From Hemileia vastatrix (taxonomy: Eukaryota; Basidiomycota; Pucciniomycetes; Pucciniales; Zaghouaniaceae), in assembly GCA_030280995.1 (NCBI GenBank), contig JASXTE010000010.1:26549823-26613822 (forward strand): DNA of 64,000 nucleotides, read 5' to 3'. Shown here piece after piece: positions 1-64,000 of this stretch. The notes under the pieces were generated by a model. That model ran no database searches and was not told where the DNA came from. It worked only from the letters and a program-made list of their open reading frames with translations. Position numbers and translations under genes: made by a program. Position 1 is the stretch's first letter; each line of letters opens with the position of its first letter.

Positions 1-1
1 T

Positions 2-1927
2 TGGGAGCGTGTATCAATTGTTCAAAATCATGGGGTACGATGGAGTGAGCTGAATAACCTTGAATATTGGCGTCCAACTGAATATTGCTCAATTGATGTT
101 ATGCATTCACATATGCTTGGCAACCTAAAAGATCACAGTCTAAGCTATTTTCAAATCCAAAATGCAGCAAAAGATCTAGAAAGAAAGCTGGAAAAGGATA
201 AAAATTGGCATGTAAGAGAAGAAGATGATGATTTCTTTTCTGATACTTCACTGCACAAACATTCGAAAAAACGTAGAAGTAGCTTAAGCACCACGAATAA
301 TGATGATGATGATACAGGACACACGAGACAGCACAAGCGGCAAAGACGTACGAGTTCAAGACAGTCATCAAGTCATCATGGACTAGATAATGAAGGATTG
401 GGAACAAATCGATCAAGAAGCCAGAGTAGGTCATCCAGCTCCAAATTTATTCCTCCATATAGCGATGTGGCCTCAGTACAGTCTCAAAGCAGTGACAGTA
501 GGAATTCATTGTATAACTTAAGGCAAAGAAGCATTAGCATATCACAGAGTGAAGGATCTCACTCATCAAATGAGACAGCTAGAGATGAAGAAAATAAAAG
601 GAAAGGTAAGGAGAAAGAAAATGAAGGTAGTAGTAATCCACGAATCACAGCAGCAGAGCTACAGGTTGTATGGAAGATGATTGATCAAGTAAGAAGACCT
701 TCCTGGCTAACACGAGTTCCAAAATCAGTAGGATCTAAAAAGGCAGGATCCCTCAAGGCAGCAGAATGGCACATGCTGTATACTCTCTACTTCCCTTTGT
801 CACTTATACCCCTTTGGTTTGAAAAATTTAAAGAATCTGAATCTTCAGCTTCCTCAGCTGATAAACCAAGAGAATATTATCTTCTCAAGTCACTTGTAAC
901 ATTATGCTCGATCACCAATTTTTTGACATTAAAAAATATACAGACTAATGAGCTTAAAGATCTAGATCAATTTCTGTTAGAGTATCGTGAGTGCCTTGAA
1001 GAGGGTTGGAAGAATATTAATGCAAAGCCAAATCTGCATATCACTCAACATTATCCTGAAATGATAAAGCGTCTTGGTCCACCATCAGGTACAGCTACTT
1101 GGTCTGGAGAGCGGGTGAATCATATATTATCTGAAATTCCAAACAATCACCATCCACGTATGTAATGTTTGTAAGAAATGATTTAAAAACTCAGCTGTGC
1201 TAATTTATTAATATTTACCACAGGAGAGATACCGCTAACAATGCTCAAACATTGGTATCGGAAGTCTAGGGTATTAGATCTTGGTGAAGCTGAAGATAAT
1301 GATCAATGTGAGACTAAAAAAATCCATATTGATCTCGATAAACAAAACAAATGGATCCATCTAAGTATGGCATTATTTACTAAATGGGTAAGGGCACGAA
1401 TGGGAAAAGAAACTTCAAGACGGGCTTTGACACCATCGGAGAAAAGTGGGGATCGGGTAGTTGAAAATGTAGCAAGCATATTGATACATGGAAAGAGGTT
1501 TACTAGTTACCATCGACACATTGCTAATTCAACAATTGAATTCTACTATGGAAAAGATAGCCAGTTTGGGCAAATTGATGATCTTTTCAGATCAAAGGAA
1601 GAGATTGATCAAATATATTTAATAGTAAGTCCTTTCAAAGAGCTCCGTCCAGAAGAAACATCAAAGGATCCCTATGAGCTTTTCCCACAAGTGCATTGTC
1701 GGTTAGTAAGAGTAGCCAAAGCAACTCAAATTGTGATTAAGAAAGATGCAATAATTGGACATGCAGCTACTGTCGAGCACAAAAAAGGAATGTTTGGAAT
1801 CAAAGACGAGGTTGTCACTGCCATTGGACTGCAGACAGTAGTGAGTGAAAAAATTAATCAAATTTATTTTCTGTTGACTAACATCTTTGTGTTAATTTGG
1901 GATTCGGGAAATTTGTAGGATTGGTGA
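2..1927 (+). CDS. Plavaka/CACTA-type (Tnp2-like) transposase, C-terminal part
   Basis: Transposase expected to cut and join the element's ends. The window opens inside the gene. Translation from base 2 gives LEYWRPTEYCSIDVMHSHML, the counterpart of the YWDPT...DxMHN motif of Plavaka/Tnp2 transposases. A Ser/Arg-rich low-complexity insert follows (about 205-640), then PSWLTRVPKSVG with LKAAEWHMLYTLYFPLSLIP, then a helical region ending GERVNHILSEIPNN, all in the usual family order. A 66-bp intron (1158-1223, GTATGT...CAG) restores the frame as HHPR/EIPLTM. A second intron at 1841-1918 (GTGAGT, a CTAAC branch site, TAG) would end the protein with Asp-Trp at 1927; unspliced, the frame closes at 1918. 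The visible part is about 593 residues without internal stops. The N-terminal catalytic part is outside the window. Confidence 0.82.
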
Positions 1928-2162
1928 TATTTGTAAATGGTGAAAGAAATAATTCAATGCTCGATTAAAAAATGCAATGCATCCAACTTACCTTATCATA
2001 AACCAGTGAACAATTACTTTGGTTGCTTTTATTGCGAGAGAACCCATGCTTTCAATGAGTCATTTTTATCTTAAATGTAAGAATGAAAGAAATAAAATCA
2101 TGATAATGAGAAATATGATAAAATTTTTACTTAATGAATGATCTTCTTGCTCATTCATCTAC

Positions 2163-2170
2163 TATAAATA
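2163..2170 (+). promoter_or_regulatory. TATA-box-like site in the 1928-2344 intergenic stretch
   Basis: TATAAATA lies about 175 bp upstream of the ATG at 2345, in an otherwise AT-rich gap of about 420 bp after the transposase. It is the only convincing core-promoter match I see there. The assignment to the downstream gene is by position only, and in such AT-rich DNA a chance match is possible. Confidence 0.35.
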
Positions 2171-2344
2171 GTTTGACCTTCCAACTTTAGCTGATAGCTA
2201 TATATTATTCACTTTATTTTTCGACAAGAGAACATACACGTTTACAAGACTATATACATAGTATCTTTTTTTACTTTAGCTTTGATAGGTATAAATTTTA
2301 ACAACTGATTATTTTTATTTTATTTTATTTTATTACAGTTCATT

Positions 2345-4021
2345 ATGGATGATAATTTTGAAGGGATGTCTGTTGACCCAACCGATTCTGATTGTTTTCC
2401 GCCTCAACATACTAATATTGGAAATACTCCTCCACCACCCTCTGCTGATCCACCTCCAGATGCATCTCAATCTGTACCACCTAATCCTAACCCACCACCT
2501 AATCCCAATCCAGGCCAAGAGTCTCATTCAGAACCGAGAAATTTTAATCCCAATCATCCTTCTGCTTCTGAAAGTGCTGATCAGCAAGCTGATCAGCTAG
2601 GAAGAGATCGGGCTAGTGAAGTATTGAGGGAATTTTTCGGAGACCAATCATCATCTGCTCAGCCTAACCAAGGAGCAAGCACAAGTGGAGCAGGTAAGTA
2701 AAATTTGTAGTGTATTCTTTTATTGAAAAATAACCAATTTAATTAACTTATTTGAATTGTTAGTGAATCCCTCAATCATTATGGGTATCAGTGATTACCA
2801 CAGACTCAATTCAGCAGAGTCTCATGAGCGAGAACGGGGGTTAAGGGCTGTAAGAGGCTTAGTTAGAAGGAATGATGTTCCCAGGAGCTCGGACAGTCTA
2901 AATAGAAATATTTACCACTTTCTGAAGTATTGTCTTGGGGGACCAACACAAATATCAAAATATCCTGCGAGCCCAACACCTTTGGAGATTGAAAATTGGA
3001 AAGATTGGAGCCAATTCAAACTAAAAACCATTCAAACTGTCCTAACCCAAGTCCAATCTTCTAACCGTGCCAATTCTGCAGCTGATCGACAATTTCTGAT
3101 AACCAATTCTATAGCCTTCTTGCGATCCAAAATTTGACTACCCGAATTTTTTCCAGCACCTGAGCCTCGAGGACTAAAAGGAGGAGCACCGATCCCACTT
3201 TCTGTCAAAAGAAACTTAGAGCGTGAATTGCAAGAAAAAGGTTTTCGGAAATTCACGTTTGATTGGACTTGCCGTGATTTTTCAGAATCAACTTGGAATC
3301 AAGTCATGGGAAGCATAGTATGCGACCACTGTACCAGATGGCTCACCACCTTGAATACAATCGATCAGTCAAAGCTTCAGTTCACTCAATGTGTTATTGA
3401 GAAATGGGTAGTTAATAAGGGGAAGGAGATGATAAGGTTGTTTGGGCAAGAAGAGGAAAGGGTAGCAAGAGAAAAGATTGAAAAGAGGGCAAGGGCACAA
3501 GTAAAACGTTATCGGACCAAGGTAAGTTTTTAATTTTACTTTGCTTTTTGTTATTATGAAGCTGATTTAGTTGGAATTCAGATTGCTAGTGCACGCTACA
3601 AGTTAGCAAGAGATCTCTGCAGTGATGTGCCAGGTTTTGTTGTGCTTTTTCATGATACTAGGTGCATCTCTGATATCGAGGAAGGCCCAGCACCAGCCCC
3701 AACTGCACCTATCCGAGCTATTCCTGGATGGCGAAATCCTGAACTCAATGATTTGTTTAAAAAATGGATAAGATGACAAAGGACTTAGCCCATACACCAG
3801 CTCAAAAAAAATCAACATTAAAAACATATTCAAGGTCATCAGAAAGGACAGTTGCACAAAATGGTATATTCAATGTTCCCAAATACCTCCCCAAGAATTG
3901 CTATTCAGCAACATTTTTGCAAGGATTATCTGTGAATGAACGTGAGTCACTTGGGGTTGGAGCTGATATTGATCTGGTAAAGATTCGGGAATCAATTAAT
4001 AGAGCATCAACATCATCATAA
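2345..4021 (+). pseudogene. Proline-rich transposon companion gene, broken by a stop and a frameshift
   Basis: I do not recognise the family. Three exons can be read: 2345-2693, 2764-3521 and 3582 onward. The introns of 70 bp (2694-2763) and 60 bp (3522-3581) both start GTAAG and end AG, and both keep the frame. Residues 1-115 are acidic and rich in Pro, Asn and Ser. The second exon encodes a globular, probably helical region rich in Arg, Trp and charged residues (SDYHRLNSAESHERERG...). Two lesions are visible: an in-frame TGA at 3135-3137, with clear coding on both sides, and a one-base shift in the A run at 3759-3764, after which the frame continues as MDKMTKDLAHTPAQ to 4021. It lies just downstream of the transposase, the usual place for a second CACTA protein, but no homology supports that role. 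Confidence 0.55.
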
Positions 4022-4236
4022 CTTAGGTATAACGGTGATCTTCTGTGTAATATAGCTATCTTATATTGAATTTTATGTATTCTGTTTTTTTTCAAAGCAG
4101 CTTGGTAAATGTTATAAAGTGATATTGAGAGAGAGTAACATTTTATTTAAGAAAAACAAATAATGTATGAGATATAAAAATGTATTTTCAACAAATTGAT
4201 GGTCCATACCTCTTTATGTCACATTTATGTATCCAT

Positions 4237-5751
4237 ATTAATTTCAATCGAATTTAATGTTGACCAATACATAGTGAATACACGCTATGCCACTTATACT
4301 TGCCAGGCATTGCTACCATTAAATATGCCAGTATCAAAAATTAATTTCGATCGAAATTAATGAGCATGATAATCATGAATTTCTGGAGTCAACTGCTTAT
4401 TTTTATGCATGGTGCCTTGCCAACATTAATTTCGATCGAAATTACTTTTGATACTGGCATATTGCATGGTGTCTATTCCTGGAAAGTGTAAGTGGCATAG
4501 TGTGTATTCATTACGTATTGGTCAACATTAATTTCAATAGAATTTAATATTGACATTTTCATATTGAACCCAAACCAGCAAACGACCCAAAAAATTCTTC
4601 ATAAAACTGCTCATTAATTTCGATCGAAATTAGTGAGCACCATATACATATTGAATGGTAGTTATATCTGGTGTGTGTAAGTTGTAAAGCTTGTGTTCAA
4701 TGTTTATTGGTCAACATTAATTTTGATTGAAATTAATATTAATGTGTAAATGATATTTACATGCTCAATATGCATTGTAATGTGTTTACTTAACAATAGA
4801 GTGCCCTACTTTTCATCTTACATAAAAATGCTTGGTAGCATGTCAAATTCAATTTTTATTAAAATTAATGTTGACATGTTACCATGCATAACAGTAAGCA
4901 ACTGACTGAATAAATTGATGATAATCATGAACCTTAATTTCGATCGAAATTAATGTTGCCAAGTGCAGATTGAAAAAAAGCTATGCCACTTACACTAGCC
5001 AGGCATATTTACTATTTATTATGTATTGGTCAACATTAATTTTTATAGAAATTAATATGGATATGTAAATTTTATATTTACCCTCAACATGTATAGTAAA
5101 TTTCAATACTTAAAAATACTTGCCGTCCTTTACATGTCATGCAAAAAAGCATTATATCATTTCAACATTAATTTTGATCAAAATTAATGTTGGAATGCCA
5201 TTATGCATTGAAACAACTAACTGACTGAAAAAGTTCATGATCAAAATGCTCATTAATTTTGATCAAAATTAATGTTGACCAATAAACATTGAACACAAGC
5301 TTTACAACTTACACACACCAGATATAACTACCATTCAATATGTATATGGTGCTCACTAATTTCGATCGAAATTAATGAGCAGTTTTATGAAGAATTTTTT
5401 GGGTCGTTTGCTGGTTTGGGTTCAATATGAAAATGTCAATATTAAATTCTATTGAAATTAATGTTGACCAATACATAATGAATACACACTATTCCACTTA
5501 CACTTTCCAGGCATATATACATGCAATATGCCAGTATCAAAAGTAATTTCGATCGAAATTAATGTTGGCAAGGCACCATGCATAAAAATAAGCAGTTGAC
5601 TCCAGAAATTCATGATTATCATGCTCATTAATTTCGATCGAAATTAATTTTTGATACTGGCATATTTAATGGTAGCTATGCCTGGAAAGTGTAAGTGGCA
5701 TAGCATGTATTCATTATGTATTAGTCAACATTAATTTCGATCGAAATTAAT
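4237..5751. repeat. 1.5-kb imperfect inverted repeat (foldback)
   Basis: The left arm, about 4237-4737, is the reverse complement of the right arm, about 5252-5751. Paired palindrome copies have coordinate sums of 9988-9989 throughout (for example 4237 with 5751, 4425 with 5563, 4737 with 5252), so the arms carry almost no net insertions or deletions. The centre (4738-5251) is not inverted: 4716-4954 and 5035-5273 are direct repeats about 319 bp apart. Copies 17-20 (5860-6173) lie outside the symmetric part. By eye the arms are highly similar, with scattered substitutions. Confidence 0.88.
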
Positions 5752-6173
5752 ATGGACATGGACTATGCATAAAATTCCTATAAGTATAGGTAAGCTAAGC
5801 AGTTAGATAAACTGGTTTGATCAAGTACACCATATAAAAATTGATGTTTTAATGCCTTGGTTAATTTCGATCAAAATTAATATTAAGCCATGCATGTTGA
5901 ATTTTATCTATGTCTGTGTAGTCCATGTGAAATGGCTTGTATTCAATATGCAGGGGTCTATATTAATTTCGATCGAAATTATGAGGTTCATTGCCTCATA
6001 AATTTGATGGTTTCTGTCAGTGTTTCATGCATGGTGCCATCTGATACTTGTTGATTCCTATCAAAATTAATTTCAACACCAATATATTGAATACAAACCA
6101 TGGCACTTACAGTACTTGGTCATAGCTAAAATTCAATATGCTAGTCTCAAAATTAATTTCGATAGAAATTAAT
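4237..6173. repeat. Array of about 20 evenly spaced 22-bp palindromes
   Basis: Each unit is an 11-base half site, ATTAATTTCGA or a variant, followed by its reverse complement. Copies start at 4237, 4340, 4425, 4527, 4613, 4716, 4848, 4933, 5035, 5167, 5252, 5355, 5441, 5542, 5627, 5730, 5860, 5962, 6050 and 6152. Start-to-start spacing alternates between about 102 and 86 bp, with three steps of about 131 bp. The commonest core is TTTCGATCGAAA; some copies have TTTTGATCAAAA or a mismatch. Between units there are shared stretches such as GTTGACCAATACAT and CCACTTACAC. There is no coding potential. The array lies between the 3' end of the companion gene and the five-exon gene. It could bind a symmetric protein or act as a structural or replication element; function unknown. 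Confidence 0.9.
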
Positions 6174-7206
6174 CAGGATCCATGAAGTTTATCAATAGTG
6201 TATGAGTTAAGTTTCAAGTCATATGTTTCATCATTTTCTTGCACCCATTTCTAGGTTATCTCAACAATTTTTTTCAAGTTTTATTATATTAATCAAAACT
6301 GTGGTAAGTTGTGAAAAATTAGCTAATCCAAATCTCAAATTGAATATTAATATTTTAATAATTTTGAATGTTGCTTAAGGTATTTCATTGGGTGATTCAT
6401 AAAAATATTTTATCAACTTAGTAGTCCTATAACTTTTGAAAAGTAACAATTTTGGTATAGTTAGGGACAACAATGCAATATCTTGTGCAGACTAAGATAT
6501 ATTGCAAAATAAAACTATTCAATTTTTTTTTTCCCTTAGTTGTATCCAAGTTTATCAAAGGTTTGGTCACGGTGCCCACACCCTAGCCTGACACTCCTCC
6601 TGTCACTTAAAAAACAAATTCTTATCTTAAATTCTAATGTTACCAATTTTATATTTATAATTCATTTCTTGTTTGATGAGGCATATCAGTATATATGTGA
6701 ATCTCGCATTGTCATCTGAAATTAAATTTAACAAATATTCATAAAGGATTATCCTTTTTTTCATATAATATACTAATTAAGTGTATCTCCATTGTTTAGG
6801 AGTAAATTCTAATTTAAAAAATTTTGTATTTACCCGTGGCAATTTGAATATGGGATATAAATTTGTTATTATTTGTTTTTCACACTAAAAGTCCCCAAAG
6901 AATTACTAGTATTTTCTGTTAGCTACATCAAATTTCGCTTCAATATAAACAGATTGTGATTTAGCATGTTACTCAGTTTACCCCACTATGAATAATACAT
7001 GTTAAAAAAAGCTCAAATAATATAAAATCCCCCTCTTTATGTTTTCTGTTTCTTTCATCCTCACTTTAATTTTAATCTTATTCAATTTTTTATCCTATTA
7101 AAATATCAACTTCAATTTTCTAGAATAGAGTTTCTTATAATTATTCATCATATTACATCATAATTTTTTGATATCGAATACTTTTTTTTAATATTCATTA
7201 ATCAAT
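6174..7206. other. AT-rich intergenic stretch upstream of the five-exon gene
   Basis: No reading frame, tRNA or strong repeat is visible. The palindrome family stops at 6173. Pyrimidine-rich runs around 7030-7100 lie just upstream of the ATG at 7207 and would suit a fungal promoter region, but no specific site can be named. Confidence 0.5.
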
Positions 7207-9639
7207 ATGTCTAGTATACAAAATCCTACACCTCCACTTTGTATGTATATCATGTTCCTCTCTCTTAATTTATATATTTCACTTATGTTCTATATCTTTT
7301 TTTTTTCAAAAATTTGATTTTCCAGCACCCAAATGTGTTTCATCCCACTCTCTGATTGATACTCGCTTTGAAGCTTTTGAGCTTGCACCATGTCTGCCAC
7401 ATGGCATGGCACCTAACCCTCCTGTACTTAGCAATGAGAGGCAGGAAATAACGAGAGTTCAGTATCGCAATTTACTTGAATTGGCTAGAGATAAAACAGA
7501 AGAGCTTGTCAAGATCCTTAACAATAATCCTTCTCCTTCATATTTATCTAACCCTTGTAATGAATTACTCCAATATGTGAAAAGCCTTGAAAAATGTATG
7601 TTCATCACCTTTTTTGTCTCCTTTTAAATTAGTAGATAAGATTATTAATATTTTTTTTTCTTCATATATATTTGTAGCTTATGAGGAGGGTATGATTCCT
7701 CCTGATGAAGTCATTGTCATTAGGGATGATGATGAGACAGATGAACCATCAGCTTCAACTCATGCTTCAACTTCTAAGGAAAATCTTGAAACACCTGTTA
7801 TCCGCTCCAAGAAAAAGAGATTATCCCAAGGCTCCTCTTTTGTTCGACGTATTAAACCGGCTTCTGCTAATGAATTTTCTGATGTATCAAATAATAAATC
7901 TCAAAAAAAAAGCAAAGGTTTTGATAATGAGTATATTCTTGTTTCCTTTTTTTTTTATTGTTATTCTTTTATCTTTAAAATTCAATCATATATCTCTTTT
8001 ATTGCTTACATATTGTACTTTTTATCTTTCTTTTGATATTTTGTACCAGAAACTCACCTGCTGTAGATTGTTCCATCCATAAACGCCCTCTCCCTGATGA
8101 AGATGATGAAAAGAGCAATGAAAATAGCGATGATCAACTATCAGAATATGAAGCTATGCTTGTTCATCAAAAAAAGCAAAGTTTAAAATCTTCTTCAAGA
8201 CATGTTGATATGTTTGATAAAGATGATGATTCAAACAGCTCATCACCGAATTCCTTCATTTCTAAGAAGCAATACCCATCACCTCCTAAATTACCTACTT
8301 TGACCTCTTTGAAAGCTTCTCTACCAATGAAATCAACTCCAATCAAGATATCGAAAAAACCTCTAACTTATTCACCCTCAGTTCTAAAAGAATCTGATTT
8401 GCAGGAGGAATTCTGTAAAATTCATAATTTTTATAAAGGTAGAATCAGCACGGCAAAGGTCCTAAGGTCGTGGTTGGAAATTGTTACTCTCCTCAAATTA
8501 CGCTCTTCTACTTATTCCCAAGAACCCATGTCAAATATTCCAATGTTTACTTTTCATTGGGAAAAATCTTGTGGAGAAGATTGGCTTTCAAAACTTACTG
8601 AGTTATGTAAGTTACCATAATTTTTAGTCTTGACTTTTGTTCTTTTACTTATTTTTTTTTTCCTTTTGTAGCAAATATTTTTTTAGAGATTGATAGCTCA
8701 CAGCTATGGGTACTCGATAATATTGATTTCAAAAAAATGGAAGATTTATGTGATCCTGATGGTTTAAATACTGAAATTCTTTCCTCAACAAAGAAAACGG
8801 ATCACCCTGAATCCAATCTTATCCGAATGCTCATGAGATTAATGATCCCAAGTGACCACTGCCGTTCTTCATGGGTATCTCTTATATCATCTTCACTTTA
8901 TCTGACCGCACATGAATTCAGCCAGCTTCCATCACATCAAAACATTAACTCAGATTGTCCAATTGAACGTGGTCTTCAGCTTCTAGCTCACCTTTCAAAT
9001 CTGAAGAGTCCGATTTCTGATGGCTTAGAAGTTGGTCCCACTGCACTTCAAACCCGTGATATATCAATGTCAACTCTTCTTCAAATCAGCAATATTATCA
9101 TTGATATAATTATGTCAATTATCATTCTTAAATCAAAATATTGTGCTGCAACAATATCAAGTGGCAAGACTAGTGAAGCTCAACAATCAAGTAAGAAAAA
9201 CGAAAATACTGAACTGACTATAAGGAGAGAGAAACAAAAGGCTGCACTAAACAAAATAAATTCTGAATACTCCCACCACCGATATCAATCTTTCACATTC
9301 TATATAATTGATGGTGTCCGTGGTTTATTTCTGAGCTCTCAAGATCATAGATTGGCTTCAGCAGCTGATTGCTTGGAGGTAATATCAGAAGTTAAGTTTC
9401 TTAATTTACATGAAAAAAAAAATCATTTGATGGAAGAAATAATTTGGAAAAATTTAAATAACTATATTTTAACATTAATAAAACCTTTTATAGGCAAGTG
9501 TGATCCATTTCCTTTAAAATTTGATACCCCAAGTCCTCCGGGAATTGCTAGGGCTATTTCTGCAGATTTTCTTAATCACTGGAGCTCCATTCAGCCAGTA
9601 TCACCTTTTTTTGCTAAACATAGCCTTTCAATAAATTAA
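7207..9639 (+). CDS. Five-exon gene of unknown function carried by the transposon (693 aa)
   Basis: I do not recognise this protein. Exons 7207-7240, 7326-7595, 7678-7930, 8050-8606 and 8672-9639 are separated by introns of 85, 82, 119 and 65 bp, each starting GT (GTATGT twice, GTATAT, GTAAGT) and ending AG. All junctions keep one frame and the sum is 2082 nt, which supports both the model and the start ATG in a 34-base first exon. Residues 1-110 are mostly helical. An acidic and basic low-complexity stretch with Ser/Lys clusters (KSKKKRLSQG-like, DEDDEKSNENSDDQ) suggests a nuclear protein. The C-terminal half (about 340-690) looks globular. The last exon might hide another intron near 9379-9494, which would give a shorter C-terminus. 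It lies between the palindrome array and the TET/JBP gene, convergent with the latter. Confidence 0.68.
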
Positions 9640-10438
9640 TATTCCAACATGTAAATAGATAAAGTTCTTTCTATATGATATATCTTGTATAATTCAAGTT
9701 ATTTTCCTTCAAATACGTCAAAAATGTGACCATCTTTGAAATTTATTAAGTAACCTTTGACATGATTTTCTAAATTAATTATTAAAAAAAATTATTGTAA
9801 GTCCAGCAATAACAAAGATTTTAAAATCTACTTATATGATTTCAAATACTTGTATTAAATTCTTAAATATTTTATTGTTTATATAAAAATATGATAACTG
9901 CTCTAGTTTTGTTACTTTACCTTTAATATTATATAATCTATTATTTATTACAAATATTTTCGTTGATTGTAACATTTTTAATCAGAAGTAGAACAATTTA
10001 AATAATTAAATGAGTACATTCTTAAAAAAATACAATTTAATCTATCATTGATTCAAAATTCTTTCTTCAACTCTTTATTATTACCTTTTTTATTAATAAG
10101 CCTGTTTGACCTAAAATACTATACAGTTAATTTGGTAGCATTAAAAGCACATTTTTATGGCTAATATATTTCAAATTCTTTATTATAGTTTTTTTTATTT
10201 TAGAACCTTTGCTACCAATTTAATAAAAATGACATTTAAAGATTTCACAACTTATATATTTCCTCAAAAGTAAATCAAATTTTCTTATAATATTATGAAA
10301 AAAAATTATTTTATTTCACAAATAAAAGAAATAGATAATACTATAATTATCAAAACTGAAAATGTTACAGCTACTCCCAGTATTTATCATGTTTAAATTT
10401 GCATTAAGTTGTGTATATATAATATAAATTTTTAATAT
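9640..10438. other. AT-rich gap between convergent genes
   Basis: This holds the 3' flanks of the five-exon gene (plus strand) and the TET/JBP gene (minus strand). It is rich in A and T runs. I see no frame, RNA gene or repeat. Confidence 0.5.
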
Positions 10439-11649
10439 TTATATATCTAGATTTTTTAGATTTGTCTTAACATTAGATAAATAATACTTTGCTGATTCTA
10501 TTTCTTCCTCTATTAAGTCATCTCTTTTCAAAAAAACTCTCAAAGCACTAATCAAATATTCTAACCTAAATTTTTCTGTTTTAATTTCTAAGTATTCTGA
10601 AATATCAATATCAAAAACATTAAGCTTTTCTATAGCATGAAAAAGTCTAGTGCTGATTTGAATAGAAGAACCTATCCTAGTGAAGCCAGGAATTTCATGA
10701 CATCTTGAGGTAAAATGCCTTAGTTGATTGGCAGGCCATAATGTCACTGTTATTCCATTAGTTGCTTCAAAGTTGATTTTACTTCGAATTTCGGGAAACA
10801 TAAGTTCTCCACCTATTTGTCGTGGTTGGGTCTTATCATACTTCATATGAATGGTGTTTTTTTCTGTATCTTTAGGAAAAAATATTCCTAAAGTATACTC
10901 ACTTGCATCCTTATCGAGATGAACCTCATTAGAGAACCCATTACCATTCCCTCCAGATGTCCAAGTTAAATTACTAGCAAACGGTACACCGTCTTCTTCA
11001 CTAGAAACTTTTGAAAATCCAGGAATACCAAGTTTTGCGCAAAGATTAGTTGCCTCATTGTACTTTACATATGATATTTTTTTAAAAAAATATTCAAAGT
11101 ACATTGCAATCCTCTTCATTCGTTTTTTATATTCATCCGTTTTTACAATATCATCAGTGTATTCATCTGCAAGGAAAAGCATTCAAAAATTCAGTATTTA
11201 AATTAAAAAAAGTGATACTTACGAATATGTAAAGATTTCTTTCTATCTAAAATAAAGCCACCACCAAACATTTTTCCAAAACCACCAGCTCTTTGATGAT
11301 AACCATTATTTTTAATTTCATGTTCGCAGTAAGAAAGATCCTTAATGCATCGCACCGTAGCTTCTAACATATCTAGTTCTTTGAGCTCATGAATTTCAAA
11401 AGTCTGCACAAGAACATTAGGTATTAAGACACCTTTTGGTTTATAAATACTACATCCAGGAAAAAAATTGTAATAATTATTGCAATCTGTCATATTATTT
11501 GCATAAGATCGTGCATAGAAATGTGGCTTCTTCCCGTTTGTATCCATTCCAAGAGCGTTTACAAGTTTCATTCCAGTAGCAATGTCTTTCGCCCACCTAT
11601 TGTTAGAGTTCTTCCCTGGCCGTTTTTTTTTTTTCAAATTGTTACTCAT
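10439..11649 (-). CDS. TET/JBP-type 2-oxoglutarate/Fe(II) dioxygenase
   Basis: Probable nucleic-acid base dioxygenase; known TET/JBP enzymes hydroxylate 5-methylcytosine or thymine using Fe(II) and 2-oxoglutarate. Two exons, 11223-11649 and 10439-11166, are joined over a 56-bp intron (GTAAGT...CAG), giving about 384 residues. The C-terminal half has the double-stranded beta-helix signature: EVHLDKDASEYTLG with the His-x-Asp pair near residues 225 and 227, the distal His in QLRHFTSRC near 293, and the 2OG-binding Arg in GFTRIGSSIQIS near 306. All four key residues are present, so it may be active. The N-terminus is lysine-rich (MSNNLKKKKRPGK), possibly nuclear. An upstream ATG at 11703 is in frame, but that stretch looks like an intron end (CTCTTAG), so I chose 11649. 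Substrate is not deducible; other 2OG oxygenases are less likely given the spacing. Confidence 0.83.
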
Positions 11650-11900
11650 TGATGGTTCAATCCTAAGAGAATTCAATTTTGATTTAAAATAGAAAAAAAT
11701 CAAAAATTAGAAAATAGTAACATAATTTCAATTATCAGTCAATGATACCTTTAACTTTATCATATCTTCAATATTAGAAATACAAAAGTTAGCATATCTA
11801 CATATTAGTAAATTTATATACTTTTTCTTTATTTCAAATATTAAGAAAGCGTTTCAAAGGTATACTTTATTAAATTATACATATAAAGAGTATAGCTTTA

Positions 11901-12241
11901 TCCTGTATGCATTCAGCAAGTACGAGATTTGGCTCTACACTTAATATTAATAATATAATGAAAGTATAACTCCAATACACTAGTAATATTAAAAAATTTA
12001 CGGAATTATGATATCCACATATATAAAATGAAAAATCTTGCTCTGATCAATATATTGACTTAGAAAGTTATACTTCAATAAATTATTAATTTTTAAATTG
12101 TAGCATTGTCCTGTATGCTTTCAGCAAGTACGAGACTTTGAAACAACTTAAAAATCAATAAATTAAAGGTAAAGTACAAACAATCTAATTATTATTATGA
12201 AAAGCAAAACATTATCCTGTATGCTTTCAGCAAGTACGAGA
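11901..12241. repeat. Three 27-bp direct repeats upstream of the TET/JBP gene
   Basis: Near-identical copies lie at 11901-11927, 12109-12135 and 12215-12241, starting TCCTGTATGC and ending CAAGTACGAGA, with one variable base in the first copy. They sit in very AT-rich DNA 250-590 bp upstream of the minus-strand gene. The first and third are each followed by AATATTAATAATATAATG-like sequence, so the repeated unit may be longer. Position suggests a promoter or a transposon-protein binding cluster. Confidence 0.75.
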
Positions 12242-13395
12242 TGATGTTTTACTTTTCATATTAATAATATAATGGTTGAGAAAGTATTAAAGAAATATAG
12301 AAAAATGATAAGCAAAACATGAACTTACATGTCTATAAAATCTTCTTCCATTTGTAGCTGATTGATCAAAATTAATTATAAAGTTTATTTTATAATCACT
12401 GTTTTAAAAAATAAATGGTTAGATAAATAAATTGAACATTTTTGATAAGGAATAAAGAAAAGTAAATTGACAAACAAATAAAAAAACTTTAAGTTAACTG
12501 AAAAAGAATTTTTTTATAATGAATCGAAAGGGTACAGTAAAAGATACCATAAAAATAAATTCAGAATTAGAATCATTAGATTAACTTGTCAAAAGTGTAA
12601 AAAAGTGTAACAAACCAAAATGATATGAAATGCAATAGCAAGAAAAATTTGCTTACCGGTAATCAGATAAGGTCAAGAAAATAGTACCAATAATTCAAAA
12701 TGATAAAGCAAAAATATGATTGATAATTTTTGAAAAAGGTAAGTGAGAAAGAGAAAGGAAAAATAAATTGGGTGGCAAACAGATGTATATATCATGAATT
12801 TTCACTGATCACATTTTCAAAAAAATGCAGCTCTCCAAGTCATATGATAAACTTCATCTAAATTCCAAGAATGATGTTGCCAAGGCACTTTACACAGCAT
12901 GATCATTTTTTCCTATGCATATACTAATTCCAGCTAGAATTTACTTGGCTGCATGTTGTACAGATGCACATTTGTGGAACACTGAATTTCACATCTAAAA
13001 AAAATTGACGCCACATAATTCTAGCTACCATGTTTCACGTAGCTAAAAAACATACACTCATCACATTTAAATTTACATTGCGCCAAAATTAATTCATTTT
13101 TGAATTTTTTTAAAGGAAACTATAATGTGCACCACCTATTTCTAAAATATGAACCTCCGCACCATATTAAATTGGGAGACTTTTAATTATGCAATTTTTT
13201 TGCCGTGACCTTTTTCCTGATCTTACTTGGTTCAAAATATTGAAACATGGCCAATGTTGATGAAAGAAACATTTGATTTTGTTTCTATGTGTAACAATGG
13301 AAGGCTGTTTCTTACTGGCGAAAGAGTGTTGTATATTTTATTTGAACAAATTTTTATTTTTTTATGTATTTTATTTAAAAAATTTACTTTTTATT
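12242..13395. other. Stretch without recognised genes
   Basis: AT-rich, with only short spurious frames. Around 12830-13060 the base composition is more balanced than its surroundings, which may mark an old insertion, but I cannot assign it. Confidence 0.45.
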
Positions 13396-14251
13396 GCAGC
13401 CAGATTTATACTGGCTGCTTTTTAGAAACCTTAATTTATGACCCAAGCCTTTGAAATTGGCTTGGGTCCCTTACATTGCAATTTAGTACTTCCAGCCAGG
13501 TTTCCCCTGGCTGGAAGTGTCTCTTTCAAGCAATCGAAGTCGCTAAAAGCGACTTCGATTGCTTGCTGTAATGTTTGCCACCCTCCCAGCTAATTTACTA
13601 GGCTGGGAGGTGGCCAAAGCAGTGTGCAACGCGCGTTGCTGCTGCAAGTAACGCGCGTTGCACAATCGCTACCATATTTCATGCAGCTGATATCAAGTCA
13701 GCTGCATGAGATATGCGCAGCATGTGCAATGCGCGCTGCATGCAGCAGAAACGCGCGTTGCATGCAGCAGCAATGCAGGCTGCATGTGCTGCATGCAGTG
13801 CATTGCACAGCCAGAAAAAAACTGGCTGTGCAATGCACTGCATGCAGCACATGCAGCCTGCATTGCTGCTGCATGCAACGCGCATTTCTGCTGCATGCAA
13901 TGCGCATTACTTGCAGCAGCAATGCGTGTTGCATGTGCTGCATGCAGTGCATTGCACAGCCAGTTTTTTTCTGGCTGTGCAATGCACACAGAGAAACCAA
14001 AGTCCCTGCAAGGGACTTTGGTCTCTAAAATGGAAGCGACTTTCCCTACCAGGTGCAATCTGGTGGGAAAGTGAGAGAAACGTTAGACCGAAGTTGTTTG
14101 AAAGCAACTTCGGTCTTAAAAACATTAAAAATCATAAAAAAAAAAATGAGAAATGTAGAAAAAAAAAAAAATTAAAAATTAAAATGTGAGTAAAAGAAAA
14201 AAAATAAGTTCTAGTGATACCAAAAATCCAAGCCAATTTCATTTGGCTTGG
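13396..14251. repeat. Train of about 13 consecutive, mutually unrelated hairpins
   Basis: Perfect or near-perfect stem-loops follow one another roughly every 46 bp: 13396-13418, 13441-13467, 13488-13518, 13527-13565 (18-bp perfect stem, 3-base loop), 13574-13618, 13624-13663, 13680-13708, the long hairpin 13727-13909, then 13947-13987, 13997-14021, 14039-14072, 14085-14116 and 14228-14251. Stem sequences differ from one hairpin to the next. The region is GC-richer than its neighbours, with many TGCA and GCGC steps. An A-rich stretch (14117-14210) lies between the last two. Frames exist on both strands only because the sequence is palindromic; they encode repetitive Cys/Ala/His/Met peptides and I do not consider them genes. 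Confidence 0.85.
13727..13909. repeat. Longest hairpin of the train, arms of about 88 bp
   Basis: The arms pair around a 7-A loop at 13815-13821 with only a few mismatches. The arms are themselves built from smaller TGCATGCAGC-type palindromes. Its central 17-bp stem is repeated in inverted form at 13947-13987 around a 7-T loop, so part of this hairpin was copied in the opposite orientation. Confidence 0.85.
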
Positions 14252-16405
14252 TTATTTAATAATTAATTTTTAATACATTAAATTTAAAATTCAAACACCA
14301 TAAAATATATGAATTTTTTTTATATGAATATTATAAATTTAATCTACCTCTTTCTCATAATTATATTTATAATTTTGTTTTTTTAATTTTTGACATTTAA
14401 GTTTATTTTTTGGAAATACAAAATTAAATTTTCAGCTAAATTTTTTAGTAAGGTAAAATAAATTATAAATTTGACATTTTGTAATTGAATAATGAAAAAA
14501 ATTTTAAATTTATTTAAAAAATATTTTTGTTAGAAGAATACAAATATTTTAAGGGTAGAAATATGGTGCAAATTGTAAGTAAAAAAAATTATATTTTTTT
14601 TTGTGAGGGGTTATTTCTATTTTTAAAAATATTTTTCAAAAACATTCATTAAATACTGAATTAAATTACTTTGAAACTCAAATTTTTTGTAAAATAATTA
14701 AAAATGAAATAATAATATTGTTGTATTTGATATAAAATTTGAATTGGTAATATTAATGTCTCTTTAAGTAAATTTGAAAATCATTTAAAAAGACCATGTT
14801 GATAAGTACTTCATTTTTGATATACAATGGTTATATATATATCTTATATATATTTCTTGAGTGTTATTTTTATATACATTCAATAAAATTTGTAATATAA
14901 AATGCCATTTAATAATTAATTAATGTTCAACTTAGTTATAACAACTTCATATTTAATACCAGCCACTAGTATTTACTTTTTAATTTAAAACTCCAATATA
15001 ATATGAGAGTATCCTTATTTTGTCTGTATGTAATGAACAACAATAACAGACCATAAATGAGTGGGTAGTTAATTACAATAAATAGTTGAAGAATAACCTA
15101 TAAGAAATGATAAGTTTATCAAAAAGAGTACATTAAAAAAATATACTTTTGAATTTTTTTTGATATAATTTGGGTAGTTAAATGAAAATTTAAATTATCA
15201 GACATCAAAATGGATAAAATCTAAAAGTAGTGTTTATATAATAAGCCTCATAAAAAAAAAGGATAAAAAATCTACTATGTAACTAAATTATTAAATATTA
15301 AGGTATTATTAAAATTATTGAAAAACTTATTTTACAGTTATAATGAAATCTAAATGTGAAAATAATGGTGGGATAATAGTAAGACTATGTTGAAACACTT
15401 TAATTTATACATACTTTCAACTATGTTCAGATAAAAAAATTGTTAAAATTGTATAATAACATCTAGTTAATAGTGATGCAATTTTATTTAGATCAAGAAT
15501 AAATTTTTCTGAGGAAAAACTAATTAAATTGAGATATGGCCATCTCCTTTCAAGAGATAGAATAATAATAAAAATTTAAAAAATTATAATAAGTATTCTT
15601 AATCACCATTTTTGAAAAGTCTCTAGTAAAATTCATTATAATATATCATTCATTGATTACATTATATGGAGTTTCATCTTGAAGTAGTGATGTGCAGCTT
15701 TGAACTTATGTTATGAAAAACAAAAAAGTTAAAAAATATATAGTTATACTAATGAAAAAGCCAAAAATAAAAATACTATTATAAATTAAAAAAATAAAAC
15801 TACATAAATTTTATTCTGCTCTAATGATGGAAGGGTACTATGTATGAATTTCCACATGTTAAATCCAAACCTGCTTTAAGGCTAGTTTACAGGTAGAGCT
15901 ATTAAGTTTCCTTAAATTCTAAAAATAACTTATGCATTTTACTAATTATTTTTTTCTTGTTTCTTTCCAAAGTTGTTAGAGTTGCTTAATTAATACTGTT
16001 ATCTTGATTGTAAGATATATAATTTTTTTTGAATACATGATTTATTGTTTCAAAAATTATATTATAAATTTAAATCATTTATTTCATTTTCTAAAGCTTC
16101 ATTGTCAAAGACACAACTCCATTTTCTATTACTTAACAAATATATAAAATGTGATAGTAAAATTTAAGGAATTTTCTTTTTTAGAGGGTCAAACTATATT
16201 GTGAAGATTTTTATCTAGAAATTCTTGTACTCTAAAACCAAATAATTTTCTCCCTTAAGTAAGCCATTTCAAAAATATGAGAATATAAACAAGAATATTA
16301 ACTTATCTTATTTTTATTTTCTTTACTGAAAGTTTTAGTTCAATCCCTTTTTTTATATGACATTAGTATAAAAACATGGTTAAATGCTACTATATAATTA
16401 ATTTT

Positions 16406-16410
<5 letters not shown>

Positions 16411-16439
<29 letters not shown>
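16411..16439. repeat. TA microsatellite
   Basis: Uninterrupted TA dinucleotides for about 29 bp. Confidence 0.95.
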
Positions 16440-16446
<7 letters not shown>

Positions 16447-18153
16447 TTAGAACGTCATCCTTTTTTATTTACTTGAATAAATGGCTCAATTATAATACCC
16501 AACACTTATTAATGTTTCCCAAACTCAATAACAAATTTCTCATATGAAATATTAGCTTCTAATATAAGAAGTTTATCTATAGATGATATTCAACATGTGA
16601 TTTTACTTTTTAGATTCAGCTAAAATTAAACAAAAGGAGAAATCATGCATATGTGTATAAATGGTAACCATATGTTACTTAGAGGATTGTGAAATTCACT
16701 CATCAGAATGGTTTAAGTATTAAAATAAATTGAGGTCATTATTTTCTAGTATTTGAAACTAATTAGGAAATTATTCTAAAAATATATTTTAATGTGTATC
16801 ATGTTTAAAAAGTTGGAAATATGATTTTTGAAAATTGTGAGTTTCTTATGAGATACCAAGCTTTAGTTTACATTGTTTCAAGTAGAATAGAATTTTAGTA
16901 TTAGAAATTGAAAGCAATGTACCATTATCAGATTTTAACTGTTTTCTACTTATAGAATGATTACATAACATTAAACATTATTTAAATCAAAAAGGTTTAA
17001 AAGATATTTAGAGTTTTACCAAATTTCACCATTTATTAATCTTTGATTTGAAAACAAACTATGATGTACACTCACTAGAAATAAGCAATCCCAATTTTAA
17101 CATAATTTATCAATCCAAAAATAATGAGTCAATTAACATGAAAATATATATTATTTCAAAACCAATTCTCTAGATTTAAAATATGATGCTTTAATGAAAA
17201 ATTATTACAAAACTTTAATGCAATGAAGTCTCTTAAAAAATTCAAAAATAGAATATCAAAACAAGTAATTTCTGCAAAAAAAACTACTAACTATTGTAGA
17301 TAAAGCATAAAAATAAGTCAAATTTTTTAAAAAAATGATCTAACAATATTTATTTTTGTTAAAAAAATCAAAACATTGTTAAGTTTGCTTGTTATAATAA
17401 TGTTAAAATCCACTAAACATTATCTAAAGGTGGTAAAATATGTTAAAAATAAGTTGAATTTTATGAGATAAAAATCAACAATTTTGTATCATTTCCTGTT
17501 GTGCTATGACTTTATTCCACCCTTTTTATCTGATTCTTCCAGTATTACTTTGCTATGATCACTAGTTTTCAAGTTAAAATTTACAAATGTTCATTATACT
17601 TGATAATATGAAAAATAACTCAAACTTTTATAACTACAAAATAAGATTTTGTAACTCCTTCTTTCAATCAATATTTGAAGAAATTTTAGTTTATTTGAGT
17701 AATGATTTTAAGAATAACAAAAAAATTGAAATTCACAAGGAATTATTTCCAGAGACTATAATTATTTACTTGTGTAATGCATGAGCTACTTATCAATGAT
17801 GTAAAACATCAGAAAAGTAAGTTATAGTTATAAATCTACAGATTATACTGTTTCTGGTATATATATCTTCAATAAATCTTTTAAACTTATCTTAGCCTAC
17901 ATACCACACAATAGAAAATCATTATATTAAAAAAGGAAAAAATTCTATGATAATATCATAAAGAATGATAACCATGGATTAATATTCCATAAAAATGGTT
18001 AATAATATTTTAAGAGAACCTAAATCAGTATTCTTTCATCAAAATATATCCTTTTTGTCTTTGTAATTTATTCCAAACAAATTTTTTGAAAGTTGAATCT
18101 ATATATCTAATGCCAAAACCACTATTAAGTTCCCTCTTAGACTTTTTAAGAAA

Positions 18154-18154
18154 T

Positions 18155-18185
<31 letters not shown>

Positions 18186-18186
18186 T
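18154..18186. repeat. TA microsatellite with one interruption
   Basis: TA dinucleotides over about 33 bp, broken once by TG. Confidence 0.93.
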
Positions 18187-19892
18187 ATTTATCAAAAATT
18201 GAAATAAAGAATAAAAACATAATTTTATTTACCTTTAATTATTTAAATATAGAGTATTTTCAGAATGCATTGTGGTTACTTGTGAAGGTTAGAAGATTTG
18301 AAGTTGGATTTATGAGTTTTTAGAAGGGCAAATATTGTAAAATTCTTTCATAAATATTTATTTCATAGTTTCAAATGTTGAAATCTACAAACTAATGGGA
18401 TTTAAAATTATATTGAGATTTAAAATCTGTTTTCTACTCAAGTAAAATAAAATAAAATGATGATATCAAAATTGAAATTAAGTTTAAACTTTTGATATGC
18501 TCTATCTTCAATTTTATTGATAGTGCATCAAAAATTTAATAATATTTTTTTCCTTCATCACTTTTTACATAAAAGATAGTTTTATCATTTTATGAATTAA
18601 AGATTGCTTATATAAATTTAACATCTATGTCAACTGTTTATGACTATTAATCTATATAATAAATTTTTTAGAAGAAAAAATAACATCAGTATATACTGAC
18701 TTTGAAATTATTCAATTTAAAATAGTTTACAGGTAGATAATGAAGGGTGATTTCATTTTTGAATATGAACTATAGAAGTCTTATTTTATCAATTTTAATT
18801 CTTTTTGAGCTCAAATGTATCCACCGCAACTTAAGTAAGAATAAAAATTATTTTTATTGAAATTTACATGAGAAAGTATGCCTATTATTCAAAATCAAAC
18901 TTGCTCTAATGGTGTTTTTCAATCATTATTTCCATTCATAACAATAAAAAACATTTCAATTTGCTGATGTTTTAGTTTTTGATATCCCCAAGTTTATATC
19001 TCAGGTGTACTATTCACAAAATTATTAAAAATATAATTTTCGAAATACATGATAAACTTGAAAGTGAGGGGGCATTAAATTTTTAAAAATGAATTCTAAA
19101 TTCAGGATGGATAGTATTTTTTCTATTTTCACAAATGAACAATTTTTCGTTTCAATTAATCCAGAAAGAAAATTTTGTTGTAAGCATATTATATTATATT
19201 TATTATGATTTTAAATACTATATTTTCAAGATTTGTGTTTAATATTTCCTGTGAAAGTTAATGTTAATGTGAATTTAAAGTAAGCTTGAAGAAATTTAAT
19301 CAATAGTCATATTGGATATTTAAAATAATATTTTGCTCCAATCTTGAATCATCCTGGGCTAAAAAATATCCCAAATAAGGTTTTTGTGGGTCAATTTGGA
19401 TTTAAGTAGGATTAAGTGAGGTTTAATAAAGGACAGATAAAAGGCTAAATTCATTACTAGTGACTTTTTTCTCAAAATAGTTATAAAATATTTATCATTC
19501 TGGACTCAAGCTTCAATAAAGTTGAATTGAAACAGAGATAATTTCTAGGAGCACAACACCATATTTACAAAGGTGTAAAATACCTCAAATATTACTCATA
19601 ATATAGGAAGGCAAGGAATCTACAAAATTCACATTTCAAACGAGGATTTATATTTTGAATTTGAAATTGAGAAATGGAATATTATTTTCCAATTTAAATA
19701 TCTATTAGTCATTTTAACAAAAGTTTTCAGTAATCAGATTGAATTTTGATGGTATTTTGTTGTAGATTAATCATTTTGATGAGACATTTACTCAAAATTA
19801 CTGGTTTCGTTTCTAATATTCCATGTGAAATTCATTATGAATCTTTTTGAAAGTGAATAGTTGACATATTGGATATGCAAAAGCTTATGTTA

Positions 19893-19963
19893 GATCAAAG
19901 TGAGATCAAAGGGAGCTTAACTGATGATCAAATTAGGATTTTACAAGATCAAACGGTGATCAA
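19893..19963. repeat. Phased subterminal GATCAA repeats
   Basis: GATCAA occurs at 19893, 19904, 19926, 19947 and 19958, with spacings of 11, 22, 21 and 11 bp, about one or two helical turns. This lies about 170-240 bp inside the right terminus. CACTA transposons typically carry short subterminal repeats that bind their transposition protein, so these are candidate binding sites. Confidence 0.7.
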
Positions 19964-20090
19964 TGTAGGTTCATCTTGAGCTCAATCTGTGACAAATCTC
20001 TGACTAAATGTAAGGCCAAACAATTTCCTACATGGTGATGATGTGTGCATAATTCAAGCATAGATTTGTGGCTCAACGGAGCTCAAGCAA

Positions 20091-20130
20091 GGGGTATTGC
20101 TAGCAATACCCCCCCATTTTTTCTGTGGTG
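20091..20130 (-). repeat. Right terminus of the giant CACTA-like element
   Basis: Read inward on the minus strand the end starts CACCACAG, continues through an A run and a G run, and meets a 22-bp perfect palindrome (20091-20112) centred on CTAG. The palindrome ends exactly 18 bp from the terminus, the same geometry as both ends of the small element at 40252-40512. AGT at 20131-20133 is the presumed target duplication; the other copy should lie left of the window. Confidence 0.75.
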
Positions 20131-21145
20131 AGTATCTTATTACATATAAGTGTTATATTAATTTTATTGTTTATATAAATTTTTATACATTCAAATTAAA
20201 CATGATATATTTTATATTCTACAAATAATGGTGCATTTTTATGAATTTAATAATTATAAATTTATATTTAATTAATTAAAAACATATATTATAATTATAA
20301 GTGTAAAATTGACTTATAATATAATTAAATTAATTATTTAAATTTATATATTAAATAACACCTTTCATATAATATTAAAAAATAATTAATGACACTTCTT
20401 TTGACCCTTAATTGTGTCAGGAAAAACAATTAATTAATTTATACTAAATTGAGATTAATTACATATTTTGTTGCGTAAAAATATTCTTTGTTTCACTTAA
20501 AAATCCTTAAATCAGACTGTACAATCTGTTTTGAATTATTTTTCTCATAGTCCCTATGTCACAGGCTTGTTTAGTTATTCACTATTTTTACTTACTGATT
20601 TGGGAATTAATGGTGGGAAAATTGGATTCTTAATTGGGGTTTTTAATTATTTGTTTCATATTTTTCTCTACATTGTTATGTTTCACTTACTCTTTGATAT
20701 ACTTGTTTTATCCTATTATAATTCTTGTATTTAGTACTAAAGTGGCGCTTCAGATGACCCATTGCCTATAAAAGGGCCTTGGATAATCCCCTGTAGCCTC
20801 ATCACTTACTATACACTCAACAACTTAAAGATAATTTTATCACGTTTATTATTATTTTTATTAGTATTACAATCTAATTAAAAATTCTATATAACAATTA
20901 AAAGGTTGCCTTAAGTCTGATAATAATTAAAGTGTTTGCCGCGCAGAACCCTTACTTGAAATAATATTAATATTAATAAAACCCAATTCTGTATCACCTC
21001 TCAAATCACTCGTTGTTGCTTTCTCTTCAATAAATTAAATAATTTCATTAGACTTTATTTCTTTTATTTCTCAAATCACCATTACCTTCTTGTCCTCCTC
21101 TCTTTCTTCCCTCTTTTCTTCTCTCTTCTAGACAACTGACCGACA
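20131..21145 (+). repeat. A1 5' LTR, missing its first 123 bp
   Basis: Aligns with 28143-29156 of the 3' LTR with scattered substitutions. The missing start corresponds to 28020-28142. A TTG-started hydrophobic frame inside it is also present in the 3' LTR, but I regard it as spurious. Confidence 0.9.
20767..20774 (+). promoter_or_regulatory. LTR TATA box of A1
   Basis: TATAAAAG followed by a short GC-richer stretch. The same site is at 28779-28786 in the 3' LTR. Likely the RNA polymerase II core promoter of the element. Confidence 0.65.
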
Positions 21146-21819
21146 ACTGGGGTCCTTTCCTAAACGACGACGACAATTGAGCCTGGCAACGAACGACAAA
21201 CGCATGGACCACCTAGCAAAAAAGAAACTTTTTCCCCGACCGTGTTTTGAACTTCGGGTCGATATATTAGGTTTATATTATATTAATTCATATATTATTT
21301 TGAAGTGATTTTTTGATCACTATAGTAAGTTCACCTTTGCACCTCTCACTCATATTACTATATTTTTACTGTAATAACAGTGATTGTGGCTTAATTTCTG
21401 ATTCACTGAGTGTAAGTGTTCAATTATTAAAGTTTTTTTTTCCTAGTTGACCATTATAGAGTGTTAAATCCTCTTAGTCCTAGAAGAATTAACATTATTA
21501 TTAATACAAATTGAATTATTAAATTAATTTTTTTTATTATTAATTATTGTTAATTTTGCTTAAATTAAAAGTACTTTGTGCTTAGTCCCAAATATATTGC
21601 CATATTTAATATTGGTAATTTAATTAATTGGTTGAATCAACTTGATTGTTTATTCCAAATTTAACCTTGCAATCCATTTTATTAATTAATTTTTAGTTAT
21701 TACTTTATATTAAAAATTTTTTTTTATATAATTTAATTAAGTAAAAAAATTTTTTTAGAGCAATTGTTAACTAACTTTTATTATTTTTTTTAAAGAAGTT
21801 AATTAATCTTCCCACTATT
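21146..21819 (+). other. A1 leader between 5' LTR and gag
   Basis: Begins ACTGGGGTCCTTTCC right after the LTR, where a primer-binding site is expected; A3 has ATTGGGGGCCTTTCC at the same place. I cannot assign the tRNA. The rest is AT-rich. The sequence TAGTTGACCATTATAGAG near 21445 corresponds to leader motifs repeated in A2 and A3. Confidence 0.6.
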
Positions 21820-24351
21820 ATGTCCAACAATTTGGCTGAAAAAATGGATAACATGCAAGTGGAAGAAATTGAAATTGACTATGATGCTGATACTGTGAGT
21901 TCTTCTAAAGTTGGACATAAAAAATCTTATGCTAACACAAAAAATTCACATAATTCAGGATGTGGAAATGACAGGAGATGTAAACAAACCAAACCCCCTT
22001 CCCCCAGCACAACAGAAGGAAGTAAAGCCTCTAGTACCTCAAGAAGGTCTTCCAAAAGGATTCAAAATAAAAAAGCTTCCTCTACCACAACAAATCAGCA
22101 ACCTGTCCAGTCATAAAAAAGAGCTGAAGACAGAAAATATTAGGTACAAAGCAAAAGTAGACACCTTGTGGGATCAGGTTCAAGAACTCAGGAACCAAAA
22201 TCAGGCCCAGGCCCCTCCTCAGTTGCCTCCCAATCAGCCTCAGTTTCAGGCTCAACCTTCAAAGCCACCCAGCTCAACCATCCAAAATCCAAATACTATC
22301 GAAGTAGAGCAATGGAAATGGGATTATCTAATGAGTCACTACCAACAGAATGTGCAACACCTTCCTCATCATCAGCCTGGCCCATCCAGAAAACCCAATT
22401 TCAATCCACCTCCTCATCCCTACCAACAAGGCAGGAGAAAGAAGGCCCAAGTACAATCCCAAACCCTGTCTCAGGGGAAGTTTACTCCTCTGCCATGGTA
22501 AGTAATTTGGTTGATAGTCACTTGGGTATGTTTTCTAATAAATCTTCTTCTGCAGGTAATATTATTGAACATGGTGAAAGAACAGTTAAACCTGTTAAAA
22601 GACGGCTTCCTGTAACTAGTAGCCCTATTGATGTAATTAGCAAATTGTCATTTGATGAACCTTTACATTTAATTTCTACTTCTTTAATTAATCCTTCTCT
22701 TGCAATTAAAAATGATTCTGTTCCCCCTGAAATCAATACCTTAATTGAAAGAACTTCTGAGGAAATATTGAAAGATACCCTTGATTTTAATGTTGTGAAA
22801 GACAAAAGTTTGAGAGATGTGTTAATCCATGAAAATGATAGATTAAATAATTTACACTTGCAATGTAAAGTGAGTTCTTCTGTACAAGATACAGCTTATT
22901 TAAAAATCAAAGAAACCTTGAATATTATTCTTAGTCAACAAAAACAAATAAGAAGTGACCATAGAGCTATCTCAGATAGAAATATCAGTCTACATAAGAC
23001 CTTGAGTGAATTGAAACCCCTTATTGAAGAAAATTATTAATTAAAAAATGAATTAAAATCTCTGCAAAATGAGTTTAAAAAGCTAAGAAATGATTTCCAT
23101 GCACTCAGTGCCAAACGCTCAGTTTCTGAGGACAGAAATGTTCTATCTCTTGCGAAAGTAAATGACCAGATGTCTGAAATTCCAAGAATAAGAAACTATG
23201 TGTCTGACCTGCAGGAAAAATTCTCAACCTTAACCATCAATAATGAATTGAATGAGAATGCTGTCAATAAACTGCATAAAAATAAAGAAAAAAAACCTGA
23301 GAAAAGTTCATCCTTTCATCCTCATATTTCAACCATTAAACAAACTGACAATGAGTCTGTTAAGTCTTTTTCTACTAGCAAAAAATCTTGTGATGGTCAT
23401 GCACCAGCTGTTTCTGTAAATAATGAAACTTCTGAACACCTGGCTAAACTTCAGGAATTATTAATGATGAATAATTCAAACCAAAAAGTGGACCATCCCA
23501 GTAGTCAGAAAAATTGGCCTAAGTTAGACCAATATCCTACCTTTGATGGTGATTCTTCCTCTGATTGGCAACACTTTATCCAAAGAATTGATAATTTAAA
23601 GAGATCTTATAAACTACCTGATGAGGAAATTGTTTCTAAGCTAATTTCTTTATTTTCCATTGTAGCCTTGATGTGGTGTGAATCTGTTCTTTTAGATAAC
23701 AATCATTATACATGGAATGATTGGAAATCCTTGATTGAGAATCAGTTTGGTGGTTCAAAATTTAGGTTAGCTCAGAAAAGAATGTATGATAATACTAGAT
23801 ATGTACCCTCCTCTGTTGAAAAGCCCATTGTTTTTCTTATGAAACTGACAAAAATCCTAAGAGCAATTGATCCAAATATGGATTATGATATTTGGAGAGA
23901 TAAAATCTTGTATAAATTACCAAATTCTCTTAGAGATTTGATTGTGGCTAGAACTGAGCATGTAAGGGAAAATTCTTCTTTCATTAATATCTGTAATGAG
24001 GTGCTACTCAACCATAGATATGAACCAAAGAATTACCTTGGTAAATGTTATAATGATCAGAATAAACCTTTTACAAAGCTACCAGAGAAATCTGGTAAAC
24101 CCTCTGCCCCAATTGCACCTAAAAAATATGCAACAAATACTTGTTATAAATGTAACAAACCGTGGCAGAAGGGTCATGTTTGTGACAAGAAAATTCATCT
24201 TGTTGAACAAAATGAAGACACTGATGAAGTTGAACTTGATGTCAATAACTCTTTCAGTGAATGTGAAAGTAATATCTCCTATAAAAATGATTCTGTTAAA
24301 GATGTTTTAATGTTGGAACAAGATGTCCATTATTTAAATAATATATCTTAA
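21820..24351 (+). pseudogene. A1 gag: capsid and zinc knuckle, with stops
   Basis: Structural polyprotein of the retrotransposon particle. The main frame runs from ATG 21820, with stops at 22116, near 22146 and at 23040. It includes an acidic N-terminus, a long coiled-coil-like middle (about 22800-23280), a capsid-like region around DSSSDWQHFIQRIDNLKRSY to LPNSLRDLIVA (about 23540-23950), and a zinc knuckle TCYKCNKPWQKGHVCDKK (about 24139-24190; C-x2-C-x7-H-x-C, a form common in chromoviruses). A second frame, 21911-22501, overlaps the N-terminal part and encodes a Pro/Gln-rich peptide with a heptad-like stretch; its counterpart is recognisable in A2, so part of gag may use two frames. The gene is broken. 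Confidence 0.72.
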
Positions 24352-24864
24352 GAATGTGTATTGGATTTATCTTCAGTAGAAAATTCTGAGATAATTAAAG
24401 ATATTACTAAGAATTCTATACCTATATCCCCTTTGAAGGCACCTGTTATCATTAATGGTAAAAATGTTGATGTAGTTCTTGATTCTGGTGCTGGAGGAAG
24501 TGTAGTGTCTGAAAAAGCTTTGGCTTCAGTGGATAAGGAATATTTGAGTAAATTATTACCTATAACTTCTGAAAAATGGAGAGGGTATGGTTCTACCTTA
24601 TTTCCTATTGGCAAATACAAAACCTCTGTATTCTTCAAATATAATTGTGGCTTTGTCAGAGCTATTTGTGAGTTTTTTGTCATGAAAAATGATAATTTAA
24701 GCAATTGGTTTATTATGGGAAATGATATTTTAACCATGTTTGGTGTGAAACTGGACCCAGCAAATAATTTCTTTACCTTAGAAATGAATGGGAAAAGGAA
24801 ATTCAAAATTTCCTCTCCTAGAACTTCTGGGCATTTGTTGAAATCTTGTAACTCACTGATCTAG
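24352..24864 (+). pseudogene. A1 aspartic protease
   Basis: Pepsin-like retroviral-type protease in the same frame as gag, after a stop at 24349-24351. The active-site motif is VVLDSGAGGSVVSEKA (Asp-Ser-Gly), followed by a WFIMGNDIL-type motif near 24715, the usual second landmark. A TAG at 24862-24864 separates it from reverse transcriptase. It would process Gag-Pol. Confidence 0.82.
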
Positions 24865-26351
24865 TGTAAAGGTAGAACAACAACTGAAATGGATGATTTA
24901 TTAAATGAAATAAATACTGCTTCTTTTGGTGATCAGTTGACTAGTGAACAAAAGGATTCTATTATTGCCTCTATTACCTCTTTCCCTATGGCTTTTGCTC
25001 ATGGTTCTCATGTCTTGGGAATTGTTCAGGAAGAGATGAAAATTACCTTATCCTGTAACTTGAGTGATATTCCTCCTAGTCTTAAGAAAAAACCATATCC
25101 TGCTTCTCCAACAAAAAGAAAGGATATTGAAGATAATATTGAAACATTATTAAAAATGAATATCATTGAGAAAGTGGATGTCACCCCCAAATATTGTGTC
25201 ATCTCCCCAGTCTTTATTTCTTATAAAAAAGATAAAGCTAGATTATGTGGAGATTGAAGAGCTTTAAACACTTATACTGTTGATGATATTTATCCTTTAC
25301 CCAGAATTAATTCAATACATGCTACCTTGCAAGGTGCAAAATTTATTAGTTGTCTGGATGGTAATAAAGGATATCATCAAGTTCTAGTTGAGAAAATTTC
25401 TCAAAACTTTTTGCTTATTGCTACTCATATGGGAATATATAAGTATGTTAGGATGCCATTTGGCCCTAAAAATTCTCCTTCAGTTTTCCAGAAAGTCATG
25501 GATAACACTTTCCATCAAGAAATTATTGAAGGTTGGCTCATGGTTTATATTGATGATATTATTGTTTTTTCTAAAACTTTTGATGAACATATGATTCACT
25601 TGAATAGAGTTTTCCAAAATTTGGATGAAATCAATATGACCTTATCTTTAAAAAGTGTAAATTTGGTTTTCAATCTTTGAAAGTCCTTGGCCATGTTGTG
25701 TCAGGCTTACAAATTTGTGTAGACCATAACAAAGTTGCTGCCATTCAAAATGTGAAAGCACCAAATTCTTTAAGAGAAATCCAAAGTTTTTTGGCTATGT
25801 GTGGCTATTATAGACAATATATTAAACATTATCAGGTCATAGCCTTGCCTCTTACAAAACTGACCTGAAAAGATGTTGCTTTTCTCTGGAATAATGACTG
25901 TCAAAAAGCTTTTGATACAATAAAAAGTTGCTTAATGACAGCCCCTATATTGGCTCTTCCAGATTTTAACAAGCCATTTGTCATATATACAGATGCTAGC
26001 TATATTGGTCTGGGTGCTGCCCTTCACCAGAAGCAAATTATTAATGATAAATCCTCAGAAGTTGTAATTTGTTATATTTCAAGAACCTTAGGAAATAGTG
26101 AATTGAAATATGGTGCCACTCAATTGGAGTGCTTAGAAGTTGTTTGGGCTCTTGAGAAGCTTCATTACTATTTGGATGACCAAAAATTTGAATTGGTAAC
26201 TGACTGTACTGCTGTGAAGTCCCTCTTAAACCTGAAGACACCTAACAGACATATGTTCAGGTGGCAGCTTGCTGTTCAAGAATACAGAGTACGGATGACA
26301 ATTATCCATAGGGCTGGAAATGTTCAATCCAATGTTGATATGCTCTCCTGA
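24865..26351 (+). pseudogene. A1 reverse transcriptase and RNase H
   Basis: Polymerase that copies element RNA into DNA. Seen in order: the finger motif KDKARLCGD then a TGA at 25255-25257 (the other copies read Tyr here), SCLDGNKGYHQ with the first catalytic Asp, VRMPFGPKNSPSVFQ, and the active site MVYIDDIIVFSKT. A frameshift at about 25650 follows. The thumb and connection continue in another frame (VLGHVVSGLQICVDHNKV), with a TGA at about 25866 inside LTKLT/KDVAF. RNase H begins near 25970 with VIYTDASYIGLGAALHQ. A final TGA at 26349-26351 precedes the linker. Confidence 0.88.
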
Positions 26352-27986
26352 TTGCCTCTGCCAAATAATGACACAAATCCTGCTTATGTACCTGAAGATG
26401 ATACTGTTTATATCCATGGTATATTTATAGATGATATGGAAGAGGAGTTATTACAATTAATACTGGATTCATATGATAAGGATTCTGATTTAAATAAATT
26501 GGTTACTATCTTAAATGATCCTAAGAATGCTTCAATTCAAGCATTAATAAAAACTCTTCCTGCAAAGTATCAAAATGCTTTGAATATAGGAAAGTTTTCT
26601 ATTGAAGATGGTTATATATATTATAGAAGAAAGCTTACTAATGTAATTGTAATTCCTCCTTCTATGAAATAAATTATCCTCAAACTTTGTCATGATGAAA
26701 TATTAGCTGGTCATTTTGATCTTGAAAAAACATTGATTAGAATGAAAAACACTGCATGGTGGGCTAATATGTCTGAAGACACAAAATTATATGTTGAATC
26801 TTGTGATTCCTGCCAAAAATCTAAAAGGTTAACAGGTAAGAGAGCAGGGTTATTACAACATATTGAAGCACCTAATGCTCCCTGGAAAATCATTAATATG
26901 GATTTTGTCACTGGTCTTCCTGTTGCAGGTAAAGACAGCTTTAACTCTTGTTGGGTAATAGTAGATAGATTCACAAAAATGTGCAAATTTATTCCAACCC
27001 ACAAAGATGTATCCACCAAAGAATTAGCTTTATTATGGTGGTCTTACATGTTTAATATTATTGGTTTTCCAAAAGCCATTATCTCTGATAGGGATCCAAA
27101 ATTCACTTCTGAGTTTTGGACCTCTTTGATGGATATTTGTGGCTGTGAGTTAAAATTGTCTACAGCTCACCATCCTCAGACTGATGGTCTAGCTGAGAGA
27201 ATGATTCAAACTCTGGAAGATATTATTAGAAGGTATTGTGCCTTTGGTTTAGAATATAAAGACAATGACAGATTTACTCATGATTGGGTCACTCTTTTGC
27301 CTGGTCTTGAATTTGCATATAATAGCACTGTTCATTCTGTCACTGAGAAAAAGCCTTTTGAGCTTTGGTTAGGTTATGTCCCAAACACTCCTGCTCAGAC
27401 TCTCAATAATAAATTACCTAAGTTGGAACTACACCCTGGTGTAAAATCTTTTATGCAAATGCAACAGCTATGCAGAAAACATGCTCAGAGCTGTATTGAT
27501 AAAGCATTTGAGTATGAAAAGAAAAGATGGGATTAATCCCATAAAGAATACACATTTAACAAGGGTGATGAAGTGTTGATCTCTACTGTCCATTTCAATT
27601 TACAAGGTAACCACAAATTAAAAGATCCTTTTGTAGGATCATTTGTTGTTAAAAGAATGGTTGGTGATAATGCAGTAGAAGTTGTATTGTATTCTCCATA
27701 TGATAGGAAACATCCTGTTTTTCCCATTTCTTTTCTTAAGCCTTATACTTCCAACAGTGACTTATTTCCAAAAAGAAGAGGAAGACCTAAGAAAAACCCT
27801 CAGGAAGTCACAGAAACAGCAGAAATTGATAAAATTCTCAATGAAAGAATTATCACTTCTGAAAGAGGTACTGAATATTTATTGAGATATAAGAACAAAT
27901 CATCTGAACATGATGCATGGATACCTGGCAAGGAGATTTCAAATCTGCCTACTCTGTTGAAAAAGTACAAAAAGAAAAAATCTTAG
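26352..27986 (+). pseudogene. A1 integrase with C-terminal chromodomain
   Basis: Integrase joins the cDNA to the chromosome. The zinc domain is seen as LAGHFDLEKTL...SCDSCQKSKRL (about 26700-26835). The DDE core has Asp in INMDFVTGLP, Asp in ISDRDPKFTSEFW and Glu in TDGLAERMIQ. The tail holds RGRPKK and then EIDKILNERIITSERGTEY ... EHDAWIPGKEISNLP, a chromodomain, which in chromoviruses directs insertion to marked chromatin. Stops at 26670-26672 and 27534-27536 break it. The end at 27986 lies 33 bp before the 3' LTR, with a purine-rich tract (about 28009-28019) between. Confidence 0.88.
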
Positions 27987-28019
27987 CATTTTTTTATTGT
28001 TTTTTTTAGAGTGAGGGAG

Positions 28020-29156
28020 TGTCAGCCAGGATATTCCAGGAGTCCAGTAAATGATATGTTAACTTATAAGACCTGAAAGAGGGCGTAAGAACTGTATTTA
28101 ATGTATATAAATTAATATTTTATTGCATAATAAAATCATATAAGTATCTTATTACATATAAGTGTTATATTAATTTTATTTTTTATATAAATTTTTATAC
28201 ATTTAAATTAAACATGATATATTTTATATTCTACAAATAATGACGAATTTTTATGAATTTAATAATTATAAATTTATATTTAATTAATTAAAAACATGTA
28301 TTATAATTATAAGTGTAAAATTGACTTATAATATAATTAAATTAATTATTTAAATTTATATATTAAATAACACCTTTCATATAATATTAATAAATAATTA
28401 ATGACACTTCTTTTGACCCTTAATTGTGTCAGGAAAAACAATTAATTAATTAATACTAAATTGAGATTAATTACATATTTTGTTGCATAAAAATATTCTT
28501 TTTTTCACTTAAAAATCCTTAAATCAGACTGTACAATCTGTTTTGAATTATTTTTCTCATAGTCCCTATGTCACAGGCTTGTTTAGTTATTCACTATTTT
28601 TACTTAATGATTTGGGAATTAATGGTGGGAAAATTGGATTCTTAATTGGTGTTTTTAATTATTTGTTTCATATTTTTCTCTACATTGTTATGTTTCACTT
28701 ACTCTTTGATATACTTGTTTTATCCTATTATAATTCTTGTATTTACAAATATAGTGGCGCTTCAGAGGACCCATTGCCTATAAAAGGGCCTTGGATAATC
28801 CCCTGTAGCCTCATCACTTATTACACACTCAACAATTTAAAGATAAATTTATTACGCTTATTATTATTTTTATTAGTATTAAATTCTAATTAAAAATTCT
28901 AAATAACAATTTAAAGGTTGCCTTAAGTCTGATAGTAATTATAGTGTTTGCCGCGTAGAACTCTTACTTAAATAATATTAATATTAATAAAACCCAATTC
29001 TGTGTCACCTCTCAAATCACTCCTCGTTGCTTTCTCTTCAATAAATTAAATAATTTCATTAGACTTTATTTCTTTTATTTCTCAAATCACCATTACCTTC
29101 TTGTCCTCCTCTCTTTCTTCCCTCTTTTCTTCTCTCTTCTAGACGACTGACCGACA
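28020..29156 (+). repeat. A1 3' LTR, complete (1137 bp)
   Basis: Starts TGTCAGCCAGG after a GAGTGAGGGAG purine tract and ends ACCGACA. It carries TATAAAAG at 28779-28786. It gives the length and order of the sequence missing from the 5' LTR. Confidence 0.9.
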
Positions 29157-29540
29157 AACCCCCTGGGTACCTTATAAGCAACAAAACACAACATCCAACA
29201 CAATAAACCAAAACCAATAAAAGTTAAGAGTCCGGCACTTGAAGACCAAGGAATATCCAGTTTAAAGTCATAGAGGACTAGAACCTGTGAAAAGAAAAAA
29301 AACCAATACTAGAATTCAACAAAATTAAGAGAAGGGTTTGGAAACAGACAATCTGACGCAACTGTTGATAGAGCAGCCAGCCAATCAGTCATCCCTACAC
29401 TTGCCAAGGAAAAATCTAGAAGCTCCACCCCTGGGTACCTTCTAACAAAAATTTTCCAACACAACAGTTGCTCTGCAACACAAAAAATCTAAAATTGAAA
29501 GAATTTTCCATAGTTTATCCTCATTGCTGAGTCAATCTTG
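29157..29540 (-). other. B1 3' untranslated region, partial
   Basis: Matches B2 at about 59311-59686, including the motif CCAGTTTAAAGTCATAG at about 29259 and the block with GACAATCTG...AGAGCAGCCAGCC (about 29348-29382). No coding sequence is seen. Confidence 0.75.
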
Positions 29541-30839
29541 TTAATGCCTAGTGCCTCTGGGATAGAACCTCTTCACCTGGTCTGCAGCCACTCTCTTTTT
29601 TAAGACTGCACCATCCAACTCTTCCAAAACATAAGAACTTCCAGACGCCTGATATCTAACTCTGTAAGGTCCATTCCATCTTTCAGAAAACATTTTTCCC
29701 CACTGACTCTCCAAACTTCTATTATACACCAAAAACAAACAACCAGGGTTCAAGGGATTCCTGAGTCTATGAGCTAACTACTTGTCCCAGTATCTGACTT
29801 ATTGATTCCTAATCTTCATCATTCTAGAGTATGCCTTCTCTTGACATTCCTCTCTACATTCCAACTGTTGCATCCTGGCACAGAGCAATTCTTCTGTTGA
29901 GTGCACATCATCCCAATCAATTCCAAGATAGGATACAGCTTCCATGTCCACTGGTAGAACAGCTTTCTGACCAAACATTAACCCGTAAGGAGAATAGCCC
30001 GTTGTCCTCTTCACAGTGACCCTATCAGCAAAAAACACCAAGGGTAAATAATGCTTCCACTTTTCAGCACTATCCCCACACATCTTTTCCAAAGGATTCT
30101 TGATAACTTGATGGCCTCTTTCAACCATGCCTTCAGCTTCAGGATAATAAGGTGTAGCCACTCTAACTTTAGAACCAACACTAGCCACAGCTTTTTTAAA
30201 TTTGGCACCAAACTTTGGCCCGCCATCAACAGTCACCAACTTCATCAACCCATACCTATAAATCCACTCCTTTTTCAAAAACTCTGCCACATTCTTGGCA
30301 GTCAAATTAACCAGAGGCACTGCCTCAACCCAACCAGACAAATCATCCCTGGCCACGATTTAGTATTTATACCTCCCCCCTTTAATATGGACAGCATCTA
30401 GACTGACTCTTCCAAAAACAGTTGTTTCACCAGTAGCACAGCCAACCTCTTTAGGTTTCAAGTGACTTCTTCTTTGACATTCTTCACAAGATTGAACCCA
30501 ACCCTGCATAGCCAACTTCATACATGGCCACAAAAATCTGTCAGCTACTCTGCTATAAGTCTCCCCAAAGCCTCTATGACCAAGGTCTTCATGCAAAGAC
30601 TTCAACACAACTTCTTGACCCTTCTTCTGAGTCACCACAACTTGAGGATTAGGATGCCTTCTCCTCATCAACCTTCTTCCTGACACATAAAATCCAGGAC
30701 TCTTCTTCTTAATTTCCAACCAAGTATCATGATCGCAACTATCTGGCCTCTCCAAGGTCAACAGATATTCCACCATAATAAAATAAAACCCAGACTGACC
30801 CCAGGTCCCATCTTCAAAAGACAACAAAACAACGTCCAA
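29541..30839 (-). pseudogene. B1 integrase
   Basis: Seen from the 5' side (high coordinates): the zinc domain with LHEDLGHRGFGETY and SCEECQRRSH (about 30470-30600), a TAA near 30360, then the core with ARDDLSGWVEAVPL, LVTVDGGPKFG and the Glu in YPEAEGMVERGHQ (about 30110-30350). A break near 29770-29799 follows, and the C-terminal domain WNGPYRVRYQASG ends at 29541. There is no chromodomain, unlike family A. It is the same protein as the nearly intact B2 copy at 59687-60796. Confidence 0.85.
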
Positions 30840-31151
30840 GGGTACAACTCTGTCATCAAAATCACCAGTGTGAACATGAGCCTATTGACCAGCCCAACCA
30901 GGACACCAATCCTTAAATTTTGGCACGTCCTTCTCTTTCCACTGAACCTTGTGAGAATCCAGTTCACTAACAAAAACACCCTTTTTCAATTTTGAGCTGT
31001 CCCAAACAACAACTCCATCTTCATCAACAAAAATATCCCGATCATCAGAATCAAGATCAGATCCAGCCAGGTTAGCCTCTTGGGGGAGGTCAGGAAAATC
31101 TTCAGCACCCTAAGTGCTGGCCCTAACCACTGGAACATCTTCATCAAACTC
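30840..31151 (-). pseudogene. B1 RNase H to integrase linker
   Basis: Acidic linker homologous to the linker frame of B2 at 60797-61360, here broken by stops and shifts. No known domain. Confidence 0.6.
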
Positions 31152-32519
31152 TTAAGCCTCAGAATCTTCATCTGTGGGCGGTCTCCTTGACAATCCATCT
31201 GGCATTGTAAAATTTTTACCTGGCTCATGCACCATGTCAAAAGAAAAATTCTGGATAAACGCCACCCACCTAGTCATTGGAGCATTTGGAAGACTAGGTG
31301 TATTGATCATCTTAACTAAAGATTTTGCATCCACCTGCAGCTCAAAATGCTGCCCCCACAAAACAGTCTGTAGCTTCTTTAAAATTTTTGCTACACCACA
31401 CAATTCCAATTTAGGTTGAGAATACCAAGATTCCACCTCATTAAACACCACAGACTCATATCTTACTGGCCTGAACCTCCCAGTATTATCTTCCTGAGAC
31501 AAAACAGCACCAGCAGCAATATAGCTTGAGTCCACACCCAGATAAATTATTCCAGCACCAATGCCATAATCCAACTTATGATGAACAATAACTTCACCAA
31601 CAACCCTTTTTAACTTCTGAAAAGCCTCTTCACACTCTTCAGTCCATTCCCAATCTTCATCTTTCCTGGTCAACCTCCTTAAAGGTGAAGCCAAAAAAGA
31701 AAAATCCTTAATAAAAATCCTGACATATACACATACACCCAAAAATCCCCTGACTTCAGTAGTATTTTTAGGCCTCGGCCATGACTGGATTTTATTAATC
31801 TTCTTCTTCTCCATAATCCTTCCCTCTTTACATACCACATGACCCAGAATTTCCAAAGCAGGAACACAACAACATAATTTTGACCCTAAAATGGTCAAAC
31901 CATCCTCTTCGATCCTAAACAACACTCTCTCTGGAGTTATTGCATATTCCCAAACAAACCTCCTTATGCCAGGGTTCTCCGCTAACATCTCATTATCATA
32001 ATCAGTGGATGGTCCTTTAATTCTACCATCATCAATAAAAATACCAGCATGAGTAGGAACCTCATCCTGCAAAATCCAAGCCATCTGTGCTTGATATACC
32101 ACCACTGAATTAGTTGCTCCTTGGGGCAACCAAGTGAGCTGAAATCTTCCCAAAGGAGTCTCAAAAGTTGTGAGAGGCCTTGAATCCGTATGATGTTCTC
32201 TCTCATCATAACCACCCATAATATCACCCAAACCATAACACACCCTTCCAGCAAAAGCTTCAAAAAAATCCTCTGCACTTGGTGGCATACCAGTGTCCTT
32301 GATAGTGACTCTATTCAAGGCTCTAAGATCATGAACCACCCTCAACTTTCCATTCTGCCTCTTTACACAGAAAACCAGACTTGAGTAACTGGATTTTGAT
32401 TGTTCGTATAACCCAGTCCTGACTCTTTCCCTAACAATCTCCACAAAATCCTCTCTGATAGCAGCTGGAATCGGAATAGGTTTGATTTGCCAAGGTTCAT
32501 GACAAAACACAGGAATCAA
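31152..32519 (-). CDS. B1 reverse transcriptase and RNase H (open frame, 455 aa)
   Basis: An uninterrupted frame covering fingers, palm, thumb and RNase H. Visible motifs: KLRVVHDLRALNRVTIKD (residues 58-75), YGLGDIMGGYDE with the first Asp near 99, LPQGATNSVVVYQ, the catalytic AGIFIDDGRIKG with Asp 163 and 164, SWPRPKNTTEVRGFLG, and RNase H GVDSSYIAAGAVLSQ with Asp 330. A Gly-Ile-Phe-Ile-Asp-Asp active site replaces the commoner YxDD, as in some basidiomycete Gypsy elements. The natural polyprotein starts upstream, so the first Met is not a true start. The flanking parts of pol are broken, so it is only a conserved fragment, not a working gene. Confidence 0.85.
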   Translation of the reverse strand: MIPVFCHEPWQIKPIPIPAAIREDFVEIVRERVRTGLYEQSKSSYSSLVFCVKRQNGKLRVVHDLRALNRVTIKDTGMPPSAEDFFEAFAGRVCYGLGDIMGGYDEREHHTDSRPLTTFETPLGRFQLTWLPQGATNSVVVYQAQMAWILQDEVPTHAGIFIDDGRIKGPSTDYDNEMLAENPGIRRFVWEYAITPERVLFRIEEDGLTILGSKLCCCVPALEILGHVVCKEGRIMEKKKINKIQSWPRPKNTTEVRGFLGVCVYVRIFIKDFSFLASPLRRLTRKDEDWEWTEECEEAFQKLKRVVGEVIVHHKLDYGIGAGIIYLGVDSSYIAAGAVLSQEDNTGRFRPVRYESVVFNEVESWYSQPKLELCGVAKILKKLQTVLWGQHFELQVDAKSLVKMINTPSLPNAPMTRWVAFIQNFSFDMVHEPGKNFTMPDGLSRRPPTDEDSEA

Positions 32520-33106
32520 GTAAGGTTCCCATAAGAGTGTTTCAATACACCCCTTTACTCCTCAACAGAAGCCACAGCTTTTTACCTTAGCCCAATAACA
32601 TGCAACAACAACTTCTTTTCCTCTTCAGATAACCACCCATCAGGACCAAAATTAACAACTTTAACCTTTCCACCGTCACCCTACCCGTCTCTAAAAATTC
32701 TGGAGGATTCTTCACCAAAGGAGTAAAGTATGGATCTCTTGAAAAAGGAGGTCTCTTCAAGGGCGGATTCAAAACCCACAGGCATAGGTTCATTGACAGG
32801 CCTAATCATCTGTGCTACCTTCTTATACTTTGCTGCTCCACCTTCAACTTGAGGGATCTTCAGGAAATCTTCACCACCAGACCTGGAACAAAAAACAAGG
32901 GTTTCCCCATTCCTCACATGTGTGGCCAAGGTAATGTTTTTTAAAGTTGTAGAAGAAACCCTAGCGGTGCACAATTGGGAGGACTTACTTTTAGACCCCA
33001 ATCTCACCACTCCAAAACTTTCCCGCAATCCCACATCTTCATCTTCACTTCTGTCTTCTAGATCTTCAAATCTTGATTCATCTTCAGAATCAACTCTTTT
33101 AAAATT
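32520..33106 (-). pseudogene. B1 region upstream of reverse transcriptase
   Basis: Broken frame that in B2 is continuous with RT. Contains FGVVRLGSKSKSSQLCTARV, ATHVRNGETLVFCSRSGGED and KKVAQMIRPVNEPMPVGF. Its first part is duplicated about 630 bp upstream at about 33540-33660. No known domain is recognised. Confidence 0.65.
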
Positions 33107-33430
33107 GTGCAGTTTGTCCTCATGCTGGAGGCCCAAAAATTGATCTTGATGATCTTCCTTCTTCATAATTTTCTACAGTTTAACCTCATGCTGGAGGCCC
33201 AAAAATTGATCTTGATGATCTTCTTTTGTCATAATTTTCTGCATTTTAACCTCATGCTGGAGGCCCAAAATTTTATCTTGATGATCTTCTTTCTTCATAA
33301 TTTTCTGCAGTTTAACCTCATGCTGGAGGCCCAAAATTTGATCTTGATGATCGTCTTTCTTCATAATTCTCTGCAGTTTAAACTCATGCTGGAGGCTTAA
33401 AAATTGATCTTGATGATCTTCTTTCTTCAT
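33107..33430 (-). repeat. Five 66-bp coding tandem repeats in B1
   Basis: Exact 66-bp period: the landmark CATGCTGGAGGC (plus strand) occurs at 33121, 33187, 33253, 33319 and 33385. Translated on the minus strand the unit is 22 residues, with KKEDHQDQ and LGLQHEVKLQ as landmarks, likely a charged coiled coil. B2 has only two copies (63277 and 63343). Confidence 0.92.
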
Positions 33431-33892
33431 TATCTTCAGATTTTTTTCCTGATTTTCCAAAATTATCTTAAAATTTTTATCTTCTTTTCTTGAGTTTTCT
33501 TCTGTCCTAGAAAAATAACCAGGGGTTTCCCCAATGATCACAGGTGTGGCCAAGGTAATGTTTTTGAAAGGTGAAGAAGAAACCCTAGTGGTTCAAAATT
33601 GGGAGGACTTACATTTAGACCCCAATCTCACCACTCCAAAACTTTTCCGCATATCCTTCAATAAAGATATATAACCAATCTTCTTCCTTGAGCATGAATT
33701 AAAAATAATTGAGAATCTTGAGAGAGAACAGAGACTTGATAAAAAACCTGAAGAAAACTTGCAGAGAAGAGAAACATTAAAAAGAGAAGTATGAAAATCC
33801 ACTTGGTATATCTCCAAGGGAGCTGACCTACTACAACCTGGGATTTCCTCATCTTGGGAAGAGGTTGTAGCACTAGGGTGATCAGCCCTCAT
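33431..33892 (-). pseudogene. B1 spacer ORF, N-terminal part
   Basis: From ATG 33892: MRADHPSATTSSQDEEIPGC, a hydrophobic stretch (LLCKFSSGFLSSLCSLSRF), then MRKSFGVVRLGSK before a stop at about 33593. The frame then resumes as TPVIIGETPGYFSR, leading into the 66-bp repeats. B2 has the same protein at 63215-63871 without the stop. Function unknown. Confidence 0.6.
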
Positions 33893-33894
33893 TA

Positions 33895-35074
33895 CTATAA
33901 AAAAGACAGACTCTCAGAAGAGCCTGAGCCACATTCCAGAAAACCAGAGGCGGCACCAACTTCTTTCCTTCTCCTGCAACAATCCATGCACTGGCACATT
34001 GAAGATAAACCAGGCCTGGTCTCCCAACCATCCTCTCCGGGGGATGATAACCTCATGTGAAGCCTCCTTTCGTCTTCACCAGTCAACTCAAAGCAGATTC
34101 CCAAATCAAATTGATAACCATTCTTGCCTGAAAATCCATCAAGAATGGCCCGCCAAAAACTGCTTTGACATTACCTTTAGCAATGTAAAAATGAACCTTC
34201 CCTGAGGCTCAGCCAACATCTAAATTCACAAACTCTGAAGTTCCAACCAATTCAGTGACATGGCCACCGATCGCTCACAAATTCCCACCAATACCAGTTT
34301 TGATGGGGAGGCCCATATGAGTTGCCTCAAACAAAGAAATCAGGTTTATCTGAGAACCTGATCCACCAATGCCCTTGCCTCCCTGCCATTCAGAGTGACA
34401 TTGACATACTCCAGAGGAGCAGAAAAATGAGTTTCCAACCCCTCACCAAACTTTTCCACAGAATCACAGATGTATTCCACCTCCCCAGAAGTAACTCTTC
34501 TCCTGGTCAACAACTTTTTCTGTCTATCAGCCAACCCTGGACTGATAGCATACAACTCCCCATAAGATAGGGAAACCTGACCCTGATTCATCCTTTCCAG
34601 GACAGAGTCCATAACATTAACTTGAACAGAAACTACTGGCCTCTCAAAGTGAGCTCTTTGCTTCACTACCTTGGTCCTAGAAGCTTCTTGAGGACCAGAA
34701 CCACCAACAGATCTACCATTAACAGGAACCAAACCAGATCCCTCACCAGTACCTCTAACTCCAGCAGGCTTTGGCAATGAAGCCAAAGGGACATCCTCCT
34801 CAGAGTCAGAATCAACCTCCATTGGCATCGGCTCACCATTCATGTCTAATGCACCAAAACTAGGGTGGCCCATGTCAGCCATACCCTTCTGCATCTTGTA
34901 CAGCTCCTCTTTGCTGTACTTCTTCCTAGCTGCACTCATCTTAGGATTCACCTTTGAAGCCTTAGGCTTTGGTTGTGCCTGAGAACTGCTCTTAGGCCTT
35001 CCCACCTTTCCTGCTTCCACATCATAAACACCAGCCAAGCATTCACCATTTGACTGTCCACCACAAGAATACAA
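33895..35074 (-). pseudogene. B1 protease and linker
   Basis: The frame 34346-35074 is a Lys/Pro/Ser-rich linker ending at REARALVD, the start of the aspartic protease active site. The expected Ser-Gly-Ser-Gln continuation is found after a one-base shift just downstream (about 34330-34350), followed by INLISLFEATHMG and a stop near 34286. The protease is therefore frameshifted at its active site. Further frames to 33895 have no recognisable domain. Confidence 0.68.
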
Positions 35075-35076
35075 CT

Positions 35077-36241
35077 CTAAGCCACCAAAAGAAGTAGAAA
35101 AAGAGACCTTATTAACCTCCTTCCCCTTTTCCTTGACATCATCATCTTACTTACCAGAAGACTTCCCCTTATCAAGAATCTCCTCAAACCTTGATTGAAA
35201 CTACCCCTTCTCCTGACCAAATCAACAGGAGCCTGCCCCTCACTGGGCTTTACAAATGAACCGTCAGGGAACTTGAAAACCCTGCCATCAAATTCCAACT
35301 TTCCTTCAGACACATCCCTGTTCAATGCAAAACAATCATTGGACCTATGCCCCCTCCTGCTGCAATAAGAGCAGACCCAAGGATAACTCCTACCAGCCCT
35401 GCTATCAGAATCTCTAGGCTGAGAAGGTGCCTTATTGACCTTCTTAGCCTCCTGAACAAAAATATGCAGCTGCTTTGTGAGATCAGCCAACTGCTCCACC
35501 ACGGGGTCCCTCTCCTGTTTGGGAACCTTCACCATATTCTTTTCCTCCTTCTTCTCCCGAACTTCCTCTTCAGCCAAAGCTTCACTGACTTGCCTATAAC
35601 TTCAAATGGGCCTCAACAGCTTCCTTAACCTTATCCAAGGCAGACAACTTCTGGTCCCCATTAGAAAGAGTCTTGATCAAGTCTTTCCTTGACAGCTCCT
35701 TCAACACATCCATCCTGACATCTCTAGCCAGGGCAGACCAAAAAACATCTTTGGCAGAATTTTCATGTGCCAGCTCCTCTACTTCCACCAAGTATTCTAA
35801 CACAGGATCAAACTGTATCAGAAACTTTATGTAACTATTCAAGTTACCAACACCACCATAAGATTGCCATTCACTGACAACCTTGTTCAGATCCACCATA
35901 GTGAACCTGACACCCCATCTATCCACCATCTCCCTACACAACAATTTCCAATTCCTCTTCTTGTAACCAGGCATGGCCAAAATCTCCTTCTCCACTGCCC
36001 TATCACAAATGAAAAAGATAATCTGCTTCACCATTTCCAGGTAGGAAGCACCATCCACTCCAGAAGCAGTTTCATACTTCTCCAGAAACCACTTCACATC
36101 TTCCCCATTAAACTTGGTACCATCCCAAGTTTTAATCCTTACACACTCCTTGACCATCACAGCAGGAGGACCATCTCCCCCACTGACAGTCACCACAGGA
36201 ATAGCAGAACCAGAAGCCATTCTTCCAGTCCAAAAAACCAA
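35077..36241 (-). pseudogene. B1 gag: capsid-like region and zinc knuckle
   Basis: The frame 35594-36241 begins MVFWTGRMASGSAIP and continues into a capsid-like region (KTWDGTKFNGEDVKWFLEKY, later WSALARDVRMDVLKELSRKD). A frame change follows at 35578-35593. The second frame, 35077-35577, holds a coiled coil (VEQLADLTKQLHIFVQEAKK) and the zinc knuckle CSYCSRRGHRSNDC (C-x2-C-x4-H-x4-C), which binds RNA in retroelement Gag. A frameshift and the ending LFLLLLVA show decay. Confidence 0.75.
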
Positions 36242-36291
36242 AAAGAGCCAACCAAAGAAAACAGAGATTCCAAAGAACTAACAAGTTCTAA

Positions 36292-36308
36292 CCCCACGTT
36301 GGGAGCCA
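36292..36308 (-). other. Primer-binding-site-like sequence of B1
   Basis: Just inside the 5' LTR the minus strand reads TGGCTCCCAACGTGGGG, starting 6 bases after the LTR end. Position and the leading TGG fit a tRNA-primed minus-strand start. The primer tRNA is not identified. Confidence 0.5.
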
Positions 36309-36314
36309 GAAATT

Positions 36315-37403
36315 TAGACAATCCTATAGTGCAAGCTATAGGCCTTGACCAAGGGAGTTGGAGAAAAACAAGAAAGAAAAACCCCTGTCCCTTTAGAAAA
36401 ATAGAGTGAGATTTAATTGCTAAAGTAAGTTGGTTCCTGTTTGCTAAAGCCCCTTTTCAACACACTTGACTGCTTGATGAGCCAAGAAAGTAGTCCACAG
36501 ACAGACTATCAGACCAAAGAACTGAAATGTAGACCAATGTTCACACCAGAGAAAGCAAAGATACTTGATGTAGGCTGCAAATCTACACCAGACACAGAAA
36601 TAATACTTGATATAGCTTGCAAGACTACACCAAAGAAAACAGTTGCCAAAGTCGAGTTAAATGAAGAACTAACCTTGCAACAAACACAGCCAATTGTGGC
36701 CAAAAAACAGTGAAAACTTAGTGAGGAACAATTATATCACCTCTGGATGGTTGTATGATAATTAAGGTTCCCCCAAACTATCTTATTCACTATGTACACA
36801 CAGACCACTATCTAAGAGCCCATGCACACCCACAAATTTGGTGCCTGTACCTGCAAAATTGAATAAAAACCCTCCAGAAGCGCTCCCCAACTCTCTAAAA
36901 CTGAGGTGGGCGGGCCGCCCAATGTCGGAGGCGCCGCCTGAAGCGGCCCGGCCTCCCTGAAGCCAGGAAACCAATAAAAACACCTAATCTAATTGGAAAA
37001 ATTATCTACAACTACTAAAACCTTTAAAACACGGAATTTCACTATAACAACATTGAGAAATGAAATATAGGGCTAAATTAGCCCTATCCAATGGTACTAA
37101 GTACTTAACCCTAAGACTTAAGGTTAGCCTGTAAAACACAAAAAACAAAATTAAACAGCTATCTTTTTAAATGAAAAATGAGGAAATGACCCCTTAAAAC
37201 TTAGAATATGAAAAATGTCTACAAGACATGAAATATAGAGAAAATCCAGGGCTATCCAATGATAGTACCCACATACCCCCAGACCCAAAATACACGGAAT
37301 AAAACCAGAAACATACCCAATTCCTCAACACATGTCATTTAAGACATGCACAAACAGCGCAAAATCACACAAGAAAGGCCCCTGCCAATGTTGGAAGACC
37401 ACA
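36315..37403 (-). repeat. B1 5' LTR (1089 bp)
   Basis: On the minus strand it starts TGTGGTCTTCC and ends ATTGTCTA, matching the plus-oriented LTR at 54042-55129 in length and order. It contains a short GC-rich block (about 36896-36960) in an otherwise AT-rich sequence, and a CCTATAG...CTATAGG inverted repeat near its 3' end. The terminal dinucleotides TG...TA are unusual, so the boundary may be a few bases off. Confidence 0.85.
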
Positions 37404-37890
37404 ACGGAGTTAATAACTATCAATAACAGAGTGTGAGAGAAAAACTAAGTGAAAAGAAAGAATTTGAACATAAAAAAGTTATACTAAAATGATGCGTTAA
37501 TGAAGGGTATCACATTATTTGATATAAATTTTGAGTTCCCTAAAATTGTCACACTTAGTATAGAACATTTGAATTAAAATGTTATTTTAATTGAATTTTA
37601 AATTTCTTAATAAAGAGATTTGAATTTTTTTTAGAATTTAGTATTTTAATAATATTTTTATACCCTTGTCAACTTATTATTGAGCATGGTGTTAGGGAGT
37701 AAAAATATATGGGACATTTATTAATTTTTATTAATTACTAAATTTACTTATTGTACTTAGTTAATTTATTGTAAGTAATACATAAGTAAATAAAAGATAA
37801 ATAATTATTAATAAGAAATAAAAAGGTGTGGCTTCATCTCAGTAAGATAATTAATTATTTTACTGGATAAGTCTAGTAGCCCGGCTGACA
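37404..37890 (-). repeat. A2 3' LTR, first part only
   Basis: The minus strand starts TGTCAGCCGGGCTACTAG at 37890 and resembles the start of the A3 LTRs. It is interrupted at 37404 by B1; the remainder should be left of B1, outside the window. Confidence 0.75.
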
Positions 37891-37923
37891 CTCCCTCACT
37901 CTAAAAAAACAATAAAAAAAATA

Positions 37924-39464
37924 CTATGATTTTTTCTTTTCATATTTTTTTAGTAGAGTAGGAAGATTAGATATCTCCTTCCCAGCTATCCAAGAATCAT
38001 AACCAGATGATTTATTCTTGAATCTCAATAAGTATTCTGTCCCTTTTTCAGCAGTAACTATTCATTCATTCAGAATCTTATAAATTTCTGCTGTCTCAGT
38101 TATTTCATTAGGGGTTTTCTTTGGTCTTCCCCTCCTTTTTGGAAATAAATCACTATTGGATGTGTAAGGATTCAAATGAGATATTGGAAAAACAGGATGT
38201 TTTCTGTCATATGGAGAATACAAAATAACTTCAACTGCATTATCACTAATCATACTTCTGACAACAAATGGACCTAAAAATGGGTCTTTTAATTTGTTAT
38301 TACCTTGTAAATTGAAGTGGACTGTAGAAATCAACACTTCATCAAACTTTTTAAAAATTTATTCTTTACAGGATTTTTCCCATCTCTTATTCTCATATTC
38401 AAAGGATTTTTCAAAACATTTTTGAGCATGACTTCTGAAAAGTTGTTGCATTTGAAGAAAAGATTTTACAACAGGATTTAAATCCAATTTAGAAATTTTA
38501 TTATTAAGAATTTGGGCAGGAGTATTTGAAACATATCCAAGCCAGAGCTCAAGAATGAACAGTGCTATTATAAGCAAATTCCAACCCAGGAAGTAAGGTA
38601 ATCCAATCATGAGTGAATCTGTCATTGTCTTTATACTCTAGGCCAAAGGCACAATACCTTCTTATCATGTCCTTTAAAGTTTGAATCATTCTTTCAGCTA
38701 ATCCATCAGTCTGAGGGTGATGGGCAGTAGAAAGTTTCAGATCACAACCACAAACATCCATCAGAGACATCCAAAATTCAGAAGTAAATTTAGGGTCTCT
38801 GTCAGAGATTATGGCTTTAGGAAAACCAGCAGTATTAAAAATATGAGAACACTATAAGAAAGCTAATTCTTTAGTTGAAACATCCTTGTGAGTAGGGATA
38901 AATTTACACATTTTTTTGAATTTGTCCACAATAACCCAATAAGAGTTATAGCTGTCTTTTCCAGCAATGGGTAATCCTGTTACAAAATCCATGTTTATTA
39001 TATGCCATGGTGCATCAGGAGGTTCAATATGTTGCATTAATCCAGCTCTTTTTATCAGTCAATCTTTTTGATTTTTGGAAAGAATCACAAGATTCAACAT
39101 ATAATTTGGTGTCTTCAGACATATTAACCCACCAAGCAGTGTTCTTAATTCTGATCATTGTTTTTTCAAGATCAAAATGTCCAGCTAATATGTCATCATG
39201 ACAAATTTTCAAGTTGATTTCTTTCATAGAAGGAGGAATAACAATGACATTACTCAACTTTCTTCTATAATATAGATATCCTTCATCAATTGAAAATTTA
39301 CCTTTTTCCAAAGCTTTTTGGTACTTTGGTGGAAAGGTTTTAATTAATGCTTGTATTGAAGCATTCTTTGGATCATTTAATATGGTGCATAACTTTTTAA
39401 AGTCAGTTTCCTTATCATATGAATCCAGAATAAGCTGCAATAGCTCTTCCTCCATATCAACCAC
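37924..39464 (-). pseudogene. A2 integrase with chromodomain, broken
   Basis: Pieces from the 5' side: VDMEEELLQLILDSYDKET, the zinc domain HFDLEKTM...SCDSFQKSKRL (the second CxxC Cys is now Phe), core INMDFVTGLP, ISDRDPKFTSEFW (about 38770-38830), STAHHPQTDGLAERMIQ, then RGRPKKTPNEITETAEIYKI and the chromodomain end at about 37924. Many stops and shifts. Confidence 0.82.
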
Positions 39465-40251
39465 ATATATCCCATGTATATGAATAATTTCGTCCTAAGG
39501 ATCATAAGCAGGATTAGAGTCATTATTTGGTAAAGGTAACCTTGATAACATATCTACATTTGAGTGAACAATACCAGCCCTATGAATAATTTTCATGCTC
39601 CCTCTGTACTCTTGAACAGCTAACTGCCATCTGAACATATGTCTGTTAGGTGTTTTCAAGTTTAAAAGGGATTTAACTGCACTGCAGTCAGTGACAAGCT
39701 CAAATTTCTGGTCATCTAGGTAATAATGTAGCTTTTCCAGAGCCCACACTACAGCTAAACACTCAAGCTGAGTGGAACCGTATTTCAATTCAATATTTCT
39801 CAAGGTTCTTGAAATATAACAAATTATTACTTCTGATACTTTATCATTTATCACTTGTTTTTGATGTAGGGCAGCACCAAGACCAATAAAACTGGCATCA
39901 GTGTACAAAACAAATGGTTGATTAAAGTCAGGTAAAGCAAGAATTGGTGCTGACATCAAACAGTGTTTCATAGTGTCAAAAGCTCACTGTCTTTCACTAT
40001 TACATACAAAAGCAACATATTTTCTAGTCAATTGTGTAAGAGGTAAGGCTATGACTTGATAATTTTTAATATAATGTCGATAGTATCCACATGTTCCCTA
40101 AAAACTCTGGAGCTCTCTAACTGTGGCAGAAACCTTCACCTGCTGTATGGCTGCCACTTTGTTTTGGTGAGCACATATCTGTTACCCTGAAAGAACATGA
40201 CCAAGTACTTTTAAAGAATGAAAATTAAATTTGAAATTCCTCAAAGCAAGT
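39465..40251 (-). pseudogene. A2 RNase H and RT thumb
   Basis: VLYTDASFIGLGAALHQKQ marks the RNase H domain (about 39860-39915), followed by YISRTLRNIELKYGSTQLE and the FELVTDCSAVKSLL segment. Upstream thumb sequence (about 40000-40250) is full of stops and ends at the 261-bp insertion. Confidence 0.82.
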
Positions 40252-40512
40252 CACTATGCAATATAGGGGGTGGACTTTCTAGTAAGTCCTCAACCTGAAC
40301 TCAGATGGAACTCAGATGGAACTCAGACTGAACTTATACTGAACCCATACTGAACTCTACTTGAACACCCACCTAAATCTGTTCTTCTGAGTGGTGTTCA
40401 TACCTGATTGTATGGTTCCTTTGTCAATAGCTCAATGTGTATTCAATCTGTGGTGAGTTTGGGTCCAAAGTTGCAGACTTGCTAGCAAGTCTGCCCCCCA
40501 TATTGTGTGGTG
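40252..40512. mobile_element. 261-bp non-autonomous CACTA-like element (MITE), intact
   Basis: It interrupts the RT of A2 exactly: A3 is uninterrupted at the equivalent place (about 48165). AGT is duplicated at 40249-40251 and 40513-40515. The left end reads CACTATGCAATATAGGGGG. The right end, inward, reads CACCACACAATATGGGGGG. Each is followed 18 bp in by a 22-bp palindrome centred on CTAG (40270-40291 imperfect; 40473-40494 perfect). Next to the left end, GAAC occurs seven times at an exact 11-bp period (40297 to 40363). It has no coding capacity, so it must be moved by a transposase supplied elsewhere; the giant element with the same end geometry is the obvious candidate. Confidence 0.9.
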
Positions 40513-41750
40513 AGTGTCATATTTATTTCATCAATTTTGTTGAACACCTTACACAGGTAGTTAAGATGGTCCTCAAATGTTTTTGAGAATTTAATGATAT
40601 AATCAATATAAACCATCAGCAATACTTCAATTATTTCTTGATGGAATGTGTTATCCAAAACCTTTTAAAAAACTGAAGGGGCATTTTTTAGGGCCAAATG
40701 GCATCCTAACATACTTATAAATACCCATATGAGTAGCAATCATCAGAAAATTCTGGAAATTCTTCTCAACAGGTACCTGGTGATATCCCTTGTTACCATC
40801 CAAACAGCTGATATATTTAGCACCCTGTAAAGTAGCATGTATAGAGCTGATTCTAGGTAAAGGGTAGATATCATCAACAGTATAAGTGTTTAGTGCTCTA
40901 TAATCATTAAATAACCTGGCTTTATCTTTGTAATAAGAAATTAGGACAGGTGAGATAACACAATATTTAGGTGTTTCAACTACCTTTTCAATAATATTCA
41001 TTTTTAAAAGGGTAGAGATTTTGTCTTCAATATCTATTCTCTTTGTGGGAGAAGCAGGATAAGGCCTCTTCTTTAAACTATGTGGTATTTCAGTTAATGG
41101 AAAAGATAATGAAAGTTTTATCTCTTCTTTAAATAATCCTAGTTCATGTGACCCACGAGCAAAGGCCATAGGAAAAGATTTTATCAATTTAATGATGGAA
41201 TCTTTATCCTCACCAGAAATTTGTTCTCCAAAAGAAGCATTGTCAATTTCAGACATAAGGGCATGCATTTCATATTTAGATCTTTCTTTATTTTGAACCA
41301 CAGAATTACATGTGTTCAATTCTGGTTTTAATAAATTTTTGGAGGAGGAAATCTTAAATTTTCTCTTCCCATTCATCCCCATTGTGAAACATTGGTTTGA
41401 AGGATCCAATTTTATGCCATACTTGGTTAAAATATTATTTCCTATAATAAACCAACTGCTTAAGTTATCATTTTTCATGACAACAAAATCACATATAGCT
41501 CTTACAAAACCATGGTTATATTTAAAAAACACTGTGGCTTTGTATTTACTAATGGGGGACATAACAGAGCCATAACCTCTCCAATTTTCATAAATGAGAG
41601 GCATAAGTTTTGATTTTTAGTCTTGATCCATTGAAGCAAGTGCTTTTTCAGATACTACACTTCCTCCAGCTCCAGAATCTAAAACAACTTCAATGTTGGT
41701 TCCATTGATCAAGACTGATGCTTTGAAAGGGGCAAAACAATTGAGCTATC
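40513..41750 (-). pseudogene. A2 protease and reverse transcriptase N-terminal part
   Basis: An open frame of 317 residues (40651-41604) covers the end of protease (WFIIGNNIL) and RT up to MPFGPKKCPF, with SCLDGNKGYHQVPVEKN in the palm. A frameshift follows before the polymerase active site. The protease active site LDSGAGGSVVSEKALASMD lies at about 41635-41690 in a different frame, after a stop. Equivalent to A1 24430-25600. Confidence 0.82.
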
Positions 41751-43567
41751 CTCAATATTTTTTATGATCTCAGCATCTTCAAATGTAGATAAATCATTAT
41801 TTTCAATATTAATAGTATTTAAATAATGAATATCCTCTTCCAGCATCAAAATTTTCTGCTGAGAATCATATGAAATATTTCTGGCACAATCAATTGAAGT
41901 ATTATCCAGTGCTATTGTGTCATTAGCATGCTCCTCAGTTTGTCCAAAAAGATTGATCTTTTTGTCACTAACATGGTTGCACTTGAAGAAAGTGTTTGTT
42001 GCATACTTTTTAGGTGCAACAGGGGCAGAAGGGTTACAAACCTTTTCCAGAGGTTTCTGTTGGTAATTGGAGGGTTTCTCAAAAGGGGGTCTAGGAATGA
42101 AACTTCTGGCATCATACTTTTTGTTTAGAAGGATCTCATTACCAGTATTAATGAAAGAAGAAGGTTCTCTGGAGAACTAAGTCCTAGCCACTATCAAGTT
42201 TCTCAAAGTCATGGGTAATTTATAAAGGATCCTGTCTTTCCATAATTCAAACTCCATATTTGGGGCCATTTCCCTCAATATTTCTACAAGTTTAATTAAA
42301 AAATCAATAGGTTTATCAGTGGAAGAGCTATATCTAGTTTCTTCATACTGCCTTTGTTGAGCTATCCTAAAGTTGGAGCCACCAAATTGTACTTTAATTA
42401 ATTTCTTCCAATCTTCCCATGAATAGTCATTCCTATCCAAGAGAACAGATTCATACCACATTAGAGCTACATTGGTGAACAAAGAAATTAATTTAGACAC
42501 AATTTCCTCATCTGGGAGCTTGTAAGAATTTTTTAAATTATCAATTCTGAAAATGAATTGCTGCCAATCAGAAGAAGAGTCACCATCAAATGTTGGATAC
42601 TGGTCAAGTTTTGGTCAATTCTTTTTATTTGAAGTAGTCTCCTTAGTACTAGCTTGTTTCTGAGTAAAAAGGAGCTGTAATTTCTCCAATTGGGCAGTAA
42701 TTTCACTGTTTAATCCTTCTGTAGAAGATCCTGGTACATCATCAATTTTTGATTGAAACTCAATGATATTAACAGGCATTTCTGGAACTAATTTCATTTT
42801 AGATGAACTAGCAACAGGTAAAATTGGGGTATCCTGCACCATATGTTCTTTCAAAGAAATGTCAGAAAACTTTTAATTGTGAAACAATGAATTCTATTTC
42901 TCTTAAATGACTGTTAATCTGGTTTTTACTCTTGGAAGAGTAGATAAATTCTCATTGATGGTTGCAAAAGATAACTGGTTCTTATTTTGAAAAGATGAAT
43001 AATGGTCACTTAATATTTTAAAGTTCAACTTATGTCCCTCTAGCTCCTGGAAACGGATGGACACAGTATCTGTAATTTAGAAAAAATATTTTTGATATTT
43101 TGCCATTAAGCAACTTTCTTTTCATGAGTTAATTTGTAATTAAATAAATCATCAGAAACTCTCAGTAATTTACTCCTCAATGATTGATAACCCTGTTCAG
43201 TTAACAAACTATTAGATTTTTGAGTCAAATGCATGTTGTCCATAATATGATTTTTTTTAGCAATAATATCCCTCAAATATTCATCATTAATTTTTGCAAC
43301 ATCTGGAGTATTTCTCAACAAGAAAACAGAGTTACTTTCCAGTTTCTCAAAACTCAAAATCAAGTGTTTCATCAATAACAGCCATATCAGGATTTATCAT
43401 TGAAGTAGCAATCAAAACCAAACGATTAGATATATTAGAATATTGAGCAGTTTTTCTACTCCTATCAGCCTCTACTGGTCTCACATTTTCATCTCCTCTT
43501 CCAGAATTACCTGAAGGAACTGAATCAGCAACAAAAAATGGCACTTGAGATTCAATAGAGGGGCTTA
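41751..43567 (-). pseudogene. A2 gag, main part, zinc knuckle lost
   Basis: Capsid-like segment LISLFTNVALMWYESVLLD ... LPMTLRNLIVART (42177-42500), coiled-coil region (43106-43375) and N-terminal piece VSPSIESQVPFF next to the solo LTR. The zinc knuckle is reduced to TFFKCNHVSDKK (about 41963-41998). Compared with A1 and A3 an in-frame piece is missing and one Cys is Phe, so it cannot bind zinc. Several stops. Confidence 0.75.
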
Positions 43568-43572
43568 CCAAG

Positions 43573-44749
43573 TGTCAGTATAGACTAGTATATAAGTATG
43601 ATATAATAGTGTTTATTTATGGCCTACTAGTTATTGATAAATGATTTAGTGATTAAACCTCAGGGGAAGACTAATAAAATAGTTATGCTCAAATAAAACT
43701 CACAATACTTGGATTTAAATGCATGCTAGTGGTGGAAAATAGATATATAAAATATAGTTATAGCTTATATAAAGATAATATCAATTTTTAATGGCTTTTA
43801 TAATATATTTATGAATGCTAATAATTGTATAGTAGTGTTTGTTTGAATTGTAGTAATTGAATGATGATAAATAACCGTCTAAATCCCTCCTTACTTATAC
43901 CCAAATCCACTGGAGTGCACAGACCTTCAATCCAGATGATGTCACTGCTATCCCCGGAAATTACAGCACTGTGAGGGCCCATCACCTCCCTATGGCGTCC
44001 ACTTCAAGCAGTTTCAACACCTAGACCTCCAGTAAGGACCCTCCATCACTATTAATAATAACACAGATCTATACCATAAATAGAAAATCCAGATAAAAGC
44101 GGATACCATGAGGAAACAGGTAAAATAAACAATCAAAAAGAGATTTAATGAAACCAAAATCATATAAAGGAAACAAATAAAATTTCCAAGTCCCCAATAA
44201 CTTCCCCAAGCATTCATATTAACCCAGAAATGTCCTTCCAACCCATAAATCCATGAATAACCATCCAAGGAAGTAATTTAAGTTGTCCAAACTGGGTGTA
44301 TGCGCCTGATATAGGTGTCTATGCTTCTGTAGGTGTTGTGAGTCCACTGATTTTGTGCATGTGACCTAAAATAAGCAGAAAAACAAAGGTTATAGGCTAT
44401 TAAGGGGCTAAAACCCACTTATATACCTAAATATACATAATATACTGCATATTTCACTGAATATGAGATTTATGTATACATATAAGCTTATGTATGTCAA
44501 TAATTACTTCATATCACTTAAGATAAGTATATTATGACTCCATTAACACCTTAATAAGTATTATTAGGCTAAGGATAAGCTATTTAAACTACTATAAGTT
44601 ATATAATAGAATAATAATTATATATATATATAATATAATAATATATATTATTATTTTAACCTTATTTTTAAGATATAAGCTTAATTTACTTAAGGTTATC
44701 TTATTTTAAGCATAAGAAATACTCAGTCCTAGGGATATCTAGGCTGACA
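43573..44749 (-). repeat. Solo LTR inside A2 gag, TSD CCAAG
   Basis: On the minus strand it starts TGTCAGCCTAG and ends ACTGACA. The 5-bp CCAAG is repeated at 43568-43572 and 44750-44754, and gag homology resumes precisely on either side. It resembles family A at its start but differs inside, so it is a related, unnamed family. A solo LTR arises when the two LTRs of an inserted element recombine. Confidence 0.86.
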
Positions 44750-44754
44750 CCAAG

Positions 44755-45065
44755 GCTTAGTCAAGAACTGAATGTTGTTTTTTCTTTTTCTCCCTCCTTG
44801 ATAAGGGTGAGGAGGTGTGGGGTTGAACTGATTTGTTCTTGACAGAACTACCTGAGGCATTTGAGGCTGCTGATGCTGGGACAGATAATCCCACTGGGTG
44901 TTCAACCAATCCCACTTCCACTTTGATACTTCCATGTTTTCTGGTTGCTGGGGAGCCAATTGTGGAAGATCCCTGGGGGGAGGAGGTCTCCTCTTCTCTT
45001 GAAGAAAGGCCTCTATTTTTCCTACCTTGTCTTCTAGAGAATATGTTCTTGCTCTCAGTTTTAGG
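44755..45065 (-). pseudogene. A2 gag, segment between solo LTR and A3
   Basis: Two overlapping frames can be read, as in A1. One holds MEVSKWKWDWLNTQWDYLSQ and NPTPPHPYQGGRKRK (A1: VEQWKWDYLMSHYQQ, NPPPHPYQQGRRKK). The other is Ser-rich and aligns with the A1 main frame. The segment ends at the TTTTC target duplication of A3. Confidence 0.7.
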
Positions 45066-45070
45066 TTTTC

Positions 45071-45871
45071 TGTCAGCCAGGCTACTAGACCTACAAAGTG
45101 AAATAATCAATTATTTACTGGATGAAGCCGCACCTTATCATTTTAATTATTTAATTATAAATTAGTTACATTAAAATTACTTATAACAAATTAACTAATT
45201 ACAGAATGATAAAATTAAATGAATAATTAAAATTAAATATAAAATTGTTCCTTATATTTTTCTCTAACACTGTGCTCATTTGACAGGTTGGAAGAAATAA
45301 AGATTTATATTAAAAAAGAGATTTTAAATTAAAATAAGATTTTAATATTCAAATAATATTGAATATATACAAAAATTCAAATTTCTTATTTAGAATTGAC
45401 TTCTACAGTAAATATTAAATAAATTGATGTATTTCTGACATACTCTGTAAATACATCTTTTTGACACCTTCTTTTTAGAACAACTTTATTATTTGAAAAT
45501 AATCCTTCTGGAATATTCTTTTTCTCTCTCTCTCATACTACTGTTTTCAGAATTTGATTTCCGTGCTTTGTCCCTCCTTTGCCTATATAAGGCCTCTCTT
45601 TTGGTTGTTTTTTATTCATTCCTTTACTACATTATTTTTATTACAATTACAAACATAAAAACTTATTCCTATATTTTATATCATTAGTATTTACAATAAC
45701 GTAACTCTGATCTATAAATTATATCAATATTTTAAACCTACCTCTTTTATTTGAGTAATTAAATCACTTAGATTAAGAAATACGTACCAAATTGTTGAGA
45801 ATCCATTTTAACCCTTAAAATCCTCATAAAACTTCACACCAAATCTTCTAGACCAAAAGCGTACCTTGACA
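45071..45871 (+). repeat. A3 5' LTR
   Basis: 801 bp, about 97% identical by eye to the 3' LTR. TATATAA at 45584-45590 is the likely TATA box. It is clearly shorter than and diverged from the A1 LTR, sharing mainly the TGTCAGCC start. Confidence 0.92.
45584..45590 (+). promoter_or_regulatory. LTR TATA box of A3
   Basis: TATATAA followed by GGCCTC, repeated at 51056-51062 in the 3' LTR. Confidence 0.6.
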
Positions 45872-46590
45872 ATTGGGGGCCTTTCCGAAATATTGACGGC
45901 GCAAAGTTAATTGAGGCGTAATTGAAGGGACCATTGGTGTACAAGTACCTGTAAAGGACGAGAGAGGAAAGAAAACGACAAACGTCATACGTCACGTGAC
46001 AAAAGTTTTTGCTGCAAACAGGAATCAAACCGCGCTCCAAAACTTAGGTTCATATACTGACTAAACGTCGTATATATCGTGGTAATTATTGATATTACTA
46101 TTTGTGGGTTACTCTTCACTCTTCATTTGCTACTTATTTCCTTTTACTCAGAACTCTGTAAGTGGTTTTAATTTGCTCATATTACAGGGGGAGGTGTCTG
46201 GTAATTTGGAATTTATTTTTATTATTATATTTTTTTTTTTTTTTTTCCTGGTTGACCATAATAGAGCAATAAGTGTTCTTAGTCCCAGAAGTAATAAAAT
46301 AATTATATTTTAATATTAATTATTATAATTTTTCAGTTGACATTTGTCCTGATTAATTTAAATTTAAATTGTTCCAGTTGACAAATTGTCCTGACAATAA
46401 TATTTTTTTAATTAATATATAATTAATATTTAATTACTTCAGTTGACTTTGAGTCCTGGTAATTCAATAAATATTTTAATTAATAAAACTCACATTTAAT
46501 TATTTCAGTTGACATTAAGTCCTGGTAATTAAGTGATCAAGCTTAATAAAATTTTAAAATAAAAATTTATATTTAATTACTGAAATCCTC
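45872..46590 (+). other. A3 leader with CAGTTGAC...GTCCTG repeats
   Basis: Starts ATTGGGGGCCTTTCC (primer-site position). From 46334 the unit CAGTTGAC, a few variable bases, then GTCCTG occurs at 46334, about 46375, 46440 and 46506, preceded by a related GGTTGACCATAATAGAG at about 46250. The A2 leader has about six copies. No coding sequence is seen. It may hold packaging or translation signals of family A RNA. Confidence 0.7.
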
Positions 46591-47218
46591 CACTTACCAA
46601 CAGAAACCTCTGGAAAAGGTTGTTAAACCTTCTGCCCCTGTTGCACCAAAGAAGTATGAAACAAACACTTGCTTTAAGTGCAACAAGCCTTGGCAGAAAG
46701 GCCATGTTTGTGACAAGAAGATAAATCTTGTGGAACAAACAGAGGAGCATGCTGATGACACAGTGGCACTGGATGATAAATAAAGTGATTGTGCCAGCAA
46801 TATTTCATATGAATATCAACAAGAAATCTTGATGCTGGAAGAGGATATCCATTACTTAAATACTATTGATATTGATAATAATGATTTATCTACAGTTGAA
46901 GATGCTAAGATCATAAAGAACATTGAGGATAGCTCAATTGTTTTTGCCCCTCTCAAGGCACCAGTCTTGATCAATGGAACCAGCATTGAAGTTTTTTTGG
47001 ATTCTGGAGCTGGAGGAAGTGTAGTATCTGAAAGAGCACTTGCTTCAGTAGATCAAGACTATAAATCTAAACTGATGCCTATCATTTCTGAAAATTGGAG
47101 AGGGTATGGCTCTGTTTTGTCCCCCTTTGGTAAATACAAAGCCACAGTGTTTTTTAAATATAACCATGGTTTTGTAAGAGCTATTTGTGATTTTGTTGTC
47201 ATGAAAAATGATAAATGA
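46591..47218 (+). pseudogene. A3 zinc-knuckle remnant and protease
   Basis: The retained gag end reads TCFKCNKPWQKGHVCDKK (about 46667-46720). After a stop at about 46780, protease follows with VFLDSGAGGSVVSERALASV (about 46989-47050). A one-base deletion near 47210 shifts the frame and closes it at 47218. Confidence 0.82.
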
Positions 47219-49086
47219 GCAATTAGTTTATTGTAGGGAATGATATTTTAACCAAGTATGGCATAAAATTGGATCCTTCAAACCAATTTTTCATAATGGG
47301 GATGAATGGGAAGAGAAAATTTAAGATTTCCTCCCCTAAAAAATTATTAAAACCAGAATTATACACATGTAATTCTGTGGTTCACTATAAAGGAAGATCT
47401 ACAAAGGAAATGCATGCCCTTATGTCTGAAATTGACAATGCTTCTTTTGGAGAACAACTTTCTGGTGAGGATAAAGATTCCATCATTAACCTGATAAAAT
47501 CTTTTCCTATGGCCTTTGCTCATGGGTCACATGAACTGGGATTGGTTAAAGAGGAAATGAAACTTTCATTGTCTTGCCCATTAACTGATATACCACCTAG
47601 TTTAAAGAAGAAGCCTTATCCTGCTTCTCACACAAAGAGAAAAGATATTGAAGACAATATCTCTACCCTTTTAAAAATGAATATTATTGAAAAGGTAGTT
47701 GAAACACCTAAATATTGTGTTATCTCACCTTTCCTAATTTCTTATGAGAAAGATAAAGCCAGGTTATGTGGTGATTATAGAGCACTAAACACTTATACTG
47801 TTGATGATATCTACCCTTTACCTAGAATCAGCTCTATACATGCTACTTTACAGGGTGCTAAATATATCAGCTGTTTGGATGGTAATAAAGGATATCACCA
47901 GGTACCTGTTGAGAAAAATTCTCAGAAATTTCTGATGATTGCCACTCATATGGGTATTTATAAGTATATTAGGATGCCATTTGGCCCTAAAAATGCCCCT
48001 TCAGTTTTCCAAAAAGTTATGGATAACACATTCCATCAAGAGATAATTGAAGGATGGCTGATGGTTTATGTTGATGATATCATTATATTCTCAAAAACAT
48101 TTGAGGACCATCTTAAACACCTGTGTAAAGAATTCCAGAAAATGGATGAAATAAATATGACACTTGCGTTGAAGAAATGTAAATTTGGTTTCCATTCTTT
48201 AAAAGTTCTTGTTCATGTTGTTTCAGGCTTACAGATATGTGTTGACCAGAACAAAGTGGCAGCCATACAACAGGTGAAGGCTCCTACAACAGTGAGAGAG
48301 CTCCAAAGTTTTTTGGGAATGTGTGGATACTATAGACAGTATATTAAAAATTACCAAGTCATAGATTTACCCCTTACCCAATTAACTAGAAAGGATGTTG
48401 CTTTTGTCTGGAATAGTGAAAGACAAAGAGCCTTTGACACTATGAAAAACTGTTTGATGTCAGCACCAATTCTTTCTTTACCTGACTTTAATCAACCATT
48501 TGTTTTTTACACTGATGCCAGTTTCATTGGTCTTGGTGCTTCCCTCCATCAAAAACAAGTGATAAATGATAAAGTTTCAGAAGTAGTAATTTGTTATATT
48601 TCAAGAACCTTGAGAAATAGTGAATTGAAATATGGTGCTACTCAATTAGAGTGTTTAGCTGTAGTATGAGCTCTAGAAAAGCTTCATTATTACCTAGATG
48701 ACCAGAAATTTGAACTTGTCACTGACTGCAGTGCAGTTAAATCACTTTTAAACTTGAAAACACCTAACAGACATATGTTCAGATGGCAGCTGGCTGTTCA
48801 AGAGTACAGAGGGAGCATGAAAATTATTCATAGGGCTGGTATTGTTCACTCAAATGTGGATATGTTATCTAGGTTACCTTTGCCAAATAATGACTCTAAT
48901 TCTGCGTATGATACTGAGGACGAAATTATTCATATACATGGGATATATGTGGTTGATATGGAGGAAGAGCTATTACAGCTTATTCTGGAATCATATGATA
49001 AGGACACTGACTTGAAAAAGTTATGCACCATATTAAATGATCCAAATATTGCTTCAATACAAGCATTAATTAAAACCCTTCCATAA
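47219..49086 (+). pseudogene. A3 reverse transcriptase and RNase H
   Basis: A long open stretch (47269-48669, 466 residues) with SCLDGNKGYHQVPVEKN, the active site MVYVDDIIIFSKT (about 48061-48100), VAAIQQVKAPTTVRELQSFL and RNase H VFYTDASFIGLGASLHQ. The stop at 48667-48669 is TGA where the other copies have TGG (Trp), a single G to A change. RNase H then continues to another stop at 49084-49086. This is the best preserved family A polymerase here. Confidence 0.88.
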
Positions 49087-50508
49087 AAGTACCAAAAAGC
49101 TTTGGAAAAAGGTAAATTTTCAATTGATGAAGGATATCTATATTATAGAAGAAAGTTGAGTAATGTTATTGTTATTCCTCCTTCTATGAAAGAAATCATC
49201 TTGAAAATTTGTCATGATGACATATTAGCTGGACATTTTGATCTTGACAAAACAATGATCAGAATTAAGAACACTGCTTGGTGGGCTAATATGTCTGAAG
49301 ACACAAAATTATATGTTGAATCTTGTGATTCTTGCCAAAAATCAAAAAGATTAACTGGTAAAAGAGCAGGATTAATGCAACATATTGAACCTCCTGATGA
49401 TCCATGGCAAATAATAAACATGGATTTTGTAACAGGATTACCTATTGCTGGTAAAGACAGTTATAACTCTTGTTGGGTTATTGTGGAAAGATTCACAAAA
49501 ATGTGTAAATTTATCCCTACCCACAAGGATGTTTCCACTAAAGAATTAGCTTTCTTATGGTGGTCTCATATTTTTAATACTGCTGGTTTTCCTAAAGCCA
49601 CAATCTCTGACAGAGACCCTAAATTTACTTCTGAATTTTGGATGTCTCTGATGGATGTTTGTGGTTGTGATCTGAAACTTTCTACTGCCCATCACCCTCA
49701 GACTGATGGTTTAGCTGAAAGAATGATTCAAACTTTAAAGGACATGATAAGAAGGTATTGTGCCTTTGGCCTTGAGTATAAAGAGAATAACAGATTCACT
49801 CATGATTGGGTTACCTTACTTCCTGGGTTAGAATTTGCTTATAATAGCACTGTTCATTCTGTTACTCAAAGAAAGCCTTTTAAGCCCTGGCTTGGATATG
49901 TTCCAAATACTCCTGCCCAAATTCTCAATAACAAAATACCTAAATTGGATATACATCCTGGTGTAAAATCTTTTCTTCAAATGCAACAACTATGTAGAAA
50001 TAATGCTAAAAAATGTATTGAAAAATCATTTGAATATGAGAAGAAAAGATGGGACAAATCCCATAAAGAATACACTTTTAAAAAGGGTGATGAAGTGTTG
50101 ATTTCTACAGTCCACTTCAACTTACAAGGTAATAACAAATTGAAAGATCCATTTGTTGGTCCATTTGTTGTCAGAAGAATGATTGGAGATAATGCAGTTG
50201 AAGTTATTCTGTATTCCCCATAAGACAGAAAATATCCTGTTTTTCCAATATCTCTTTTGAAACCTTACACATACAATAGTGATTTATTTCCAAAAAGGAG
50301 GGGTAGACCAAAGAAAACCCCAAATGAAATCTCTGAAACAGCAGAAATTGAAAAAATTCTAAATGACAGAATAGTCACTGCTGAAAAAGGTACAGAATAC
50401 TTATTGAGATTCAAGAATAAATCATCTGAATATGATTCTTGGATACATGGGAAGGAGATATCTAATCTTCCTAATCTACTAAAAAAGTATAAAAAGAAAA
50501 AATCATAG
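49087..50508 (+). pseudogene. A3 integrase with chromodomain
   Basis: Open from 49102 to 50223: zinc domain GHFDLDKTM...SCDSCQKSKRL, core residues in INMDFVTGLP, ISDRDPKFTSEFW and TDGLAERMIQ, then KEYTFKKGDEVLISTVHFN. A TAA at 50221-50223 falls before RGRPKKTPNEISETAEIEK and the chromodomain (50300-50508), which ends 33 bp before the 3' LTR. Confidence 0.88.
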
Positions 50509-50541
50509 CATTTTTTTATTGTTTTTTTTAGAATGAGGGAG

Positions 50542-51343
50542 TGTCAGCCAGGCTACTAGACTTACCCAGTGAAATAATTAATTATTTACTGGATGAAGCC
50601 ACACCTTATCATTTTAATTATTTAATTATAAATTAGTTACATTAAAATTACTTATAATAAATTAACTAATTATAGAATGATAAAATTAAATGAATAATTA
50701 AAATTAAATATAAAATTGTCCCTTATATTTTTTCTCTAACACCGTGCTCATTTGACAGGTTGGAAGAAATAAAGATTTATATTAAAAAAGAAATTTTAAA
50801 TTAAAATAAGATTTTAATATTTAAATAATATTAAATATATACAAAAATTCAAATTTCTTATTTAGAATTGACTTCTACAGTAAATATTAAATAAATTGAT
50901 GTATTTCTGACATACTCTGTAAATACATCTTTTTGACGCCTTCTTTTTAGAACAACTTTATTATTTGAAAATAATCCTTCTGGAATATTCTTTTTCTCTC
51001 TCTCTCATACTACTGTTTTCAGAATTTGATTTCCGTGCTTTGTCCCTCCTTTGCCTATATAAGGCCTCTCTTTTGGTTGTTTTTTATTCATTCCTTTACT
51101 ACATTATTTTTATTACAATTACAAACATAAAAACTTATTCCTATATTTTATATCATTAGTATTTACAATAACGTAACTCTGATCTATAAGTTATATCAAT
51201 ATTTTAAACCTACCTCTTTTATTTGAGTAATGAAATCAGTTTGATTAAGAAATACGTACCAAATTGATGAGAATCCATTTTAACCCTTAAAATCCTCATA
51301 AAACTTCATACCAAATATTCTAGACCAAAAGCGTACCTTGACA
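50542..51343 (+). repeat. A3 3' LTR
   Basis: 802 bp, preceded by the purine tract GAATGAGGGAG and followed by the TTTTC target duplication. TATA box at 51056-51062. Confidence 0.92.
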
Positions 51344-51348
51344 TTTTC

Positions 51349-51643
51349 TGTCCTCAGTTCCTTTATGTGGGTGGAGAGATTTTTCACTTGCTGAGGTAAA
51401 GGCATCTTTTCCATTTTGAAGCCTTTTGGAAGCTCTTCTGGAGGGTTGATGGAAGGCTTTTGTTCCAGAGCAGTTGTCTTCACTAATATTTCCACTTCCT
51501 CCATTTCCACATATTGATTGGTCCAAAAATTGATTAGTTTGAGCCAATTTTGTAGTCAAAGGAGAACTTACAGAAGTAGCTTCATCATAATCAATTAAAT
51601 CCAATTCCTCATCACGGCCAGCAGAAGCACCTTGAAGAGTCAT
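51349..51643 (-). pseudogene. A2 gag N-terminus, cut by A3
   Basis: From ATG 51643: acidic start (DEELDLIDYDEATSVSSPL) and RRASKRLQNGKDAF, matching A1 IEIDYDADTVSSSKV and RRSSKRIQNKKA. An overlapping second frame reads ELPKGFKMEKMPLPQQVKNL, matching the A1 second frame (GLPKGFKIKKLPLPQQISNL). It ends at the A3 target site. Confidence 0.75.
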
Positions 51644-52297
51644 AGTGTAATTTAACTTGAACTGAGGAAAGGAAATATTAAGAATTTATTAGTTTTTATT
51701 TTTGCTTTATTTAAAGAAAAATAAGTAAAAAAATTTAAAATATAATATTTTTTCAGGAAAAAAATAAACTGCAGTAATAATCACAATTATATTAATTTAA
51801 AATAATTTTATAACCAGATTAAAAGAAATCAACTGAAATGATAAAATTAATTTTTAATTAACAATGTAAATTTTTATAATTATCAGGATTGATATTAACT
51901 GAAAAGAAATTTAATTTCCAGGAATTAATGTCAACTGAAAATAATATTAATTATCAGGACTTAATGTAAACTGAAATAATATAATTATCAGGACTTATTG
52001 TCAACTGAAATAATTTAATATAATTAAATTTCATTAATTTTCAATATTTTATTGTCAGGACAATTTGTCAACTGAAACAGTAATATTTTATTTTAATTTA
52101 TCAGGACAAAGTCAACTGAAAAAAAATAATATAATAAAATAATTTAAAAAAACTTTTATATTACTTCTAGGACTAAGAACAGTATAGTTCTATCTTGGTC
52201 AACTAGGAAAACAAAAATTCTAATTTAGCAGGCACCTTCCCCTGTAAAATGAGCAAGTTAATGCCACTTACAGAGTGCTGAGTAAAAAGAAATATTT
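51644..52297 (-). other. A2 leader, truncated by a family B LTR
   Basis: Non-coding and AT-rich. On the plus strand about six copies of CAGGAC...GTCAACTGAA lie between about 51885 and 52115, the reverse complement of the A3 leader repeats. The 5' LTR of A2 is not seen; the leader stops at 52297 against a TGTGGTCTTCC LTR start. Confidence 0.7.
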
Positions 52298-52957
52298 TGT
52301 GGTCTTCCAACATTGGCGGAGCCCTTTGTTGGTTTATTTGGTGATGTTTGGTAAGTCTTAAATGTAATTGTTAAATAATTAAGTATTTTTTCTTCAATTA
52401 CGCAGCAAATATTGGGACTACGGGGATCTGGACACTACCATTGGTTAGCCCTGGTGTTTCTCTATATTTTATGTCTTGAGGACATTTTTCATAGCATAAG
52501 TATTTGGGGGATAATTTCTCACTTTTCATTTTTAAAAGATTGCTGTTGAATTTTGTTTTTTGTGTTTTATGGGCTAACCTTAAGTCTTAGGGTTAAGTGC
52601 TTGGTACCATTGGAAAGAGCAGAATTTTCTCTACATTTGATGTCTCAATGTTGTTATAGCGTAATTATGTGTTTTAAGGGTTTAAGTAGTTGTAGGTGAA
52701 TTTTCTAAGTAGTTTGGGTGTTTTTGGTGGTTTTCTGGCTTCAGCCGGGCTTCCTGGTGTTGGGCAGACCACCTGCCTCAGTGCTAGAGGGCTGGGAAGC
52801 GCTTCTAGGGAGGTTTTATGCAATTTGGTGGTCAGGAATGCCGGATTTGCAGGTGTGCATGGGCACTTGATTAGTAGTCTCTGCGTATATAGTGAATAAG
52901 ACAGTTTGGGGAAACTTTAATTACCATTCAACCATCCGGAGGTGATATCCTTGTTCC
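52298..52957 (+). repeat. Family B LTR, 3' part missing
   Basis: Closely matches the first 660 bp of the LTR at 54042-55129, then homology ends after CTTGTTCC. No internal family B sequence adjoins it. Confidence 0.85.
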
Positions 52958-53821
52958 AATTCAAAACAAGTATTACAATATGTTTTCAGAGTTTTTAAGT
53001 GAAACAAATAAAATGTTTTGACACAACAAGGTATGTAATCAATTTAATTCAGTGTAAATCAATATTAATTAATTTTTTTAACTATGTAATTAAATAACTA
53101 GTTTAAATGAAAAACTGCAACTTTCCTTTGTGCACTAACTATTCAACCGGGCTAATCTAAACTTTAAATCTAAATTAGTCAATCTCTCAATATTGTGTTT
53201 AGTCTTTTCTTTGATAAGGAACGCACAGCGCAATAGTCAATGCAATATTCCGCTAAAAGGTTTATTAAATATCTGTGGGTTATTAAAAGGGGTAGTGAGC
53301 ATGGAGGGGATCGTTAGTGGAGTATTAAAGGGTTAATAGATGTTAGTGAGGAGGGTCCAGGTGTAACGGGTGTATTTTCAGAGGTCTGTGGTGTGCAGAA
53401 TGATGGATGGGTAAGAGGTCAATGCGAGGAGGAGTAATGGATATAAAAGGGGTTGGATTTTGGTTCGACACTTCTTTAGAATTAAATTATAAAACATATC
53501 TATAGTTAATATTGGTAAAAACTTCAAGTTAAATCATTATTATTGTACATTTCCTTATTTTCCAGTAATCATTTCTAAAACTCAAATCTTTGATTATTTA
53601 GTTTACAACCCTTTGAGAGATCCTATGAATATTAGTATTATCTTAAACTATATTGAGATTCTTATCGAACATATCTTGAAGCAGTAGCTCTTCCTTTGAG
53701 TCATCTTCAAATCACTTCCTCGAAAATTTCCTCTGTGCTTCGAAGAAGTTTCTTAACTCCTCCCTCCATCTTACTTCCAGGAACACCCTTGACCTTGTGC
53801 GTAGGTTGTCCAGTGACAATG
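52958..53821. other. Unassigned segment between LTR fragments
   Basis: No frame and no match to the other repeats in the window. TATAAAAGG near 53451 followed by a non-coding stretch, and more G-rich sequence at 53280-53460, suggest an LTR or promoter fragment of another element, but its ends are not defined. Confidence 0.4.
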
Positions 53822-54041
53822 GTGTGCTGTAGACAATTTCAATTGACAAACTGATACTTCCATCAATGATGTCCAGAACTCTGAAGTAAATTTAGGGTCT
53901 CTGTCAGAGATGATGGCTTTGGGGAACCCAGCAGTATTCATCATTTTAGTCCACCATAGTAATGCCAAGTCTTTTGCAGATACCTCTTTATGGGTAGGGA
54001 TAAATTTACACATTTTTGTTAATATATCTACAATTACCTGA
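53822..54041 (-). pseudogene. Family A integrase scrap
   Basis: Reads MCKFIPTHKEVSAKDLALLW ... AIISDRDPKFTSEFW ... QLKLSTAHH, the middle of a family A integrase including the second catalytic Asp. It differs from A1-A3 enough to be a separate copy. Homology stops at about 53822, and on the other side at the family B LTR (54042). Confidence 0.8.
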
Positions 54042-55129
54042 TGTGGTCTTCCAACATTGGCGGAGCCCTTTGTTGGTTTATTTGGTGATGTTTGGTAAGT
54101 CTTAAATGGAATTGTTAAATAATTAAGTTTTTTTTCTTCAATTACGCAGCAAATATTGGGACTACGGGGATCTGGACACTACCATTGGTTAGCCCTGGTG
54201 TTTCTCTATATTTTATGTCTTGTGGACATTTTTCATAGCATAAGTATTTGGGGGATAATTTCTCACTTTTCATTTTTAAAAGATTGCTGTTGAATTTTGT
54301 TTTTTGTGTTTTATTGGCTAACCTTAAGTCTTAGGGTTAAGTGCTTGGTACCATTGGAAAGAGTGGAATTTTCTCTACATTTGATGTCTCAATGTTGTTG
54401 TAGTGTAATTATGTGTTTTAAGGGTTTTAGTAGTTGTAGGTGAATTTTCTAAGTAGTTTGGGTGTTTTTGGTGGTTTTCTGGCTTCAGGGTGGTCAGGCC
54501 GCTTCAAGCTGGCTTCCCAGTGCCGGGCGGACCACTTGCCTCAGTGCTAGAGGGCTGGGAAGCGCTTTTAGGGAGGTTTTATGTAATTTGGTGATCAGGA
54601 ACGCCGGATTTGCAGGTGTGCATGGGCTCTTGATTAGTAGTCTTTGTGTATATAATGATTATGACAGTTGGGGGCAACTTTAATTATCATACAACCATCT
54701 GGAGGTGATATACTTGTTCCTCATTCAGTTTTCACTGTTTTCTGGCCACAATTTGGCTGTGTTTGTTTCAAGTAAGTTCTTCATTTGACTTAACTTAGAA
54801 ACTGTTTTCTCTGTTATAGTCTTGCAAGCTATAGAAAGTATTATTGCTGTCTCTGGTGTGGATTTTCAACCTACATCAAGTATTATTGCTTTCTCTGGTG
54901 TGGACATTAGTCTAAATTTCAGTTCTTTGGTTGGGTAGTCTGTCTGGAGACTTCTTTCTTGACTGATCAAGCAGTCAAGTGTATTTGGAAAGGGGCTTTT
55001 GGTAACAGGAACCGATTTACTGTAACAGGTAAATCTCACTCGTTTTTCTAAAGGGACAGGAGTTTTTCTTTCTGGTTTTGCTCTAACTCCCTTGGTCAAG
55101 GCCTATAGCTAGTACTATAGGTTTGTCTA
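54042..55129 (+). repeat. Family B LTR, full length, apparently solo
   Basis: 1088 bp, TGTGGTCTTCC to TTTGTCTA, matching the B1 5' LTR in reverse orientation. Neither flank carries internal family B sequence, and I see no clean 5-bp duplication (CCTGA against AAACG). It may be a solo LTR with a damaged site, or recombined. The 146 bp to 55275 hold nothing recognisable. Confidence 0.82.
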
Positions 55130-55275
55130 AAACGTAGACTATGAAAAGTGCAAAGTGACCCACAAATAGTAACAAATATAATTACCATGAATATATATGA
55201 CTATTTTCAATATATGAGCTTAAACTTTGGACAGCAGTTCAATTCCCGTTCACAGCAAAAAAATAAGTCACATTG

Positions 55276-55431
55276 TAGACAATCCTATAGTACTAGCTAT
55301 AGGCCTTGACCAAGGGAGTTGGAGAAAAACCAGAGAGAAAATCACGTATTCCTTAACAGATGTCAATTAAGACATGCACAAATAGCACCAAATCACACAA
55401 CAAAGGCCTCTGCCAATTTTGGAAGACAACA
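55276..55431 (-). repeat. B2 3' LTR with a large internal deletion
   Basis: Both ends of the family B LTR are present (TGTTGTCTTCC start, GATTGTCTA end) but only 156 bp remain of about 1089. The purine-rich GGAGGGAGGATG directly upstream on the minus strand is the polypurine tract, which confirms this is the 3' end. Confidence 0.8.
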
Positions 55432-55449
55432 TCCTCCCTCCAACTGAGA

Positions 55450-56120
55450 ATGTCCGCATTCTTTCTTCATCCAACCACCATGTTTAACCTCCTTCCCAAA
55501 TCTGCCTCTGAAATGGGCCCCTGCCAATACTGCATCAACAATAATTTAATCTGCGCCATAACACCACCTGTCCATACATACAGAATGTCCTGCGATGTCT
55601 GCCAATCTAGAAAAAAGACCTGCCACAGACCTGGTCCACTTTCTTCCACAACAGATTCACCTCCACCTCAACCTGGTCCTTCTTCTGCCAGCACCAAAAG
55701 ATCTAGGCCATCCATCCTGATACCCAGATTAATCAAAAAGCCCCACCCTTCCCAGAAGAGTGCCACAACCCATAAAACAACTATTTCCACCATCCCTGGT
55801 CCATCTGATGGTAAAGAACATTCATTTCTTCCTTCAACTATAAAACTGAAAACTTCTCAGTTCCTCCCTCTTCTGATAGTGATGATGACAATGTAGGATC
55901 CATTGCACCACCAACACCAACGCACTTGCCCACTATCAAGGCCAAGTTCCAACAACACACATCTTAACAGAAACAACTTCTGCTTCACTACTTCCAATCC
56001 ACTCCTGCTAGAGATCCACAGGACATTGAGAACAGAAGACATCTCATTCACCAGTTCAAGGCTTATTCTGAACACTTCATTTCATCTCTTGATTCCCTCT
56101 GTAATTCCACTAGTACTTGA
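55450..56120 (+). pseudogene. Zinc-cluster-like gene antisense to B2 (copy 1)
   Basis: Begins at ATG 55450. Cys-rich N-terminus: GPCQYCINNNLICAI, then MSCDVCQSRKKTCHRPGP, the second part fitting C-x2-C-x6-C as in half of a fungal Zn2Cys6 cluster. A Ser/Pro-rich linker follows. A shift near 55855 leads to a frame with SDSDDDNVGSIAPPTPTHLP, a TAA at about 55967, and a helical end (RRHLIHQFKAYSEHF) to 56120. It lies between the polypurine tract and integrase of B2 but on the opposite strand, the position of antisense accessory ORFs known in some Gypsy elements. DNA or RNA binding is plausible, not shown. Confidence 0.6.
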
Positions 56121-56180
56121 GTTTGATTCAGAAAAGAAAAATTGAACACACCCTCTATAGGATGTAACCACAAAACAACC

Positions 56181-56682
56181 CTCAATTTTAAGTCTTGGGG
56201 GACCATCCTCATTTTATAGTCTTGGGGGACTCAAAAACACTCAGTTTAAAGTCTTGGGGGACTCAAAAACCTAAATCATAAACCCAGAACCAGAGATCAA
56301 CCACATTAAGACACAGAGAAAAAACTAACATTCTGGGGTAATTGTGAATAGAGCTGCCAGCCCATCAATTACCCCCAAACTTGCCTTTGCTAAATTCGGA
56401 GGCTCCCCCTGTGGATACTCTCCACCAATATTTCAAAACCAACTCCAACAACAAAACCCTTTTTCCTCAATTTATAGTCTTGGGAGACTTACAACCCTCA
56501 GTTTAAAGTCTTGGGGGACTAACACAGTGTTCAGTTTAAAGTCTTGACGGACTATCTTGACAAAATCTTGAAACCAGCCAGTTTAAAGTCTTGGAGGACT
56601 AACAAAAATCAGATTTCAGTTTAAAGTATTGATGGACTGGTCTTGATACCATAGATTTTTCAGTTTAGAGTCTTGATGGACT
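56181..56682 (-). repeat. About nine copies of a 22-bp repeat in the B2 3' region
   Basis: Plus-strand unit begins CAGTTTAAAGTC and ends GGACT, with a variable middle. Copies lie near 56183, 56211, 56242, 56468, 56499, 56532, 56579, 56617 and 56661. Related single copies (CAGTTTAAAGTCATAG) occur at about 59150, 59415 and 29260. The direct block with TCTGGGGTAA...AGAGC-GCCAGCCCATCA also recurs near 56332, 59238 and 59502. Confidence 0.8.
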
Positions 56683-56833
56683 GACGGAATTTTGCATAAA
56701 ATAGACGCAGCCAATTTCATGCAGCACACCTCTACAGCCAACCTGCTGGACTTCCACCTTCACTTCATCATCTACCCATCACTGACAAAAATCTCCTCCT
56801 ATCCCTTTTCATCATCTTTTTTCACCACAGATC

Positions 56834-58403
56834 ATGGCTGGATCTCCTAATGTTAACCGTTATACTCTCCCTTGCTTCACTGCTCCCAAGGACTATGCCT
56901 GCAAACAGTGCATCCACATGTGCAGACCTTGCACATTCACTCTTCCAAATCCTGAAGCCAAATTCTACAACAGAGCTTGTAGTTCTTGCTATTCCAAAAA
57001 GAAAAGATGTGATAGAGACACTAACTACCCTATTGCTCCTCCTTCACCTTCCCACAAATATATCTCTAGATCCTCTACTAGATCCCCAGAGCTTGGTCCT
57101 TCCTCTTCCTCTCTATCTTCTGCTCATTCCAGAAGATCCAGAAGCTCAGCTTCCCTCACTCTTCCCAAAAGACCAGCCTTAGCTTCCCATGAAACTACTT
57201 TTATCTCTGCCAAATTAGCTCCAAAAGCTTAAAAATCAACTCCCAGGCTTCTAGACCGCATCCAGGAGGCCCGGCCAACGTCGGGCGGCCCGCCCGCCTC
57301 ACCAAACAGTGAAAATCAGGGCCAAAACCTCCAAAAACGGCCAGAAAACAGCCAAATTCATTCAGACAACAACAACAACTCAACCCAACAACCTCCTACT
57401 GCTCCCAGAGCAATGCAATCCACCCTTCCAAAGTCCAAAAGCACCAAAATTTCCCAGATTTCTAAGAGACCTGCCAGAGAATCCCAAGAAGAAACCAGAA
57501 CACCACGCACTGCTCCACAGCAACAACTTTGTCCCCAACTAAGACAAAAAACTACACCTCTCCTCTGTCAGCCAACTACTCTTCTGACAGTTCCATCTCT
57601 TCAAAATCTTCATCCAGAAGAGATCAATCTGCTTCCAAATCCCCCTCTCCTGCTCCATCCTTTAACAACCCTGATACCCCATCACCAACACCTCCTCCAG
57701 CTGAATCCAACAGAAATAACAACCACAACAACAACAACAATCTCACTGCTCCAACTAGGCCCCAGGAAAATCAGCATCCCAGTTCACCTTCTCAGGATCC
57801 TTCAGAGGAAGACCATGAGAATCCATATCTTTCCCTAGTTGATCCACCCACTATGGCCATTACAAAATCGTCAGAGATCCGAATCCCAGCTGCTTACAGA
57901 TTTGATGAGCTTCCAATCTGTAAGTACCAAATTCATTATTCCATTCCTTCAACAAAAATAATTACTGATCCAATTCTTCTTGTCTAGTTGGCACCCCTCC
58001 TCCTGAATCTATTATTGGAGTTGGCCAACCTCTTGAAACTTCTTTGACCCTGGATTATGGAGACATGAAGAAACACCTAAGCACCATGTGTTCCAACATG
58101 CTAAAAGCCTTTGCCCTCCATGGACCTTTGAATGACTTTGAAAAATCCCTGAGAAATCACCTACTGGACGACCACTGGAAAATGTCTAGGATCATTAAAC
58201 ACACCCTCCAGCACTCCATTCCTGCCTCTTCTTCTTCCTCCTCTGAACTTCCCTCTAATCCAATTCCTGACCATTACAATCCCTATAATCTCTCCAGCAG
58301 GATGCACTTCAAAGAACACAGTGGTTCCCACAATCCCAAAAAAAAACAAAAACGTCATCCCAATCCAGACCAGCCTCCAGAAGCTTCATCAACCAGACAA
58401 TGA
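56834..58403 (+). pseudogene. Zinc-cluster-like gene antisense to B2 (copy 2)
   Basis: ATG 56834. The Cys-rich start has YACKQCIHMCRPCTF and RACSSCYSKKKRCDRD, again ending in C-x2-C-x6-C, then a Ser/Arg/Pro-rich middle. A TAA at 57230-57232 interrupts the frame, which otherwise continues through a GC-rich patch (57250-57300). A shift near 57520 leads to a Ser/Asn/Pro-rich part. An intron at about 57921-57987 (GTAAGT...CTAG) joins to a C-terminal helical domain (LDYGDMKKHLSTMCSNMLKA ... DDHWKMSRIIKHTLQHS) and a basic tail ending 58403. Same layout as copy 1, so probably an old duplication. Broken; function unknown. Confidence 0.62.
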
Positions 58404-59686
58404 GCTCCTGCAAAAAGATTAGAAACATAATAATTATATAAAACAATTAATAAAAATAATTTCAGAATTTTTTATTTTTTATTTTTTTTTATTTTTATTT
58501 TATTTTTATTTTTAATGATGTCTACTAATATACTAAAATTAAAAATTAATAAATAAAATGAAAAAAAATAAATGAAATAAAATATTATATAAAAAATAAT
58601 ACAAATGGTATCCCCCAGCCAATTGATGAGCTGATCCCCTGATACCTTACCCACATCCAAGTGCACCTTGATGTGGATACACAATTAATTCTTTCAAATG
58701 GTTAACAGAAAACAAAATTCAAAAAATTTAGAAATTCAGAAGATAATAAAAATAATGAAACACAGAAACACATGAAATAAATAATAAATAAAAAAGAAAA
58801 TAGCATTTCCCGTCCAATTGATGAGCCTTTCTCCACCAATGATTGCCCACATCCAGGTGACCCTGATGTGGTAACACTCTATATTTTTTATTTTATAATT
58901 TTAAACAACCCCCATAAAAAATTAAAAGAAAAAAATAGAAAAAAGAAAATAATCTAAAACTGCTATCTAGCAAAAAACATAACTGCAAAATCAAAGACAG
59001 TCCAGCTCCATAGATGGTCCAATAAGGGAAAGTCTGGTCCATAGAAATGATCACTGGGTGGGCTCCCTCCAATAAGTAAAAATGATGGGAGACCACCAGT
59101 GATCCACCACCAATCTGAAAGAACCAAAGATAAAGAAGCCAGTCCCAAACCAGTTTAAAGTCATAGTAAACTTGAAACCTGAATAATAAACAACAGAACT
59201 AGAATTCAACTAGGAAAAACAAAAGAATTGAGACAGACATTCTGGGGTAACTGTTCTACAGAGCAGCCAGCCCATCAGTTACCCCCACACTTGCCAAAAT
59301 AAAATCTAGAAGCCCCCCTGTGTACCTTCTAACAAAAAACACAACATCCAACACAAAAAAAACCAAAACCAATAAACAGTGAAGAGTCCAGCACTTGACA
59401 ACCAGAGGAAATTCCAGTTTAAAGTCATAGAGGACTAATACCTGTGAAAAGAAACCAATACTAGGGTTCAACAAAATTAAGAAAAAGGGTTGGAAACAGA
59501 CAATCTGGGGTAACTGTTGATAGAGCAACCAGCCCATCAGTCACCCCTAAACTTGCCAAGATCAAATCTAGAAGCCCCACCCATGGGTACCTTCTAACAA
59601 AAGTTTCCAACACAAAAGTTGCTCTGCAAAACCACAAAATTCCAAAACAAAAAAAGAACGTTCCATAGTTTATCCTCATTGCGGAG
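58404..59686 (-). other. B2 3' untranslated region next to integrase
   Basis: No genes. Includes A/T-homopolymer-rich DNA (58430-58600) and two related blocks, 58609-58674 and 58806-58872, each with CAATTGATGAGC and a CACATCCA...TGATGTGG hairpin. Two copies of a block of about 260 bp lie at 59140-59340 and 59400-59600, also found in B1 at 29240-29450. The repeats suggest stepwise tandem duplication. Confidence 0.7.
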
Positions 59687-60796
59687 TCAATCTTCTTCAT
59701 GCCTAGTGCCTCTGGGATAAAACCTCTTCACTTGGTCTGCAGCCACCCTCTTTTTCAAGACTTCACCATCCAACTCTTCCAAAACATAAGAACCTCCAGA
59801 TGCCTGATATCTGACTCTGTAAGGTCCATTCCATCTGTCAGAAAAAATTTTCCCCCACTGACTCTCCAAACTTCTATTATACACCAAAACCAAACAACCA
59901 GGTTTCAAGGGATTCCTGATTCTATGAGCCAACTTCTTGTCCCAGTACCTGACTGATTGATTCCTAATCTTCATCATTATAGAGTATGCCTTCTCTTGAC
60001 ATTCCTCTCTACATTCCAAATGTTGCATTTTGGCACAGAGCAAATCTTCTGTTGAGTGCACATCATCCCAATCAATTCCAAGATAAGAGACAGCTTCCAA
60101 TTCCACCGGTAGAACGGCTTTCTGACCAAACATTAACTCATAAGGAGAATAGCCAGTTTTCCTCTTCACAGTGACCCTATCAGCAAACAACACCAAGGGT
60201 AAATAATGCCTCCACTTTTCAGCAATATCTCCACACATCTTTACCAAAGCATTCTTGATAACTTGATGGCCTCTTTCAACCATCCCTTCAGCTTCAGGAT
60301 AATAAGGTGTAGCCACTCTAACTTTAGAACCAACACTAGCCACAGCTTTTTTAAATTTTTCACCAAACTTTGGCCCGCCATCAACAGTCACCAACTTTAT
60401 CAACCCATACCTATAAATCCACTCCTTCCTCAAAAACTCTGCCACATTCTTGGCAGTCAAATTAACCAGAGGCACTGCCTCAACCCAACCAGACAAATCA
60501 TCCCTAGCAACAATCAAGTATTTATACCTGCCCTCTTTAATATGGACAGCATCCAGACTGACCCTTCCAAAAACAGTTGATTCACCAGTAGTACGGCCCA
60601 CCTCTTTAGGTTTCAAGTGACTCCTTCTTTGACATTCTTCACAAGATTGAACCCAACCCTGCACAGCCAACTTCATACCTGGCCACCAAAATCTGTCTGC
60701 TACTCTTCTATAAGTCTCCCCAAAGCCTCTATGACCAAGGTCTTCATGCAAAGACTTCAAAACCAATTCTTGACCCTTCTTCTGAGTCACCACCAC
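59687..60796 (-). CDS. B2 integrase (open frame, 369 aa)
   Basis: Integrase of family B, uninterrupted. Zinc domain: LHEDLGHRGFGETYRRVADR with His 17 and 22, and SCEECQRRSH with Cys 52 and 55. Catalytic core: Asp in RVSLDAVHIKEG (82), Asp in LVTVDGGPKFG (139) and Glu in YPEAEGMVERGHQ (174), with 35-residue DDE spacing. C-terminal SH3-like part: WNGPYRVRYQASGGSYVLEE, ending GTRHEED. No chromodomain. The frame starts just after a TAA that separates it from the linker. As part of a polyprotein it is not expressed alone; it is the best preserved family B enzyme here. Confidence 0.88.
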   Translation of the reverse strand: MVVTQKKGQELVLKSLHEDLGHRGFGETYRRVADRFWWPGMKLAVQGWVQSCEECQRRSHLKPKEVGRTTGESTVFGRVSLDAVHIKEGRYKYLIVARDDLSGWVEAVPLVNLTAKNVAEFLRKEWIYRYGLIKLVTVDGGPKFGEKFKKAVASVGSKVRVATPYYPEAEGMVERGHQVIKNALVKMCGDIAEKWRHYLPLVLFADRVTVKRKTGYSPYELMFGQKAVLPVELEAVSYLGIDWDDVHSTEDLLCAKMQHLECREECQEKAYSIMMKIRNQSVRYWDKKLAHRIRNPLKPGCLVLVYNRSLESQWGKIFSDRWNGPYRVRYQASGGSYVLEELDGEVLKKRVAADQVKRFYPRGTRHEED

Positions 60797-61360
60797 TTAA
60801 GAATTTGGATGTCTCCTCCTCATCAGCTGCCTTCCTGACACATAAAATCCAGGACTCTTCTTCTTGATTGCCAACCAAGTATAATCACCACAACTATTTG
60901 GCCTCTCCAAGGTCAACAGATATTCCACCAAAATAAAATAAAACCCAGACTGACCCCAGGTCTCATCTTCCAAATCCAACAAAACAACATCCAAGGGTAC
61001 AACTCTGTCATCAAAATCACCAGTATGAACATGAGCCAATTGAGCAGCCCAACCAGGACACCAATCCTTAAATTTTGGAACGTCTTTCTCTTTCCACTGA
61101 ACCTTGTGGGAATCCAGTTCACTAACAAAAACACCCTTTTCCAATTTTGAGCTGTACCAAACAACAACTCCATCTTCATCAACAAAAACATCCTGATCAA
61201 CAGAATCAAGATCAGATCCAGCCATTTTAGCCTCTTGGGGGAGGTCAGAAAAATCTTCAGCACCCTTTGTGCTGGCCCTAACCACTGGAACTTCCTCATC
61301 AAATTCTTCAGCCTCAGAATCTTCGTCTGTATGTGGCCTCCTTGATAATTCATCAGGCAT
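60797..61360 (-). pseudogene. B2 linker between RNase H and integrase
   Basis: 187-residue acidic frame (PDELSRRPHTDEDSEAEEFD ... HVHTGDFDDRVVPLDVVLLD ... PGFYVSGRQLMRRRHPN). No known domain. It is cut from RNase H by a TAA at about 61371 and from integrase by the stop at 60797. Confidence 0.65.
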
Positions 61361-61369
61361 AGTAAAAGT

Positions 61370-61879
61370 TTAACCTGGTTTGTGTACCAGGTCAAAAGAA
61401 AAATGTTGAATAAATGCCACCCACCTAGTCATTGGAGCATTTGGAAGACTAGGTGTATTGATCATATGAAACAAAGATTTTTCATCCACCTGCAGCTCAA
61501 AATGCTGCCCCCACAAAACAGTCTGCAGCTTCTTTAAAATTTTAGCTACACCACAAAATTCCAACTTAGGATGAGAATACCTATATTCAACCTCATTAAA
61601 CACCACAGACTCATATCTTACTGGCCTGACCCTCGCAGTCTTATTCTCCTGAGACAAAACAGCACCAGCAGCAATATAACTTGAGTCCACTTCCAGATAA
61701 AGTTTTCCAGCACCAAAACCATAATCCAACTTGTGAAGAACAATATCTTCACCAACAACATTTTTCAATTTCTGAAAAGCCTCTTCACACTCTTCAGTCC
61801 ATTCCCAATCTGCATCTTTTCTGGTCAACCTCCTTAAAGGTGAAGCCAACAAAGAAAAATCCTTAATAAAAATCCTGAC
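61370..61879 (-). pseudogene. B2 RNase H
   Basis: RNase H: EVDSSYIAAGAVLSQENKTA with the catalytic Asp, ELQVDEKSLFHMI with a second acidic site, then TRWVAFIQHFSFDLVHKPG to a stop. Separated from RT by a stop at about 61880. Confidence 0.82.
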
Positions 61880-63190
61880 TTATACACATACACCCAAAAA
61901 TCCCCTGACTTCAGTAGTATTTTTAGGCCTTGGCCATGACTGGATTTTATTAATCTTCTTCTTTGCCATAATCCTTCCCTCTTTACATACCACATGACCC
62001 AGAATTTCCAAAGCAGGAACACAACAACAGAATTTTGACCCTGAAATGGTCAAACCAGCCTCTTCAATCCTGAACAACACTCTCTCTAGAGTTATTGCAT
62101 ATTCCCACACAAACCTCCTTATGCCAGGGTTCTTCGCTAACACCTCATTACCATAATCAGTGGATGGTCCTTTAATTCCACCATAATCAATAAAAATACC
62201 AGCATGAGTAGGAACCTCATCCTGCAAAATCCAAGCCATCTGTGCTTGATAAACTACCACTGAATTAGTTGCTCCTTGAGGCAACCTAGTGAACTTAAAT
62301 CTTCCCAAAGGAGTCTCAAAAGCTGTGAGAGGCCTTGAATCCGTATGATGTTCTCTCTCATCATAACCACCCATAATATCACCCAAACCATAACACACCC
62401 TTCCAGCGAAAGCTTCAACAAAATCCTCTGCACTTGGTGGCATACCAGGGTCCTTAATAGTGACTCTATTCAAGGCTCTAAGATCATGAACCACCCTCAA
62501 CTTTCCATTCTGCTTTTTTATGCAGAAAACTGGACTTGAGTAACTGGATGTTGATTGTTCATATAACCAAGTCCTGACTCTTTCCCAAACAATCTCCACA
62601 AAATTCTCTGTAATAGCAGCTGTAATCTGAATAGGTTTGATTTTCCAATGCTCATGACAAACTACAGGGATCAAGTAAGGTTCCCCATAAGATTGCTTCA
62701 ATACACCCCTTTCCTCCTCAACAAACGCCACAGCCTTTTCCCTAAGCACAATAACGTGCAACAACAACTTCTTTTCTTCTTCAGAAAACCACCCATCAGG
62801 ACCAAAATTAACAACCTTCAACCTTTCCATGTTCACCCTAGCCGTCTCTACAAATTCTAGAGGATTCTTCACCAAAGGTGTACAGTACGTATCTCTCGAC
62901 AAAGGAGGTCTCTTCAAAGGTGGATTCAAGCCCACAGGCATAGGCTCATTAACAGGCCTAATCTTCTGTGCTACCTTCTTATACTTTGCCGCTCCACCTT
63001 CAACTTGAGGGATCTTCAGGAAATCTTCACCACCAGACCTGGAACAAAAAACAAGGGTTTCCCCATTTCTCACATGTGTGGCCAAGGTAATGTTTTTAAA
63101 AGGTGTAGAAGAAACCCTAGCGGTGCAAAATTGGGAGGACTTACTTTTACACCCAAATCTCACCACTCCAAAACTTTTCGGCAATTCCAC
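61880..63190 (-). pseudogene. B2 reverse transcriptase with mutated active site
   Basis: 436-residue frame. N-terminal part: FGVVRFGCKSKSSQFCTARV, ATHVRNGETLVFCSRSGGED. RT motifs: KLRVVHDLRALNRVTIKD, YGLGDIMGGYDE, LPQGATNSVVVYQ. The catalytic motif reads GIFIDYGGIKG, so the second of the two Asp residues present in B1 is Tyr here; metal binding and activity should be lost. The frame stops at 61880, just before RNase H. Confidence 0.85.
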
Positions 63191-63214
63191 ATCTTCATCC
63201 TCACTTCCAACTTC

Positions 63215-63871
63215 CTAATCTTCAAATCTTGATTCATCTTCTGAATCACATCTTCTAAAATTTTGCAGTTTATCCTCATGCTGGAGGCCCAAAAATCGAT
63301 CTTGATGATCTTCTCTCTTCAAAATTTTCTGCAGTTTAACCTCATGCTGGAGGCCCAAAAATAGATCTTGACGATCTTCAAAAAAATATTTTGCATCTTC
63401 GTTCTTCATTATCTTCAGATTTTTTTCTTTATTTTCATGAATTATTTTGAAATTTTTATCTTCTTTTCTTGAGTTTTCTTCTGACCTACAAAAATAACCA
63501 GGGGTTTCCCCAATGCTCACAGGTGTGGCCCAGGTAATGTTTTTGAAAGGTGTAAAAGAACCCCTAGCGGTGCACAATTGGGAGGACTTACTTTTAGACC
63601 CCAATCTCACCGCCCCAAAACGTTTCCGCATATCTTTAAATAAAGATATATAACCAATCTTCTTCTTTGAACTTGAATTAAAAATAATTAAGAATCTTGA
63701 GAGAGAACAGAGACTTGATAAAAAACTTGATGAATACTTGTAGAGAAGAGAAACATTAAAAAGAGAAAGTTTAAAATCCATTTGGTATATCTCCAAGGGA
63801 GCTGACCTACTACAACCTGGGATTTCCTCATCTTGGGGAGAGGTTGCAGCACTAGGGTGATCAGCCCTCAT
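63215..63871 (-). pseudogene. B2 spacer ORF with two 66-bp repeats
   Basis: From ATG 63871: MRADHPSAATSPQDEEIPGC, a hydrophobic stretch, MRKRFGAVRLGSKSKSSQLC, GETPGYFCRSEENSRKEDKN, then two 22-residue repeats (LGLQHEVKLQ, LGLQHEDKLQ) and an acidic end closing at 63215. It is separated from the RT frame by a TAG at 63215-63217. Its FGxVRLGSKSKSS segment is repeated in the RT frame, so this ORF and the next share an old duplication. Function unknown. Confidence 0.65.
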
Positions 63872-64000
63872 TACTCTAAAAAAGACAGACTCTCAATAGA
63901 TCCTGAGCCGCACTCCAAATAACCAGAGGCAGCACCCACTTCCTTCCTTCTCCTGCAGCTGTCCATGCACTGGCACATTGAAGATAAACCAGGCCTGGTC
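63872..64000 (-). other. B2 upstream sequence, cut by window edge
   Basis: Matches B1 at 33893-34021, between the spacer ORF and protease. Too short to assign coding. Confidence 0.6.

Follow-up and report, generated by a model that had tools for sequence, protein, structure and literature searches.

Arrays of CpG-cored palindromes in TET-carrying EnSpm/CACTA transposons of Hemileia vastatrix: a candidate docking platform for anti-silencing

What could a run of twenty similar palindromes at nearly regular intervals be doing in noncoding DNA of a rust genome? Such a run, made of 22-bp sites like ATTAATTTCGATCGAAATTAAT, lies in a 64,000-nucleotide stretch of Hemileia vastatrix DNA (hereafter the window; C194:26549823-26613822 in the 747.6-Mb genome). 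An earlier note, made from the letters of the window, had placed twenty sites between 4237 and 6173 and listed their steps, and we reproduced both (Table 1), the steps from site 1 to site 20 being 103, 85, 102, 86, 103, 132, 85, 102, 132, 85, 103, 86, 101, 85, 103, 130, 102, 88 and 102 bp. The alternating 102/86-bp spacing claimed along with them stands as to the steps but not as a strict alternation, since three steps measure 130-132 bp and sums of neighbouring steps range from 186 to 235 bp. Five of the 20 sites are perfect palindromes and the poorest is that at 6050. Scanning the 64-kb window for matches of at least 16/22 revealed three places outside the array, the best with 17. The array has 12 palindromes in which 10 or all 11 dyad pairs match. 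Dinucleotide shuffles (200) gave a mean of 0.12 and never more than 1, and array-sized pieces of the remaining window a mean of 0.31 and never more than 2. A chance AT-rich feature as the origin of the array is ruled out by these shuffles and by the zero count of the genome control described below.

Table 1. Window coordinates of the palindrome array, its sites and the parts of the element that carries it.
Feature	Position	Strand	Remarks
EnSpm/CACTA element, part inside window	1..20130	+	further 6,964 bases left of base 1
Transposase gene, 3' part	1..1918	+	assignment of exon 1241-1918 inferred
Gene A	2345..3775	+	predicted exons 2345-2693, 2764-3066, 3157-3521, 3582-3775; one weak splice donor
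Array	4237..6173	.	20 CpG-cored dyad sites, 3 spacer classes
Inverted repeat inside array, left arm	4232..4737	+	97% to right arm
Inverted repeat inside array, right arm	5252..5756	-	about 5285-5453 looks converted from left arm in young subfamily
Site 1	4237..4258		one CpG
Site 2	4340..4361		perfect palindrome, two CpG
Site 3	4425..4446		two CpG
Site 4	4527..4548		no CpG
Site 5	4613..4634		two CpG
Site 6	4716..4737		no CpG
Site 7	4848..4869		degenerate, no CpG
Site 8	4933..4954		two CpG
Site 9	5035..5056		no CpG
Site 10	5167..5188		perfect palindrome, both CpG replaced by TG/CA
Site 11	5252..5273		perfect palindrome, both CpG replaced by TG/CA
Site 12	5355..5376		two CpG, within apparently converted tract
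Site 13	5441..5462		no CpG (older-copy consensus: two), within apparently converted tract
Site 14	5542..5563		two CpG
Site 15	5627..5648		perfect palindrome, two CpG
Site 16	5730..5751		perfect palindrome, two CpG
Site 17	5860..5881		one CpG
Site 18	5962..5983		two CpG
Site 19	6050..6071		most degenerate (12/22 self-complementary), no CpG
Site 20	6152..6173		one CpG
Gene B	7207..9639	+	predicted exons; junction to last piece 9494-9639 out of frame as set
TET-like 2OG-Fe(II) dioxygenase gene	10439..11649	-	two predicted exons
Right terminal inverted repeat	20091..20130	-	contains GGGGTATTGCTAGCAATACCCC

The array belongs to an element of 27,094 bp, whose borders we set by comparing four copies. 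Its ends, CACCACAGAAAA...TTTTCTGTGGTG (CACC...GGTG), lie in inverted repeats, the one outside the window at L027:8838-8877, and each contains GGGGTATTGCTAGCAATACCCC, a 22-bp palindrome that lacks CpG and differs from the array motif. All four copies read are flanked by 3-bp target duplications (agt, ata, ata and tat). From left to right come genes for an SNF2-type helicase and a tnp2 transposase, then gene A, then the array, then gene B and finally a minus-strand gene for a TET-like dioxygenase. A Transposase_21/tnp2 match at L028:4627-6966 (E 2.3e-15) marks the transposase as tnp2/EnSpm-type, and 11 of its 12 homologs with a named organism come from Puccinia or Austropuccinia, the other from Sparassis. 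The SNF2-related helicase gene is near the left end (L028:24-1520), with RAD5- and Rad54-type proteins as its nearest, weak, solved relatives, while the TET-like gene (2OG-FeII_Oxy_6 match, E 2.7e-22) lies within the borders shared by the copies. Gene A had no Pfam match, the protein search gave no homolog at E<=0.01 for gene A or for gene B (searched with 607 residues, the last exon excluded), and in neither product could a DNA-binding domain be recognised. According to the portions of Kojima (2025; PMC12730594) available, TET+ EnSpm elements of Pucciniomycetes have in common CAC..GTG ends, a 3-bp target site duplication, an EnSpm-like transposase, a TET/JBP gene and a rust-like host. Because its 5'-CAC..GTG-3' ends, 3-bp duplications, transposase and TET-like gene match these rust families, the carrier is, on such sequence characters, a TET+ EnSpm/CACTA DNA transposon. 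Ends, duplications and transposase rule out a viral origin, and a search of a phage collection gave no match.

Some further features of the window may be recorded here. Upstream of the TET-like gene start, the motif CAGCAAGTACGAGA occurs three times (11914, 12122 and 12228) in a longer repeat at 11904-12241, each time with a CpG. Nine perfect stem-loops with stems of 10-30 bp cluster at 13440-14116, which is GC-richer with a CpG observed/expected ratio of 0.60, and alignments break at this cluster in two of three other copies, suggesting length variation. The right 5.9 kb of the element (14231-20130) has 22% GC, a CpG ratio of 0.11 and no listed open reading frame of at least 100 amino acids. 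Right of the element, positions 26733-63871 hold retroelement pieces with RT, RNase H and integrase domains, which we take to be Ty3-like, and a 66-bp tandem repeat in five copies (33108-33437) has a similar 66-bp counterpart in two copies 30 kb away (63251-63379).

The 20 sites contain 21 CpGs against 2.7 expected, and the spacers between them 5 against 43.9. Nine sites have two CpGs, three have one and eight have none, and all 21 sit in the centre TTTCGATCGAAA, that is, in TCG on both strands. Outside the array, the CpG observed/expected ratio is 0.15 right of the element in the window, 0.39-0.46 in parts of the element and 0.11 in its right noncoding part. From what could be consulted of the respective papers, TCG is a hypermutated context in Pucciniomycotina repeats (PMC12730594), and CpG loss in transposons of the rust Austropuccinia psidii has been ascribed to 5mC deamination (PMC8063080).

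A search for the site elsewhere in the genome found the 20-mer TTAATTTCGATCGAAATTAA at 2540 exact places in the rust's own genome and its reversed control at none. The 50 places listed, in the first 17 Mb of one contig, form 20 clusters, and by extrapolation the family has many hundreds of copies. Near-identical arrays number at least 40 (40 of 1573 candidates scored), and 57 of 58 scored transposase candidates (58 of 5795) are free of stops. Young arrays at eight places, the window and L001 being the same place, differ at one position. Selecting for at least five palindromes per 2 kb flagged 19 of 37 sequences, each with the array of this family; among the other 18, L036 alone holds part of one, and tblastn of the 37 sequences revealed no transposase or TET family besides those of this element. 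Fourteen older copies (L029-L042), all on contig C2, have the same array over the part that they cover, which is incomplete in L035, L036 and L042, with 0-2 gap columns except in L040, where the main match starts at base 205 and 105 gapped array columns inflate divergence. In L035 and L036 element DNA flanks the array too.

These older copies record what becomes of the sites after insertion. Palindrome CpG bases had changed at 107 of 613 positions, 95 of them by C>T or G>A, a lower bound, since each copy was picked because one exact palindrome or more survives in it, and this makes CpG loss look smaller than it is. This is about the rate of spacer CpG bases (25/126) and about six times that of other C/G (209/7239; 13/340 in sites and 196/6899 in spacers). 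A/T bases changed at 256 of 18182 positions, with the A/T parts of sites (67/4968) drifting like those of spacers (189/13214). Intact palindrome CpGs range across the 14 copies from 22/23 down to 2/23. Nonetheless, the young form retains 21 palindrome CpGs where the older-copy consensus has 23, even though the spacers of different units are only 57-70% identical. Since the CpGs decay in older copies yet stay in the young form, selection, shielding or conversion is needed, and we conclude that the active lineage keeps its core CpGs by selection, by shielding or by steady conversion from intact sites. Single sites are dispensable, given that the young subfamily spread without CpG in site 13, for which the older consensus has two.

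Using the distant homolog P0001 as query, and scoring 55 of 5446 candidates, we retrieved this family (family 1) and two others. From each diverged family one locus was chosen for its open reading frames and placed by transposase, gene order and TET-like gene. Both relatives have a palindrome array, so that arrays occur in three of three families. In family 2 (L043), whose transposase is 64% identical, 21 sites of GTGTCCAGCACAAGTTCGGCCGAACTTGTGCTGGACAC type lie at 5914-8409 with steps mostly of 137 and 102 bp, and 30 CpGs fall in sites (28 in the central 10 bp) and none in spacers, where 37.9 are expected. In family 3 (L044/L045), whose transposase is 47% identical, 18 scored sites of GTGTACCCTGATCTTCGCGCGAAGATCAGGGTACAC type have steps mostly of 82 bp; sites hold 27 CpGs (25 in the central 12 bp) and spacers 5 against 33.4 expected, the 18 being those that pass 23/36, with more degenerate sites falling among the counted spacers. 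Over whole palindromes CpG is below expectation in both (30 against 56.9 in family 2 and 27 against 42.8 in family 3), and it is the placement alone that is notable. Read outward, the half-sites of families 1, 2 and 3 are T-CGAA-ATTAAT, C-CGAA-CTTGTG and g-CGAA-GATCAG. They share CGAA at equal distance from the dyad, hence a centre TTCGNNCGAA with two CpGs; the outer arms differ between the three families and TTCGNNCGAA is the sole part common to their sites. Gene A has relatives in family 2 (52% over 255 residues) and family 3 (35% over 256), as have gene B (61% over 46 residues up to the end of the piece, and 31% over 347) and the TET-like gene (53% over 222 and 40% over 238). In families 1 and 2 genes A and B flank the array; in family 3 its neighbours are gene B and the TET-like gene. 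The earlier note had named relatives lacking the array, or arrays with irregular spacing, as evidence that would count against its reading; as worded neither turned up, both relatives having arrays, with another motif and another spacing. Two further transposase copies (G000 C128:19766217 and C26:30481370) have other match borders and could belong to family 3, as older members, or to a fourth family.

As the best explanation we propose, with about as much conviction as reserve, that the array serves the TET-carrying EnSpm/CACTA transposon, in whose noncoding DNA it lies, as a docking platform with many sites, most likely for anti-silencing. A reader that is dimeric and self-specific is suggested by the dyad symmetry, the dense repetition, the constancy of the CpG core and the arms peculiar to each family, and the dimeric protein that had been suggested from the window fits the dyad sites. 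Such a protein would probably read the two CpGs of TTCGNNCGAA, perhaps in a methyl-sensitive manner, together with the family-specific outer half-site, and some 20 sites would lend it avidity and self-specificity beyond those of a single site. Once bound, this factor, which may be encoded by gene A or gene B, would keep or make regulatory DNA of the element unmethylated, possibly by recruiting the element's TET-like enzyme for demethylation and perhaps with help from the SNF2 protein, so that the element's genes could be expressed. The arrays themselves would grow and homogenise through copying and inverted-repeat conversion, while the outer motif turns over between families. Anti-silencing is favoured because a TET-like gene is present in all three elements and the CpG core is apparently kept. 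Of the roles first suggested for the array, a methylation platform is thus still the best guess, in keeping with up to two CpGs per site, CpG-poor spacers and the TET-like gene of the element. Several observations count against this platform reading, namely the failure to recognise a DNA-binding domain in gene A or B, the arms of the recent inverted repeat, which vary in sites as much as in spacers, the spread of the young subfamily with a CpG-free site 13, the CpG-free state of eight of the 20 window sites, the different array slot in family 3, and the low whole-palindrome CpG counts of families 2 and 3. Other ways of preserving the CpGs are conceivable too, namely conversion that draws on intact sites and shielding by whatever protein is bound.

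Among the alternatives, the one that survives best, and which we still consider unlikely, takes the sites as internal binding sites of the transposase or an accessory protein that act in transposition, by end pairing, by titration or by self-repression. Binding of an element protein to arrays of short motifs is a known feature of CACTA elements, and in plants TnpA binds their subterminal repeats. The array indeed belongs to the element and its motif differs between families, as this alternative expects. The distance to the left end, however, is about 11.2 kb and that to the right end 14.0 kb, no other site of at least 17/22 exists in the element, the terminal few hundred bases typical of CACTA subterminal repeats included, and the ends carry the different palindrome GGGGTATTGCTAGCAATACCCC. 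Plain subterminal transposase sites are rejected by this absence of sites elsewhere in the element, and binding for transposition in general leaves the constancy of the CpG core unexplained.

An enhancer or silencer unrelated to methylation, through which a host factor would control gene B or neighbouring genes, appears improbable to us. Its appeal lies in the position of the array, which genes A and B enclose in families 1 and 2 and which here ends 1.03 kb before gene B, but in family 3 the array follows gene B and precedes the 3' end of the TET-like gene. In addition, a host factor should keep the outer motif constant across families that reside in one genome, and the arms differ.

How the array was built bears on a third alternative, a self-propagating satellite in which a functionless palindrome was spread by inverted duplications, its CpG cores being remnants of the founding unit. 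The spacers fall into classes L (79-81 bp, nine members), S (63-66 bp, seven) and X (108-110 bp, three, of which the third, at 108 bp, has a weak likeness to the other two hardly above control). Long and short spacers are homologous to one another and occur in both orientations, which bears out the unit copying that the earlier note had suspected. Its further claim that the palindromes are kept while the intervening DNA drifts also agrees with the mean pairwise identities, which are 86% among sites, 70% among L, 65% among S and 57% among X spacers, and 48% among shuffled L spacers. Within the array, an inverted repeat has arms of about 506 bp that are 97% identical, differing at 4 of 132 site positions and 12 of about 374 spacer positions (one a gap), so that between these recent arms no extra constraint on sites is visible. 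The young form differs from the consensus of eight older copies at 35 positions, 29 of them between 5285 and 5493; the two arms match at 485/501 positions in the window and at 459/501 in that consensus, and the sites at 5355 and 5441 of the young form are reverse complements of those at 4613 and 4527. The simplest reading of these sequences is that the left arm converted the right arm in the founder of the young subfamily. Homology of spacers in both orientations, the apparent conversion and the arms without extra constraint on sites all suit a satellite, which we nevertheless regard as quite improbable. CpGs decay about six times faster than other C/G and the spacers have drifted to 57-70% identity, so that the cores of a functionless satellite of this age should be free of CpG, and three arrays with unrelated outer sequence have one and the same core.

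Regular spacing is inherited from copied units and reflects no nucleosome rule, the steps of 85, 103 and 131 bp arising because spacer classes were duplicated. A nucleosome-phasing or replication-origin array, to which stretches of the array with neighbour sums of about 188 bp had lent some colour in the earlier note, is hardly credible and its nucleosome-repeat rule is rejected, given sums of 186 to 235 bp here, spacings in related arrays of mostly 239 (137+102) and about 82 bp, and the lack of helical phasing (Rayleigh R <=0.24 at each of five periods between 10.0 and 10.6).

The platform reading has a precedent in a different kind of transposon, the VANDAL/VANC system, where arrays of motifs direct anti-silencing. 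VANDAL elements of Arabidopsis are Mutator-like. As reported in the consulted portions of two studies (PMC5735166 and PMC10398659), VANC21 binds a nine-base motif that is dense in noncoding VANDAL21 DNA and changes between related families. The rust arrays are similarly dense motifs in noncoding DNA of a DNA transposon in three of three families, and here too the motif is family-specific and changes between relatives. They differ in transposon type and kingdom, and in having long dyads with a fixed CpG core rather than a nine-base motif in one orientation; moreover, the rust element encodes its own TET-like enzyme, unlike what is described of VANDAL/VANC. By analogy, the arrays may work like VANDAL/VANC, but they do not belong to that system, their element having EnSpm-type ends, target duplication and transposase. 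With the subterminal repeats of plant CACTA elements they share the presence of multiple binding-site-like repeats, and they differ in being internal long dyads that are absent near the termini. The element type is already known, but the accessible part of the literature on CACTA or fungal giant elements held no report of such arrays. The main text of PMC12730594, as far as it was available, mentions a palindrome once, at TET gene borders, and contains no mention of subterminal or internal repeats.

The comparison suggests that these are motif arrays which address a transposon to its own anti-silencing factor. A fuller version, which we offer tentatively and hold to be possible rather than probable, is a fungal anti-silencing system independent of VANC, in which TET-carrying EnSpm elements would mark themselves by family-specific dyad arrays with the double CpG TTCGNNCGAA as their constant part. 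A protein of the element would read the arms and aim the element's own TET at the element, not at rivals or the host, and arms and reader would co-evolve. Several rust transposon lineages carry a TET-type gene, whose function, in the available portions of Kojima's account, is without experimental validation (PMC12730594). For such TET enzymes the arrays offer a concrete candidate targeting sequence, in which the CpG core is conserved and the arms are specific to the family, and of which many natural copies of graded age exist. Should the proposal hold, sequence-specific anti-silencing would have arisen convergently a second time, here in elements that carry their own demethylase.
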